Shown here: positions 1-64,000 of the stretch, piece by piece
Position numbering within the stretch: the first letter of the stretch is position 1
How the letters are laid out: every line of letters begins with the position of its first letter
NCBI RefSeq assembly: GCF_002890915.1
Contig: NZ_POUT01000001.1
Location: 682,001-746,000, forward strand
Direction of reading: 5' to 3'
From: Stutzerimonas stutzeri
GTDB lineage: Bacteria; Pseudomonadota; Gammaproteobacteria; Pseudomonadales; Pseudomonadaceae
Length of the DNA: 64,000 nt
Position numbers and translations under genes: made by a program
Notes under the pieces: model-generated
Told to the model about the DNA's origin: nothing
Seen by the model: only the letters and a program-made list of their open reading frames with translations
Database searches by the model: none

Positions 1-408
1 GCGATCATGCTGCTCAAGCCCATCGCCATCGATCGCGACAATCCCAAGGCAGCCCTGCGCCAGGTCGCCAAGCAGGGCCACGAGCGGCTGGAGCAGGGCG
101 CCTGGGTGCTGATCTTCCCGGAAGGCACCCGGGTACCGGTCGGCCAGCCGGCCAAGTTCTCGCGCAGCGGCGCAGCGCTGGCGATCAATGCCAACCTGCC
201 GGTACTGCCGATCGCCCACAACGCCGGCATGTTCTGGCCCAAGGCCGGTTGGGGCAAGCGCCCGGGCACCATTCAGGTGGTCATCGGCCCGACCATGCAC
301 GGCGAAAGCGGGAGCCCGCGCGCCATCGCCGAGCTCAACCAGCGCGCCGAGGATTGGGTGAACGCCCAGGTGCAGCAGCTCGAAGCCCAGGGTCGTCCGG
401 GCGACTGA
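1..408 (+). CDS. 1-acyl-glycerol-3-phosphate acyltransferase (PlsC family), 3' part only
   Basis: The reading frame is open from the first base of the window, so the N-terminus lies outside. The visible part contains FPEGTR followed by VPVG, the glycerophosphate-binding block of PlsC/LPLAT acyltransferases. The upstream HX4D catalytic block is not visible. Enzymes of this family acylate lysophosphatidic acid to phosphatidic acid at the inner membrane. A gene of this family near gyrB is usual in pseudomonads. The frame stops at 406-408, about 50 bp before the next gene. The ATG at position 7 is internal and should not be taken as the start. Confidence 0.85.
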   Translation, partial: AIMLLKPIAIDRDNPKAALRQVAKQGHERLEQGAWVLIFPEGTRVPVGQPAKFSRSGAALAINANLPVLPIAHNAGMFWPKAGWGKRPGTIQVVIGPTMHGESGSPRAIAELNQRAEDWVNAQVQQLEAQGRPGD

Positions 409-458
409 CCTTTTTCCACGGCGCGACACGGAAGTCTGCCCCTCTACACGAGTCTCGT

Positions 459-1835
459 ATGCAGCAGATTCCCAACCATCAGCTGGTCGCCGAATGGCTG
501 CGCCTGCTGGACGAACACCCCGCCGAGGCCGCCGCCGCCCTGCACGCCGCAGCGGAAGCAAGCAGCGCCGAACTGGCGCGCTACTTCTACGAGCAGATGT
601 TGGCCGACCCGCACTCGGCCAGCTTCCTGTCCCATGAACAGGTGAAGAACCGCCTCGGCCAGTCCATGCAGAACTGGATCATGACGATCTTTTCCGCCAC
701 CGCGCAGAGCGACCTGGATGCCGTCGTCGACCTGCAGCGCAAGATCGGCGAAATTCATGCGCGGATCGAGATTCCGGTCAGCCTGGTACTGCGCGGAGCC
801 CGCTCGCTCAAGGGGCGCCTGCGCCAGCTGCTGGAGCAGCGCGGCCTGGACGAGCCGGTGCGGCGCAAGGCGGCGCGAATGGGCGCGGACATCATCGACC
901 TGGCGGTGGAGATCATCTGCTTCGCCTTCTCCCAGTCGCATGACCGCAACTCGCGGGCCGAGGAAGCCTACCGGCTGTTCTCGGTATCGCAGAACATCGG
1001 TGCCGAGAAGGAGCGTCAGCGCGCCGCGCTGCTGGACTGGGAAAACCAGTTGATGTTCGACCTGGCCATCGGCAACACCGGCGGCATGCTGCCGCAACTG
1101 GCCGGTTCGGAGTTCGGCCTGTGGTTCCGCCACAAGGCCTCGCATGCCTTCCAGGGTTCGCCGGAAAGCGCCAGCATTCTCGACTACATCGAGCAGATCG
1201 ACCGGGGCCTGGCCGGCCTCGCGGCGCAGGCGCCCGGGAGCAGCGGCCACCTGCCGGCGCTGCACCAGATTCGCGAGCATACCCGCTCGATCAAGTTCCT
1301 CCTCGACAGCCTGTTCGAGCAGGCCAACGACCTCGAGGCCGGTCGCGACGTGCTGACGCGCCTGCTCAACCGCAAGTTCCTGCCGGTGGTGATGGGCAAG
1401 GAAGTGCTCTACAGCCGCCAGTCCGGCAACACCTTCGGCGTGCTGATCATCGATGTCGATCATTTCAAGAAGATCAACGACTGCCATGGCCACGACGGCG
1501 GCGACCTGATCCTGCAGCAGGTCGCCACGCTGCTCGCCGCCAACACCCGGGGTGGCGACTATGCGTTCCGCCTCGGCGGCGAGGAGTTTCTCCTGGTACT
1601 GGTGGACATCGACGCCGAAAAGGCACTGCGCGCCGCGGAGAAGCTGCGCGAGCGCATCGCCAGGGAACGCTTCCGCCTGCCGCAGGGCGGCGAATTGAGC
1701 GTGACGGTGAGCATCGGCATGGCGGTACACGATGGCCATCCCGACTACGAGCGCCTGCTGCAGCGCGCCGACCAGGCGCTCTACCAGGCGAAGAACGCCG
1801 GGCGCAATTGCTGCGTGCTCAGCAAGCCGGAGTGA
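459..1835 (+). CDS. Globin-coupled sensor diguanylate cyclase (DosC/BpeGReg-like)
   Basis: 458 aa from ATG 459; upstream in-frame starts overlap the preceding gene. Residues about 1-160 resemble a sensor globin. H100, in the context IGEIHARIEIP, fits the proximal heme-ligand histidine of globin-coupled sensors. A helical middle domain (about 165-295) links to a GGDEF domain whose active loop is GGEEF (373-377), preceded at the usual five-residue distance by RGGD (364-367), an intact RxxD inhibitory site. The protein should therefore make cyclic di-GMP from GTP under control of heme-bound gas, probably O2, with product inhibition. It is predicted cytosolic with no membrane segment. No strong Shine-Dalgarno is visible before ATG 459. 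Family assignment is by motif reading; ligand and output are inferred. Confidence 0.85.
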   Translation: MQQIPNHQLVAEWLRLLDEHPAEAAAALHAAAEASSAELARYFYEQMLADPHSASFLSHEQVKNRLGQSMQNWIMTIFSATAQSDLDAVVDLQRKIGEIHARIEIPVSLVLRGARSLKGRLRQLLEQRGLDEPVRRKAARMGADIIDLAVEIICFAFSQSHDRNSRAEEAYRLFSVSQNIGAEKERQRAALLDWENQLMFDLAIGNTGGMLPQLAGSEFGLWFRHKASHAFQGSPESASILDYIEQIDRGLAGLAAQAPGSSGHLPALHQIREHTRSIKFLLDSLFEQANDLEAGRDVLTRLLNRKFLPVVMGKEVLYSRQSGNTFGVLIIDVDHFKKINDCHGHDGGDLILQQVATLLAANTRGGDYAFRLGGEEFLLVLVDIDAEKALRAAEKLRERIARERFRLPQGGELSVTVSIGMAVHDGHPDYERLLQRADQALYQAKNAGRNCCVLSKPE

Positions 1836-1897
1836 GCGCCTGGAGAGTCTACGGCAGGGCAGGGCGCGTGGCCTGAGCAAGGCTTGGACTGGCTCTT

Positions 1898-2030
1898 GTA
1901 GGTTGGGTTGAGCAACGCGAAGCCCAACGAGCCGGAGCATCAAGCAATGCTTCGCTACGCTCGGCCTCTTGTGACAACGTCGCCTCGCTAAGCGTTGGGC
2001 TTTGCTGCTGCGCACCTCAACCCAACCTAC
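1898..2030. repeat. Long extragenic inverted repeat, GTAGGTTGGGTTGAG family
   Basis: GTAGGTTGGGTTGAG (1898-1912) is matched exactly by its reverse complement at 2016-2030. Inside, CGAAGCCCAACG pairs with CGTTGGGCTTTG near 1993-2004. The arms enclose about 60 bp of unpaired DNA. Related arms occur at 2072-2107 and 61294-61390, so this is a dispersed repeat family. Confidence 0.8.
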
Positions 2031-2071
2031 GCGCTTGCCTCCAGGCAGCAGACGCGGCTTGGGCTGACTCT

Positions 2072-2107
2072 TGTAGGTTGGGTTGAGCAGCGCGAAGCCC
2101 AACGAGC
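2072..2107. repeat. Solo left arm of the GTAGGTTGGGTTGAG repeat
   Basis: Near-exact copy of the left arm at 1898-1930 (GTAGGTTGGGTTGAGC, then CGCGAAGCCCAACGAG) without its matching right arm, so a truncated repeat copy. The rest of the gap between 1836 and the terminator near 2197 shows no gene. Confidence 0.75.
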
Positions 2108-2196
2108 GGAACATCAAGCAACGCGCCGCTGATGCGCCGGAGCGCGTCCTACGGCCGCCCCTTTGGACGCCCTCACGGTGAAGCAGGCCCGCCACG

Positions 2197-2230
2197 AAAA
2201 AAAAGGGAGCGGACTCGCATCCGCTCCCTT
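2197..2230 (-). terminator. Rho-independent terminator of ahpF
   Basis: Stem GGGAGCGGA (2205-2213) with TCCGCTCCC (2220-2228) and a 6-nt loop. An A8 run at 2197-2204 becomes the U tract on the minus strand, about 30 bp after the ahpF stop. Confidence 0.9.
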
Positions 2231-2259
2231 TCCAGGGGGTGCCGCTGTGGCGACCGGCC

Positions 2260-3822
2260 TCAGGCCGGCGCCGACGTCCGGATCAGGTGATCGAAGGCGC
2301 TCAGCGAGGCCTTGGCCCCTTCGCCCATGGCGATGACGATCTGCTTGTACGGCACCGTGGTCACGTCGCCCGCGGCGAATACGCCGGGGAGGCTGGTCTG
2401 GCCCTTGGCGTCGACGATGATTTCGCCGTACGGGCTCAGTTCCACGCTGCCCTTGAGCCAGTCGCTGTTGGGCAGCAGGCCGATCTGCACGAAGATGCCT
2501 TCCAGTGCCACGCTGTGCATTTCATCCGTGGCGCGGTCCTTGTAGAGCAGGCCGGTGACTTTCTGCCCGTCGCCCTGGACTTCGGTGGTCTGCGCCATTT
2601 TCAGGATGGTGACGTTGGCCAGGCTCTGCAGTTTGCGCTGCAGCACCGCGTCGGCCCGCAAGTCCTCGCCGAACTCCAGCAGGGTGACGTGGGCGACGAT
2701 GCCGGCCAGGTCGATGGCCGCTTCCACGCCGGAGTTGCCGCCGCCGATCACCGCCACGCGCTTGCCCTTGAACAGCGGGCCGTCGCAGTGCGGGCAGTAG
2801 GCCACGCCACGGCCACGGTATTGCTGCTCGCCGGGCACGTTCATCTCGCGCCAGCGCGCACCGGTGGCGAGGATCAGGGTCTTGGCCTTGAGTTCGCCGC
2901 CGTTGTCGAACCGGACGCGGTGTAGGCCGTCGGCGCCGGCCGGGATCAGCTGGCTGGCGCGCTGCAGGTTGAGGATGTCGACCTCGTACTCGCGCACGTG
3001 CTCTTCCAGTGCGCGGGCCAGTTTCGGGCCTTCGGTTTCCTTCACCGAGATGAAGTTCTCGATGGCCATGGTGTCCAGCACCTGGCCGCCGAAGCGCTCG
3101 GCCGCGACACCGGTACGGATGCCCTTGCGCGCGGCGTAGATGGCCGCTGCGGCACCGGCCGGGCCACCGCCGACCACCAGCACGTCGAAGGCGTCGCGGG
3201 CATTGAGTTTCTCCGCATCACGGGCGCTGGAGCCGGTGTCGAGCTTGGCGAGGATTTCTTCCTCGCTCATGCGGCCCTGGGCGAAGGGTTCGCCGTTGAG
3301 GTAGATGCTCGGCACCGACATGATCTGGCGGGCTTCGACTTCGTCCTGGAACAGCGCGCCGTCGATGGCGACGTGCTTGACGTTCGGGTTGAGCACGGCC
3401 ATCAGGTTCAGCGCCTGGACCACGTCCGGGCAGTTCTGGCAGGACAGCGAGAAGTAGGTTTCGAAGCGGTAGTCGCCGTCGAGGGCCTTGATCTGCTCGA
3501 TCACGTCCGCCGCGGTCTTCGACGGGTGGCCGCCGACCTGCAGCAGGGCCAGCACCAGCGAGGTGAATTCGTGGCCCATGGGGATGCCGGCGAAGCGCAG
3601 GCCGATGTCGCCGCCAAGGCGGTTGAGGGCGAACGACGGTTTGCGTGCGTCGTCGCCATCGGTCCTGAGGGTGATCTTGTCGCTGAGGCCGGCGATGTCC
3701 TGCAGCAGGCCCAGCAGCTCTTGGGATTTCTCGCCGTCATCGAGGGACGCGACGATCTCGAAGGGCTGCGTGACCTTCTCCAGGTAGGCTTTCAACTGGG
3801 TCTTGAGAGTGGTGTCCAACAT
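2260..3822 (-). CDS. ahpF: Alkyl hydroperoxide reductase subunit F (NADH:peroxiredoxin reductase)
   Basis: 520 aa, the normal AhpF length. The N-terminal tandem thioredoxin-fold domain carries the redox pair CQNC (C128, C131). The C-terminal flavoprotein half has an FAD-binding [10 protein letters not shown] block, the second redox pair in CPHCDGP and an NAD(P)-binding [10 protein letters not shown] block. AhpF passes electrons from NADH through FAD and both disulfides to the peroxiredoxin AhpC, which reduces H2O2 and organic peroxides in the cytosol. No ahpC lies beside it, so its partner is encoded elsewhere. It has its own terminator and a candidate OxyR-controlled promoter (3891-3956). 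Confidence 0.95.
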
Positions 3823-3890
3823 TAGGCTATACCCCGCTTGAATTTTGGCTGCCCATCGGGCGGTAAGGTAAGTAACTTTCGATGGGGATA

Positions 3891-3956
3891 ACCTTATGCC
3901 GACAAGGGCTGTTTTCGAAATTGATTAAACCAGTCGGGGCGATGCAGATTGTCTAT
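3891..3956 (-). promoter_or_regulatory. Candidate OxyR site and promoter of ahpF
   Basis: Read on the minus strand, four tetramers spaced by exactly 7 nt (ATAG, GCAT, ACTG, CAAT; 3956 to 3920) match 11 of the 16 defined positions of the OxyR pattern ATAG-N7-CTAT-N7-ATAG-N7-CTAT. The last one abuts TTTCGA (3920-3915), a possible -35, followed after 18 bp by TAAGGT (3896-3891), a possible -10. Direct contact between activator site and -35 is the usual OxyR arrangement. This is pattern reading only. Confidence 0.35.
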
Positions 3957-3962
3957 CTCGCA

Positions 3963-3990
3963 TAAAAAACCCGGTCCAGGGACCGGGTTT
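3963..3990 (-). terminator. Rho-independent terminator of gyrB
   Basis: ACCCGGTCC (3969-3977) pairs with GGACCGGGT (3980-3988). The A-run before it becomes the U tract on the minus strand, about 24 bp after the gyrB stop. Confidence 0.9.
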
Positions 3991-4013
3991 CGTTCGAAGC
4001 ACCGAAGAGGAAA

Positions 4014-7540
<3,527 letters not shown>

Positions 7541-7552
7541 TCAGGTCGACGA

Positions 7553-8656
7553 TTACAGGCGCATCGGCATCACGACGTAGGCCGAGTCGTCGTTGTCGAA
7601 TTCCTGCAGCAGGGCGCTGCTGTTGGCGTCGGAAAGGATCAGGCGAACCTGGTCGGTGGTCATCACGCCCAGCACGTCGAGCAGGTAGCTGACGTTGAAA
7701 CCGATCTCCAGCGAGCCGCCATTGTAGTCGACCGCCACCTCTTCCTCGGCCTCTTCCTGCTCGGGGTTGTTGGCCTGGATTTTCAGCAGGCCGCTTTCCA
7801 GCTGCAGGCGGATGCCGCGGTATTTCTCGTTGGAGAGAATAGCGGTGCGGCTGAAGGCCTCGCGCAGCAGCTGCCGGTCACCGACCACCAGCTTGTCGCC
7901 GCCACGCGGCAATACGCGCTCGTAGTCGGGGAACTTGCCGTCGACCAGCTTGGAAGTGAAGGTGAACTCGCCGGTGGTGGCGCGAATGTGGTGCTGGCCC
8001 AGGACGATGCTGACCTCGGCGTCCTGGTCGTTGAGCAGGCGCGCCAGTTCGAGGATGCCCTTGCGCGGGACGATGACCTGATGACGATCGGCCTGCTCGA
8101 TGCCGGCCTGCATGGAACACATCGCCAGGCGATGGCCGTCGGTGGCCACGGCGCGCAGCATGCCGCTGGACACCTCGATGAGCATGCCGTTGAGGTAGTA
8201 ACGCACGTCCTGCTGCGCCATGGCGAAGCTGCTGCGCTCGATCAGGCGGCGCAGCTTGCCTTGTTCGACGCTGAACGACAGCGAGCCGGGACCTTCTTCC
8301 ACCGTGGGGAAATCGTTGGCCGGCAGCGTCGACAGGGTGAAACGACTGCGCCCGGACTTGATTACCACCTTCTGCTCATCGAGGCGGATACTGATCAGCG
8401 CATCACTGGGCAGGCTCTTGCAGATGTCCATCAGCTTGCGTGCCGGCACGGTGATCTCGCCCGGTTCGGCGGCATCCTCGAGGGCGACCCGGCCGACCAG
8501 CTCGACTTCCAGGTCGGTACCGGTCAACGACAGTTGCTGTCCCTGCACCACCAGCAGGACGTTGGACAGCACCGGCAAGGTCTGGCGCCGCTCGACGACG
8601 CCGGCAACCAGCTGCAGGGGTTTCAACAGGGCTTCGCGCTGAATGGAGAAATGCAT
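7553..8656 (-). CDS. dnaN: DNA polymerase III beta subunit (sliding clamp)
   Basis: 367 aa, the standard beta-clamp length. Begins MHFSIQREALLKPLQLVAGVVE and ends YVVMPMRL, the C-terminal motif typical of bacterial clamps. The homodimeric ring tethers DNA polymerases to DNA. It lies 33 bp after dnaA in the dnaA-dnaN-recF-gyrB operon. Confidence 0.98.
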   Translation of the reverse strand: MHFSIQREALLKPLQLVAGVVERRQTLPVLSNVLLVVQGQQLSLTGTDLEVELVGRVALEDAAEPGEITVPARKLMDICKSLPSDALISIRLDEQKVVIKSGRSRFTLSTLPANDFPTVEEGPGSLSFSVEQGKLRRLIERSSFAMAQQDVRYYLNGMLIEVSSGMLRAVATDGHRLAMCSMQAGIEQADRHQVIVPRKGILELARLLNDQDAEVSIVLGQHHIRATTGEFTFTSKLVDGKFPDYERVLPRGGDKLVVGDRQLLREAFSRTAILSNEKYRGIRLQLESGLLKIQANNPEQEEAEEEVAVDYNGGSLEIGFNVSYLLDVLGVMTTDQVRLILSDANSSALLQEFDNDDSAYVVMPMRL

Positions 8657-8689
8657 GGTCTGGTCCCTTGCCTAGTAGATGGGTCGCAC

Positions 8690-10150
8690 TCAGGTTGTCA
8701 AAGTTCGCAGCAGATTCTTGTAATCTTCGCGGATATCTGCGTCAGTTTCCCGAAGTTCGGCGATCTTACGGCAGGCATGCAGGACCGTGGTGTGATCCCG
8801 GCCACCGAACGCATCGCCGATCTCCGGCAGGCTGTGGTTGGTCAATTCCTTGGACAGCGCCATCGCCACCTGCCGCGGCCGCGCGACGGAACGCGAACGG
8901 CGCTTGGACAACAGATCGGATATCTTGATCTTGTAGTACTCGGCCACGGTGCGCTGGATATTGTCGACGCTGACGAGCTTGTCCTGCAACGCCAGCAGAT
9001 CCTTCAGCGATTCGCGGATCAGCTCGATGGTGATATCGCGGCCCATGAAGTGGGCATGGGCGATCACCCGTTTCAGGGCGCCTTCGAGTTCGCGCACGTT
9101 GGAACGTATACGCTGGGCGATGAAGAAGGCCGCATCGTGCGGCAGGTCGACCTTGGCCTGGTCGGCCTTCTTCATCAGGATCGCCACCCGGGTTTCCAGC
9201 TCAGGCGGCTCGACCGCCACCGTCAGGCCCCAGCCGAAACGCGATTTCAGGCGCTCCTCCAGGCCGTCGATCTCCTTGGGGTAGCGATCGCTGGTGAGGA
9301 TGACCTGCTGCCCACCTTCGAGCAACGCATTGAAGGTATGGAAGAACTCTTCCTGCGAGCGTTCCTTCTTGGCGAAGAACTGGATGTCGTCGATCAGCAG
9401 CGCGTCCACCGAGCGGTAGAAACGCTTGAATTCGTTGATGGCGTTGAGCTGCAGCGCCTTGACCATGTCGGCGACGAAGCGCTCGGAGTGCAGGTAGACC
9501 ACCTTGGCGTTGGGGTTCTTCTTCAGCAGGTGATTGCCCACCGCATGCATCAGGTGGGTCTTGCCGAGGCCGACGCCACCATAGAGGAACAGCGGGTTGT
9601 AGCCGTGCTTGGGATTGTCCGCCACCTGCCAGGCCGCGGCGCGTGCCAACTGGTTGGATTTGCCCTCGACGAAGTTCTCGAAGGTGAAGGTGCGGTTCAA
9701 ATAGCTGGTGTGCTTGAGCCCGCCCTCCACCTGCACGGCGCGCTCGACTCGCGGCGGTGCAGCCTCGGGCTCTTCGGTTGCGACGGACAGCGGCTCGAAC
9801 TGTGCAGCCTGCGGTTGCTCGATTGCGCTGGGGGCCACGGGGACCGGCTGCGGCTGGGCACGAGCCGCCGCTGCGGCAGCGGAAGGAAGCGCGGCGGCAG
9901 CGGTGCGCTTGCTGCCGATGAGCAGCGAGAGTGCAGGGGCAAGCCCGGTGGAACGCTCGGAAAGCAGTTCGAGCAGACGCGACAGGTACTTCTCGTTGAC
10001 CCAGTCGAGTACGAAGCGATTGGGCGCGTAGACCCGCAGTTCGTCAGCCTCGGCTTCTACCTGGAGCGGACGAATCCATGTGTTGAATTGCTGAGCAGGC
10101 AGTTCATCGCGCAAGAGCTCCACGCACTGCTGCCAAAGTTCCACCGACAC
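8690..10150 (-). CDS. dnaA: Chromosomal replication initiator DnaA
   Basis: 486 aa. Domain I (about 1-90) is followed by an alanine/proline-rich linker, an AAA+ domain with Walker [11 protein letters not shown] and Walker B LLIDDIQF, and a C-terminal DNA-binding domain with the DnaA signature in [15 protein letters not shown]. It opens the origin by binding DnaA boxes as an ATP-bound filament. DnaA boxes lie 60-200 bp upstream of its own start, and one falls near a possible -35 on the minus strand (TACAAT as a possible -10 at 10195-10190), so autoregulation is likely. Confidence 0.98.
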
Positions 10151-10560
10151 GGAATCTCCTATCGACGCTGTCGAGGTAAGAAGGCGGCATTGTAGCTGTC
10201 GGGTCTGCGGTTATCCACAACAACCCGAAAGCCGGTCGCTCAACCAGAGTCGAAACGTTATGCCAAGCCATCCCTTCAACTTTGTGGATAACCGCAGCTG
10301 AAGGTTCTGGATGAGCCTGTGAAGTACCAGCGGCCAACGACTCCTGTGGATATCCAGGCATTCCATCCCCAGGTTACTCCGAGACACTCCACCAGCCCCG
10401 CACGGCTTACCCACCTGGTTCGCCTTTCCTGAAGCCCACGAACCACGGGGCATAGCCGGACTTTTACACAGGCATGGGCGGTATCATATACAAGCATTAC
10501 ATCTTGAAAGCTTTAAATATCTCTCTTTCTATCTTTTATCAGGCGGAGGTCTGGTTGGAA
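10151..10560. other. dnaA-rpmH intergenic region, candidate oriC with DnaA boxes
   Basis: Gene-free. Consensus DnaA boxes TTATCCACA at 10211-10219 (plus) and 10283-10291 (minus), and a one-mismatch box at 10345-10353 (minus). Toward rpmH there is a markedly AT-rich stretch (about 10485-10540) in otherwise GC-rich DNA, which could be the unwinding element. The pseudomonad origin is generally placed between dnaA and rpmH, so this is the leading oriC candidate. Short open frames here show no protein-like features. Confidence 0.75.
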
Positions 10561-10561
10561 A

Positions 10562-10590
10562 TTGACCTGGCCGGGCAGCTTCTCTACAAT
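10562..10590 (+). promoter_or_regulatory. Sigma-70 promoter of rpmH
   Basis: TTGACC (10562-10567), 17-bp spacer, TACAAT (10585-10590), about 60 bp before the rpmH ATG. Both hexamers are one base from consensus with ideal spacing. Confidence 0.75.
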
Positions 10591-10649
10591 CGCCGGTCTC
10601 TTAAAAGGGGGCCATTCCGGCCCGCGATGGATCACCAGGTAAACGCACC

Positions 10650-10784
10650 ATGAAACGCACTTTCCAACCCAGCACCATCAAGCGCGCCCGTACCCATGGC
10701 TTCCGTGCCCGCATGGCCACCAAGAACGGTCGTCAAGTCCTGTCGCGTCGTCGCGCCAAAGGCCGCAAGCGTCTGACCGTCTGA
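10650..10784 (+). CDS. rpmH: 50S ribosomal protein L34
   Basis: 44 aa, beginning MKRTFQPS and rich in Arg/Lys ([27 protein letters not shown]), the full normal length of L34. It is too short for a typical long-ORF scan. First gene of the plus-strand rpmH-rnpA-yidD-yidC run, behind a near-consensus promoter. Confidence 0.98.
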
Positions 10785-10798
10785 TATCGGAACAGGTA

Positions 10799-11194
10799 GT
10801 GAGTCGGGACTTCGGCCGGGAAAAGCGACTGCTGACCCCCCGCCAATTCAAGGCAGTCTTCGACTCCCCTTACGGTAAGGTACCTGGCAGGCACGTCCTG
10901 CTGCTGGCCCGCGAGAACGATCTGCAATACCCTCGTCTCGGCCTGGTGATCGGCAAGAAGAGCGTCAAGCTCTCGGTTGAGCGCAACCGCATCAAGCGGC
11001 AGATCCGCGAGACCTTTCGTCACCACCAGCTGGAACTGACGGGCTGGGACATCGTGATCGTCGCCCGCAAGGGATTGGCCGACCTGGACAATCCCGAACT
11101 GGCGCGGCAGTTCGTCAAGCTCTGGAAGCGCCTGTCACGCACGCCGTCCAAGGCCTCCGCCGAACCTGGAGCAGCCAACACTACCCATGCGTAA
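10799..11194 (+). CDS. rnpA: Ribonuclease P protein component
   Basis: 131 aa from a GTG start 14 bp after the rpmH stop. The family signature is [13 protein letters not shown], the basic helix that binds the RNase P RNA, preceded by [14 protein letters not shown]. It assists the catalytic RNA in 5' processing of tRNA precursors. The last 8 bp overlap yidD. Confidence 0.96.
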
Positions 11195-11432
11195 ATTGGC
11201 CATCGCTTCGATCAGGGTTTACCAGTACGCCATCAGTCCCATGATGGCCAGCCATTGTCGTTTCTATCCAAGCTGCTCCTGCTATGCACTCGAGGCCATC
11301 GAAACCCATGGTCTGCTGCGCGGCGGCTGGCTGAGTCTGCGCCGGCTGGGTCGCTGCCATCCGTGGAATCCCGGCGGCTACGATCCCGTGCCCTCCCATA
11401 ACACTTCCAATTCATCTCCGATGGCCGAGTAA
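11187..11432 (+). CDS. yidD: Membrane protein insertion efficiency factor YidD
   Basis: 81 aa, with the family pattern [20 protein letters not shown] and the downstream block [10 protein letters not shown]. The N-terminus is amphipathic, consistent with a peripheral inner-membrane protein that assists YidC/Sec insertion. It overlaps rnpA by 8 bp and precedes yidC by 2 bp. Confidence 0.95.
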
Positions 11433-11434
11433 CC

Positions 11435-13108
11435 ATGGATATCAAACGCTCGATCCTGCTTGTAGCCCTGGCAGTCGTTGCCTACCTGATGGTTCTGCAG
11501 TGGAACCAGGACTACGGCCAGGCCGCCCTGCCAGCCGAAACCTCGCAAAGCCAGGCCGCTGCACCGGCGCTGCCGGATACTCCAGCCACTACTGCCAGCG
11601 AGAGTGGTGTCGAAGACGTACCGGCGGTGGCCGGCCAAGAGCAAGCCAGCGCATTGCCCAGTGCCGCGCCGAGCAATCAGCTGATCCGCGTGCGCACCGA
11701 TGTGCTGAGCGTCGCCATCGATCCGCGGGGCGGCGACATCGTCGAGCTGCAACTGCCGCAGTATCCGCGACGCCAGGATCGCCCCGACGTGCCGTTCCAG
11801 CTGTTCGAGCGCAGCAGCGAGCGTACCTACGAGGCGCAGAGCGGCCTGATCGGCGACGGCCCGGACAAGGCCAGCGGACGTCCGCAGTACGCCAGCGAGA
11901 AGACCGAATACCAACTGGCCGACGGCCAGGACCAGCTGGTGGTCGACCTGACCTACAGTGCCGAAGGCGTCAACTACATCAAGCGTTTCACCTTCGCGCG
12001 CGGCAACTACGATCTGGGCGTGCGCTACCTGATCGACAACCAGAGCGACAAGCCCTGGACCGGCTACCTGTTCGGCCAGCTCAAGCGCGACAACAGCAGC
12101 GACCCGTCCTCCAGCACCGCCACCGGCACCGCCACCTATCTCGGCGCCGCGCTGTGGACCAAGGACGAGCCCTATCGCAAGGTCTCCATGAAGAACATGG
12201 ACGAAAAGAACCTGCGTGAGACCGTGCGGGGCGGCTGGGTCGCCTGGCTGCAGCACTACTTCGTCACCGCCTGGATTCCGCAGGCTGACGACACCAACCA
12301 GGTGCAGACCCGCAAGGACAGCCAGGGCAACTACATCATCGGCTTCACCGGTCCGGCGGTCAGCGTCGCGGCCGGCGCCCAGGGCGAAACCGGCGCCACC
12401 CTGTATGCCGGTCCGAAGAGCCAGGACAAGCTGGAAGCACTGTCGCCCGGCCTGCGCCTGACCGTCGACTACGGCATCCTCTGGTTCATCGCCCAGCCGA
12501 TCTTCTGGCTGCTGCAGAACATCCATGCGCTGCTGGGTAACTGGGGCTGGTCGATCATTGCCCTGACCATCGTCATCAAGCTGGCATTCTTCCCGCTGTC
12601 GGCGGCCAGCTACAAGTCGATGGCGCGCATGCGCGCGGTGTCGCCGAAGATGCAGGCGCTCAAGGAACAGTTCGGTGACGATCGCCAGAAGATGTCCCAG
12701 GCGATGATGGAGCTGTACAAGAAGGAGAAGATCAATCCGCTGGGAGGCTGCCTGCCGATCCTGGTGCAGATGCCGGTATTCCTCGCCCTCTACTGGGTGC
12801 TGCTGGAAAGCGTGGAGATGCGCCAGGCACCGTGGATGTTCTGGATCACCGACCTGTCGATCAAGGATCCGTTCTTCATCCTGCCGATCGTGATGGGCGT
12901 GACCATGTTCATCCAGCAGCAGCTGAACCCGACTCCGCCGGACCCGATGCAGGCGCGGGTGATGAAGCTGCTGCCGATCATCTTCACCTTCTTCTTCCTC
13001 TGGTTCCCGGCCGGCCTGGTGCTGTACTGGGTAGTCAACAACGTCCTGTCGATCGCCCAGCAGTGGTACATTACCCGGCAGATCGAAGGTACGGCCAAGA
13101 AAGCCTGA
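11435..13108 (+). CDS. yidC: Membrane protein insertase YidC
   Basis: 557 aa. An N-terminal membrane anchor (VALAVVAYLMVL) precedes the large periplasmic beta-domain of Gram-negative YidC (about 60-340). The conserved five-helix insertase core follows, with the cytoplasmic hairpin KMQALKEQFGDDRQKMSQ and the block NPLGGCLPILVQMPVFLALY. It inserts and folds inner-membrane proteins, including F-type ATPase subunit c encoded downstream in this window. A terminator follows at 13128. Confidence 0.97.
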   Translation: MDIKRSILLVALAVVAYLMVLQWNQDYGQAALPAETSQSQAAAPALPDTPATTASESGVEDVPAVAGQEQASALPSAAPSNQLIRVRTDVLSVAIDPRGGDIVELQLPQYPRRQDRPDVPFQLFERSSERTYEAQSGLIGDGPDKASGRPQYASEKTEYQLADGQDQLVVDLTYSAEGVNYIKRFTFARGNYDLGVRYLIDNQSDKPWTGYLFGQLKRDNSSDPSSSTATGTATYLGAALWTKDEPYRKVSMKNMDEKNLRETVRGGWVAWLQHYFVTAWIPQADDTNQVQTRKDSQGNYIIGFTGPAVSVAAGAQGETGATLYAGPKSQDKLEALSPGLRLTVDYGILWFIAQPIFWLLQNIHALLGNWGWSIIALTIVIKLAFFPLSAASYKSMARMRAVSPKMQALKEQFGDDRQKMSQAMMELYKKEKINPLGGCLPILVQMPVFLALYWVLLESVEMRQAPWMFWITDLSIKDPFFILPIVMGVTMFIQQQLNPTPPDPMQARVMKLLPIIFTFFFLWFPAGLVLYWVVNNVLSIAQQWYITRQIEGTAKKA

Positions 13109-13127
13109 CGCCTTGCCCGCTTACGCG

Positions 13128-13156
13128 AACGCCCCTTGATTGGGGCGTTTTGCTTT
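13128..13156 (+). terminator. Rho-independent terminator after yidC
   Basis: AACGCCCC (13128-13135), 6-nt loop, GGGGCGTT (13142-13149), then TTGCTTT. It separates yidC from mnmE. Confidence 0.8.
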
Positions 13157-13184
13157 CTCCCCGTTAGCCTGACAGGAGGCCCCC

Positions 13185-14552
13185 ATGAGCCATGCCCGCG
13201 ATACCATCGCCGCCGTCGCCACCGCGCCCGGACGCGGCGGGGTGGGCATCGTCCGTGTCTCGGGCCCGCGTGCCAGGGCGGTCGCGATCACCCTCAGCGG
13301 ACGCGAGCCGACGCCGCGGCATGCGCACTACGGGCCGTTCCACGCCGACGACGGCGAGGTGATCGACGAAGGGCTGCTGCTGTTCTTCCCCGGGCCGCAT
13401 TCCTTCACCGGCGAGGATGTGCTGGAGCTGCAGGGCCACGGCGGCCCGGTGGTGCTTGACATGCTGTTGCAGCGCTGCGTGGAGCTGGGCGCGCGGCTGG
13501 CGCGGCCCGGCGAATTCAGCGAACGGGCCTTCCTCAACGACAAGCTCGACCTGGCCCAGGCCGAGGCCATCGCCGACCTGATCGAGGCGAGTTCGGCCCA
13601 GGCCGCGCGCAATGCCGTGCGTTCCCTGCAGGGCGAGTTCTCCCGGCGGGTGCACCAGCTCACCGAGCGCCTGATCCAGCTGCGCATCTACGTCGAGGCG
13701 GCCATCGACTTTCCCGAGGAGGAAATCGATTTCCTCGCCGATGGCCACGTGCTCGCGCAACTCGAGGGCGTACGTGCCGAGTTATCCACAGTTTTGCGCG
13801 AGGCCGGCCAGGGTGCCTTGCTGCGCGACGGCATGACGGTGGTCATCGCCGGCCGGCCCAACGCCGGCAAGTCCAGCCTGCTCAATGCGCTGGCCGGGCG
13901 CGAGGCGGCCATCGTCACCGATATCGCCGGCACCACCCGCGACGTGCTGCGCGAACACATCCTCATCGACGGCATGCCGCTGCACGTGGTGGACACCGCC
14001 GGGCTGCGCGACACCCAGGACCATGTCGAGCGCATCGGCGTACAGCGCGCGCTCAGCGCCATCGGCGAGGCCGACCGGGTGCTGCTGATGGTCGATGCCA
14101 GCGCCCCCGAGGCCGACGATCCCTCGGCGCTCTGGCCGGAATTCCTCGACAGCAGCCCGGAGCCGACCAAGGTCACGCTGATCCGCAACAAGGCCGACCT
14201 GAGCGGCGAGCCGATCGCCCTGCAGGTCGCCGCCGATGGCCAGGTGACGCTGAGCCTGTGCGCCCGTTCCGGCGAAGGCATCGAGCTGCTGCGCGAGCAC
14301 CTGAAAAGCTGCATGGGCTACGAACAGACTGCCGAAAGCAGCTTCAGCGCCCGCCGCCGTCACCTGGATGCGCTGCGCCTGGCCGAGCAGTACCTGCAAC
14401 ACGGTCACGCCCAGCTGACCCTCGCCGGCGCCGGCGAACTGCTGGCCGAGGACCTGCGCCTGGCGCAACAGGCGCTCGGCGAGATCACCGGGGCGTTCAG
14501 CTCCGACGATCTGCTTGGGCGTATCTTCTCGAGTTTCTGCATCGGCAAGTGA
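13185..14552 (+). CDS. mnmE: tRNA modification GTPase MnmE (TrmE)
   Basis: 455 aa. The N-terminal tetrahydrofolate-binding domain is followed by a helical domain with an inserted G domain (P-loop [16 protein letters not shown], then DIAGTTRD and DTAGLRDT). The protein ends in FCIGK, the invariant C-terminal cysteine motif. With MnmG it installs the carboxymethylaminomethyl group on wobble uridine 34 of some tRNAs. It is preceded by an AGGAGG-type ribosome site. Confidence 0.97.
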
Positions 14553-15067
14553 GTCCGATACAGGCGTAATCACCCGCCTGCGCCCCCCGTCCTCTCCGCC
14601 CCAATCCCGTCATCCGCCGTGCCGCAAAGTGCGGCGGATGGCTGTGTGCGCATGCTTTATCTGCTACCACCATGCTGGAGCAGGAGCCCTGTGGAAAAAC
14701 GGCCCTGAACCCGGTCGATAAGACGACCCGAAAGCCGAGGATAATCCCGCTTGTGCATAAGCCTTGATTTAATCCACAGGCTGCCGACGGCAAACACACC
14801 GCCGACACCCAGCCACCGCACAGGGTTATCATTCCTTGCAAACGGCGCCAGGAGTGGGCTGCAAGCTTTTATCCACAGAATGTCTTGTCACCATACATAA
14901 ACATATAAACAAGCTCTTTATAAATTTCTTCTTCTTTGTATTCTTTTGCCTGCCCGAGCATTCGACCCAACGGTTGATCATTTTTTGCTCAGGGCCCTTC
15001 TTTAGCTTCGGCTAAATCCCTATACTTCGCGGTTTCCCCAATTCCCATCTGAACAGGCACGAGGTGC
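14553..15067. other. mnmE-mnmG intergenic region with DnaA-box cluster and AT-rich stretch
   Basis: A 515-bp gap without a credible gene. It holds one consensus DnaA box TTATCCACA (14869-14877) and one-mismatch boxes at 14690-14698 (minus), 14752-14760 (minus) and 14770-14778 (plus). Immediately after is a strongly AT-rich, pyrimidine-rich segment (about 14890-14950). Boxes on one side of an unwinding-type AT stretch beside gidA/mnmG is the arrangement of the enterobacterial oriC. It could be a second or vestigial origin, or a DnaA-regulated promoter for mnmG. Confidence 0.55.
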
Positions 15068-16962
<1,895 letters not shown>

Positions 16963-16963
<1 letters not shown>

Positions 16964-17610
16964 TGAACGGAGTCAGCGAACAGCACGCCGCCGAGCTTGC
17001 TCGCGGCGCCGCTGAACTCGGCATCGACGTCAGCACCCACCAGCAGGAACAGCTGCTGGCCTACCTGGCGTTGCTGATCAAGTGGAACAAGGCCTACAAC
17101 CTGACCGCAGTGCGCGATCCGGACGAGATGGTCTCGCGTCACCTGCTCGACAGCCTCAGCGTGGTGCCCTTCGTCGCCGAAGCCGGCCAGCACTGGCTCG
17201 ACGTCGGCAGCGGCGGTGGCATGCCAGGCGTGCCCTTGGCGATCATGTTCCCCGAGCATGGCTTCACCCTGCTCGACGCCAACGGCAAGAAGACCCGTTT
17301 CCTGACCCAGGTGAAGCTGGAGCTGAAACTGACCAATCTCGAGGTCGTCCACGACCGAGTGGAACATTATCGGCCGGCAACCCCGTTCGACGGCATCACC
17401 TCGCGGGCCTTCAGCTCCCTGCAGGACTTCACCGACTGGACCCGTCATCTGGGGGCAGCCGATTGCCGCTGGCTGGCGATGAAGGGCGTGCAGCCCGACG
17501 ACGAACTGCAGGCGCTGCCGGACGATTTCCGCTTGGATGCCTGTCACGTACTCAAGGTTCCCGGTTGCCAAGGCCAGCGCCATCTGCTGATACTGCGCCG
17601 CACTTCATGA
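16963..17610 (+). CDS. rsmG: 16S rRNA (guanine-527-N7)-methyltransferase RsmG (GidB)
   Basis: 215 aa. The SAM-binding Rossmann motif [16 protein letters not shown] and the block [25 protein letters not shown] identify GidB/RsmG. It methylates G527 of 16S rRNA using S-adenosylmethionine. Start and mnmG stop overlap, indicating translational coupling, and parA follows after 16 bp. Confidence 0.97.
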
Positions 17611-17626
17611 CGGACAGACGCTGACC

Positions 17627-18415
17627 ATGGCCAGAGTATTCGCCATCGCCAACCAGAAGGGCGGTGTCGCCAAGACCACCACCTGCATCAACCTGGCCGC
17701 CTCGCTGGTGGCCACCCGGCGCCGGGTGCTACTGATCGACCTCGACCCCCAGGGTAACGCCACCACCGGCAGCGGCGTGGACAAGCTGAACCTGGAGTAC
17801 TCGATCTACGACGTGCTGATCGGCGAATGCAGCCTGGTGGACGCCATGCAGTTCTCCGAACACGGCGGCTACCAGCTGCTGCCGGCCAACCGCGACCTGA
17901 CCGCGGCCGAGGTCGCGCTGCTGAACCTGCCGGCCAAGGAGAACCGCCTGCGCGAGGCGCTGGCGCCGGTGCGCGAGAACTACGACTACATCCTCATCGA
18001 CTGCCCGCCGTCGCTGTCGATGCTGACCATCAACGCGCTGACCGCCGCCGACGGCGTGATCATCCCCATGCAGTGCGAGTACTACGCGCTCGAAGGCTTG
18101 AGCGATCTGGTCAACTCGATCCAGCGCATCGGCCAAGCGCTGAATCCGAGCCTGAAGATCGAAGGCCTGTTGCGCACCATGTACGACCCGCGCAGCAGCC
18201 TGACCAACGACGTCTCCGAACAGCTCAAGGCACATTTCGGCGACAAGCTCTACGACACCGTCATCCCACGCAACGTGCGGCTCGCCGAGGCGCCCAGCCA
18301 CGGCATGCCGGCACTGGTCTACGACAAGCAATCCAAGGGCGCACTGGCCTACCTGGCACTGGCCGGCGAACTGTCGCGGCGCCAGCGCCAGGCCGCGCGC
18401 AGCGCCCTCGCATAA
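17627..18415 (+). CDS. parA: Chromosome partitioning ATPase ParA (Soj)
   Basis: 262 aa. Deviant Walker A KGGVAKTT near the N-terminus, Walker A' LIDLDPQGNATTGSG and Walker B-type ILIDCPPS mark a chromosomal ParA. ATP-bound dimers coat the nucleoid and pull ParB-parS complexes. The gene sits with parB beside the origin and within 12 kb of three candidate parS sites or fewer, of which two are in recF. Confidence 0.97.
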   Translation: MARVFAIANQKGGVAKTTTCINLAASLVATRRRVLLIDLDPQGNATTGSGVDKLNLEYSIYDVLIGECSLVDAMQFSEHGGYQLLPANRDLTAAEVALLNLPAKENRLREALAPVRENYDYILIDCPPSLSMLTINALTAADGVIIPMQCEYYALEGLSDLVNSIQRIGQALNPSLKIEGLLRTMYDPRSSLTNDVSEQLKAHFGDKLYDTVIPRNVRLAEAPSHGMPALVYDKQSKGALAYLALAGELSRRQRQAARSALA

Positions 18416-18424
18416 GGAATCTTC

Positions 18425-19297
18425 ATGGCGACCAAGAAAAGAGGCCTAGGACGCGGACTGGATGCCCTGCTCGGCGGCGCCAGCGTCTCGGCCATGCAGG
18501 AAGAGGCGGCCAAGGTCGATACCCGCGAACTGCAGCACCTGCCGCTGGAGTTGATCCAGCGCGGCAAGTACCAGCCGCGCCGCGACATGGACCCGCAGGC
18601 CCTGGAAGAGCTGGCCCAGTCGATCAGGACCCATGGCGTGATGCAGCCGATCGTGGTGCGGCCGATCACTGGCGGCCGCTACGAGATCATCGCCGGCGAG
18701 CGCCGCTGGCGCGCCAGCCAGCAGGCCGGCATCGAAGCCGTGCCGGCATTGGTCCGGGAAGTCGCCGACGAGGCCGCCATCGCCATGGCGCTGATCGAGA
18801 ACATCCAGCGCGAGGACCTCAATCCGATCGAAGAGGCCGTGGCTCTGCAACGCCTGCAGCAGGAATTCCAGCTGACCCAGCAGCAGGTGGCCGACGCGGT
18901 GGGCAAGTCGCGCGTCGCTGTGAGCAACCTGCTGCGGCTGATCGCCCTGCCCGAAGAGATCAAGACGCTGCTGTCCCATGGCGACCTGGAGATGGGCCAT
19001 GCCCGCGCATTGCTGGGTTTGCCGGGCGAACGACAGATAGAAGGCGCGCGGCATGTTGTCGCACGCGGGCTGACCGTGCGGCAGACCGAAGCGCTGGTGC
19101 GCCAGTGGCTGAACAGCAAGGAAACGCCCAAGGTCGAGGCCAGGGTCGATCCGGACATCAGTCGCCTGGAGCAGCGCCTGGCCGAACGTCTGGGCTCTCC
19201 GGTGCAGATCAAGCACGGTCAGAAGGGCAAGGGCCAGCTGGTGATCCGTTACAGTTCACTGGACGAACTGCAGGGCGTGCTGGCGCACATCCGCTGA
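18425..19297 (+). CDS. parB: Chromosome partitioning protein ParB (CTP-binding clamp)
   Basis: 290 aa, 9 bp after parA. An N-terminal basic patch RGLGRGLDALLGG is followed by the ParB/Srx domain with the nucleotide-binding GERRWRAS motif, a helix-turn-helix domain (TQQQVADAVGKSRVAVSNLLRL) that reads parS, and a C-terminal dimerization region. It loads at parS and spreads as a sliding clamp. Matching sites lie at 6474, 7104 and, less perfectly, 34319. Confidence 0.97.
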   Translation: MATKKRGLGRGLDALLGGASVSAMQEEAAKVDTRELQHLPLELIQRGKYQPRRDMDPQALEELAQSIRTHGVMQPIVVRPITGGRYEIIAGERRWRASQQAGIEAVPALVREVADEAAIAMALIENIQREDLNPIEEAVALQRLQQEFQLTQQQVADAVGKSRVAVSNLLRLIALPEEIKTLLSHGDLEMGHARALLGLPGERQIEGARHVVARGLTVRQTEALVRQWLNSKETPKVEARVDPDISRLEQRLAERLGSPVQIKHGQKGKGQLVIRYSSLDELQGVLAHIR

Positions 19298-19340
19298 TAC
19301 AAAATGTTTGTAGTGCTAGTCGGAAAATACTACCGGATGG

Positions 19341-19369
19341 TTGAACGCTGACTGGCCTGCTCCTATACT
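19341..19369 (+). promoter_or_regulatory. Sigma-70 promoter of the atp operon
   Basis: TTGAAC (19341-19346), 17-bp spacer, TATACT (19364-19369), about 60 bp before atpI. Each hexamer is close to consensus and the spacing is ideal. Confidence 0.75.
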
Positions 19370-19431
19370 CGCCGCGCTTTTTTGACTGCGGACAATTAAT
19401 TTGCGCGGCCTGCTGCAGTGATGGAAAACCG

Positions 19432-19830
19432 GTGAACATACGCAACAGAACACCCTTCCATCGCCTCCCGGCTTTTCGCGTTCTGCTGATGCAAGCACTG
19501 GTCGCTCTATTGACCGCTGTCTCATGTGGGGTCCTTTTTGGTATCGTCGCCGGCTACTCGGCCTTGTGCGGCGGTCTGATCGCGCTGTTGGCGAACGTGT
19601 ATTTCGCATACAAGGCCTTTCGTTATTTTGGCGCACGTTCGACCCGGGCGATCATCCAGTCCTTCTGGTCTGGAGAGATGGGTAAACAGATTCTTGCAGC
19701 AGCGCTGTTCGCGCTGGTGTTCGTGGGGGTGCGGCCGCTGCAGCCGGTTGCCTTGTTCGCTGGCTATCTGCTGGTTCTGGGCGTCGGTGCAAGTGCGCTC
19801 CTGCTGATGAAAAACAATCCGAAGCATTGA
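19432..19830 (+). CDS. atpI: F0F1 ATP synthase assembly protein AtpI
   Basis: 132 aa from GTG 19432. The nearby ATG at about 19421 is out of frame and stops at once. Four hydrophobic segments and the motif GYSALCGGLIALLANVYFAYKAFR match AtpI. It acts in the inner membrane on c-ring assembly or Mg2+ supply and opens the atp operon. Confidence 0.9.
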   Translation: MNIRNRTPFHRLPAFRVLLMQALVALLTAVSCGVLFGIVAGYSALCGGLIALLANVYFAYKAFRYFGARSTRAIIQSFWSGEMGKQILAAALFALVFVGVRPLQPVALFAGYLLVLGVGASALLLMKNNPKH

Positions 19831-20700
<870 letters not shown>

Positions 20701-20740
20701 AAACCGCTAACGCTTCACCGAAAAACCTTAACCCCCTTAG

Positions 20741-20983
<243 letters not shown>

Positions 20984-21076
20984 GCATTTTTCCGGTTTGA
21001 GATGGGGTTCGCCGGGCGAGCCCCGTCGCCGTGGAATGACTCCCGCGTTGAACGAGATAGCACGAGGTAAATCGCT

Positions 21077-21547
21077 GTGAACATTAACTTGACGCTGTTC
21101 GGTCAGACGCTCGCCTTCGCTATCTTCGTTTGGTTCTGCATGAAATTCGTATGGCCGCCCATCACCCAGGCCATGCAGCAGCGCCAGAAGAAGATCGCCG
21201 AAGGACTGGATGCGGCAGGCCGTGCGCAGCAAGACCTGAAACTGGCTCAGGACAAGGTGTCCAACACCCTGCGTGAGACCAAGGAGCAGGCAGCCCAGAT
21301 CATCGAACAGGCGAACAAGCACGCCAACGCGATCATCGAGGAAGCCAAGCAGCAGGCACGTGTGGAAGGCGAGCGACTGGTCGCCGGCGCCCGCGCCGAG
21401 ATCGAACAGGAAGTGAACCGTGCCAGGGACCAACTGCGCAGTCAGGTAGCGGCTCTGGCCGTCGCCGGCGCGGAGAAGATCCTGGAGTCCCAGGTGGACG
21501 CCAAGGTGCACAACGAGCTGGTCGAAAAACTGGCCTCCCAACTCTAA
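21077..21547 (+). CDS. atpF: ATP synthase F0 subunit b
   Basis: 156 aa from GTG 21077 ([10 protein letters not shown]). A single N-terminal membrane helix ([16 protein letters not shown]) is followed by a long charged coiled coil, the peripheral stalk that holds F1 to subunit a. It is preceded by an AGGT-type ribosome site. Confidence 0.97.
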
Positions 21548-21559
21548 GCGAGGCAAGCG

Positions 21560-22096
21560 ATGATCAATACCCAGACGCTTGCTCGGCCTTACGCGAAAGC
21601 CGCTTTCGAGTTCGCCAGTGCGGCAGGACAGACCGAATCCTGGTCGAAGATGCTCAACCTGGCCGCCGTCGCTGTTGAAGTCCCCGAAGTCGCAGCGTTG
21701 CTGAACGACCCCCGCCTGACCAGCGAAAGCAAGGTTCAGGAACTGGTGCGTCTGCTCGGCGACGATACCGACGAAGCGTTCCGCAACTACGTCCAGACCC
21801 TTGGCGAGAATGATCGCCTGTCGGTCCTGCCGACCGTGTGGGAGCTGTACGAGGACATCAAGGCGCAAGCCGAGAAAACGCTCGAAGCCGAAGTCGAAAC
21901 CGCCTTCGAGCTCAGCAACGCGCAACTCCAAACTTTGGCTGCCGCCCTGTCGAAGCGGCTAGATCGCACCGTCAACCTCCAGCAGGCCGTGAATCCTGCG
22001 CTGATCGGCGGCGTGGTGATTCGCGCCGGTGACGTGGTTGTCGACGGTTCGGTCCGCGGCAAACTGAGCCAGTTGGCCGAATCGTTGAAATCCTGA
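21560..22096 (+). CDS. atpH: ATP synthase F1 subunit delta
   Basis: 178 aa. The N-terminus TLARPYAKAAFEFA and the C-terminal IGGVVIRAGDVVVDGSVRGKL match the OSCP/delta family. It links the b-subunit stalk to the top of the alpha-beta hexamer. It lies 12 bp after atpF and 15 bp before atpA. Confidence 0.97.
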   Translation: MINTQTLARPYAKAAFEFASAAGQTESWSKMLNLAAVAVEVPEVAALLNDPRLTSESKVQELVRLLGDDTDEAFRNYVQTLGENDRLSVLPTVWELYEDIKAQAEKTLEAEVETAFELSNAQLQTLAAALSKRLDRTVNLQQAVNPALIGGVVIRAGDVVVDGSVRGKLSQLAESLKS

Positions 22097-22111
22097 TTTG
22101 AGGGTCATGGC

Positions 22112-23656
22112 ATGCAGCAACTGAATCCTTCCGAGATTAGTGAAATCATCAAGCAGCGCATCGAGAAATCGGATGTCGCTGCTCAAGCCCGTAACGAGGG
22201 CACCGTCGTCAGCGTTTCCGACGGCATCGTACGCATCTACGGTCTGGCCGACGTCATGTACGGCGAAATGATCGAGTTCCCCGGCGGCATCTTCGGTATG
22301 GCACTGAACCTGGAGCAGGACTCCGTCGGTGCCGTGGTTCTGGGTAACTACCTGGGCCTGACCGAAGGCATGAGCGCCAAGTGCACCGGCCGCATCCTCG
22401 AAGTTCCGGTAGGTCCGGAACTGCTGGGCCGCGTGGTCGACGCACTGGGCAACCCGATCGATGGCAAGGGCCCGATCAACGCCAAGGAAACCGACGCCGT
22501 CGAGAAAGTGGCACCGGGCGTGATCTGGCGTAAGTCGGTCGACCAGCCGGTACAGACCGGCTACAAGTCGGTCGACGCCATGATCCCGGTCGGTCGTGGC
22601 CAGCGCGAGCTGATCATCGGTGACCGCCAGATCGGCAAGACCGCCATGGCGATCGACGCCATCATCAACCAGCGCAACAGCGGCATCCGTTGCGTCTACG
22701 TGGCCATCGGTCAGAAGCAGTCGACCATCGCCAACGTGGTGCGCAAGCTGGAAGAGCATGGCGCCCTGGCCAACACCATCATCGTCGCCGCCTCGGCTTC
22801 CGAGTCCGCCGCGCTGCAGTACCTGGCTCCGTACGCCGGCTGCACCATGGGCGAGTACTTCCGTGACCGCGGTGAAGACGCGCTGATCGTCTATGACGAT
22901 CTGTCCAAGCAGGCCGTGGCCTATCGCCAGATTTCCCTGCTGCTGCGCCGTCCGCCGGGACGCGAAGCCTACCCGGGCGACGTGTTCTATCTCCACAGCC
23001 GTCTGCTGGAGCGTGCTTCCCGCGTTTCCGAAGAGTATGTCGAGAAGTTCACCAACGGTGCCGTGACCGGCAAGACCGGCTCGCTGACCGCGCTGCCGAT
23101 CATCGAGACCCAGGCGGGCGACGTTTCCGCGTTCGTTCCGACCAACGTGATTTCCATCACCGACGGTCAGATCTTCCTGGAATCGGCCATGTTCAACGCA
23201 GGCATCCGCCCGGCCGTCAACGCCGGTATCTCGGTATCCCGCGTCGGTGGCGCCGCGCAGACCAAGATCATCAAGAAGCTCTCCGGTGGCATCCGTACCG
23301 CCCTGGCCCAGTACCGTGAACTGGCTGCGTTCGCGCAGTTCGCTTCCGATCTGGACGAGGCCACCCGCAAGCAGCTCGAGCATGGTCAGCGCGTCACCGA
23401 GCTGATGAAGCAGAAGCAGTACGCGCCGATGTCCATCGCCGACATGTCCGTGTCCCTGTATGCCGCCGAGCGTGGCTTCCTGGGCGACGTGGAAGTGGCG
23501 AAGGTGGGTGCTTTCGAGCAGGCCCTGATCGCCTTCTTCAACCGCGAGTTCGCCGAGCTGATGGCGAAGATCAACGTGAAGGGCGACTTCAATGACGAAA
23601 TCGACGCGGGCCTGAAGGCCGGCATCGAGAAGTTCAAGGCCACGCAAAGCTGGTAA
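22112..23656 (+). CDS. atpA: ATP synthase F1 subunit alpha
   Basis: 514 aa. P-loop [13 protein letters not shown] and the arginine-finger region of the non-catalytic nucleotide-binding subunit are present ([24 protein letters not shown] in the alpha/beta signature region). It forms the alpha3-beta3 head with AtpD. Confidence 0.98.
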
Positions 23657-23706
23657 GCCGCAGCGGGCGCCTCGCGGCGCCCGCCTGCTAACCCGATAGG
23701 TGTCAA

Positions 23707-24573
23707 ATGGCAGGCGCAAAAGAGATTCGCAGCAAGATTGCGAGCATCAAAAGCACGCAGAAGATCACCAGCGCCATGGAGAAGGTGGCGGTCAGCAAGA
23801 TGCGCAAGGCACAGCAGCGCATGGCGGCCAGCCGTCCTTATGCGGAGCGGATCCGGCAGGTGATTGGCCATCTGGCCAACGCCAACCCCGAGTACCGTCA
23901 CCCGTTCATGGTGGAGCGTCCGGTCAAGCGTGTCGGCTATATCGTCGTGTCCACCGACCGTGGTCTGTGCGGCGGCCTGAACATCAACCTGTTCAAGGCG
24001 CTGATCAAGAACATGAAGGAATGGCACGATCAGAAGGTCGAAGCAGACCTTTGCGTGATCGGCAACAAGGGTGCGAGCTTCTTCCGCAGCTTCGGCGGCA
24101 ACGTGGTCGCGGCAATCGGCAACCTCGGCGAAGAGCCGTCGATCAACGATCTGATCGGCAGCGTCAAGGTCATGCTCGATGGCTTCCACGAGGGCCGTAT
24201 CGATCGCTTGTACCTGGTATCCAACAAGTTCATCAACACCATGACCCAGAAACCGACGGTCGACCAACTGCTGCCGCTGGCTGCAGACGAGAACGCCGAG
24301 CCGGTCAAGAAGGGTCAGTGGGACTACCTCTACGAGCCGGACGCCCAGCAACTGCTGGATGCCCTGCTGGTTCGTTACATCGAGTCCCAGGCCTATCAGG
24401 CGGTGGTCGAGAACGGCGCAGCCGAACAGGCGGCGCGGATGATTGCCATGAAGAACGCAACCGACAACGCCGGTGAATTGATCAGCGATCTGCAACTGGT
24501 CTACAACAAGGCCCGTCAGGCTGCGATCACTCAGGAAATTTCGGAAATCGTCGGCGGCGCTGCCGCGGTTTAA
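23707..24573 (+). CDS. atpG: ATP synthase F1 subunit gamma
   Basis: 288 aa. The N-terminal helix [20 protein letters not shown] and the C-terminal helix [15 protein letters not shown] form the rotating coiled coil within the head. [11 protein letters not shown] in the middle is a family motif. Confidence 0.97.
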
Positions 24574-25980
<1,407 letters not shown>

Positions 25981-26055
25981 CTGGCGCGCCCGTTCGCGGG
26001 CGCCGATCCAGCCTGACCGGCCTTGGCCGGGCGGGCTGATTACCGAGGCATAAGT

Positions 26056-26484
26056 ATGGCTATGACAGTCCATTGCGACATCGTCAGCGCGGAAGAAGAG
26101 CTGTTCTCGGGGCTGGTGGAAATGGTCGTCGCCCATGGCAACCTGGGTGACATCGGTATCCTGCCGGGCCACGCGCCGCTGCTGACCGATCTCAAGCCGG
26201 GTCCGGTGCGGGTGATCAAGCAGGGTGGCGACGAGGAGATCTTCTACATCTCCGGCGGCTTCATCGAAGTGCAGCCGAACATGGTGAAGGTTCTCGCCGA
26301 TACCGCCACGCGCGCCAAGGACATCGACGAGGCCGCTGCTCAGGCCGCCGTCAAGGCTGCGGAAAAGGCGTTGCACGAGAAGGGGGCGGATTTCGACTAC
26401 GGTTCCGCCGCCGCTCGTCTGGCCGAAGCTGCCGCCCAGCTGCGTACCATCGAGCACCTGCGCAAGAAGTACGGCCGGCACTGA
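26056..26484 (+). CDS. atpC: ATP synthase F1 subunit epsilon
   Basis: 142 aa from ATG 26056 ([19 protein letters not shown]), which has a GAGG ribosome site. An upstream in-frame ATG at 26023 gives an unlikely extension. The beta-sandwich motif [15 protein letters not shown] and the helical C-terminus match epsilon, the coupling and inhibitory subunit. Last gene of the operon. Confidence 0.96.
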
Positions 26485-26513
26485 TCGGCCCGCGACTTCA
26501 TCGCGCACGAGTA

Positions 26514-26541
26514 AAAGGGTAGCCTTGGCTACCCTTTTTCT
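26514..26541 (+). terminator. Rho-independent terminator of the atp operon
   Basis: AAAGGGTAGCC (26514-26524), loop TT, GGCTACCCTTT (26527-26537), followed by TTC and a T-rich tract. Confidence 0.92.
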
Positions 26542-26628
26542 TTTTCCGCCATTTGTCGGACCGGCGCGCGGATGGCTCCGGCATCGCCGGGCCGCTACCC
26601 GGCCCGATACCGTTTCAGGATCAGCCCC

Positions 26629-27993
26629 ATGTCTCTCGATATCGTCATTCTCGCCGCCGGTCAGGGCACCCGCATGCGTTCCTCCCTGCCCAAGGTGCTG
26701 CATCCGGTCGCCGGCAAATCCATGCTCGGGCATGTCATCGATACCGCGCGTGCGCTGCAGCCCCGGAGCATCCAGGTGGTCATCGGCCATGGCGCCGAGC
26801 AGGTGCGCCAGTGCCTGGCGGGCGAGGACCTCAACTACGTCGTCCAGGCCGAGCAGCTCGGCACCGGCCATGCGGTGGCGCAGGCGCTGCCGAACCTCGC
26901 GGCCGAGCGGGTGCTGATCCTCTACGGCGACGTGCCGCTGATCGAGGCCGAAACCCTGCAGCGCCTGTTGCACAAGGTCGGTCCCGAGCAGCTGGCGCTG
27001 CTCACCGTGGTACTCGACGACCCCAGCGGCTACGGGCGCATCGTCCGCGACGCGCAGGGCGAGGTGCAGGCGATCATCGAGCACAAGGACGCCAGCGCCG
27101 AGCAGCGGGCGATTCGCGAGGGCAATACCGGCATCCTGGCGGTACCGGGCAGCCGTATCGGCGAATGGCTGGGGCGGCTGTCCAACAGCAATGTCCAAGG
27201 CGAGTACTACCTGACCGACGTGATCGCCATGGCGGTGGCCGATGGCCTACGTGTGGCCACCGAGCAGCCGCTGGATGCCATGGAAGTGCAGGGCGCCAAC
27301 GACCGCATCCAGCTTGCCGAACTCGAACGCCACTATCAGCGGCGCGCGGCCCGCCGACTGATGGCCGAGGGGGTGACGCTGCGCGATCCGGCGCGCTTCG
27401 ACCTGCGCGGCGACGTCAGCGTCGGCCGCGACGTGCTGATCGACGTCAACGTGATTCTCGAAGGCAGCGTGATCATCGAGGACGGCGTTTCGATCGGCCC
27501 CAACTGCGTGATCAGGGACAGCACCCTGCGCAAGGGCGCGATCGTCAAGGCCAACTCGCACCTGGAAGGCGCGGAACTCGGCGAGGGCGCCGACTGCGGC
27601 CCGTTCGCCCGCCTGCGCCCCGGCAGTGTGCTCGGCGCCAGGGCGCACGTGGGCAACTTCGTCGAACTGAAGAACGCGACCCTGGCCGAAGGCGCCAAGG
27701 CCGGCCACCTGAGCTACCTGGGCGATGCCGAGATCGGCGCGCGGAGCAACATCGGCGCCGGTACCATTACCTGCAACTACGACGGCGCCAACAAGTTCAG
27801 GACGGTGATGGGCGAGGACGTGTTCATCGGCTCCAACAGCTCGTTGGTCGCGCCGCTGAACCTGGGCGATGGCGCCACCACCGGTGCGGGCTCGGTGATC
27901 ACCGAGGATGTGCCGACGCATACCCTGGCGCTCGGCCGGGGCCGCCAGCGCAACATCGACGGCTGGCAGCGGCCGAGCAAGCAGAAGCCTTAA
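26629..27993 (+). CDS. glmU: Bifunctional N-acetylglucosamine-1-phosphate uridyltransferase / glucosamine-1-phosphate acetyltransferase
   Basis: 454 aa from ATG 26629 ([16 protein letters not shown]). The upstream in-frame ATG at 26572 adds non-conserved residues. The N-terminal pyrophosphorylase has the nucleotide loop [19 protein letters not shown]. The C-terminal half is a left-handed beta-helix of hexapeptide repeats with the acetyl-transfer motif in [11 protein letters not shown]. It makes UDP-GlcNAc for peptidoglycan and LPS. With glmS downstream, the region covers two steps of amino-sugar synthesis. Confidence 0.98.
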
Positions 27994-28029
27994 GCGGCAC
28001 TGCCAGCTTGCGTCCTCCGGGCGCATATG

Positions 28030-28062
28030 TTTTGATTCGCGGCATTAACTTTCGAATCGAAA
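28030..28062. promoter_or_regulatory. Candidate DeoR-family operator before glmR
   Basis: TTTCGAATCGAAA (28050-28062) is an almost perfect dyad ending 2 bp before the first ATG of the regulator. A related half, TTTTGATTCG, lies 20 bp upstream at 28030-28039. DeoR/GlpR-type repressors commonly bind repeats of TTTCG/CGAAA, so autoregulation is plausible. Confidence 0.45.
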
Positions 28063-28063
28063 C

Positions 28064-28852
28064 ATGTTCATGTCGAAGCGCAACACGCCGCAACGCCGCC
28101 ACGCGATTCTCGCCCTGCTCAACGAGCAGGGCGAAGTCAGCGTGGATGAGTTGTCGCGGCGTTTCGAGACCTCCGAAGTCACCATCCGCAAGGACCTCGC
28201 CGCGCTGGAGAAGAACGGCCTGCTGCTGCGTCGCTACGGCGGTGCGGTGCCGTTGCCCCAGGAGCTGATCGGCGACACGGCCCAGCCCGTCTCGCCGTGG
28301 AAACAGGCCATCGCGCGCCTAGCGGTGGGCTGCATCCGCGAACATGCGCGGATCATCATCGACAGCGGCACCACCACCGCGGCGATGATTCCCGAGCTGG
28401 GCCACAAGCCGGGCCTGGTGGTGATGACCAACTCGCTCAGCGTGGCCAATGCCCTGCGCGAACTGGAGCACGAGCCGGTGCTGCTGATGACCGGTGGCAC
28501 CTGGGACCCGCATTCGGAGTCCTTCCAGGGCCAGGTCGCCGAGCAGGTGCTGCGCTCCTATGATTTCGATCAGTTGTTCATCGGCGCCGACGGCATCGAC
28601 CTCGAACGTGGCACCACCACCTTCAACGAACTGCTGGGCCTGTCGCGTGTCATGGCCGAGGTCGCCCGGGAAGTCATCGTGCTGGCCGAAGCGGACAAGA
28701 TCGGCCGGCGCATTCCCAACCTGGAGCTGCCCTGGAGCGGCATCCATACCCTGATCACCGATGAGCGTCTCAGCGACGAGGCGCGCACCCGTATCCAGGC
28801 CCGCGGCGTCAAGCTGCTCTGCGCGGCCGTCGAACCCAATCTGGAGACCTGA
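28064..28852 (+). CDS. glmR: DeoR/GlpR-family transcriptional regulator next to glmS (GlmR-like)
   Basis: 262 aa from ATG 28064; a second ATG at 28070 (MSKRNTPQRR) is equally possible. The N-terminal helix-turn-helix (HAILALLNEQGEVSVDELSRRFETSEVTIRKDL, residues about 15-47) is the DeoR signature. The C-terminal domain resembles sugar-phosphate isomerase folds (DSGTTTAAMIPEL, GADGIDLERG) that bind phosphorylated sugars. Its place between glmU and glmS suggests it controls glucosamine-6-phosphate synthesis. The symbol rests on this context and on pseudomonad gene order. glmS starts 3 bp after its stop. Confidence 0.8.
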   Translation: MFMSKRNTPQRRHAILALLNEQGEVSVDELSRRFETSEVTIRKDLAALEKNGLLLRRYGGAVPLPQELIGDTAQPVSPWKQAIARLAVGCIREHARIIIDSGTTTAAMIPELGHKPGLVVMTNSLSVANALRELEHEPVLLMTGGTWDPHSESFQGQVAEQVLRSYDFDQLFIGADGIDLERGTTTFNELLGLSRVMAEVAREVIVLAEADKIGRRIPNLELPWSGIHTLITDERLSDEARTRIQARGVKLLCAAVEPNLET

Positions 28853-28855
28853 ACC

Positions 28856-30691
<1,836 letters not shown>

Positions 30692-30727
30692 GGATCGGTT
30701 CCCGCCCGAGTCCTTGCTGCTGCTTGC

Positions 30728-30761
30728 TGCTGGCGATCAGTGGTTAACAGCATCGCCAGCA
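30728..30761. repeat. Hairpin repeat after glmS
   Basis: TGCTGGCGAT (30728-30737) pairs with ATCGCCAGCA (30752-30761), followed by AGCTAGCTCCTACAG, a tail typical of pseudomonad extragenic repeats. It has no U tract, so it is only a possible weak terminator for glmS. Confidence 0.6.
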
Positions 30762-30806
30762 AGCTAGCTCCTACAGCGATCGGCAAGCCCTTGTGCCGGG
30801 CCGACA

Positions 30807-31616
30807 TTACACTTCGGATGGGTGAGCGTGTCCCAAGGAGCCTGAAACGCCGCTCGGGCGATGTTCCTCGGGGCGGAGCGTCAGGACCCGCGCGCCATCG
30901 CGGGTCACCGCCACGGTGTGCTCGAACTGCGCCGACAGCTTGCCGTCGAGGGTGACCACCGTCCAGCCATCGCGCTGGGTGCGTACGGCATTGCGGCCCT
31001 GGTTGAGCATGGGTTCGATGGTGAAGACCATGCCTTCACGCAGCGTCAGGCCCGTCTTCGGTTTGCCCCAGTGCAGCACTTCGGGCGGCTCGTGCATTTC
31101 CCGGCCGATACCGTGCCCGCAATATTCCCTGACCACCGAGTAGCCATGGGCGCGGGCGTGCCGTTCGATGGCATGGCCGATATCGCCGAGCCTGGCACCA
31201 GGCCGCACGGCTTCGATACCTTTCCACATGGCCTCGTAAGTGACCTGCACGAGCTGCCGGGCCTGCGCCGAAACCTCGCCGATCAGGTAGGTCTTGCTGG
31301 AATCGGCGATATAGCCGTTCTTCTCCAGGGTGATGTCGAAATTCACCAGATCGCCGCTCTGCAGGATCTCGCAGGCGCTGGGCACGCCGTGGCACACCAC
31401 TTGGTTGCGCGAGGTGTTCATGGCGTAGGCGAAGCCGTACTGCCCCTTGCTCGCGGGGCGCGCGCCGAGCTGATTGACGATGAAGTCATCCACCAGGTCG
31501 TTGACCTGCAGGGTCGACAGGCCGAGCAGATCCAACCGATCCAGATAGCCGAACACGGATGCCAGCAACCTGCCCGACTCCGCCATCAGGGCGATTTCCT
31601 CCGGCTTCTTGGTCAT
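30807..31616 (-). CDS. map: Type I methionine aminopeptidase, paired with a ParD-like gene
   Basis: 269 aa from the ATG at 31616 (MTKKPEEIALM); the longer frame to 31712 lies inside the upstream gene. Metallopeptidase M24 motifs are present: CHGVPS, NFDITLEKNGYIADSSKTYLIG (metal-binding Asp residues), GHGIGREMHEPP, FTIEPML and a final Glu in QFEHTVAVT. It removes N-terminal Met from new proteins. The C-terminus extends about 20 residues past the usual LTLRPEE end. Its start overlaps the preceding ParD-like gene by 4 bp, so they are translated together. It may be a second Map, not the housekeeping copy, which is normally next to rpsB. Confidence 0.93.
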   Translation of the reverse strand: MTKKPEEIALMAESGRLLASVFGYLDRLDLLGLSTLQVNDLVDDFIVNQLGARPASKGQYGFAYAMNTSRNQVVCHGVPSACEILQSGDLVNFDITLEKNGYIADSSKTYLIGEVSAQARQLVQVTYEAMWKGIEAVRPGARLGDIGHAIERHARAHGYSVVREYCGHGIGREMHEPPEVLHWGKPKTGLTLREGMVFTIEPMLNQGRNAVRTQRDGWTVVTLDGKLSAQFEHTVAVTRDGARVLTLRPEEHRPSGVSGSLGHAHPSEV

Positions 31617-31825
31617 GAGGCATCCGCCACTCTGGCGGGCACCACGACACCGGCGGTGCGCATCTGCGCGGCAACCACCTCGTTGAAGCTGAGGGTTGGG
31701 TTCATTTCGCACAACATGCCGATGCGAATCCAGAAGCCAGCCTGGGCATTGATCGAGCGGCAGGACACGCTGCTCGCCTTGCGAATCTGCTCGTGCAGCT
31801 CGTCATCGATATTGACGATTCCCAT
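31613..31825 (-). CDS. ParD-like small protein (putative RHH-type antitoxin family)
   Basis: 70 aa (MGIVNIDDELHEQIRKASS). The N-terminus reads as a ribbon-helix-helix strand and helix, and SINAQAGFWIRIG resembles the second helix of ParD-like proteins (Pfam ParD_like, PF11903, from memory). It has a GGAG ribosome site and its stop overlaps the ATG of map by 4 bp. No ParE-type toxin follows; the partner is a methionine aminopeptidase. A palindrome 18 bp upstream (31844-31861) could be its operator. Confidence 0.75.
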   Translation of the reverse strand: MGIVNIDDELHEQIRKASSVSCRSINAQAGFWIRIGMLCEMNPTLSFNEVVAAQMRTAGVVVPARVADAS

Positions 31826-31843
31826 GGAAATCTCCGTCTAAAT

Positions 31844-31861
31844 GAAACGTATACGAATCAT
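31844..31861 (-). promoter_or_regulatory. Candidate operator of the ParD-like/map pair
   Basis: TGAAACGTATACGAATCA is a dyad (TGA-N2-CGTATACG-N2-TCA) centred on the palindrome CGTATACG at 31848-31855, just upstream of the ParD-like start. The AT-rich flank CATATAGAGG could hold a promoter. Autorepression by the RHH protein is an inference. Confidence 0.45.
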
Positions 31862-32010
31862 ATAGAGGTAAGGAGCGAATTTCATCTGCCCTCGTGAGCA
31901 GGCAGCGGGGTAGCGCGACCTATTCATCCAGTGAACGGCGTAAACGCTGGCTCGCCAATGCGCGGGCGGGTATAACACCCGCTGATCGACGCGGTACGAG
32001 GGGAGTCGCG

Positions 32011-32418
32011 ATGGAAGAGGTCATCGAACAGCTGCGGGAACTCAACGAGCCGGTGCCGGTGCCGCTGGAACTGCCGGACGACGATCTGCTGGTGGAGATC
32101 GAGGAACAGCTGCTGATCAACCTGCCGTTCGGCCTGCGCGAGTTCCTGCTGCAGGTCAGCGACGTGGTCTATGGCCGCCTGGAGCCGGTCACCGCCACCG
32201 ATCCGCAAGCGCATACCTACCTGCCCGAGGTGGCGGCCAACGCCTGGGATGCCGGGGTGCCGCGCGACCTGGTGCCGCTCTGCCAGGACGGTCGCGATTA
32301 CTATGTGGTCGATCTGGAAGGCCAGGTTACCCTCTGGGACGGCGACGACGGCGAACTGACCGAGGAAACCTGGGAAACGGTCTGGCACTGGGTGCGGGAC
32401 GTCTGGCTGGAAAGCTGA
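32011..32418 (+). CDS. SMI1/KNR4 (SUKH) family protein
   Basis: 135 aa from ATG 32011 (MEEVIEQLRELNEP), behind a GAGGGGAG ribosome site; upstream starts extend into non-conserved sequence. Acidic and Trp-rich. Segments LPFGLREFLLQVSDVVYG, GVPRDLVPLCQDGRDYYVVDLEGQVTLWD and TEETWETVWHWVRDVW follow the SUKH fold pattern. SUKH proteins include immunity proteins for polymorphic toxins as well as solitary housekeeping copies. No toxin gene is adjacent, so function is unknown. Confidence 0.8.
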   Translation: MEEVIEQLRELNEPVPVPLELPDDDLLVEIEEQLLINLPFGLREFLLQVSDVVYGRLEPVTATDPQAHTYLPEVAANAWDAGVPRDLVPLCQDGRDYYVVDLEGQVTLWDGDDGELTEETWETVWHWVRDVWLES

Positions 32419-32492
32419 GTGCGGCTGCCGAACCGCCTCGCGCTGACGAAAAGCGCTAAGCTGTGCGCCTTCTGCCAACGATCCGAAACCCT

Positions 32493-32867
32493 ATGCTGAC
32501 CTTGGGCAACCTGTTCCTGTTCATGCTGCTGGCCGCCGCGGGCGCCTGGCTCTGGCATTCCCACGGCATTCGCGAGCGTGCCCTGCTGGCGGTGCGCCGG
32601 CATTGCCAGAAGATGGACGTCGAGCTGCTCGACGGCGCCGTTGCCTTCCGCCGCCTGGCGCTGTTGCCGGATGCCCGGGGGCGGCGCCGGCTGGCGCGCA
32701 TCTACGGTTTCGAATTCACCGTCACCGGCGAGCAACGCCATCCTGGCAGCATCGTCATGTTCGGCGCGCAGGTCGGCCGTATCGAGCTGGCCGCCCATCC
32801 GTTCCAGCCCGCCGCGGAACCGGGGCGGGTGATCCAGCTGGACGACTGGCGCCGCACGCGCGATTGA
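32493..32867 (+). CDS. DUF3301 family protein
   Basis: 124 aa. An N-terminal hydrophobic segment (LFLFMLLAAAGAWLWHS) is followed by HGIRERALLAVRRHCQKMDVELLDGAVAF, a conserved pattern in DUF3301 proteins, and a basic soluble tail. Probably anchored to the inner membrane. Function unknown. It converges with the CobW-like gene, stops 7 bp apart. Confidence 0.8.
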   Translation: MLTLGNLFLFMLLAAAGAWLWHSHGIRERALLAVRRHCQKMDVELLDGAVAFRRLALLPDARGRRRLARIYGFEFTVTGEQRHPGSIVMFGAQVGRIELAAHPFQPAAEPGRVIQLDDWRRTRD

Positions 32868-32873
32868 GCATCG

Positions 32874-33842
32874 TCAGCTCGCCAGGCGGCAAGCGAGCAG
32901 ACCCTGTTCCAGCGCGACCTGCGCCTGGGCTTCGGCGAAGATCAGCTCGATCCGCGAATCCCTGCGCCATTCGCTGGGTCTGAATTCGAGCGTATGACCC
33001 TCCAGCGCATTGGCCGACCGCCAGCCCTCGCGGCCGTGCAGCACCAGCTTGGCGCGGCGCCAGGGCCATTGCGCCAGCCAGTGCGCGATGCGCTGCAGAT
33101 CGGAGCGCTGGCTCGGGTGCCAGCGCCAGCCGATGCTCCAGCCTTCGTCATTCCCTTGCACCTGGCAGATGGGCTGCTGCGGATCGAGCCAGAGCTGCGG
33201 CAGCGTGACTGCGCCCTGGGGCAGGGCGGGTGGCTGCGATGCTTCGTGGGCATGGGCCTGGATGCCCGGCAGGCGCTGCAGCGGCAGCCGGCCCTGGCTG
33301 GTCCAGTACAGTGGCCGTTCGGGCAACTGGCTGGCCAGTCGCGCGCGCGTCGGCGCGTCCAGTGTCTCGCTCTTGTTCATCAGCAGCAGCCCGGCATCCG
33401 CCAGGGCCTGCTGCTGGCTGTCGGGCAGCGCTGCACCCTGGCTCAGTGCCTGGGCGTCCAGCACCAGCACGCTCGGCTGAACCGCCAGGACCTGCTGCCA
33501 GGGCGCCTGGCCAAGCTGGCGCAGTAGTTCGGCCGGATGTCCGAGCCCGGACGGTTCGATCAGCAGGCGATCCGGGCGGGCCTGGCGCAGCAGCCGGCCC
33601 AGGCCGACCTGGAAGGGCACGCCGTTGACGCAGCACAGGCAGCCGCCGGCGACTTCCGCCAGGCTGACGCCCTCGACCGCGCTGCTCAGCAGCGCGGCGT
33701 CCAGGCCGATCTGGCCGAACTCGTTGACCAGCACCGCCCAGCGCTCGGCCGCCGGCTTCTGTGCCAGCAACTGGCGGATCAGGCTGGTCTTGCCGGCGCC
33801 GAGCGGGCCGCCGATGAGGTGGGTGGGGATCTGTTCGAGCAT
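32874..33842 (-). CDS. CobW/COG0523 family G3E GTPase (metal chaperone type)
   Basis: 322 aa from the ATG at 33842 (MLEQIPTHLIGGPLGAGKTS); ATGs at 33851 and 33860 would add 3 or 6 residues and none has a clear ribosome site. The P-loop is GPLGAGKTS, the family metal-binding CxCC motif is GGCLCCVN, and EPSGLGHP and NKSET are further GTPase motifs. COG0523 proteins deliver Zn or other metals, or act in cofactor assembly. There is no adjacent cobalamin gene or visible Zur site to define the metal. Confidence 0.88.
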   Translation of the reverse strand: MLEQIPTHLIGGPLGAGKTSLIRQLLAQKPAAERWAVLVNEFGQIGLDAALLSSAVEGVSLAEVAGGCLCCVNGVPFQVGLGRLLRQARPDRLLIEPSGLGHPAELLRQLGQAPWQQVLAVQPSVLVLDAQALSQGAALPDSQQQALADAGLLLMNKSETLDAPTRARLASQLPERPLYWTSQGRLPLQRLPGIQAHAHEASQPPALPQGAVTLPQLWLDPQQPICQVQGNDEGWSIGWRWHPSQRSDLQRIAHWLAQWPWRRAKLVLHGREGWRSANALEGHTLEFRPSEWRRDSRIELIFAEAQAQVALEQGLLACRLAS

Positions 33843-33930
33843 GGCGGCCATGGTGCGCATTTTGCGGCGCGGCTGGAAGAGGCTGCGCTCACCCCGTGCT
33901 AAAGTCGCCGCGATTCGGGAGGAATGATTC

Positions 33931-34293
33931 GTGCGGCTATCGTTATTGCTGACTTTACTAGCGGGAAGCGTCATGACCGGCGAGGCGCTGGCCGAGGCCT
34001 GCGTCATCCACAGTGATGACGGGCGGGTGGCGGTGCAGCTCTGCCAGGCCAATCGCAGCATTCCCGCCGAGCTGTTTCGCAGCGGCTTCTGCCAGCCGCA
34101 GCTCGAGGGCCAGCAGGTCGAGGTGCAGTTCGTCGAGCACTGTCCGCCAGGTGCCTTCGGCATCTGCCGCGACGCCCGCGTTTCCAACATGCCCTATCGG
34201 CAGGACATCCACTACTACGGTATCGCCAGCGATGCCCGCTTTCTCCAACCGGCCTGCGAGCAGACCAGCGAGGGCACCTGGGAAACCGAGTAG
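33931..34293 (+). CDS. Small secreted protein of unknown function
   Basis: 120 aa from GTG 33931, behind GGGAGGAAT. A signal peptide is visible (MRLSLLLTLLAGSVMTGEALAEA). The mature part has six cysteines (CVIHS, LCQAN, FCQPQ, HCPPG, ICRDA, ACEQT), which suggests a disulfide-bonded periplasmic protein. I do not recognise the family. It is divergent from the CobW gene. Confidence 0.7.
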   Translation: MRLSLLLTLLAGSVMTGEALAEACVIHSDDGRVAVQLCQANRSIPAELFRSGFCQPQLEGQQVEVQFVEHCPPGAFGICRDARVSNMPYRQDIHYYGIASDARFLQPACEQTSEGTWETE

Positions 34294-34318
34294 GGCCTGG
34301 CCCCCCTGTGTTCATGGG

Positions 34319-34334
34319 GGTTTCACGTGGAACT
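34319..34334. promoter_or_regulatory. Imperfect parS-like site
   Basis: GGTTTCACGTGGAACT keeps the central 14 bp GTTTCACGTGGAAC of parS with both outer bases changed. It lies in the short gap after the secreted-protein gene. Pseudomonads carry several parS sites of unequal quality near the origin. Confidence 0.6.
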
Positions 34335-34386
34335 ATCGGTTTGCTCGATGCGATTCGGCTTGCCTATCAGCCGCGTAGACGAGACG

Positions 34387-34914
34387 CTAGCGCACCGGTT
34401 CGAGCGTCCCGCAGTCCTCGCCGACCCAGCGCGCGTGGGACTCCATGCGCGAGGTGCCGGTTTCGGTCCCCTGCCGGTATTCGCTCTCGATGGTGCTGAC
34501 GAACTCGCGATCGCTGATGAAGCGGGTTTCTCCCTGGCCGCGAGCATCGGGGCACTCGAAGCGAAATTTCCAGCGGCTGTCGCTGCGCTCGGTGATTTCC
34601 TGGCGGCAGGCCGGATCGTCCTGAAACGGCAGGTCGCCGGACTTCACCTGTTCTTCGCTGAGGCAGATGCGTACGCCCTTGCCGCCCAGCTGCACGCCCT
34701 GCGCCGCGAGCATTTCTTCCATCATCCTGCGCTGCTCGGCCGGCAGGTTCTGCATCTGTGCCAGCATCTCGTCGGTACCCGGCATCTGCTGGCCATCCAT
34801 CTGGATATCGCCGCTACGGAACTCCCAGAGTCCGGGCAGGATCGGCTGGGCCTGGGCCGGCAGCAAGAACATCGACAGGGCGGCCGCGGTGGCCAATCGG
34901 GGCAGACGAGGCAT
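34387..34914 (-). CDS. DUF3617 domain periplasmic protein
   Basis: 175 aa from ATG 34914, supported by GGAG at a good spacing. Signal peptide MPRLPRLATAAALSMFLLPAQAQ, then PGLWEFRSGDIQMDGQQMPG, the N-terminal pattern of DUF3617, and paired cysteines (ICLSEE, ACRQE, ECPDA, DCGTL). Predicted periplasmic, function unknown. Confidence 0.8.
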   Translation of the reverse strand: MPRLPRLATAAALSMFLLPAQAQPILPGLWEFRSGDIQMDGQQMPGTDEMLAQMQNLPAEQRRMMEEMLAAQGVQLGGKGVRICLSEEQVKSGDLPFQDDPACRQEITERSDSRWKFRFECPDARGQGETRFISDREFVSTIESEYRQGTETGTSRMESHARWVGEDCGTLEPVR

Positions 34915-35010
34915 GGTCGCACTCCACATTCGGATGTTCTGAAAGCCTAGTCGAGGCTGCGCAAAAGGCCGCCCGGCAGTGCGGACAGTTGGTCGTGGAT
35001 TTATGTTGTT

Positions 35011-35029
35011 GAGAAGCGTTAGCATTAAC
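35011..35029. promoter_or_regulatory. Candidate Fur box before the ECF sigma gene
   Basis: GAGAAGCGTTAGCATTAAC matches 12 of 19 positions of the classical Fur consensus and lies 26 bp before the chosen start of an iron-type sigma factor gene. Such genes are normally Fur-repressed. Confidence 0.5.
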
Positions 35030-35054
35030 CTCCGCAGCATTCATGGGAGGCCGC

Positions 35055-35570
35055 ATGGCAACCGAAGGTATGGTTCGGCAGCAACTGCTGCATCGGCTCT
35101 ATGCCGATCACCACGGCTGGCTCAATGGCTGGCTGCGGCGCCAGCTCGGCTGTAACCAGAAGGCTGCAGACCTGGCCCAGGACACCTTCGTGCGGGTGCT
35201 GGCCAAGGACGAGGACATGGCCGCCATCCGCGAGCCCAGGGCCTACCTGCATACCATCGCCAAGGGCCTGCTGATCAATCACTGGCGCCGTCGGCAGATC
35301 GAGCAGGCCTACCTGGATGCGCTGGCGCTGCAGCCCGAGCCGCTGGCGCCCTCGCCGGAGGAGCAGGCGCTGATCGTCGAAACCCTGCTGCAGGTCGACG
35401 CGCTGCTGGCGCGCCTGCCGGCGAAGGTGCGCAACGCCTTCCTCATGTCGCAACTGCAGGGCATGACCTATGCGGCGATCGCCGCGGAACTGGGGGTCTC
35501 CGAGCGAATGGTGAAGAAGTACATGGCGCAGGCCATGCTGCATTGCCTGACCCTGGTGGCGGAGGAGTGA
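35055..35570 (+). CDS. ECF sigma factor, FecI-type iron starvation family
   Basis: 171 aa from ATG 35055, chosen over ATG 35043 because GGGAGG lies directly before it. Region 2 (LAQDTFVRVLAKDE, AYLHTIAKGLLINHWRRRQ) and region 4 (LPAKVRNAFLMSQLQGMTYAAIAAELGVSERMVKKYMAQA) are clear. FecI-type factors turn on the neighbouring TonB receptor when the anti-sigma factor transmits substrate binding. The stop overlaps fecR (TGATG). Confidence 0.93.
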   Translation: MATEGMVRQQLLHRLYADHHGWLNGWLRRQLGCNQKAADLAQDTFVRVLAKDEDMAAIREPRAYLHTIAKGLLINHWRRRQIEQAYLDALALQPEPLAPSPEEQALIVETLLQVDALLARLPAKVRNAFLMSQLQGMTYAAIAAELGVSERMVKKYMAQAMLHCLTLVAEE

Positions 35571-36514
35571 TGAGCATCGATTACCGTGTGTTGCAGGAGG
35601 CCGCGCACTGGTTCGCGGTGCTGCAATCCGGGACGGTCAGCGCCGCCGAGCGCCAGGCCTGGTCGGAATGGGTCGGGCAGCCCGAGCATGCCCGGGCCTG
35701 GGCGAGGGTGGAGCGCATCAGCGGGCAGTTGCTGCCGCTGGCAGCCGATCCGGTCGGGCGCATCGCCGGCGGCCTGCTCCAGCAGCGCTCGAGCCGGCGC
35801 CAGGCGCTGAAGCTGCTGGGCGTGCTGTGCGGGGGTGCCGGGCTCACGCTGGCGACCGGGGCGGCACCCTGGCGCGAGTGGACCGCCGACCAGCGCACCG
35901 CTGTCGGCGAGGTCCGCGATCTGCGCCTGGCCGATGGTTCGCAGCTGTGGCTGAACACCGACAGCGCGGTGGATATCGCCTTCGATCGCCAGGCGCGGCG
36001 GTTGTCACTCTATCGTGGCGAGCTGCTGGTCGATGCCCCGGGCGGGCGCAGCGCTCCGCCGCTGCTGCTGCGCAGCCGTGAAGGGCAGCTGCGCAGCGAT
36101 CAGGCGGCGCGTTTCTCGCTGCGCCAGGATGACGGCCGGACCCTGCTCAGCGTGTATACTGGCGTGGTGGATATCCAGTTGGCGGGGCTCGGCATCACCA
36201 GCGTCGCCGCGGGGCAGCAGGCCGGTTTCAGCCTCAGCCGCATCGATGCGCTGCAACCGGTGCGGGCGGAGCGGCAGGCCTGGTCGACCGGCGTGCTGCT
36301 GGCCGATAACCAGCGCCTGGGCGACTTCCTTGCCGAGCTGTCGCGTTATCGCCACGGCTATCTCGGTTGCGATCCGCGCATCGCCGACCTGCGGGTGGTC
36401 GGCGCATTTCCACTGGGCGACACCGAGCGGGTGCTGGAGGCGCTGGCGGCCACGTTGCCGGTGCGTATCCAGCGGCGCATGGCCTGGTGGGTCAGCCTGG
36501 AGCCGGCGGCCTAG
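35570..36514 (+). CDS. FecR-type anti-sigma / signal-transducing membrane protein
   Basis: 314 aa. Cytoplasmic N-terminal DUF4880-type region (AAHWFAVLQSGTVSAAERQAW), one membrane segment (LLGVLCGGAGLTLATGA, about 88-104), and a periplasmic FecR domain (VGEVRDLRLADGSQLWLNTDSAVDI). It receives the signal from the receptor's N-terminal domain and controls the sigma factor encoded just upstream. Overlap with the sigma gene implies a fixed ratio of the two proteins. Confidence 0.92.
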   Translation: MSIDYRVLQEAAHWFAVLQSGTVSAAERQAWSEWVGQPEHARAWARVERISGQLLPLAADPVGRIAGGLLQQRSSRRQALKLLGVLCGGAGLTLATGAAPWREWTADQRTAVGEVRDLRLADGSQLWLNTDSAVDIAFDRQARRLSLYRGELLVDAPGGRSAPPLLLRSREGQLRSDQAARFSLRQDDGRTLLSVYTGVVDIQLAGLGITSVAAGQQAGFSLSRIDALQPVRAERQAWSTGVLLADNQRLGDFLAELSRYRHGYLGCDPRIADLRVVGAFPLGDTERVLEALAATLPVRIQRRMAWWVSLEPAA

Positions 36515-36620
36515 CCCCAAGAACAGTTGCAAATAAAAAATATTCGTATCTGCAGTTCCCCTTTTCCATTCTGATCGGGCATAGGCGCATAAGTCCCGCC
36601 AACACGGAAAAGGATTCATC

Positions 36621-39113
36621 ATGCGTTCGACCTGTTTGCCGCTCCTTCCCAGCCGCTCGCACGCCCTGACCGGCGCGGTGCGTGCCGCCCTGCTGTGCCT
36701 GCCGCTGGGGGCTCTGGCGCCTGCGCTGGCGAGTGCCGCCGAGAATTCGGCGAGCCAGCAGGCGGTGCGCAGCTACGACATCCCGGCCGGCCCGCTGTCC
36801 AGCGCGCTGAGCCGCTTCGCCGGCGAGGCGGGCGTGCTGTTGTCGGTCGACGGCAGCCTGCTGCAGGGGCGCCAGTCGCGCGGCCTGCAGGGCCAGTACG
36901 GCGTCGAGGACGGTTTCGCGGCGCTGCTGCAGGGCAGCGGATTGCAGGCGGTACGCGACGGCCAGGGCAACTACTCGCTGGCCCCGCGCGTCGAGCAGGC
37001 CAGTGCCGTCGAACTCAAGCCGATGGTGGTCGAGGGCTTCGCCCTGGGCAACGCGCTGGGCGAGATGCAAGGCTACAACGCCACCCACAGCAGCGTGGCG
37101 ACCAAGACCAGCATGCCGCTGGTGGAGACCTCGCAGACCGTCTCGGTGGTCACCCGCCAGCAGATCGAGGACCAGGGCTCGCGCTCCATCGCCCAGGCGG
37201 TGCGCTACACGCCGGGGCTGATGAGCACGCCCTACGGCGCGACCACCCGCTACGACTACGTCGCCATGCGCGGCATCACCGATGGCTCGGTGGACAACCT
37301 CTACCTCGACGGGCAGAAGCTGCTGGGCGACAGCGGCACCTACAGCAGCCTGCAGGTCGATCCGTACTTCATCGAGCGCATCGACATCCTCAAGGGCCCG
37401 TCCTCGGTGCTCTACGGCCGCAGCCTGCCCGGTGGCCTGGTGGCGATGACCAGCAAGAAGCCGCAGCAGGAGGCCCGCCGCCAGTTGCAGTTCTCCTACG
37501 GCAGCCACGACTACAAGCAGGCCGCGTTCGACTTCACCGGCCCGCTGGACGACGAGCGCATCGCCTACCGCCTGGTCGGCGTCGCCAAGGATGCCGACAA
37601 CCAGGTCGATGGCATCGAGGAACAGCGCTATGCGCTGATGCCGTCGCTCTCCATCGACTTCAGCGCGGACACCCGCCTGACCCTGCAGGCCATGCTGCAG
37701 CACGATCCGGAGAGCGGCTACCACGGCGGGCTGCCGGCGGACGGCACGGTCACCTCGCACAACGGCCGACGCATCTCGCGCAGCTTCTTCGAGGGCGACG
37801 AGGACTACGAGAAGTTCGAGCGCGACCAGCAGATGATCGGCTACCAGCTCGAACACCGTTTCAACGATGTGGTTTCGGCGCGGCAGAACTTCCAGTACCT
37901 CGACTCGACCGTGGACTCCGGCCAGGTCTACCAGTATGGCTATGCGAGCGCGGACGAGCTGGTGCGCTACTTCACCGGTGCCGACGAGGCGTTGCACGCC
38001 TGGACGGTCGACAACCAGCTGCAATTCCTCTTCGATACCGGCGCGCTCAGCCACACCCTGGTGACCGGCCTCGACTACCAGCGACGCAAGGCCAAGGTCG
38101 ACTACGACGCGGGTTCTGGTCTGCCTTCGATCAACCCCTACACCGGTGCCGTCGGCGCCGGCAGCCCGGTGTTCTACCATCAGTACGACGAGACCCGCGA
38201 GCTGGAGCAGACCGGCCTCTACGTGCAGGATCTGATCAGCCTCGGCAACTGGCGTTTCTCCCTGGGCATGCGCCAGGATTGGGTGGATGTGTCCTTCGAC
38301 CATACCGAGGATGCGTACACTGGCGACCAGTCCGATAGCGCCAAGCTCGAGCAGTTCACCGGCCGCGTCGGTGTGCTCTATGCCTTCGACAACGGCCTGT
38401 CGCCCTACGCCAGCTACTCCGAGTCGTTCAACCCCAACGCCACCGCGGCCTACAACGAGGTGTCGCCGGGCGTCTACGACATCGCCCTGCTGGATGCCAC
38501 CGAAGGCGAGCAGTACGAGGTGGGCCTGAAGTACCAGCCGCTCGGCACCGACGACCTCTACACCCTCTCCTGGTTCGACCTGAAGCAGTCCAACCTGGCG
38601 AACAAGGATTCCAACGAGAACTTCTACCGCGCGGTCGGCGAGCTCACCTCCAAGGGCGTGGAAGTCGAGGCCCGGCTGCGCCCGCTCGAGCAGGTCAACG
38701 TCATCGCCAGCTACACCTACATGGATGTCGAGTATTCCAAGGACTTCACCGGCGCGGCCGGGGTGAACAATCGCGGCAACCGGCCCAACGCGGTCGCGCG
38801 CAACATGGCCTCGCTGTGGGCCGACTACACCTTCGACCGGGGGCCGCTGGCCGGGCTGCAGGTCGGTGGCGGCGCGCGCTACTTCGGCAAGAGCTGGGCG
38901 GATGCGGAAAACACCCTGCATATCCCGTCCTACACGCTGTACGACGCCATGCTCGGTTACGACCTGTCGCGCGTGGGCCTCGCCGGCGTCGGCGTACGGT
39001 TGAACCTCAACAACCTCACCGACGAGAAGTACGTCGCCGCGTGCAACAGCCTGAGCCAGTGCTACTACGGCGAGGCGCGCAACGTCATGGCCACCGTGAC
39101 CTACGACTTCTGA
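36621..39113 (+). CDS. TonB-dependent siderophore receptor with STN signalling domain
   Basis: 830 aa. After a long signal peptide (ending ASAAE near residue 40) comes an STN domain (YDIPAGPLSSALSRFAGEAG), which contacts FecR. A plug follows (VETSQTVSVVTRQQIEDQG, with the FKGP-like block ILKGPSSVLYGRSLPGG), then a 22-strand barrel ending NVMATVTYDF with the terminal Phe. LYLDGQKLLGD and the overall layout match ferric-siderophore transducers (FpvA/FoxA/FecA type). The substrate is not evident. Confidence 0.93.
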   Translation: MRSTCLPLLPSRSHALTGAVRAALLCLPLGALAPALASAAENSASQQAVRSYDIPAGPLSSALSRFAGEAGVLLSVDGSLLQGRQSRGLQGQYGVEDGFAALLQGSGLQAVRDGQGNYSLAPRVEQASAVELKPMVVEGFALGNALGEMQGYNATHSSVATKTSMPLVETSQTVSVVTRQQIEDQGSRSIAQAVRYTPGLMSTPYGATTRYDYVAMRGITDGSVDNLYLDGQKLLGDSGTYSSLQVDPYFIERIDILKGPSSVLYGRSLPGGLVAMTSKKPQQEARRQLQFSYGSHDYKQAAFDFTGPLDDERIAYRLVGVAKDADNQVDGIEEQRYALMPSLSIDFSADTRLTLQAMLQHDPESGYHGGLPADGTVTSHNGRRISRSFFEGDEDYEKFERDQQMIGYQLEHRFNDVVSARQNFQYLDSTVDSGQVYQYGYASADELVRYFTGADEALHAWTVDNQLQFLFDTGALSHTLVTGLDYQRRKAKVDYDAGSGLPSINPYTGAVGAGSPVFYHQYDETRELEQTGLYVQDLISLGNWRFSLGMRQDWVDVSFDHTEDAYTGDQSDSAKLEQFTGRVGVLYAFDNGLSPYASYSESFNPNATAAYNEVSPGVYDIALLDATEGEQYEVGLKYQPLGTDDLYTLSWFDLKQSNLANKDSNENFYRAVGELTSKGVEVEARLRPLEQVNVIASYTYMDVEYSKDFTGAAGVNNRGNRPNAVARNMASLWADYTFDRGPLAGLQVGGGARYFGKSWADAENTLHIPSYTLYDAMLGYDLSRVGLAGVGVRLNLNNLTDEKYVAACNSLSQCYYGEARNVMATVTYDF

Positions 39114-39183
39114 TCATCGCCGAGCGGCCGCCGGCCCCAGCGGGTTGGCGGCTTTGTGCTTTCTGCAATACGGACGACTGACG

Positions 39184-40365
39184 ATGCGTTCCATTCTCGT
39201 GCTCCTGCACCGCTATATCGGCCTGGCCACCGCCTTGTTCCTGTTCCTCGCCGGCATCACCGGCAGCATCCTGGCTTTCCACCACGAGCTGGACGAATGG
39301 CTCAACCCGGAGTTCTACCACACCGCCAGCCGTGGCCCGGTACTGGCGCCGGGCACGCTGGTGGAGCGCGTTGAGCGGGCCAATCCGCGCATGCAGGTCT
39401 GGTACATGGAGTTCCCCGACGATCCGGGGCATGCCGCGCTGATGGCGTTGGTGCCGCGCAACGATCCGGCCACCGGCAAGCCGTACGAGGAACGGCCGGT
39501 GGTGCATTACCTCGACACGGTGACCGGCGAGCCGGTGGGTACGCGCTACTGGGGCGAATGCTGCTTCTCGCGCAAGAACCTGGTGCCGTTCATCCTCGAG
39601 TTCCACTACAACCTGGCGCTACCGGGCAACTGGGGGCTGTGGCTGATGGGCATCGTGGCGATCGCCTGGGTGATCGACTGCTTCGTCTCGCTGGTACTGA
39701 CCTTCCCGCGCGGGCGGCCGTTCTTCGGCAAATGGTGGACGGCCTGGAAGATCAAGCGCCAGCGCATGAACCACGACGTGCACCGGGCCGGCGGCTTGTG
39801 GCTGTGGCTGCTGCTCACACCGGTGGCGCTCAGCAGCGTGGCGATGAACCTGCCCGAGCAGGTGTTCAAGCCGCTGGTGTCGCTGGTATCGAAGGTGGAG
39901 CCGAGCGTCTACGAGGCCCGCGGGCGGCTGCCCGCCGAGCAACTGGGCACGACCGCCTACGACTTCCACCAGGCCTACGATTTCGCCCTGCAGCATGCCG
40001 CCGAGCTGGGCCTGAGCGAAGCGATCACCGAGCTGTACTACAGCTTCGAATACAACTTCTACGGTGCCGGCTTCGGCGAGCACGACAGCAACCAAGGCAA
40101 TGCCTGGCTGTTCTTCCATGGCACCGACGGCCGTCTGCTCGGCCAGGAGATTCCCGGCCAGGGCACGCTGGGCCAGCGGTTCCATCTGCTGCAGCCGGCG
40201 ATCCACGGCGGGCGCATCCTCGGCCTGCCGGGACGCATCCTGATCGCCGTGCTCGGCGTGGCGATCGCCGTGCTGTCGGTCACCGGTGTGGTGATCTGGT
40301 GGCGCAAGCTTGGCGCGCGGCGGCAGATGGCGGCACGACGCGCTATGGCGACAGAGGCGGGTTGA
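39184..40365 (+). CDS. PepSY-associated transmembrane protein (putative siderophore-iron reductase)
   Basis: 393 aa from ATG 39184 (MRSILVLLHRYIGLATALFLFLAG). Four membrane segments are visible, with the first-helix His in LHRYIG, HHELDEW, NHDVHRAGGLWLWLLL and a C-terminal helix before IWWRKL. This layout is that of PepSY/PiuB-type proteins. Related proteins beside siderophore receptors reduce ferric siderophores at the inner membrane, a likely role here. Probably co-transcribed with the receptor. Confidence 0.85.
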   Translation: MRSILVLLHRYIGLATALFLFLAGITGSILAFHHELDEWLNPEFYHTASRGPVLAPGTLVERVERANPRMQVWYMEFPDDPGHAALMALVPRNDPATGKPYEERPVVHYLDTVTGEPVGTRYWGECCFSRKNLVPFILEFHYNLALPGNWGLWLMGIVAIAWVIDCFVSLVLTFPRGRPFFGKWWTAWKIKRQRMNHDVHRAGGLWLWLLLTPVALSSVAMNLPEQVFKPLVSLVSKVEPSVYEARGRLPAEQLGTTAYDFHQAYDFALQHAAELGLSEAITELYYSFEYNFYGAGFGEHDSNQGNAWLFFHGTDGRLLGQEIPGQGTLGQRFHLLQPAIHGGRILGLPGRILIAVLGVAIAVLSVTGVVIWWRKLGARRQMAARRAMATEAG

Positions 40366-40380
40366 AGCATTTCTGGCAGG

Positions 40381-40540
40381 CCTGCATCGCCGCGAGGTCG
40401 CACCTCCCACAGGGTCCGCCGGCTTTTTGTGGGAGGGGGCGATGCTCTTGAGCTTTTTGGCAGGCCTGCGGCCTGCATCGCCGCGAGGTCGCGCCTCCCA
40501 CAGGGTTCGGCGTGGGCTCGCTGCTTTTGTGGGCCGCGCC
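40381..40540. repeat. Tandem extragenic repeat cluster (GCATCGCCGCGAGGTCG family)
   Basis: Two direct copies begin CCTGCATCGCCGCGAGGTCG and continue to CCTCCCACAGGGT (40381-40415 and 40472-40506), differing at one base. The first is followed by an inverted partial copy (GTGGGAGGGGGCGATGC, about 40429-40445), the second by a decayed one (about 40520-40540). Another member is at 56913-56992. Nothing gene-like lies between 40366 and 40649. Confidence 0.85.
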
Positions 40541-40649
40541 CGCTCCCGGCGGGCTTGCGGCATTCACCACATCCCTGTGAATTGCCCGCCCTCGAAATGA
40601 TGCTTTTAAGCTTGAAGCTATCCTGCGGCCTTTGCCGTGGCGAGCGGGC

Positions 40650-41285
40650 TTACTGCGCCCGGCTGACCAGCGCGGGTAGTTGCTCGGCGAGTTTCTGCAC
40701 CCTCAGCGGTGCGCGGATGAAGCCGTGCTGGTGGCCGTCCGGGCCGATGATGACCAGGTTGCCGCTGTGGTCGACGGTATAGTTTTTCTTGCTGGTATCG
40801 CCCGGAATGAAGGGAATGCCGACGCCGTTGGCCAGGCTCTGGATATCGTCCAGCGGGCCGGTGAGGCCCAGGAAACCGGCCTTGAAGTAGCCCAGGTACT
40901 GCTTCAACTGCTCCGGGGTGTCGCGGTTGGGGTCGACGCTGACCAGGATCGGCTGGATCTCGCCGCGCACGTCCTCGGGCAGCAGGCCCTTGAGCTGGCG
41001 CAGCTCGGCCAGCGTGGCCGGGCAGATGTCCGGGCAGAAGGTGTAGCCGAAGAACAGCAGCGTCCAGCGACCCTCCAGTTCGTCCATTCGCACCGGCACG
41101 CCGTCCTGGTCGGTCAGGCTCAGCGCCGGCAGCGGGCGGCTCTGCGGCAGCAGCACGATGCCGGCGTCCAGTAGCTGGGTGGGATCGAGCTGGCGCTCGC
41201 TGTTCAGCACCCTGGAAACCGTCAGCCCGATGACCAGCGCGACCAGCGCGACGAGGATGAAGACGGTTTTCTGGATGCGGGTCAT
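40650..41285 (-). CDS. SCO1/SenC family copper chaperone for cytochrome oxidase
   Basis: 211 aa. N-terminal membrane anchor (FILVALVALVIGLTV), then a thioredoxin fold with the copper-binding pair FCPDICPATLAEL and the conserved His in VDHSGNLVIIGPDG. It delivers copper to the CuA centre of subunit II (coxB in this window). Last gene of the minus-strand oxidase assembly cluster. Confidence 0.95.
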   Translation of the reverse strand: MTRIQKTVFILVALVALVIGLTVSRVLNSERQLDPTQLLDAGIVLLPQSRPLPALSLTDQDGVPVRMDELEGRWTLLFFGYTFCPDICPATLAELRQLKGLLPEDVRGEIQPILVSVDPNRDTPEQLKQYLGYFKAGFLGLTGPLDDIQSLANGVGIPFIPGDTSKKNYTVDHSGNLVIIGPDGHQHGFIRAPLRVQKLAEQLPALVSRAQ

Positions 41286-41305
41286 GGGAATCCTTGTTCG
41301 GCGGC

Positions 41306-42205
41306 TCAGATATTGAGCAACAGATAATGATCAACCAGCAGCGCGATGAACAGCGCGAACAGGTACCAGATGCTGAATTTGAAGGTCTTGATTGCCGCAT
41401 GTGGCCGGCTGTCGCGGTACAGCGCGATGGCCCAGTAGAGGAAGCGCGCACCCAGCAGCGCCGCGGCGGCGAGGTACAACGGGCCGCTCATGTGGATGGC
41501 GAAGGGCATGAAGCTGACCGCCAGCAGCACCGCGGTGTAGAGCAGGATGTGCACCTTGGTGTAGTGCACGCCGTGGGTCACCGGCAGCATCGGGATGTTC
41601 ACCTTGGCGTATTCGGCCTTGCGGTGGATGGCCAGCGCCCAGAAGTGCGGCGGCGTCCAGGCGAAGATGATCAGCACCAGCAGCAACGGCTCGGCGCTGA
41701 CCTGGCCGGTCACCGCGACCCAGCCGAGCAGCGGCGGCGCGGCGCCGGCCAGGCCGCCGATGACGATGTTCTGTGGTGTGGCGCGCTTGAGAAAGCCGGT
41801 GTAGATCACCGCATAGCCGATCAGCGAGGCCAGCGTCAGCCAGGCGGCCAGCGCATTGGTGAAGGCCAGCAGCAGGGCCAGCCCGGCGACGCCGAGGACG
41901 AAGGCGAAGGTCAGCGCCGCGGCCGGCGAGACGCGGCCCTCGGCCAGCGGCCGCTTGTGGGTGCGCGCCATCACCGCGTCGATCTGCCGGTCCACCACAT
42001 GGTTCACCGCCGCGGCGGCGCCGGCGCACAGGGCGATGCCCAGGTTGCCGAACAGCAGCACCGTCCACGGCACGCCGGCGCGGGTGGCGAGGAACATGCC
42101 CACCAGCGAGGTGATGAGCATCAGCAGCACCACCTTCGGTTTGGTCAGCTCCAGGTAGTCGCGCCAGCTGGCCTGGGCGCTGCGTTCGCTGAGTAGAGTC
42201 GCCAT
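41306..42205 (-). CDS. cyoE: Protoheme IX farnesyltransferase (heme O synthase)
   Basis: 299 aa from ATG 42205 ([24 protein letters not shown]). UbiA-type prenyltransferase with [20 protein letters not shown] (the DxxxD metal/diphosphate site) and [17 protein letters not shown]. It farnesylates heme B to heme O for conversion to heme A by the neighbouring ctaA product. The symbol ctaB is also used. Confidence 0.96.
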
Positions 42206-42222
42206 GGGGTTTCTCCTCGTGG

Positions 42223-43278
42223 TCATGCGCGGGGCAGATCGAGCCGACCCGTCGTGTTCGAAATCGATACGGCTTCGGCATGCGCGGGCGCCTGGGCGGG
42301 CTGGCGCAGCCGGTAATTGACCAGCACCAGCACCAGCAGCAGCGCGGCACCGCCGCCGTTGTGCGCCACCGCCACCGCCAGCGGCAGATTGAACAGCACG
42401 TTGCTGATGCCCAGGCCAATCTGCAGCGCCAGCGTGGCCAGCAGCAGCGCGGCCAGCCGGCCCAGGCCCTGGCGCCAGAGCATGCCGCCGAGCAGCAGTG
42501 CCACCAGCGCCACCAGCAGCGCACCGATACGGTGGCTGACGTGGATCGCGGTACGCGCCTCGCCATAGAGCAGGCCGCCGAGGTAGTTGGGGCCGATGTC
42601 GTGGTGGGTCAGGTCGAAGGCGTTGGCGAAATCCATCTGCGGCCACCATTGGCCGTGGCAGGTGGGGAAGTCGGTGCAGGCCACCGCGGCGTAGTTGCTG
42701 CTGACCCAGCCGCCAAGGGTGACCTGGCCGATCACCAGCAGCAGGGCGAAGCCGGCGAAGGCGCGCAAGCGCCCGGACACCGCCGGCAGCGGCGCGAATG
42801 CGCCGGACAGCCGCAGGCACAGCAGGAACAGCAAACTTAGAGTTGTGAAGCCACCAAGCAGGTGCGCGGTGACCACCTGCGGCCAGAGCTGCAGGGTCAC
42901 GGTCCACATTCCGAACGCCGCCTGGGCGATCACCACGGCGAGCAGCGCCAGCGGCAGCTTCAGCGGTTGCCCAGGCCGCCCGCGACGGCGCATGGCCTGC
43001 ACCGCCAGCGCGAGGATCACCAGGCCCAGGGTGCCGGCGAAGTAGCGGTGAATCATTTCGTTCCAGCCCTTGCGCACCTCCAGCGGCGCTTCGGGAAAGC
43101 GCAGGGCGGCGAGGCCCTGCTGCTGCTCGCTCATCGGCACGCTGAGGAAACCGTAGCAACCGGGCCAGTCCGGGCAGCCGAGGCCGGCATGGGTCAGCCG
43201 GGTATAGGCGCCGAGCAGCACCACCACCGCAGCCAGCAGGGTGGCGATCAGGGCGAGGCGGTATCCGGGTCTGGCCAT
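42223..43278 (-). CDS. ctaA: Heme A synthase (COX15/CtaA)
   Basis: 351 aa, eight membrane segments. [19 protein letters not shown] near residue 27, the heme-ligand region [10 protein letters not shown] and the second-half [12 protein letters not shown] and [10 protein letters not shown] are present. It oxidises the C8 methyl of heme O to the formyl group of heme A. It is 17 bp before cyoE. Confidence 0.96.
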
Positions 43279-43329
43279 CGGGTTCTCCTTGTGCGCCTCG
43301 TTGGGACTGCAGCGAGGCGGCCGTATGCG

Positions 43330-43908
43330 TCAGCCGATCTGCGAGATCTTCAGCAGGTATTTCAGGTCGTCGAGAATCGCCTTGCCGTCGGTGCCGGCGT
43401 CGTAGCGCAGCACCAGGTTGCCGTGCGGGTCGACGATCCACAGCTGCGGCGCGGCCGGCGCCTCGGGGTTGCGGGAATAAACCGCGGCATCCAGCGCATG
43501 GCGCTGCAGCTGCGGGTACTCGCGGCGCAGGCGCTGTTCGTAGTCCGGCTCGAGCGGCGTGGCGCTGGCCAGCGCGTGGCTGGCACGGGCGGCTTCGCGG
43601 GCCAGGCCGATATTGATCTGGCGGGCCAGGTAGACCAGTTGCCGGCAGGCTTCGTCGCAGCCCTGCGGGGCGGTGACCAGCAGTTCCCAGCGCGGCGCGC
43701 CAGGCGACGTGCCCACGCCGATGGCGCTGCGGTCCTGGCCGTCGGCGATCAGCACGCCGTCGTAGCTGCGGCTTTCCGGCACCCAGAAGCCGAAGCGGTA
43801 CATCGCCGTGGCCAGCAGCATCGGCCCGAGCACCACGGCGACGATCAGCAGCAGCTGCAGCCGCCCGTGTCCACGCTTCGGCTCAGGGCCGGCAAGGATC
43901 GGATTCAT
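43330..43908 (-). CDS. Membrane-anchored oxidase-cluster protein of thioredoxin-like type
   Basis: 192 aa from ATG 43908 ([16 protein letters not shown]). One membrane helix ([19 protein letters not shown]) and a periplasmic domain with a CDEAC pair ([20 protein letters not shown]) resembling a SCO/thioredoxin-like motif, followed by [15 protein letters not shown]. Such proteins are regularly found between surf1 and ctaA in pseudomonads. A role in copper delivery or redox maintenance of the oxidase is plausible but unproven. Confidence 0.75.
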
Positions 43909-44620
43909 CGTTTCCACTGTGCTTCCCTCGTGCCTGATGCACGCCGAAATAGATGAACAGCGCCAGCAGCGCCGCCGCCAGGGCGAACCACTGCACGGCA
44001 TAGCCCAGGTGCTGCGCCGGGCTCATGCTGGTGACCGGCCAGTCGGCGCGATAGGCGCCCGGCCCGGGCTCCAGGCGCAACTCGTGGATCACCCCGTCGC
44101 GGCCGAGCAGCTTCCACAGCGCCTCGACGTCGACATGGTTGATCAGCCGCGGCCAGCCCTCGGCCATGCGATGGCTGAAGACGAAGGGCTTGCCCGGCGG
44201 CACGTAGACCCAGGCAGCCAGCTTCAACGGTTGCGTCGGCGTATCGAATGCCGGCGGCACGCGGCGGTCCGGCCAGGGAATCCAGCCGCGGTTGACCATC
44301 ACCCAGCGGCCGCTGGGATCGTCATGGAAGGGCTGCAGTAGTTCGACGCCGACCTGGCCGTCGCGGGTGCGGCTGTCGAGCAGGAAGCTGTGCGCGGCAT
44401 CGAAGCGGCCCTGCAGATGGACACGGGCATAGGCCGGATCGGCGACCGTCCCGATCTGTTCCGGCGCCAGCGGTGCGGCCTGCTGGCGGGCTTCCTGGCG
44501 CTCCAGCAGGTCGCGCTTCTGCTCGCTGCGTTCCAGCTGCCAGATGCCCAGCCAGAGCAGCCCCGGCAGCAGGGCCAGCACCAGCAGGGTAGGCAGCAGC
44601 CCCGGCCTGAAACCGTTCAT
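43883..44620 (-). CDS. SURF1 family oxidase assembly protein
   Basis: 245 aa from ATG 44620 (MNGFRPGLLPTLLVLALLPG). Two terminal membrane helices flank a periplasmic domain; LGIWQLERSEQKRDLL, VMVNRGWIPWPDRR and LGYAVQWFALAAALL are SURF1 signatures. It assists heme A insertion into subunit I. It overlaps the following gene by about 26 bp. Confidence 0.93.
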   Translation of the reverse strand: MNGFRPGLLPTLLVLALLPGLLWLGIWQLERSEQKRDLLERQEARQQAAPLAPEQIGTVADPAYARVHLQGRFDAAHSFLLDSRTRDGQVGVELLQPFHDDPSGRWVMVNRGWIPWPDRRVPPAFDTPTQPLKLAAWVYVPPGKPFVFSHRMAEGWPRLINHVDVEALWKLLGRDGVIHELRLEPGPGAYRADWPVTSMSPAQHLGYAVQWFALAAALLALFIYFGVHQARGKHSGNDESDPCRP

Positions 44621-44690
44621 GGCCGGCACCGCTGGATGTCGATATGGCTGGCTATACTCCACCCCCATTACCCCTGTCGTGGACCCGCTC

Positions 44691-44894
44691 ATGCTCAAGG
44701 CGGCGATCGTTCTGTTGTTAGTGGCCACGCTGGTCAGTCTGTTCAGTGGATTGTTCTTCCTGGTCAAGGACGAGGGGCGAACCTCCCGGGTCGTCATGGC
44801 CCTGTTCATCCGTGTCAGCCTCAGCGCGCTGACCGTCGCGCTGATCGGCTGGGGCTTCTGGTCCGGCCAACTGCGGCCGGCGTTCGGTTTCTAG
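44691..44894 (+). CDS. Twin transmembrane protein, DUF2909 family
   Basis: 67 aa from ATG 44691 (MLKAAIVLLLVATLVSLFSG). Two helices separated by FFLVKDEGRTSRVVMALFIRV. Small proteins of this kind lie beside cytochrome oxidase genes in pseudomonads and face the opposite way, as here. Function unknown. Confidence 0.85.
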   Translation: MLKAAIVLLLVATLVSLFSGLFFLVKDEGRTSRVVMALFIRVSLSALTVALIGWGFWSGQLRPAFGF

Positions 44895-44987
44895 GATTCG
44901 TTCCCGTTTCGATGCGACTCGTCTCCAAGCAGGCCTGGAGGGTGGCGGGCATGAACTCGGCGTTCCCGCCCGCTCCTGTAAAAGGTT

Positions 44988-45881
44988 TCAGAGCACGTAG
45001 ACGAAGATGAACAGCGCGATCCACACCGCATCGACGAAGTGCCAGTACCAGGCGGCCGCCTCGAAGCCGAAGTGATGTTCCGGGCTGAAATGCCCGCGCA
45101 GGATGCGCACCAGCATCACCGTGAGGATGATCGCGCCCATGGTCACGTGGGCGCCGTGAAAGCCGGTGAGCATGAAGAAGGTCGCGCCGTAGATGCCCGA
45201 GCCCAGCGTCAACCCGAGTTCGGTATAGGCGTGCACGTATTCCTCGATCTGGAAGGCGAGGAAGGCCACGCCGAGCAGCACGGTCAGCGCCAGGCCCAGT
45301 TTGAGCTGCTGGCGGTTGTTCTTGCGCAGCGCATGGTGGGCCCAGGTCAGGGTGAAGCTGGAACTGACCAGCAGCACGGTATTGAGCAGCGGCAGGCCCC
45401 AGGCGCTGATGGTGCCCTCCGGCGCCGGGTAGAGCTTGGGATCGGGCGTGTTCAGCAGCGGCCAGCTGTACTCGAAGCCCGGCCAGAGCATGTTGCTGAT
45501 GCCCTTGTCGCCTTCACCGCCGAGCCAGGGGCCGGTCCAGTAGCGGATGTAGAACAGCGCGCCGAAGAAGGCGGCGAAGAACATCACCTCGGAGAAGATG
45601 AACCAGCTCATGCCCCAGCGGAACGAGCGGTCCATCTGCGCGCTGTAGAGCCCCGCGCGGCTCTCCTTCACCACCGCGCCGAACCAGCCGAACATCATGT
45701 AGGCGATCAGCAGGGCGCCGACGAAGAAGATCAGCGGCCCGCTGGATTCGGCGCGGTCGGCCTTGAGGTCGTTGAACCAGGTGCCGAGGCCGAAGACGGT
45801 GACCAGCAGGGCGACGGTGGCGATGATCGGCCACTTGCTCTGGGCCGGGACGTAGTACTGCTCGTGGGTCTGGGTGCTCAT
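44988..45881 (-). CDS. coxC: Cytochrome c oxidase subunit III
   Basis: 297 aa from ATG 45881 (MSTQTHEQYYVPAQSKWP); the long upstream extension is out of context. Seven membrane helices with FFAAFFGALFYIRYW, TWAHHALRKNNRQQ and GFHGAHVTMGAIILTVML, and the C-terminal block EAAAWYWHFVDAVWIALF. Its start overlaps the ctaG stop by 4 bp. Confidence 0.96.
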   Translation of the reverse strand: MSTQTHEQYYVPAQSKWPIIATVALLVTVFGLGTWFNDLKADRAESSGPLIFFVGALLIAYMMFGWFGAVVKESRAGLYSAQMDRSFRWGMSWFIFSEVMFFAAFFGALFYIRYWTGPWLGGEGDKGISNMLWPGFEYSWPLLNTPDPKLYPAPEGTISAWGLPLLNTVLLVSSSFTLTWAHHALRKNNRQQLKLGLALTVLLGVAFLAFQIEEYVHAYTELGLTLGSGIYGATFFMLTGFHGAHVTMGAIILTVMLVRILRGHFSPEHHFGFEAAAWYWHFVDAVWIALFIFVYVL

Positions 45882-46450
45882 TGCAGACTCTCCTTGGCCG
45901 CGCCCGGCGCCAGGGCGGCGACCGGTGGCTGGCGGGACGTGATGTCGAACAGCGTGTAGGCGAGGGTCAGATGGCGCACGTCGGCGGGCAGGTCGCGGTC
46001 GACAATGAAGCGCACCGGCATCTCGATGCGTTCGCCCGGTTGCAGCACCTGCTGGGTGAAGCAGAAGCATTCGGTCTTGTGGAAATAGGCCGCCGCCTTG
46101 GATGGCGAGACGCTCGGGATCGCCTGGGCGGTCATCGGCTTGTCGGTCGGGTTGTAGGCGACGAAGCGGATTTCCGTGCTGGCGCCGGGATGCACGCTGA
46201 GCTGGTCGGCCAGCGGGCCGAATTCCCAGACCATGCCGGCGGCGTTGGTAGCGAGGAACTGCACGCGCACCTCGCGCGCGGCGTCGGCACTCTGCGTGCC
46301 CTCATAGGCGCCGGCGGTCTTGCCGTTGATGCCGAAGGCCTGGCACATGACGTCGTAGATCGGCACCAGGGCGAAGCCGAAGGCGAACATCGCCACCACC
46401 ACGAACAGCAGGCGGCGGACCAGGCGGGCGGTGGACATTTCAGCGCTCAT
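45878..46450 (-). CDS. ctaG: Cytochrome c oxidase assembly protein CtaG (Cox11)
   Basis: 190 aa. N-terminal membrane helix, then FALVPIYDVMCQAFGINGKT and the copper-binding KTECFCFTQQVL, both Cox11 signatures. It delivers copper to the CuB site of subunit I. Placed between coxA and coxC. Confidence 0.96.
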   Translation of the reverse strand: MSAEMSTARLVRRLLFVVVAMFAFGFALVPIYDVMCQAFGINGKTAGAYEGTQSADAAREVRVQFLATNAAGMVWEFGPLADQLSVHPGASTEIRFVAYNPTDKPMTAQAIPSVSPSKAAAYFHKTECFCFTQQVLQPGERIEMPVRFIVDRDLPADVRHLTLAYTLFDITSRQPPVAALAPGAAKESLQ

Positions 46451-46473
46451 GGGAACGGCCTCGGCGACCGTAG

Positions 46474-46491
46474 GGCGGGTTGCAACCCGCC
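46474..46491. repeat. 18-bp perfect palindrome between ctaG and coxA
   Basis: GGCGGGTTGCAACCCGCC, a perfect palindrome preceded by GTAG, resembling the short repeats dispersed in pseudomonads. It lies in the 66-bp gap and may modulate coxA/ctaG message levels. Confidence 0.6.
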
Positions 46492-46516
46492 GATTCGGCG
46501 TTGAATCCGACTCCGT

Positions 46517-48145
46517 CTAGCCATGCTTCGGGCCCATCCGGTGTTCATGCAGCTGGTGCATGTCCGGCGGCGTCTGGAAGGTGTGGTAGGGCGCCGGCGA
46601 CGGCACGCTCCACTCCAGCCCCTCGGCGCCGTCCCAGGGCTTGGCCGGTGCGGCCGGGCCGCCGCGGATGCACTTGATGACGATGAACAGGAACAGCAGC
46701 TGGGTGGCGCCGAACATGAAGGCGCCGACGCTGGAGACCATGTTGAAGTTGGCGAACATCATGTTGTAGTCGGGGATGCGCCGCGGCATGCCGGCCAGGC
46801 CGACGAAGTGCATGGGGAAGAACGCCAGGTTCATGCCGACGAAGCTCATCCAGAAATGCAGCCTGGCCAGGGTCTCGTCGTACATGTGCCCGGTCCACTT
46901 CGGCAGCCAGTAGTAGGCCGAGGCGAAGATGCCGAAGATCGCCCCCGGCACCAGCACGTAGTGGAAATGCGCCACCACGAAATAGGTGTCGTGGTACTGG
47001 AAGTCCGCCGGGGCGATGGCCAGCATCAGTCCGGAGAAGCCGCCGATGGTGAAGAGGATGACGAAGGCCACGGCGAACAGCATCGGCGCCTCGAAGCTCA
47101 GCGAGCCGCGCCACATGGTCGACACCCAGTTGAACACCTTCACCCCGGTCGGCACGGCGATCAGCATGGTGGCGTACATGAAGAACAGCTCGCCGGTCAC
47201 CGGGATGCCGACGGTGAACATGTGGTGCGACCAGACGATGAACGAGAGGAAGGCGATCGCGCCGGTGGCATAGACCATCGAGGTGTAGCCGAACAGCGGC
47301 TTGCGGCTGAAGGCCGGGATGATCGAGCTGACCGCGCCGAACGCCGGCAGGATCATGATGTACACCTCGGGGTGGCCGAAGAACCAGAACACGTGCTGGA
47401 ACAGCACCGGGTCGCCGCCGCCGGCGGCGCTGAAGAAGCTGGTGCCGAAGTGGATGTCCATCAGCATCATGGTCACCACCCCGGCCAGCACCGGCATCAC
47501 CGCGATCAGCAGGAACGCGGTGATCAGCCAGGTCCAGACGAATAGCGGCATCTTCATCAGTGTCATACCCGGCGCGCGCAGGTTGAGCACCGTGGCGATG
47601 ACGTTGATCGCGCCCATGATCGAGCTGATGCCCATCAGGTGGATGGCGAAGATGAAGAAGGTCACCGACTCCGGCGCGTAGGTGGTCGACAGCGGCGCAT
47701 AGAAGGTCCAGCCGAAGTTCGGCCCGCCGCCCTCCATGAACAGCGTCGAGACCAGCAGGGTGAAGGCGGCCGGCAGCAGCCAGAAGCTGAAGTTGTTCAT
47801 CCGCGGCAGGGCCATGTCCGGCGCGCCGATCATCAGCGGGATCATCCAGTTGGCCAGGCCGACGAAGGCCGGCATCACCGCGCCGAAGACCATGATCAGG
47901 CCGTGCATGGTGGTCATCTGGTTGAAGAATTCCGGCTGCACGATCTGCAGCCCCGGCTGGAACAGCTCGGCGCGGATCACCATCGCCATCGAGCCGCCGA
48001 GCAGGAAGGCGCAGAAGCTGAACCACAGGTACATCGAGCCGATGTCCTTGTGGTTGGTGGTCAGCAGCCAGCGGGACAGCCCCTTGGCCGGGCCGTGGTG
48101 GAGGTCATGCCCGGCATGACCATGATCGTCGATCACTGCACTCAT
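46517..48145 (-). CDS. coxA: Cytochrome c oxidase subunit I (aa3 type)
   Basis: 542 aa from ATG 48145 (MSAVIDDHGHAGH). Twelve helices; TMHGLIMVFG holds a heme a ligand, WFFGHPEVYIMILP the Tyr-His CuB pair and K-channel region, and VVAHFHYVLVPG the binuclear-centre histidines. The His-rich N-terminus is unusual but common in pseudomonad CoxA. Catalytic subunit reducing O2 to water. Confidence 0.97.
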   Translation of the reverse strand: MSAVIDDHGHAGHDLHHGPAKGLSRWLLTTNHKDIGSMYLWFSFCAFLLGGSMAMVIRAELFQPGLQIVQPEFFNQMTTMHGLIMVFGAVMPAFVGLANWMIPLMIGAPDMALPRMNNFSFWLLPAAFTLLVSTLFMEGGGPNFGWTFYAPLSTTYAPESVTFFIFAIHLMGISSIMGAINVIATVLNLRAPGMTLMKMPLFVWTWLITAFLLIAVMPVLAGVVTMMLMDIHFGTSFFSAAGGGDPVLFQHVFWFFGHPEVYIMILPAFGAVSSIIPAFSRKPLFGYTSMVYATGAIAFLSFIVWSHHMFTVGIPVTGELFFMYATMLIAVPTGVKVFNWVSTMWRGSLSFEAPMLFAVAFVILFTIGGFSGLMLAIAPADFQYHDTYFVVAHFHYVLVPGAIFGIFASAYYWLPKWTGHMYDETLARLHFWMSFVGMNLAFFPMHFVGLAGMPRRIPDYNMMFANFNMVSSVGAFMFGATQLLFLFIVIKCIRGGPAAPAKPWDGAEGLEWSVPSPAPYHTFQTPPDMHQLHEHRMGPKHG

Positions 48146-48159
48146 CGCCGCCACTCCTC

Positions 48160-49293
48160 TTATTGACTGGCTTCTTCGGCCTGTTTGAAGTCGAGCACGT
48201 CTTTCGGCGTGACCATGTCGCCGGTCTTGTTGCTCCAGGCGTTGCGTTCGTAGGTGATCACCGCGGCCAGGTCGACCTCCGACAGCTGCTTGCCGAAGGC
48301 CGCCATGGCGGTGCCCGGCTTGCCGTTGACGACGATATTGATGTGCGCTTCGGCGTCGCCGGTGGCGATGGGCGAACCCTTGAGCGCCGGGAACATCGGC
48401 GGGATACCCTCGCCGCCGGCCTGGTGGCAGGAGGCACAGGTGGTCTGGTAGATCTTCTCGCCGCGCTCGGCGAGTTCCTCGCGGGTCCATTCCTTGCTGG
48501 TCAGCTCGGCGAGCTTGGCCGCCTCGGCCTTCTTCTCGCCGAGCCAGGCGGTGTAGTCCTCCGCAGACTTCACCTCCACCACCACCGGCATGAAGCCGTG
48601 GTCCTTGCCGCACAACTCGGTGCACTGGCCGCGGTAGAGGCCGGGCTCTTCGACACGGGTCCAGGATTCGTTGATGAAGCCGGGGATGGCATCCTTCTTC
48701 ACCGCCAGTTCCGGCACCCACCAGGAGTGGATCACGTCCGCCGCGGTGATCAGGAAGCGCACCTTGGCGCCGGCCGGAATCACCAGCGGCTGGTCGACCT
48801 CCAGCAGGTAGTGCTCGCCCTTGGGCGCCTGGTTGTTGATCTGCTCGCGTGGCGTGGTGAGGTTGCTGAAGAACTCGACGTCCTCGCCCAGGTACTTGTA
48901 GTGCCACTTCCACTGGTAGCCGGTGATCTGCACGTCGACGTCGGACTCGCTGGAATCGTAGATGTGGATCAGCGTGCGGGTCGCCGGCACCGCCATGCCG
49001 ATCAGGATCAGCAGCGGAATGACGGTCCAGAGCACCTCGACCTTGGTGTTTTCGTGGAAATTCGCCGAGTGCCGGCGCTTGGAACGGTGGTGCGCGACCA
49101 TGGACCAGATCATCACGCCGAATACCAGCACGCCGATGACCACGCAGATCCAGAAGATCGTCATGTGCAGATCGAACACCGATCGGCTGACGTCGGTTGC
49201 GCCGGAGCGCATGTTCACGTCCCAGGCCGCCTGGGCCTGGCCGAATAATGCCAATAGCCCAAGCCCCATCCAGATACGTGGATGTCGAGACAT
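48160..49293 (-). CDS. coxB: Cytochrome c oxidase subunit II with C-terminal cytochrome c domain (caa3 type)
   Basis: 377 aa. Signal-like N-terminus (ALFGQAQA), two membrane helices, and a cupredoxin domain with the CuA ligands in CTELCGKDHGFMP. A fused cytochrome c domain follows with CASCH heme attachment in YQTTCASCHQAGGEG and an axial Met in PGTAMAAFGK. The fusion gives a built-in electron entry point. First gene of the coxB-coxA-ctaG-coxC run; its ATG is preceded by GGGGAACC. Confidence 0.96.
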   Translation of the reverse strand: MSRHPRIWMGLGLLALFGQAQAAWDVNMRSGATDVSRSVFDLHMTIFWICVVIGVLVFGVMIWSMVAHHRSKRRHSANFHENTKVEVLWTVIPLLILIGMAVPATRTLIHIYDSSESDVDVQITGYQWKWHYKYLGEDVEFFSNLTTPREQINNQAPKGEHYLLEVDQPLVIPAGAKVRFLITAADVIHSWWVPELAVKKDAIPGFINESWTRVEEPGLYRGQCTELCGKDHGFMPVVVEVKSAEDYTAWLGEKKAEAAKLAELTSKEWTREELAERGEKIYQTTCASCHQAGGEGIPPMFPALKGSPIATGDAEAHINIVVNGKPGTAMAAFGKQLSEVDLAAVITYERNAWSNKTGDMVTPKDVLDFKQAEEASQ

Positions 49294-49527
49294 TGCGGGT
49301 TCCCCTTATGATTCTTGTTATCCCGCCGACTGCCATCGAAACCGCCGAGAATCGGCTGGCCGGGGACTCTTTCCCCGCTGTGCCCGCTACGTTCTCGATC
49401 GGTCCGATTCTGTCCGGCGTGGCCACCGAATGCCTCGGTCGCCGCGCCTTCGCCTGCACGCGCAGTCGGAACTTCAATCAGGTACGCCTACGATTCGGAG
49501 TATAGACAGCGATCACGCACTGGCAAT

Positions 49528-49785
49528 TCAGCGGCCGGGTGCGTCTGGACCGGGCGCTGCATCGTTCTTCTTCACGCCGCGCAGGTTCATCAGCGCCAGG
49601 CAAACCTGCAGGGCGATCAGCGCCCAGGCCCCGGCATACCAGCCCCAGATCACCCAGAGCAGGTTGCTCAACAGGAAACAGCAGAAGCCGACGAAGCGCC
49701 GCCCCGGGCGCAACGAGCCGATCAGCCAGGCGGCGATCACCGTGACCACCATGGCTGGCCATTGCAGCAGGTCGATCCAGTCCAC
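49528..49785 (-). CDS. Small membrane protein of unknown function
   Basis: 85 aa from GTG 49785 (VDWIDLLQWPAMVVTVIAAWLIG), chosen because GGAGG lies 4 nt before it; an ATG at 49815 and others upstream lack this. Three hydrophobic segments (PAMVVTVIAAWLIGS, FVGFCCFLLSNLLWVIWGWYAG, ALIALQVCLALMNLRG). I do not recognise a named family. Confidence 0.65.
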   Translation of the reverse strand: MDWIDLLQWPAMVVTVIAAWLIGSLRPGRRFVGFCCFLLSNLLWVIWGWYAGAWALIALQVCLALMNLRGVKKNDAAPGPDAPGR

Positions 49786-49933
49786 ATTGCCTCCGCGGGA
49801 AACGCGAGAAGCCATGCCGGCCGGCTCGCGGGAATACAGCGATTGGTGCCTTTCGCGTGGGCGATAGTTCCTTCGCGCCTGGGCGCTGCATGCCGGTCGG
49901 AAGTTTGAAAGCATCGCCCCGAGGTCACGCTTT

Positions 49934-50006
49934 TGTAGGAGCCCGCTTGCGGGCGATAGCCGCACCGGATCGCCCGCAAGGACTCGGCGTCCCCCGGGCT
50001 CCTACA
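49934..50006. repeat. Extragenic inverted repeat (TGTAGGAGCCCGC family)
   Basis: TGTAGGAGCCC (from 49934) pairs with GGGCTCCTACA (49996-50006), and CTTGCGGGCGAT pairs with ATCGCCCGCAAG (49969-49980), making a long imperfect cruciform. Confidence 0.85.
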
Positions 50007-50060
50007 GGGTTGCCATTCCGGGGGGGCCGTTCGTTGCGCCTCGCTCGGCAAGCTACAGAC

Positions 50061-50095
50061 GTAGGGTGGAAAACCGCGAAGCGTTTTCCACGCGG
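50061..50095. repeat. Short hairpin repeat GTAGGGTGGAAAAC
   Basis: GTGGAAAAC (50066-50074) pairs with GTTTTCCAC (50083-50091). A near copy is at 60132-60163. The gap from 49816 to 50123 holds these repeats and no gene. Confidence 0.75.
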
Positions 50096-50123
50096 TTCTC
50101 GAAGCCGAAGGTAAAACGCGCCT

Positions 50124-50958
50124 TCAGAGCAGATTCAACTGCTGCCCCGGCGGAGCGAAAAGGCTGCAGTCCAGCCCCTGGTTCTGCTCGCGGCGGTTGT
50201 AGCCCAGGCGCTTGCAGGCCAGCTGGAAGCGCTGCGCCAGTAACTGGGCGAACTGGCCCTCGCCGCGCATGCGGCTGCCGAAGCGGCTGTCGTAGACCTT
50301 GCCGCCACGTGACTGGCGGATCAGGCTCATGACGTGGGCGGCGCGCTGCGGGAAATGTTCCTCGAGCCAGGCCTCGAACAGCGTGGCGATCTCGTGGGGC
50401 AGGCGCAGCAGCACGTAGCCGGCCGAGCGCGCGCCGGCTTCGCGCGCGGCCTCGAGCAGGCGCTCCAGCTCCATGTCGTTGATCATCGGGATCATCGGCG
50501 CGCACATCACGCTGACCGGTACGCCGGCCTCGTGCAGCGTGCGCAGCACCCGCAGCCGCGCCGTTGGCGAGGCCGTGCGCGGCTCCATGATGCGCTTGAG
50601 CTCGTCGTCCAGCGTGGTCAGGCTGACCGCGACGCTGACCAGCCGCTGCTCGGCCAGCGGCACCAGCAGGTCGAGGTCGCGCAGCACCAGCGAGCCCTTG
50701 GTGATCAGGTGCACCGGATGGCGGAAGCGCAGGAGGATCTCCAGCGCCTGGCGGGTCAGCCGTTGCTCGCGCTCCAGCGGCTGGTAAGCATCGGTGTTGA
50801 TGCCCAGGGCGATCGGCTGCGGCACGTAGCCGGGCCTGCTCAACTCGGCCTCCAGGCGTTCGGCGAGGTTGGTCTTGGCGATCAGCCGGGTCTCGAAATC
50901 GATGCCGGGCGAAAGGTCCCAGTAGGCATGGCTGGGCCGCGCGAAGCAGTAGATGCAG
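50124..50958 (-). pseudogene. PA0069-like radical-SAM gene, 3' fragment (split by element)
   Basis: This is the downstream piece of a SplB-like/PA0069-family radical-SAM gene. Read from 50958 it starts in the Fe-S motif (CIYCFARPSHAYWDLSPG) and continues through FETRLIAKTNLAERL to the stop at 50124. The other piece is at 55256-55485. Just upstream in the integrated state is a TAG in frame, so this part cannot be translated as a fusion; the first internal Met is at 50843. With the element removed, 835 + 230 bp gives exactly 355 codons. The protein would be 354 aa, normal for the family. Confidence 0.9.
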
Positions 50959-50981
50959 ACGTGCTATGTTAAAGGTTCCAT
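50956..50981. other. Left attachment junction (attL) of the integrated element
   Basis: Host sequence ends at CAG (50956-50958). Element sequence follows with AGGTTCCAT at 50973-50981, 14 nt from the CAG. The right junction has the reverse-complement motif ATGGAACCT 15 nt from its own CAG. Confidence 0.8.
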
Positions 50982-51001
50982 AGCCTTGATCTGCTCAAAA
51001 A

Positions 51002-52573
51002 ATGACCAAAAAGTGCTTTCCATACGTTCGCTTTTCATCTACACGGCAAGAAGATGGAAGCACCAGAGAGCGTCAAAACGCCCTTATAGACGCCTTCGTG
51101 TCCAAATACGGTCTGACGGTAGATAGGGCATTAGAAGACCCAGCAACGTCCGCATATCGTGGTTTAAACGCATCAAAAGATGGGGTGCTTGGTGGCTTCC
51201 TTGAACAAGTCAGGAAGGGGGAAATTGAGAAAGGTTCTTATTTGTTGATTGAGAACTTTGATCGACTTTCACGGGATAAGATAGTTCGAAGCAATAAGAT
51301 CTTTACTGATCTTTTGTTTGCTGGCATCAAAGTCGTGATACTTGATAAAAACAAGATTTATGATGCTGATAATCTTGATTTCGGAGATTGGATTACGGCA
51401 CTTGTAGAGTTTGAACGAGCAAATAAAGAAAGCGAAAGAAAAAGTGATTTGATTAGCAAGGCTTGGAATATCAATCGCAATAAAATGCGAGACGGTGAAA
51501 TCGTAACTAAAAAAGCTCCAAGTTGGTTAAGTGTCGAGGATGGTGTTTTTCTCGTAGATTTAGATAAGGTTAATAGGATAGAACAACTATTCAAGTTATC
51601 GCTTAAATATGGCCTATTAGAAGCAACCAAACAATACAATCAATTATATGTTGATAAGTTGGCACCTCATCAAGTGCAATATCTATTGGGAAATAGAAAG
51701 TTAATAGGTGAGCATCAACCTAAGAAATTGCATTGGGAAGATGGTGGTAAAAGAAGGCTTAAAGATGAAGGCAAAGCGATTCCAAATTATTATCCAGTAG
51801 TTATAGAACCAACTCTATTCTTTAAGGTTCAAGAGATAATAAACGACAGGAAGCCATTCACCGGAAACTATAATAAGCAACAATACAACATATTTAGGGG
51901 CTTAATTTACTGCCGTTGGTGCGGTGGTACTATCCGGTATATGAACAAGGGAGAAAGGGACTATTTCATATGTACCAATTCAATGGGCCATAAATGTGTA
52001 GTTCCAGGTCAACAGTCAATTAGAGGGAAAAAATTATTTTCTTTGTTCTTTCAGTTCACATACAGACTGAACATTCAATCATTGATTGAAGAAAATAAGG
52101 ACTACTCAAACATAAAGAATGAGATGCTAGCGGTTGAGAACAAGAAGAATAAACTTCAATCCAGCATTGATGATTTTAAATCCAGATTAAAGAAAATGGT
52201 TATTGATAACCAATCAATTCCCAATACCTTATATGAAGTATTACAAGAACTTGAAAATGATTTCAGTGCTTTACATGAATCTTCAAAGTTATTAGAAGAG
52301 AAGTATAACCAAGCAACCCAATCCTATAATGCTCTGCTTGAAGTTGAACACATAGATATTGAATCCATTATCTATGACAGGTCAGAAGAAGCCATTGAAA
52401 AAAGAGTTGCGTACAACCTAACATTGAAATCAATTTTTAAAGGCATAGCGATAGATTGGTTGAGCGATATGCTTGTACTTGAATTTAAAGACGGCACAGT
52501 TAGATATTTAGCCGAAGGTCAAAGAGTTCCAACAGACATTCCAAGCGATATTGATTTACCAGATTTGGAATAG
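51002..52573 (+). CDS. Large serine recombinase (site-specific integrase)
   Basis: 523 aa. N-terminal resolvase domain with the Y-x-R-x-S-x3-Q pattern (Y8, R10, S12, Q16), so S12 is the likely nucleophile, and the conserved DRLSRD (87-92). A recombinase domain (about 155-285) is followed by a zinc ribbon with C304, C307, C324, C332, a long coiled coil (about 365-440) and a basic tail. This order is that of phage-type large serine integrases, which join attP and attB with a short overlap. The start lies 43 bp inside the left end, without a strong ribosome site. Codon use is AT-rich, unlike the host. Confidence 0.95.
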   Translation: MTKKCFPYVRFSSTRQEDGSTRERQNALIDAFVSKYGLTVDRALEDPATSAYRGLNASKDGVLGGFLEQVRKGEIEKGSYLLIENFDRLSRDKIVRSNKIFTDLLFAGIKVVILDKNKIYDADNLDFGDWITALVEFERANKESERKSDLISKAWNINRNKMRDGEIVTKKAPSWLSVEDGVFLVDLDKVNRIEQLFKLSLKYGLLEATKQYNQLYVDKLAPHQVQYLLGNRKLIGEHQPKKLHWEDGGKRRLKDEGKAIPNYYPVVIEPTLFFKVQEIINDRKPFTGNYNKQQYNIFRGLIYCRWCGGTIRYMNKGERDYFICTNSMGHKCVVPGQQSIRGKKLFSLFFQFTYRLNIQSLIEENKDYSNIKNEMLAVENKKNKLQSSIDDFKSRLKKMVIDNQSIPNTLYEVLQELENDFSALHESSKLLEEKYNQATQSYNALLEVEHIDIESIIYDRSEEAIEKRVAYNLTLKSIFKGIAIDWLSDMLVLEFKDGTVRYLAEGQRVPTDIPSDIDLPDLE

Positions 52574-52599
52574 TTTGCTATACATTTGGTCGAATAATT

Positions 52600-52626
52600 A
52601 GCCGGCTAATTCAGTCGGCTTTTTTA
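52600..52626 (+). terminator. Rho-independent terminator of the recombinase gene
   Basis: AGCCGGCT (52600-52607) pairs with AGTCGGCT (52613-52620, one G-U pair), loop AATTC, then a T6 run. The left arm is also the core of a perfect 14-bp palindrome, ATTAGCCGGCTAAT (52597-52610). Confidence 0.9.
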
Positions 52627-52670
52627 TGCCCTCTTGAAAACATTATAATATATGTTAACTTGTAATTAAC

Positions 52671-52756
52671 TAAAACTTTAAGTTTTATCAACCAGTTGTT
52701 TAACTCCCCACACTTTGCTACGCAAAGACGCTACGCTTGAGGGAAGTTAACTGGTT
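52671..52756. other. Dyad-rich region upstream of the relaxase gene, candidate oriT or operator
   Basis: A 17-bp near-palindrome TAAAACTTTAAGTTTTA (52671-52687) is followed directly by a long bulged stem: AACCAGTT (52690-52697) with AACTGGTT (52749-52756), extended by AACT/AGTT and CCC/GGG. It encloses a small hairpin CTTTGC/GCAAAG (52713-52727) and a direct repeat GCTACGC. It ends 53 bp before the relaxase-like gene. Inverted repeats just before a relaxase gene are typical of oriT, but I recognise no known nic sequence. Confidence 0.45.
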
Positions 52757-52809
52757 CCTTGTCGGAAGGACAGAAGCAAAAGCAGAACTAACAATTAACA
52801 AGAGGACTT

Positions 52810-54579
52810 ATGAATGTAAAAAATACTACTATGATTTGGAAACGTATGAACTACTCAGGTCAGCAGACCAGAGTAAATAAAACCGCTGGCCTTGCTCAAT
52901 TAAGAAGTTCACTTTCTCACAGTTTAAGAACTGTTAAGAAAGGAGAACTTGAATTCAATGAACAGTTGTCTAAACACAATAGAATAGTTTATCAAGGCAA
53001 AATAATTGCCCTTGATAGTTTATCTATTGATGAAAGGAAGGCCATCGTAAATGATATAGTTAGTTCTGTTTCTGCTGATGTAAATGCACATCAAGACATA
53101 ACTAAGTTTAAAAATGACCGCTCCAAATATGTCAGTAAATTAAAGACACTGGTTAAAAAGGATAATGAACCAGATGAGTTAAAAAGACTTATTCAGTCGG
53201 TTCTTGATGAGAGTGGAGCGATTGATTTATCTATCGTAAATACACTTGATGAAATGAGTTTAAAGCGTGTTAACGATAAGAAATCAGCACTAACCAATTA
53301 CATTGAACTACATAACAAGATAGTCAATTCTGCTGATGATTTAGCACATAAGAAGAAGACAGTTATCCAAGAATCGTTCTTTAAGTTTCCTTCACGCAAT
53401 AATATAAGTGAAGTTAAACCAGAGGACTACCTTAAAATCATACATTCGTTTCATCGTCAGTATTTGCCAGACTATGAAATAAAGGCGTGTGTCTTTCACG
53501 GTGATGAAGTATTAAGTAAAGACGATATGAAAAATGGCGTGCATCCTCATATTTTTATCAGTGGAAAGAATAGCAAGACTGGCCAATATGATTTAGTCAA
53601 TGCTCAATTGCAAGTTGTTAATCAGCATCTAAAAAACACAAACAGACCAGAATTAAAGAATGATTCTTTCCAGTCTGCACAAAAGATTGGAGAAGCATAT
53701 CAAGAACTTGTTTATCAATTCGTTAACAAGAAACTAAAAGAATATGGCTATTTAATAGAAGCAGCAGTTAGCGAAAAGACTATTGAGCATAAGCAAAAGA
53801 TAGCGAACATAAAGAAAGAACAGAATAAAGCCAAGGTATCCAGAAGTTATAATTTACTTAATCATACACTTGATGAGATTAGTAAGGCTGAGGCAGAAAA
53901 GAAGAAACTTGAAATTGAAAACAAGCGTAAAGCCGAAGAATTAGAGTTAAAGAAGAAACAATTCAACTCAGTTATTAAGCGAATGAATGAACGCAACGAC
54001 CAGTTCAAGAAACTTGAGGCGGATATAAATATAAATAATGGAATCCTAGCCAATACCAATAAAGAGATTGTTAAGCAATCCAAAATTAAAGATGACTTGG
54101 TTGAATCAAATAAATCATTACATGATGAGCAGAATAGGCTCAAATCATTAATTAAGAAAGAGAATAAAGAACTTGATGTTCTTAGAAGTAGAATCGCATC
54201 AGAACAAAAAGAACTTAGTTTTCAAATAGAACAGAACGACAAACTTAATCAATCTAATAAATCGTTGCTTAAGCAGATTCAAGAGAATGAAATCAAGAGA
54301 CAAAAGGTTGAAGATTACGACCTAAAATTAAACTTGCTTTCGTTTAACATTCACGACCGTAGAAAAATTGAATCCAGTTTAAAAGAGTTCAATAAGGCAA
54401 ATTACGCACTATTAAAAGAGATGAGCCCAAAAGAACGCGACGAATTTTTAATGGGTCAGCAAGAACGATTTAAAAGAGAATCTATTGATACTGTTGTCGA
54501 TACATCTTTAAGTACAACCCAGAAGGTTGGGCTTTTCTTTAATGATGTAAAACGAAGAATAATTAAACCCGGTAGTTGA
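52810..54579 (+). CDS. Divergent MobV/Pre-like relaxase (mobilization protein) candidate
   Basis: 589 aa with an AGAGG ribosome site. The N-terminal block MNYSGQQTRVNKTAGL then SHSLR (H37) resembles motif I of MobV relaxases, where HNxR supplies the catalytic His. FHGDE (H230) followed by HPHIFIS (H245, H247) resembles the HxDExTPHxH metal site, but with about eight extra residues between the halves. The C-terminal third (about 320-530) is a long Lys/Glu/Gln-rich coiled coil, as in MobM. Predicted function: nicking at an oriT for transfer of the element. The differences from the consensus leave open a structural or DNA-binding role. Codon use is AT-rich. Confidence 0.6.
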   Translation: MNVKNTTMIWKRMNYSGQQTRVNKTAGLAQLRSSLSHSLRTVKKGELEFNEQLSKHNRIVYQGKIIALDSLSIDERKAIVNDIVSSVSADVNAHQDITKFKNDRSKYVSKLKTLVKKDNEPDELKRLIQSVLDESGAIDLSIVNTLDEMSLKRVNDKKSALTNYIELHNKIVNSADDLAHKKKTVIQESFFKFPSRNNISEVKPEDYLKIIHSFHRQYLPDYEIKACVFHGDEVLSKDDMKNGVHPHIFISGKNSKTGQYDLVNAQLQVVNQHLKNTNRPELKNDSFQSAQKIGEAYQELVYQFVNKKLKEYGYLIEAAVSEKTIEHKQKIANIKKEQNKAKVSRSYNLLNHTLDEISKAEAEKKKLEIENKRKAEELELKKKQFNSVIKRMNERNDQFKKLEADININNGILANTNKEIVKQSKIKDDLVESNKSLHDEQNRLKSLIKKENKELDVLRSRIASEQKELSFQIEQNDKLNQSNKSLLKQIQENEIKRQKVEDYDLKLNLLSFNIHDRRKIESSLKEFNKANYALLKEMSPKERDEFLMGQQERFKRESIDTVVDTSLSTTQKVGLFFNDVKRRIIKPGS

Positions 54580-55252
54580 TTTGACTTTAGTTATAATTAT
54601 AGTAGTATATAAAAAGGTGAAGCCCTAATGCGATTAACATTAAGGCTTCGGGTTGAATACTGATGTCGGCAGATTCAACATATTTAAGTTATATCATATT
54701 CTAACAACTTGTCAAATATAAAACCTGCCGAAATATCCATATCCTAATAATAAATTTCAGTGTTTAACTCTCTTGCAATGTAGGAAATTCAAGCGATTGT
54801 TTCGTTGCATAGAGCCAAGTAAGCACCCTGCTTTGAAATAACATCAGCAGGTAAAACGGGGATACTGCAAATGCTTACGACCTACCAGCCATATAGTGAT
54901 ATATGTTGAACAAGGTGCAGTTAAGGTGTTGATATAGCCGACATAGTGTTCAAAGTTTAGAATGAGTATCACATATCTAAACCCCGAGCTATTAAAGTTC
55001 AGGTAAGGCTCCAACTGATTTAGTTTATTAAGTCAGGAAGACCAGCTTTGCCCGAGCTTTGACTGAAAGGAAAAGCAAAAGGCAAGGCTGGAATTAAGAG
55101 CTTTAAAAACACTATCTATATATATATTACTATCTACACACGCATACGCACACACACGCATAAGCCTACCCCCCTTTCCCTTATTTTATTCAGCCTTATA
55201 AAACTGGTTGAAAATCACTCAATTCAAGATGGAACCTATCGCAGAACACACC
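54580..55252. other. Non-coding tail of the element, dense in inverted repeats
   Basis: No convincing gene. Ordered inverted repeats: GAAGCC-TAATG/CATTA-GGCTTC (54619-54649); TCGGCAG/CTGCCGA (54666-54672, 54725-54731); CTCT-TGCAA/TTGCA-AGAG (54768-54778, 54805-54814); GTAAGCA/TGCTTAC (54819-54825, 54872-54878) enclosing CCTGCT/AGCAGG; GTTGAAC/GTTCAA (54905, 54948); GTTTAGA/TCTAAAC (54955-54961, 54976-54982); CTGATTT/AAGTCAG (55015, 55030); CCAGCTTTGCC/GGCAAGGCTGG (55042-55052, 55081-55091). A TA/CA-rich stretch follows (55110-55160). It could be a structured RNA, an origin or an oriT. Confidence 0.6.
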
Positions 55253-55255
55253 CAG
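55229..55255. other. Right attachment junction (attR) of the integrated element
   Basis: ATGGAACCT (55229-55237), 15 nt, then CAG (55253-55255) at the return to host sequence CCGTGCTCGC. Joined to the left end this makes a dyad with AGGTTCCAT on the far side of CAG. Confidence 0.8.
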
Positions 55256-55485
55256 CCGTGCTCGCAGCCGCGATAGGGATTGACCGAACGATCGAAGCCG
55301 ACGTCCGGCGACTGGTTGCGGGTGATCACCGTCTTCGCCGTCTCGCGGCGCACCTCGGTGGCGCGGGTCGGCGGCACGTCCTGCTGCCAGCCGTCGTCGT
55401 AGGCTTCGCTGCGCGTCGGCGCGAAGCGGTTGTCGGGGTTGATCGCGGTGCCGCGGCCGCGGGGCGTCGAGCGAAGGTGGGTCAT
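55256..55485 (-). pseudogene. PA0069-like radical-SAM gene, 5' fragment (split by element)
   Basis: Starts at ATG 55485 (MTHLRSTPRGRGTAINPDNRF) and runs through DRSVNPYRGCEHG to the junction, stopping just before the second cysteine of the CxxxCxxC cluster. In the integrated state translation continues 12 residues into the element (WVCSAIGSILN) and stops, giving an 88-aa product with one of the three cysteines in place. The joined protein would read CEHGCIYC. A LexA box lies just upstream (55503-55518). Confidence 0.9.
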
Positions 55486-55502
55486 CTCAGGCTCATCGAA
55501 TA

Positions 55503-55518
55503 CTGTTTATATATACAG
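55503..55518 (-). promoter_or_regulatory. LexA (SOS) box of the split radical-SAM gene
   Basis: CTGTTTATATATACAG is a perfect CTGT-N8-ACAG LexA site, 18 bp upstream of ATG 55485, with an AT-rich centre that overlaps a likely -10. I recall PA0069 of P. aeruginosa as a member of the LexA regulon, which would agree. The remaining gap to 55806 shows nothing else I can name. Confidence 0.85.
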
Positions 55519-55806
55519 TAATCGGCTTGCAACATCGACGCCAGACATCCCGATCGACGGTACGGACGACCATCCGTCGCCTGGCCGGGGAACATTTGCG
55601 CGCTGCCTCGGACAAAAAGGTCTGATCGGGTCGAGCCGGGCACCTAGCCGCCTGGCGATTCCCACCACGGAGCCCGCCGAAAATCGAAACAGGGAAGGCC
55701 GCACGCCGTCAGGGCGCCCGGCCCGGCAGTACCGGCAATGCGACGCCGTCGGGCGTGCACTCCAGACTTTCCAACCCGCTGCCGTCATATGTCAGGAGCA
55801 GAGCCC

Positions 55807-56877
55807 ATGCACACCACCGGTTCCTTCCATACGCGGGAGAATAATTTCGACTTCCTGCGCTTCTTCGCTGCCGCGCTGGTGCTGTTCGCCCACAGCTACC
55901 CGCTGGTCGGGCGCCGCGAGGACGAGCCGCTGACCGTGCTCACCGGCTACGAGAAGGGTGGCTCGATCGCCGTCGGCATCTTCTTCGTCATGAGCGGCTA
56001 CCTGATCGCCTCGTCCTGGCTGGCCAGCAGCAGCCCGAAGAGCTTCCTGCTCAAGCGCGCACTGCGCATCTTCCCGGCGCTGATCGTCGCGGTGCTGCTC
56101 TCGGCATTCGTCATCGGGCCGCTGGTCACGCAATTCGATCTCGCACGCTACCTGGCGGCCGACGGCACCTGGACCTACCTGCAGAACATCCTGCTGGTGA
56201 CGCGTTACGAGCTGCCCGGCGTATTCACCGGCAACGTCTACCCCGACGTGGTCAACGGCTCGCTGTGGACGCTGCCGCTGGAAGTGCTGATGTACATCGG
56301 CGTGATGATCCTGGGGCTGACCGGCTTTCTCAGGCGCCGGCTGATCTTCCTGCCCATCGCCGTGCTGGCGCTCGGGCACTTCTGGCTGCTCGGCAAGCTC
56401 GGCATCGAGTCCTATTTCATCAAGAACATCTGCAAGCTCGGCCTGCTCTACTACAGCGGCTCGGCGCTGTTCCTCTACCGCGACGCCATCCCCTGGCGCG
56501 GCTGGATCGCGGCGCTGCTGTTCGCCGCGCTGGTGGCGACCTTCCGCACCGACATCGGCCCGCTGGTGTACTTCGTCGCGCTGCCGTACCTGGTGCTCTA
56601 TCTGGCCTATGCGCCGCTGCCCTGGGCATCGCGCTTCGGCAAGTACGGTGATTTCTCCTACGGCCTGTACATCTACGCTTTCCCCTTCCAGCAGCTCACC
56701 GTCTACCTGTTCGGCCCGCAGGTCGGCGTGCTCGGCCTGACGCTGATCGCCTTCGTGCCGACGCTGACCCTCGCCGCGCTGTCCTGGCACCTGATCGAGG
56801 CGCCGGCGATGAAGCTCAAGCGGCTGTTCGCCTCCGCGCCGCGGCCGGGGCGGGCGACGCCGAAGGTGGAAGGCTGA
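55807..56877 (+). CDS. Acyltransferase 3 family membrane protein
   Basis: 356 aa from ATG 55807, with AGGAG upstream; an in-frame ATG at 55789 is possible. About ten membrane helices. N-terminal ENNFDFLRFFAAALVLFAHSYPL has the conserved family His, FFVMSGYLIASSWL and LKRALRIFPAL the typical R-x10-H style region, and WTLPLEVLMYIGVMIL a later motif. Such proteins O-acetylate or O-acylate sugars of LPS, exopolysaccharide or Nod factors. The substrate is unknown and no polysaccharide cluster is adjacent. Confidence 0.88.
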   Translation: MHTTGSFHTRENNFDFLRFFAAALVLFAHSYPLVGRREDEPLTVLTGYEKGGSIAVGIFFVMSGYLIASSWLASSSPKSFLLKRALRIFPALIVAVLLSAFVIGPLVTQFDLARYLAADGTWTYLQNILLVTRYELPGVFTGNVYPDVVNGSLWTLPLEVLMYIGVMILGLTGFLRRRLIFLPIAVLALGHFWLLGKLGIESYFIKNICKLGLLYYSGSALFLYRDAIPWRGWIAALLFAALVATFRTDIGPLVYFVALPYLVLYLAYAPLPWASRFGKYGDFSYGLYIYAFPFQQLTVYLFGPQVGVLGLTLIAFVPTLTLAALSWHLIEAPAMKLKRLFASAPRPGRATPKVEG

Positions 56878-56912
56878 AAGGCCGATTGGCCCAAGTAGCC
56901 AGAAGCTTAAAA

Positions 56913-56992
56913 GCATCGCCCCGAGGGCGGGCCTCCCACAAAAGCGGTATGTGCACACCGAACCTGTGGGAGGCGCGACCTCGCGGCGATGC
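56913..56992. repeat. Extragenic inverted repeat (GCATCGCC family)
   Basis: GCATCGCC (56913-56920) and GGCGATGC (56985-56992) are the ends, with GCCTCCCACA pairing with TGTGGGAGGC inside. Member of the family seen at 40381-40540. Confidence 0.85.
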
Positions 56993-57104
56993 AGGCCGCA
57001 GGCCTGCCCAATTCTCGACGGCAAGCGCCTTCAACCGAGGCGGCGGACCTGCAGATTCCGGTAGCCGGCCGCCGGGTCGCCACAGGTCAGGTGAAGCATG
57101 GCGG

Positions 57105-57386
57105 TTATTCGGGTTTCTTCTTCAGCTTGGGATTGGGGAAGAACTGCACCGACTGCACCTGCGGGTTGGCCGGCTTGGGTTGTGCCTTGTTGACCCGCGT
57201 GCCGAGTTCGGTCGGCACCGACTGGCCCTGGGCGTTGAGTATGTCGGCATAGCCGCAGACCACGCATTCGCGGTGCGGCACGCCGTCGACGTCCCACATC
57301 TTGATGCAGTCGCTGGCGCCGCACGCCGGGCACACGGCCCCGGCGATGAAGCGCTTGGTGGTGACTCGGGATACTTCGTCGTTCAT
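57105..57386 (-). CDS. yheV: YheV-type zinc-ribbon protein
   Basis: 93 aa from ATG 57386 (MNDEVSRVTTKRFIAGAVCPACG). Two Cys pairs (CPACGASDC, ECVVCGY) form a zinc ribbon, followed by a Lys/Pro-rich tail. It overlaps the prlC stop by 4 bp, the same order as in enterobacteria. Function unknown. Confidence 0.88.
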   Translation of the reverse strand: MNDEVSRVTTKRFIAGAVCPACGASDCIKMWDVDGVPHRECVVCGYADILNAQGQSVPTELGTRVNKAQPKPANPQVQSVQFFPNPKLKKKPE

Positions 57387-59434
57387 GCCGCGGCCTCCGC
57401 TACCAGCCCGAGGTGGCGCAGCAGGGCGTCGATGGACGGCTCGCGGCCTCGGAAATCGACGAACAGTACCATCGGTTCCTGCGAGCCGCCACGCGCCAGG
57501 ATGGCCTCGCGGAAGGCGCGGCCGGTCTCGGAATTGAACACCCCTTCCTCCTCGAAGCGCGAGAAGGCATCGGACGACAGCACCTCGGCCCATTTGTAGC
57601 TGTAGTAACCGGCTGCGTAACCGCCGGCGAAGATGTGCGCGAAGCTGTTGGGGAAGCGGTTGTAGGCCGGCGGACGCATCACCGAGACCTCGTCGCGGAT
57701 GTGTTCGAGCACCTCGAGCACGCTGCGACCGTCGCCGTGGGTGGCGTGCAGTTCGAAGTCGAACAGGGAGAACTCCAGTTGGCGCGCCATCATCATGCCG
57801 GACTGGAAGTTCTTCGCCGCCAGCATCATGTCCAGCTTGTCCTGCGGCAGGCGTTCGCCGGTCTGGTAGTGGCCGGAGATCAGCGCCAGGCCCTCGGGGT
57901 CCCAGCACCAGTTCTCCATGAACTGGCTGGGCAGCTCCACCGCATCCCAGGCCACGCCGTTGATGCCCGAGGCGCCGGCGTGCTCGACCTGGGTCAGCAG
58001 GTGGTGCAGGCCGTGGCCGAATTCGTGGAACAGCGTGGTGACCTCGTCATGGGTCAACAGCGCCGGGCGCTCGCCCACCGGCGGGGTGAAGTTGCAGACC
58101 AGGTTGGCCACCGGCGTCTGCAGCGTGCCGGCGGCGGTGCGGCGCTTGTCGCGGGCGCCGTCCATCCAGGCGCCGCCGCGCTTGTTCGGCCGCGCGTAGA
58201 GGTCGAAGAAGAAGCGCCCGACATGCTCGCCGTGCTCGGTGATCTCGAACAGGCGCACATCCGGATGCCAGCCGTCGAAGCCTTCCAGCTCGTGGATCTC
58301 GATGCCGTACAGGCGCTGGACGATGCTGAACAGCCCGGAGAGCACCTTGTCGATGGGGAAGTAGGCGCGCAGCTCCTCCTGGTTGAGGCTGTAGCGCTGC
58401 TGGCGCAGCTTCTCGGCGTAGTAGCCGAGGTCCCAGCTCTGCAGGTCGGTCAGGCCCTGTTCGGCGGCGAAGGCGCGCAGCTCGGCCAGGTCGCGCTCGG
58501 CGAACGGCTTGCTGCGCAGCGCCAGGTCGCGCAGGAAGTTCAGCACCTGCTCGGTGGACTCGGCCATCTTGGTCGCCAGCGACAGCTCGGCGAAGTTGCC
58601 GTAGCCCAGCAGGCCGGCCAGCTCGTGGCGCAGTTCGAGGATTTCTTCCATCACCGGGCCGTTGTCGAACTGGCCGGCGTTCGGTCCCTGGTCCGAGGCG
58701 CGGGTGGAATAGGCGGCATAGACCTCCTCGCGCAGCGCGCGGTCGTCGGCGTAGGTCATGACCGCGTAGTAGCTGGGGAATTCCAGGGTGATCAGCCAGC
58801 CGCCGAGGCCCTTGGCCTTGGCCGCCTCGGCCATCTGCGCCCTGGCCGAATCGGTGATCCCGGCCAGCAGGCTCTCGTCGGTGATGTGCCGGGTCCAGGC
58901 CTGGGTGGCGTCCAGCAGCTGGTTGGAGAACTTGCTGCCCAGCTCGGCGAGCTTCATCTGGATGGCGCCGAAGCGCTGCTGCTCGACCGGCGGCAGGTCG
59001 ATACCGGACAGGCGGAAGTCGCGCAGCGCATGTTCGAGGATGGTCTGCTGCGCCACCTCGAAACCGGCCGCCTGCGGGCTTTCGGCCAGCGCCTGGTAGG
59101 CCTCGAACAGCGCACGGTTCTGACCCAGCTCGGTCCAGTAGGCCGACAGCTTGGGCAGGCAGGCCTCGTAGGCGCTGCGCAGTTCCGGGCTGTTGCACAC
59201 CGAGTTGAGGTGGCCAACCGGGCTCCAGGCACGGCCGAGGCGCTCGTTCAGCTCGTCCAGGCCGACCACCAGGGTCTGCCAGTCGAGGCTTTCGGCCGGG
59301 CGGCTGAGCAGTTCGGCAATGGCCACGCGGTTGTCGCCGAGAATGCTGTCGATGGCCGGCTCGACGTGTTCCGGACGGATCGCGGTATAGGGCGGCAGGT
59401 CGAATTCTTGCAGCAGGGGGTTGTTCGCGCTCAC
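57383..59434 (-). CDS. prlC: Oligopeptidase A (M3 family zinc metallopeptidase)
   Basis: 683 aa. The zinc site HEFGHGLHH is in TLFHEFGHGLHHLLTQ, with the third ligand Glu in NWCWDPEG-adjacent sequence (FMENWCWDPEGLALIS). The N-terminal helical half (NNPLLQEFDLPPYTAIRPEHVEPAI) is typical. A cytosolic enzyme that degrades signal peptides and other short peptides. Overlaps yheV. Confidence 0.96.
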   Translation of the reverse strand: MSANNPLLQEFDLPPYTAIRPEHVEPAIDSILGDNRVAIAELLSRPAESLDWQTLVVGLDELNERLGRAWSPVGHLNSVCNSPELRSAYEACLPKLSAYWTELGQNRALFEAYQALAESPQAAGFEVAQQTILEHALRDFRLSGIDLPPVEQQRFGAIQMKLAELGSKFSNQLLDATQAWTRHITDESLLAGITDSARAQMAEAAKAKGLGGWLITLEFPSYYAVMTYADDRALREEVYAAYSTRASDQGPNAGQFDNGPVMEEILELRHELAGLLGYGNFAELSLATKMAESTEQVLNFLRDLALRSKPFAERDLAELRAFAAEQGLTDLQSWDLGYYAEKLRQQRYSLNQEELRAYFPIDKVLSGLFSIVQRLYGIEIHELEGFDGWHPDVRLFEITEHGEHVGRFFFDLYARPNKRGGAWMDGARDKRRTAAGTLQTPVANLVCNFTPPVGERPALLTHDEVTTLFHEFGHGLHHLLTQVEHAGASGINGVAWDAVELPSQFMENWCWDPEGLALISGHYQTGERLPQDKLDMMLAAKNFQSGMMMARQLEFSLFDFELHATHGDGRSVLEVLEHIRDEVSVMRPPAYNRFPNSFAHIFAGGYAAGYYSYKWAEVLSSDAFSRFEEEGVFNSETGRAFREAILARGGSQEPMVLFVDFRGREPSIDALLRHLGLVAEAAA

Positions 59435-59565
59435 GGTGCACCTTGTGACGAAGAGGGTTGAAACTCAGACCACGGCGGCCGGACGATGCTCCGGCCAATC
59501 TGTAGCGGCATTGGCGACCATCTTAATTACAATCGACCCTTCCCGCAGCCAAAGAGGTTTCTATC

Positions 59566-60117
59566 GTGGCGATTCGCAGCTACCACAACTCCACTCCCTT
59601 GCTGGGCGAGCGCGCGTTCGTCGACGACTCCGCCGTGGTCATCGGCGATGTGGAAATCGGCACGGACAGCTCGGTCTGGCCGCTGACGGTGATCCGCGGC
59701 GACATGCACCGCATCCGCATCGGCGCGCGCTCGAGCATCCAGGACGGCAGCGTGCTGCACATCACCCACGCCGGCCCGTACAACCCGGACGGCTTCCCGC
59801 TGACCATCGGCGACGAGGTCACCGTCGGCCACAAGGTCACCCTGCACGGTTGCACCCTGGGCAACCGCATCCTGGTGGGCATGGGCTCGATCGTGATGGA
59901 CGGCGTGGTGGTCGAGGACGAGGTGATCATCGGCGCCGGCAGCCTGGTGCCGCCGGGCAAGACCCTGGAATCGGGCTACCTCTACGTCGGTAGCCCGGTG
60001 AAACAGGCCCGGCCGCTGACCGACAAGGAGCGCAGCTTCTTCAGCTACACCGCCGGCAACTACGTGAAGCTGAAGAACCTGCACCTGGCCGAGGGCACGG
60101 GTACGCCTTCGGCCTGA
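59566..60117 (+). CDS. Gamma-class carbonic anhydrase-like protein (YrdA/PaaY type)
   Basis: 183 aa from GTG 59566. A left-handed beta-helix of hexapeptide repeats carries metal-binding His candidates in VLHITHAGPYN, VGHKVTLHGC. Divergent from prlC with about 130 bp between starts. Family members are trimeric zinc proteins; some are active carbonic anhydrases, others are not. Confidence 0.92.
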   Translation: MAIRSYHNSTPLLGERAFVDDSAVVIGDVEIGTDSSVWPLTVIRGDMHRIRIGARSSIQDGSVLHITHAGPYNPDGFPLTIGDEVTVGHKVTLHGCTLGNRILVGMGSIVMDGVVVEDEVIIGAGSLVPPGKTLESGYLYVGSPVKQARPLTDKERSFFSYTAGNYVKLKNLHLAEGTGTPSA

Positions 60118-60131
60118 ATAGGAGGCAACCC

Positions 60132-60163
60132 GTAGGGTGGAAAACTGCAAAGCATTTTCCACC
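60132..60163. repeat. Second copy of the GTAGGGTGGAAAAC hairpin repeat
   Basis: GTAGGGTGGAAAACTGCAAA then GCATTTTCCACC, nearly the same as 50061-50095, with the loop changed. Confidence 0.75.
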
Positions 60164-60258
60164 GCCGATACCGCCTGACAGAACAACGGCGGATAAGCTT
60201 CGCGTTATTCGCCCTGCATGGCTAACCTGCCATCACACAGGACGAAAGGAGCGCGTCG

Positions 60259-61242
60259 ATGCGTGCCATGTTGCTGGAACAGCCCGGTCAACCCTTGCAG
60301 ATGCGCGAACTGCCCGACCCGCAACCCGGCCCGGGCGAGCTGCGTGTGCGGGTGCTGGCCTGCGGCGTATGCCGCACCGATTTGCACGTGGTCGACGGCG
60401 AGTTGCCAGCGGCACCGCTGCCGATCATTCCCGGTCACGAGATCGTCGGTCGCGTCGATGCGCTGGGCGAGGGGGTGAGCGGCTTCGAGCTGGGCCAGCG
60501 GGTGGGCATTCCTTGGCTCGGGCATACCTGCGGGGTGTGCAGCTACTGCCAGCACGCCGAGGAGAACCTCTGCGACGCGCCGCAATTCACCGGCTACACA
60601 CGGCCCGGCGGCTATGCCGAACGGGTGGTCGCCGATGCGCGTTTCGCCTTCGCCCTGGGCGAGGAGGGTGACGACGTGGCCTTGGCACCGCTGCTCTGCG
60701 CCGGGCTGATCGGCTGGCGTTCGCTGGTCAAGGCCGGCACCGGCAAGCGGCTGGGGCTCTACGGCTTCGGCGCCGCGGCGCATATCGTCATGCAGGTGGC
60801 GCGCTGGCAGGGGCGCGACGTCTACGCCTTCAGCCGTCCCGGCGACGTTGCCGCGCAGGACTTCGCCCGCTCGCTGGGCGCGACCTGGGCCGGCGATTCG
60901 ACGCAGCCACCGCCGGTGCCGCTGGATGCGGCGATCATCTACGCGCCGGCCGGCGAGCTGGTGCCGGCGGCCCTGCGTGCGGTGCGCAAGGGCGGCCGGG
61001 TGGTCTGCGCCGGCATCCACATGAGCGACATCCCGAGCTTTCCCTACGACATCCTCTGGCAGGAGCGCGAAGTGGTCTCGGTGGCCAACCTGACGCGCCA
61101 GGATGGCCTGGATTTCTTCCCGATCGCGGCGAAGGTCGGTATTCGTACCGAGACCCATGTCTACCCGTTGCAGCAGGCCAACCGGGCGCTGGACGACCTG
61201 CGCCACGGACGCTTCCAGGGTGCCGCGGTGCTGGTGCCGTGA
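60259..61242 (+). CDS. Zinc-dependent alcohol dehydrogenase family protein
   Basis: 327 aa, behind GAAAGGAGC. Medium-chain dehydrogenase/reductase: catalytic zinc ligands Cys in CGVCRTDLH and His in GHEIVGRV, structural zinc loop [15 protein letters not shown], and a nucleotide-binding fold starting [10 protein letters not shown] (a variant of GxGxxG). It resembles AdhA-type enzymes. Substrate not predicted. Confidence 0.9.
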
Positions 61243-61246
61243 AAAA

Positions 61247-61275
61247 CCGAAACCCCGCACGGGGCGGGGTTTCGA
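61247..61275. terminator. Convergent terminator between adh and metQ
   Basis: CGAAACCCCGC pairs with GCGGGGTTTCG (about 61252-61274). The A5 run before it becomes a U tract on the minus strand, so it best serves metQ; it may act in both directions for the alcohol dehydrogenase. Confidence 0.75.
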
Positions 61276-61293
61276 GTAGGCTGGCTGGGGCCG

Positions 61294-61390
61294 CGTAGAT
61301 TGGGTTGAGCGAAGTCCAACGGCCGATGCCTCAGGCAACACCTCGGCGCGAGTTGGGCTTCGGCGCTGCGCGCCTCAACCGTAACCTACG
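61294..61390. repeat. GTAGGTTGGGTTGAG-family inverted repeat, diverged copy
   Basis: GTAGATTGGGTTGAGCG (from 61295) pairs imperfectly with CGCCTCAACCGTAACCTAC (61371-61389). Same family as 1898-2030, with mismatches in both arms. Confidence 0.8.
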
Positions 61391-61405
61391 GTACGCCCCC
61401 GACGG

Positions 61406-62179
61406 TCAGAATGCCGGGACCACGGCGCCCTGGTACTTCTCTTCGATGAACTGGCGCACTTCTTCGCTGTGCAGGGCAGCGGCCAGTTTCTGCATGGCGT
61501 CGCTGTCCTTGTTATCCGGACGGGCGACCAGGATGTTGACGTAGGGCGAGTCGCTGCCTTCGATCACCAGCGCGTCCTGGGTCGGGTTGAGCTTGGCCTC
61601 CAGCGCGTAGTTGGTGTTGATCAGCGCCAGGTCGACCTGGGTCAGCACGCGCGGCAGGGTGGCCGCCTCGAGTTCACGGATCTTGATGCGCTTGGGATTC
61701 TCGGCGATGTCCTTCGGCGTGGCGGTGATGCCGGCGCCTTCCTTGAGGCCGATCACGCCGGCCTTGTCCAGCAGCAGCAGGGCGCGGCCGCCGTTGGTGG
61801 CGTCGTTGGGGATGACCACGGTGGCGCCGTTGGGCAGCTCGTCCAGCGACTTGACCTTGCTCGAGTAGGCGCCGAAGGGTTCGATGTGCACGCCGGCGAC
61901 GCTGACCAGCTCGGTGCCCTTGCCCTTGTTGAACTCGTCCAGGTACGGCTGGTGCTGGAAGAAGTTGGCGTCCAGGCGCTTCTCGGCGACCTGGATGTTC
62001 GGCTGCACGTAGTCGGTGAAGACCTTGACGTTCAGCGTCACGCCCTGCTCGGCCAGTTGCGGCTTGACGAACTCCAGCAGCTCGGCATGCGGCACGGCGG
62101 TGGCGGCGACGGTCAGGGTTTCGGCGGCCTGGGCGGAAAACGCCGCGACGGTGGCCAGGGCGGCAATCAGTTTCTTCAT
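61406..62179 (-). CDS. metQ: Methionine ABC transporter substrate-binding lipoprotein-like protein (NlpA family)
   Basis: 257 aa. Signal peptide MKKLIAALATVAAFSAQA; no lipobox cysteine is visible, so probably a soluble periplasmic binding protein. KVFTDYVQPNIQVAEKRLDANFFQHQPYLDEF, PNDATNGGRALLLL and TQVDLALINTNYALEA are NlpA/MetQ motifs. Delivers D/L-methionine to MetNI. Separated from metI by 58 bp. Confidence 0.93.
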   Translation of the reverse strand: MKKLIAALATVAAFSAQAAETLTVAATAVPHAELLEFVKPQLAEQGVTLNVKVFTDYVQPNIQVAEKRLDANFFQHQPYLDEFNKGKGTELVSVAGVHIEPFGAYSSKVKSLDELPNGATVVIPNDATNGGRALLLLDKAGVIGLKEGAGITATPKDIAENPKRIKIRELEAATLPRVLTQVDLALINTNYALEAKLNPTQDALVIEGSDSPYVNILVARPDNKDSDAMQKLAAALHSEEVRQFIEEKYQGAVVPAF

Positions 62180-62237
62180 CGTTCGGTTCCTTCGTAGGTA
62201 GATCGGGGTGCGAAGGTTCGCTCGCCCTGGTTGCGGT

Positions 62238-62915
62238 TCATTTGCGTGAAAAGTGGGTCACCAGCCGGTCGCCGAGGCTCTGCAGCAGTTGCACCAGCAC
62301 CAGCAGCAGGACCACGGTGACCACCATGACGTCGGTCTGGAAGCGCTGGTAGCCGAAGCGGATGGCCAGGTCGCCAAGGCCGCCGGCACCCACCACACCG
62401 GCCATCGCGGTGTAGGACACCAGGGTGATGGCGGTGACGGTGATGGCGGCGATGATGCCTGGGCGCGCCTCGGGCAGCAATGCGCTGAAGATGATCTGCC
62501 GGGTCGTCGCGCCCATCGCCTGGGTCGCCTCGATGATGCCGCGGTCGACCTCGCGCAATGCGGTCTCCACCAGCCGCGCGAAGAACGGCGCGGCGCCCAC
62601 CACCAGCGGCGGAATCGCCCCGGCGACGCCCAGCGAGGTGCCGGTCAGCAGCACGGTGAAGGGAATCATCACGATCAAGAGGATGATGAACGGCAGCGAG
62701 CGCAGCACGTTGACGATGAACGACAGCAGCGCGTAGAGCGGGCCGTTCTCGAACAGCTGGCGCGGGCCGCTGAGGAACAGCAGCACGCCCAGCGGCAGGC
62801 CGAGCAGGATGGTGAACAGCAGCGAGCCGCCGAGCATCAGCAGGGTGTCCAGCGTCGCCAGCCAGATCTCGTACCAATCCACATTGGTGAACAAGGAGCC
62901 GAACAGAGCTTCCAT
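62238..62915 (-). CDS. metI: Methionine ABC transporter permease
   Basis: 225 aa, five to six membrane helices, with the ATPase-contact EAA loop ETALREVDRGIIEATQAMGA. Start and metN stop share one base, so translation is coupled. Confidence 0.94.
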   Translation of the reverse strand: MEALFGSLFTNVDWYEIWLATLDTLLMLGGSLLFTILLGLPLGVLLFLSGPRQLFENGPLYALLSFIVNVLRSLPFIILLIVMIPFTVLLTGTSLGVAGAIPPLVVGAAPFFARLVETALREVDRGIIEATQAMGATTRQIIFSALLPEARPGIIAAITVTAITLVSYTAMAGVVGAGGLGDLAIRFGYQRFQTDVMVVTVVLLLVLVQLLQSLGDRLVTHFSRK

Positions 62916-63922
62916 CAGCGCAGCACCTCCACGTGCACGTCGGCGGCATCCAGGCGCCCCAGCGCCGCGGCCATGTCACCGCCGACCAGCGCCAGGGTCA
63001 GCTGGCCGTAGGGGGTGTCCTTGATGCGGTCGATACGTCCGGACAGGATGCTGTAGTCGACCCCGGTTTCGCGGGCGACGGTGCCCAGCAGCGGCTTGTA
63101 GGTGGCGTCGCCCTGGAAGGTCAGGCGCAGGATGCGGCCCGGCACGTGGGCGAAGTCGTCGTGCATGTCGCCCTCGTCCACCGCCTCGTCTTCCAGCACG
63201 AAACGCTGGGTGGTCGGGTGCTGGGGATGCAGGAACACCTCGGTCACCGGCCCCTGCTCGACGATCACGCCGTCGTCCATCACCGCCACGCGGTCGCAGA
63301 CGCGGCGGATCACGTCCATTTCGTGGGTGATCAGCACGATGGTCAGTTGCAGCTCGCGGTTGATCTCGGCCAGTAGCTGCAGCACCTGCGCGGTAGTCTG
63401 CGGGTCGAGGGCGCTGGTGGCCTCGTCGCAGAGCAGGATGTCCGGCTCGGTGGCCAGCGCACGGGCGATGCCGACGCGCTGTTTCTGCCCGCCGGAGAGC
63501 TGTGCCGGGTACTTGCGTGCGTGCTCGCGCAAGCCGACGCGCTCGAGCAGGGCGGCGACGCGGGCGTCGATCTCGGCCCGCGAGTAGCTGCCGGCCAGGC
63601 GTAGCGGCATGGCGACGTTGTCGGCGACGGTCCTGGACATCAGCAGGTTGAAGTGCTGGAAGATCATCCCGACGCGCTGGCGAAAGCGCCGCAGGCCATC
63701 GGCATCCAGCGCGGTGACGTCCTCGCCGTTGACCAGGATGCGCCCGCCGGAGGGTTCCTCGAGGCGGTTGATCAGGCGCAGCAGGGTGCTCTTGCCGGCG
63801 CCGGAATGGCCGATCAGGCCGAACACCTCGCCAGAGGCGATCTGCAGTTCGGTCGGCTGCAGCGCGGCGACATCACGCCCCGCGACCCGGTAGGTTTTGT
63901 GGACTTGGTGAAATTCGATCAC
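62915..63922 (-). CDS. metN: Methionine ABC transporter ATPase
   Basis: 335 aa from GTG 63922 ([11 protein letters not shown]). Walker [13 protein letters not shown], signature [15 protein letters not shown], Walker [15 protein letters not shown], and a C-terminal NIL/C2 regulatory domain (about 260-335), which binds methionine in family members. First gene of the metNIQ operon. The remaining 78 bp to the window end hold only leader sequence. Confidence 0.95.
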
Positions 63923-64000
63923 GGGCGAACCTTGTGGGTGCGGTCGTTCGATGCCGGGGTGTCCGGCGAAAGGCCGGCATTCTACCGCATGTGGCGAAAA

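Follow-up and report, generated by a model that had tools for sequence, protein, structure and literature searches.

The 64,000-nucleotide stretch of Stutzerimonas stutzeri DNA analysed here (the window) contains a radical-SAM gene in two pieces with foreign DNA between them, raising the question of what kind of element split the gene, why it lies at that position, and whether the gene could be regained. The C-terminal part (positions 50124-50958, minus strand) begins at the second cysteine codon of the CxxxCxxC motif and matched the NCBIfam model NF033668, 'PA0069 family radical SAM', over profile positions 68-347 (E 2e-98). The N-terminal part of the same gene (55256-55485, minus strand) ends at CEHG of CEHGC and matched the same model (E 1e-23), so that the two matches meet at profile positions 68 and 72; these halves were the only NF033668 matches in the whole genome. 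Joined with one CAG kept, they gave a 1065-bp frame, open from ATG to TGA, in which CEHGCIYC was restored. A preliminary description of this DNA had placed two minus-strand fragments here and held that they join in frame, as they do; its product of exactly 355 codons was right in length and counted the stop, the protein being 354 aa. A REP-like palindrome (GTAGGAGCCCGCTTGCGGGCGAT...TCGCCCGCAAG...GGGCTCCTAC) was situated downstream of the split gene at window positions 49935-50010.

All 56 genomes of the genus had the radical-SAM gene, and the nearest intact homologue found among them (G098) was 92% identical over the larger, C-terminal piece. Alignment of the orthologous locus had been set beforehand as the test of the predicted junction, and the intact G098 site fitted the join without indels, with one synonymous difference in or near the att core. 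Contiguous empty attB sites were also recovered from Alphaproteobacteria in a DNA search of plasmid records, one of them annotated as PA0069 family radical SAM. Carriage of the element by plasmids was rejected, as no recombinase relative of at least 60% identity and no element DNA were found on plasmids, the plasmid DNA matches being these empty sites. Neither half of the split gene contained a stop or frameshift, its dN/dS against G098 was 0.09 (0.03-0.18 for intact pairs), and none of the positions conserved across 64 intact homologues was substituted. The dN/dS and conserved-position counts thus reveal no decay, bearing out the earlier statement that the gene is not a decayed one. Undecayed halves fit a recent insertion equally well; occasional restoration would predict the same.

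Measured from crossover to crossover, the insert was 4297 bp long with a GC content of 35.2%, compared to ~65% for the chromosome. The two junctions shared a CAG core, at 50956-50958 on the left and 55253-55255 on the right. This core was common to all related elements but one (G330), in which the strictly shared bases were CA. The crossover most likely falls at CA, which reads TG on the gene strand and opens the second cysteine codon of CxxxCxxC. Just inside the junctions lay the left (50961-50981, plus strand; GTGCTATGTTAAAGGTTCCAT) and right (55229-55249, plus strand; ATGGAACCTATCGCAGAACAC) element ends, both conserved in relatives, which form the arms of an inverted repeat in the reconstituted attP. 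A repeat search found these ends to be 76% complementary. The arms were symmetrical at 17 of 25 positions in the window, and partial symmetry (14-18 of 25 positions) was seen in all nine elements. Only two plausible genes, an integrase and a relaxase-like gene, were found in the 4.3 kb, and a conjugation pore of its own was absent. The right part of the element (54580-55252) was non-coding and gave no Rfam match.

The first gene (51002-52573, plus strand) encoded a large serine recombinase of 523 aa, with a Resolvase catalytic domain (Pfam, 3.8e-10) followed by a Recombinase domain (3e-4) and a zinc ribbon (Zn_ribbon_recom, 3.5e-5; at 24.5 bits just under the cut-off of 25.3), the domain order of large serine integrases, and it matched a PHROG integrase family (6e-43). 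The attachment sites were also those of a large serine integrase: attP and attB differ, share a short core and contain imperfect inverted repeats. A phage origin was considered and rejected, as an IMG/VR scan contained no relative of the recombinase and relatives in phage records were only 23-31% identical. We propose that the element would enter the cell as a circle, and that the integrase would recombine attP (an imperfect inverted repeat, TGGAACCT...TG...AGGTTCCA) with an attB that corresponds to the CEHG-C-IYC coding sequence of the PA0069-family gene. Crossover over 2 bp, most likely the TG of the second cysteine codon, would then split the gene with all of its letters kept, and the enzyme would presumably be lost.

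The second gene (52810-54579, plus strand) encoded a 589-aa protein with the motifs HSLR (residues 37-40), HGDE (230-233) and HPH (245-247) and a long coiled-coil tail. HGDE...HPH and the upstream HSLR were invariant in three aligned homologues, including two from sister elements. A more distant homologue, 25% identical (WP_206971073.1, listed as 'hypothetical'), is carried by the Vibrio plasmid pSTUT-A16-2, a 4-kb replicating plasmid without an annotated integrase, and has the same H-x-D-E...H-x-H pattern in the form HVDE...HSH. No Pfam or NCBIfam relaxase model matched the 589-aa protein up to E 1, and for this reason we refer to it as relaxase-like and leave it outside MOBV (Mob_Pre). Sequence searches of solved structures returned nothing useful, and Foldseek alone gave no significant match for the predicted model. 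This model was of low confidence overall (mean pLDDT 58), with a better predicted HUH core at about residues 183-320, and its top structural neighbours (VIA) included conjugative relaxases at middling scores of Z 6.1-6.3, among them MobM (4lvk; Z 6.2, rmsd 3.5 over 121 residues), which tied with TraI-type relaxases. A truncated model was poorer (mean pLDDT 51). Taken together, the motifs and the fold ranking suggest that the second gene probably encodes a diverged, MOBV-like HUH relaxase. Upstream of it, an imperfect inverted repeat (52690-52756, plus strand; DNA fold z -2.2), nearly identical in the related element L002, is a candidate oriT.

Relatives of the recombinase were first found in seven other genomes, and a census of 398 Pseudomonadaceae genomes, which overlaps in part with this first set (L002, for example, is G225), contained 11 carriers including the window's own, one of them with the recombinase at another site. 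Within the genus, 2 of 56 genomes were carriers. A wider gammaproteobacterial sample contained neither the recombinase (368 other genomes, at E 1e-50) nor the relaxase-like protein (338 other genomes). At all seven of the first-found loci the C-terminal piece of the radical-SAM gene lay next to the recombinase and had the same first residue, and in the census the gene was split at the same cysteine codon in nine of the ten other carriers; recombinases down to 36-37% aligned identity kept this site. Such recurrence at one codon across the family excludes chance insertion. A transposon with untargeted insertion, or a faulty assembly join, can thus be discounted as highly improbable: the same codon was hit in many independent genomes, the closely related L002/G225 element had the same boundaries in a separate assembly, and the element occurred in its own genome as a single copy (at 100%). 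The insertion is real and precise, was made by a recognisable kind of element and lies within a catalytic-cysteine codon. The precise disruption by a serine-recombinase element put forward in the preliminary description is supported. In G242, a 33% identical recombinase (L059, G242:C10:350370-351926) was located elsewhere, and the radical-SAM gene of that genome was intact.

Elements of the family ranged from 4.3 to 12.1 kb and were mostly 33-39% GC, with one (G394) at 51%. Several sister elements carried textbook MobA/MobC, in the form of MobC-like and MobA/VirD2 relaxase genes. In L005, a relative of the window's relaxase-like protein was swapped in, next to a recombinase 97% identical to those of MobA-carrying neighbours. 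A phage-GPA-like replication initiator in another sister element (L008:12438-14021) suggests that some family members may replicate as circles. Recombinase identity and host-gene identity were uncorrelated across nine elements (Spearman 0.08). Recombinases from P. mendocina and P. putida were 98% identical while the host genes were 74% identical, and G330 and G394 shared host genes at 95% and recombinases at 32%. Since recombinase similarity did not follow host similarity, sequence comparison indicates that the family spread by repeated horizontal arrival rather than by descent.

The insert is thus a discrete integrated element flanked by attL and attR, with an empty site in relatives, an integrase of its own and no conjugation pore, which are the features of an integrative and mobilizable element (IME). 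With high confidence, we consider it a minimal IME of a Pseudomonadaceae family, comprising a large serine integrase and a probable diverged HUH/MOBV-like relaxase. The site is among the most constrained stretches of a dispensable, widespread chromosomal gene, which would offer the element the same target in every potential host. Serine-recombinase IMEs of Firmicutes (Tn4451 with TndX, and Streptococcus IMEs in rumA) likewise combine a single large serine recombinase with their own relaxase, share a very short core and insert inside a dispensable gene (PMC5704250). Unlike those, the elements described here occupy Pseudomonadaceae, target a radical-SAM gene, and have either a MobA/VirD2-like relaxase with MobC or a diverged HUH protein. 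As far as the literature searched shows, the family is new as described and of a known kind.

Whether the gene can be regained depends on excision. Serine integrases usually need a directionality factor for this reaction, and none was recognisable in the element. It also lacked a 120-126 aa gene which adjoins the right end in three relatives (L002:11145-11525, L005:11873-12235 and L006:12155-12517; 38% identical). Furthermore, no match to the VirB4 or VirD4 families and no conjugation apparatus were detected in the genome, leaving the element without an evident conjugation partner, so that conjugative exit would need a visiting plasmid. These absences are what would be expected of the same IME in a stranded state, with excision lost and the gene permanently lost and bound to decay, a reading that we regard as possible and clearly the less probable one: of the nine other elements searched, only three had the right-end gene, so that some members do without it, excision by TndX of Tn4451 needs no directionality factor (PMC5704250), and both the integrase and the gene halves are intact. 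Excision by an integrase acting alone also has other published precedents: it reached 38% in vivo with the phiJoe integrase (PMC5311408), and basal excision was measured for the Streptomyces phage Samy (PMC12924846). In the IME that we favour, the probable relaxase would enable a conjugative system arriving from outside to transfer the excised circle into another host cell. The preliminary description called the gene reversibly inactivated; the undecayed halves agree with this, whereas the lack of a recognisable excision factor and of VirB4 or VirD4 in the host does not, and we judge reversibility to be plausible and only partly supported.

A restored gene could also benefit the host. In the Anabaena fdxN element and the SP-beta prophage, regulated excision restores a host gene, and a comparable switch here would give some cells of the population a working radical-SAM enzyme again. 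Precise, in-frame restoration, the unblemished halves and a weak resemblance between the recombinase and XisF (1.5e-8, well below the cut-off) would be in keeping with such a role. We nevertheless think a host-useful switch very unlikely: carriers are sporadic in both the genus and the family, they show no vertical association with their hosts, the large majority of genomes keep the gene whole, and recent insertion accounts for the lack of decay as well. Given the sporadic distribution and missing vertical association, the element was not classed with programmed-excision elements of the fdxN or SP-beta type.

The cysteine cluster was not the target of this IME family alone. Of 332 census genomes with a match to the PA0069 family, 14 had the gene broken at these codons; ten of these breaks, the window's included, were due to the present family, and the other four (G148, G115, G174 and G204) to other DNA. 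At least three of the four were islands that had inserted a few bases away and carried a terminal module with Phage_integrase-type tyrosine recombinases, with sizes of ~30 kb in G204 and ~75 kb in G174, and with the G115 island spanning two contigs. By layout alone, they resemble GInts or SEs (PMC5385486, PMC10214605). Their loci (L106-L113, in G204, G174, G115 and G148) contained restriction-modification-like cargo and a terminal module of proteins of 784/700/314/128 aa. In the sister Rv2578c family, alignment to the profile for intein-containing members (NF038136) breaks after position ~78 and resumes at 335, and the NCBIfam model assigns the intein to the final cysteine in that same CxxxCxxC motif. 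Samy has a serine integrase and an attB in a radical-SAM gene of this sister family, in a region described as an integration hotspot; unlike the element in the window, it is a phiC31-like temperate phage of Actinobacteria and not an IME (PMC12924846). Its published 12-bp repeat, TCGGGTGTGTCG (PMC12924846), would be compatible with the G-C-V codons of the CxxxCxxC motif, as we infer from that repeat alone. The serine integrases of phiJoe and of the small SCO2603 elements also share an attB in a radical-SAM gene; here, in contrast to the present family, attB is situated in a different, B12-binding radical-SAM gene, 74 bp from its end, and phiJoe has an RDF gene (PMC5311408).

These comparisons indicate that the target is an insertion hotspot for unrelated mobile DNA, with islands of one or more unrelated classes striking the cysteine cluster, and the sister family hit by an intein and, at the level of the gene, by a published phage. 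In this small, naturally occurring example, selfish DNA of unrelated kinds has converged on those codons of a widespread gene that tolerate change least. The Pseudomonadaceae elements also constitute a sequence-verified serine-integrase family whose attB and attP can be predicted to single-base precision, and in high-GC Pseudomonas and Stutzerimonas hosts the integrase and its attB may be of practical use as a pair. In two further genomes, G284 and G328, the break in the radical-SAM gene was near profile position 202-214 and probably reflects a frameshift rather than an insertion.
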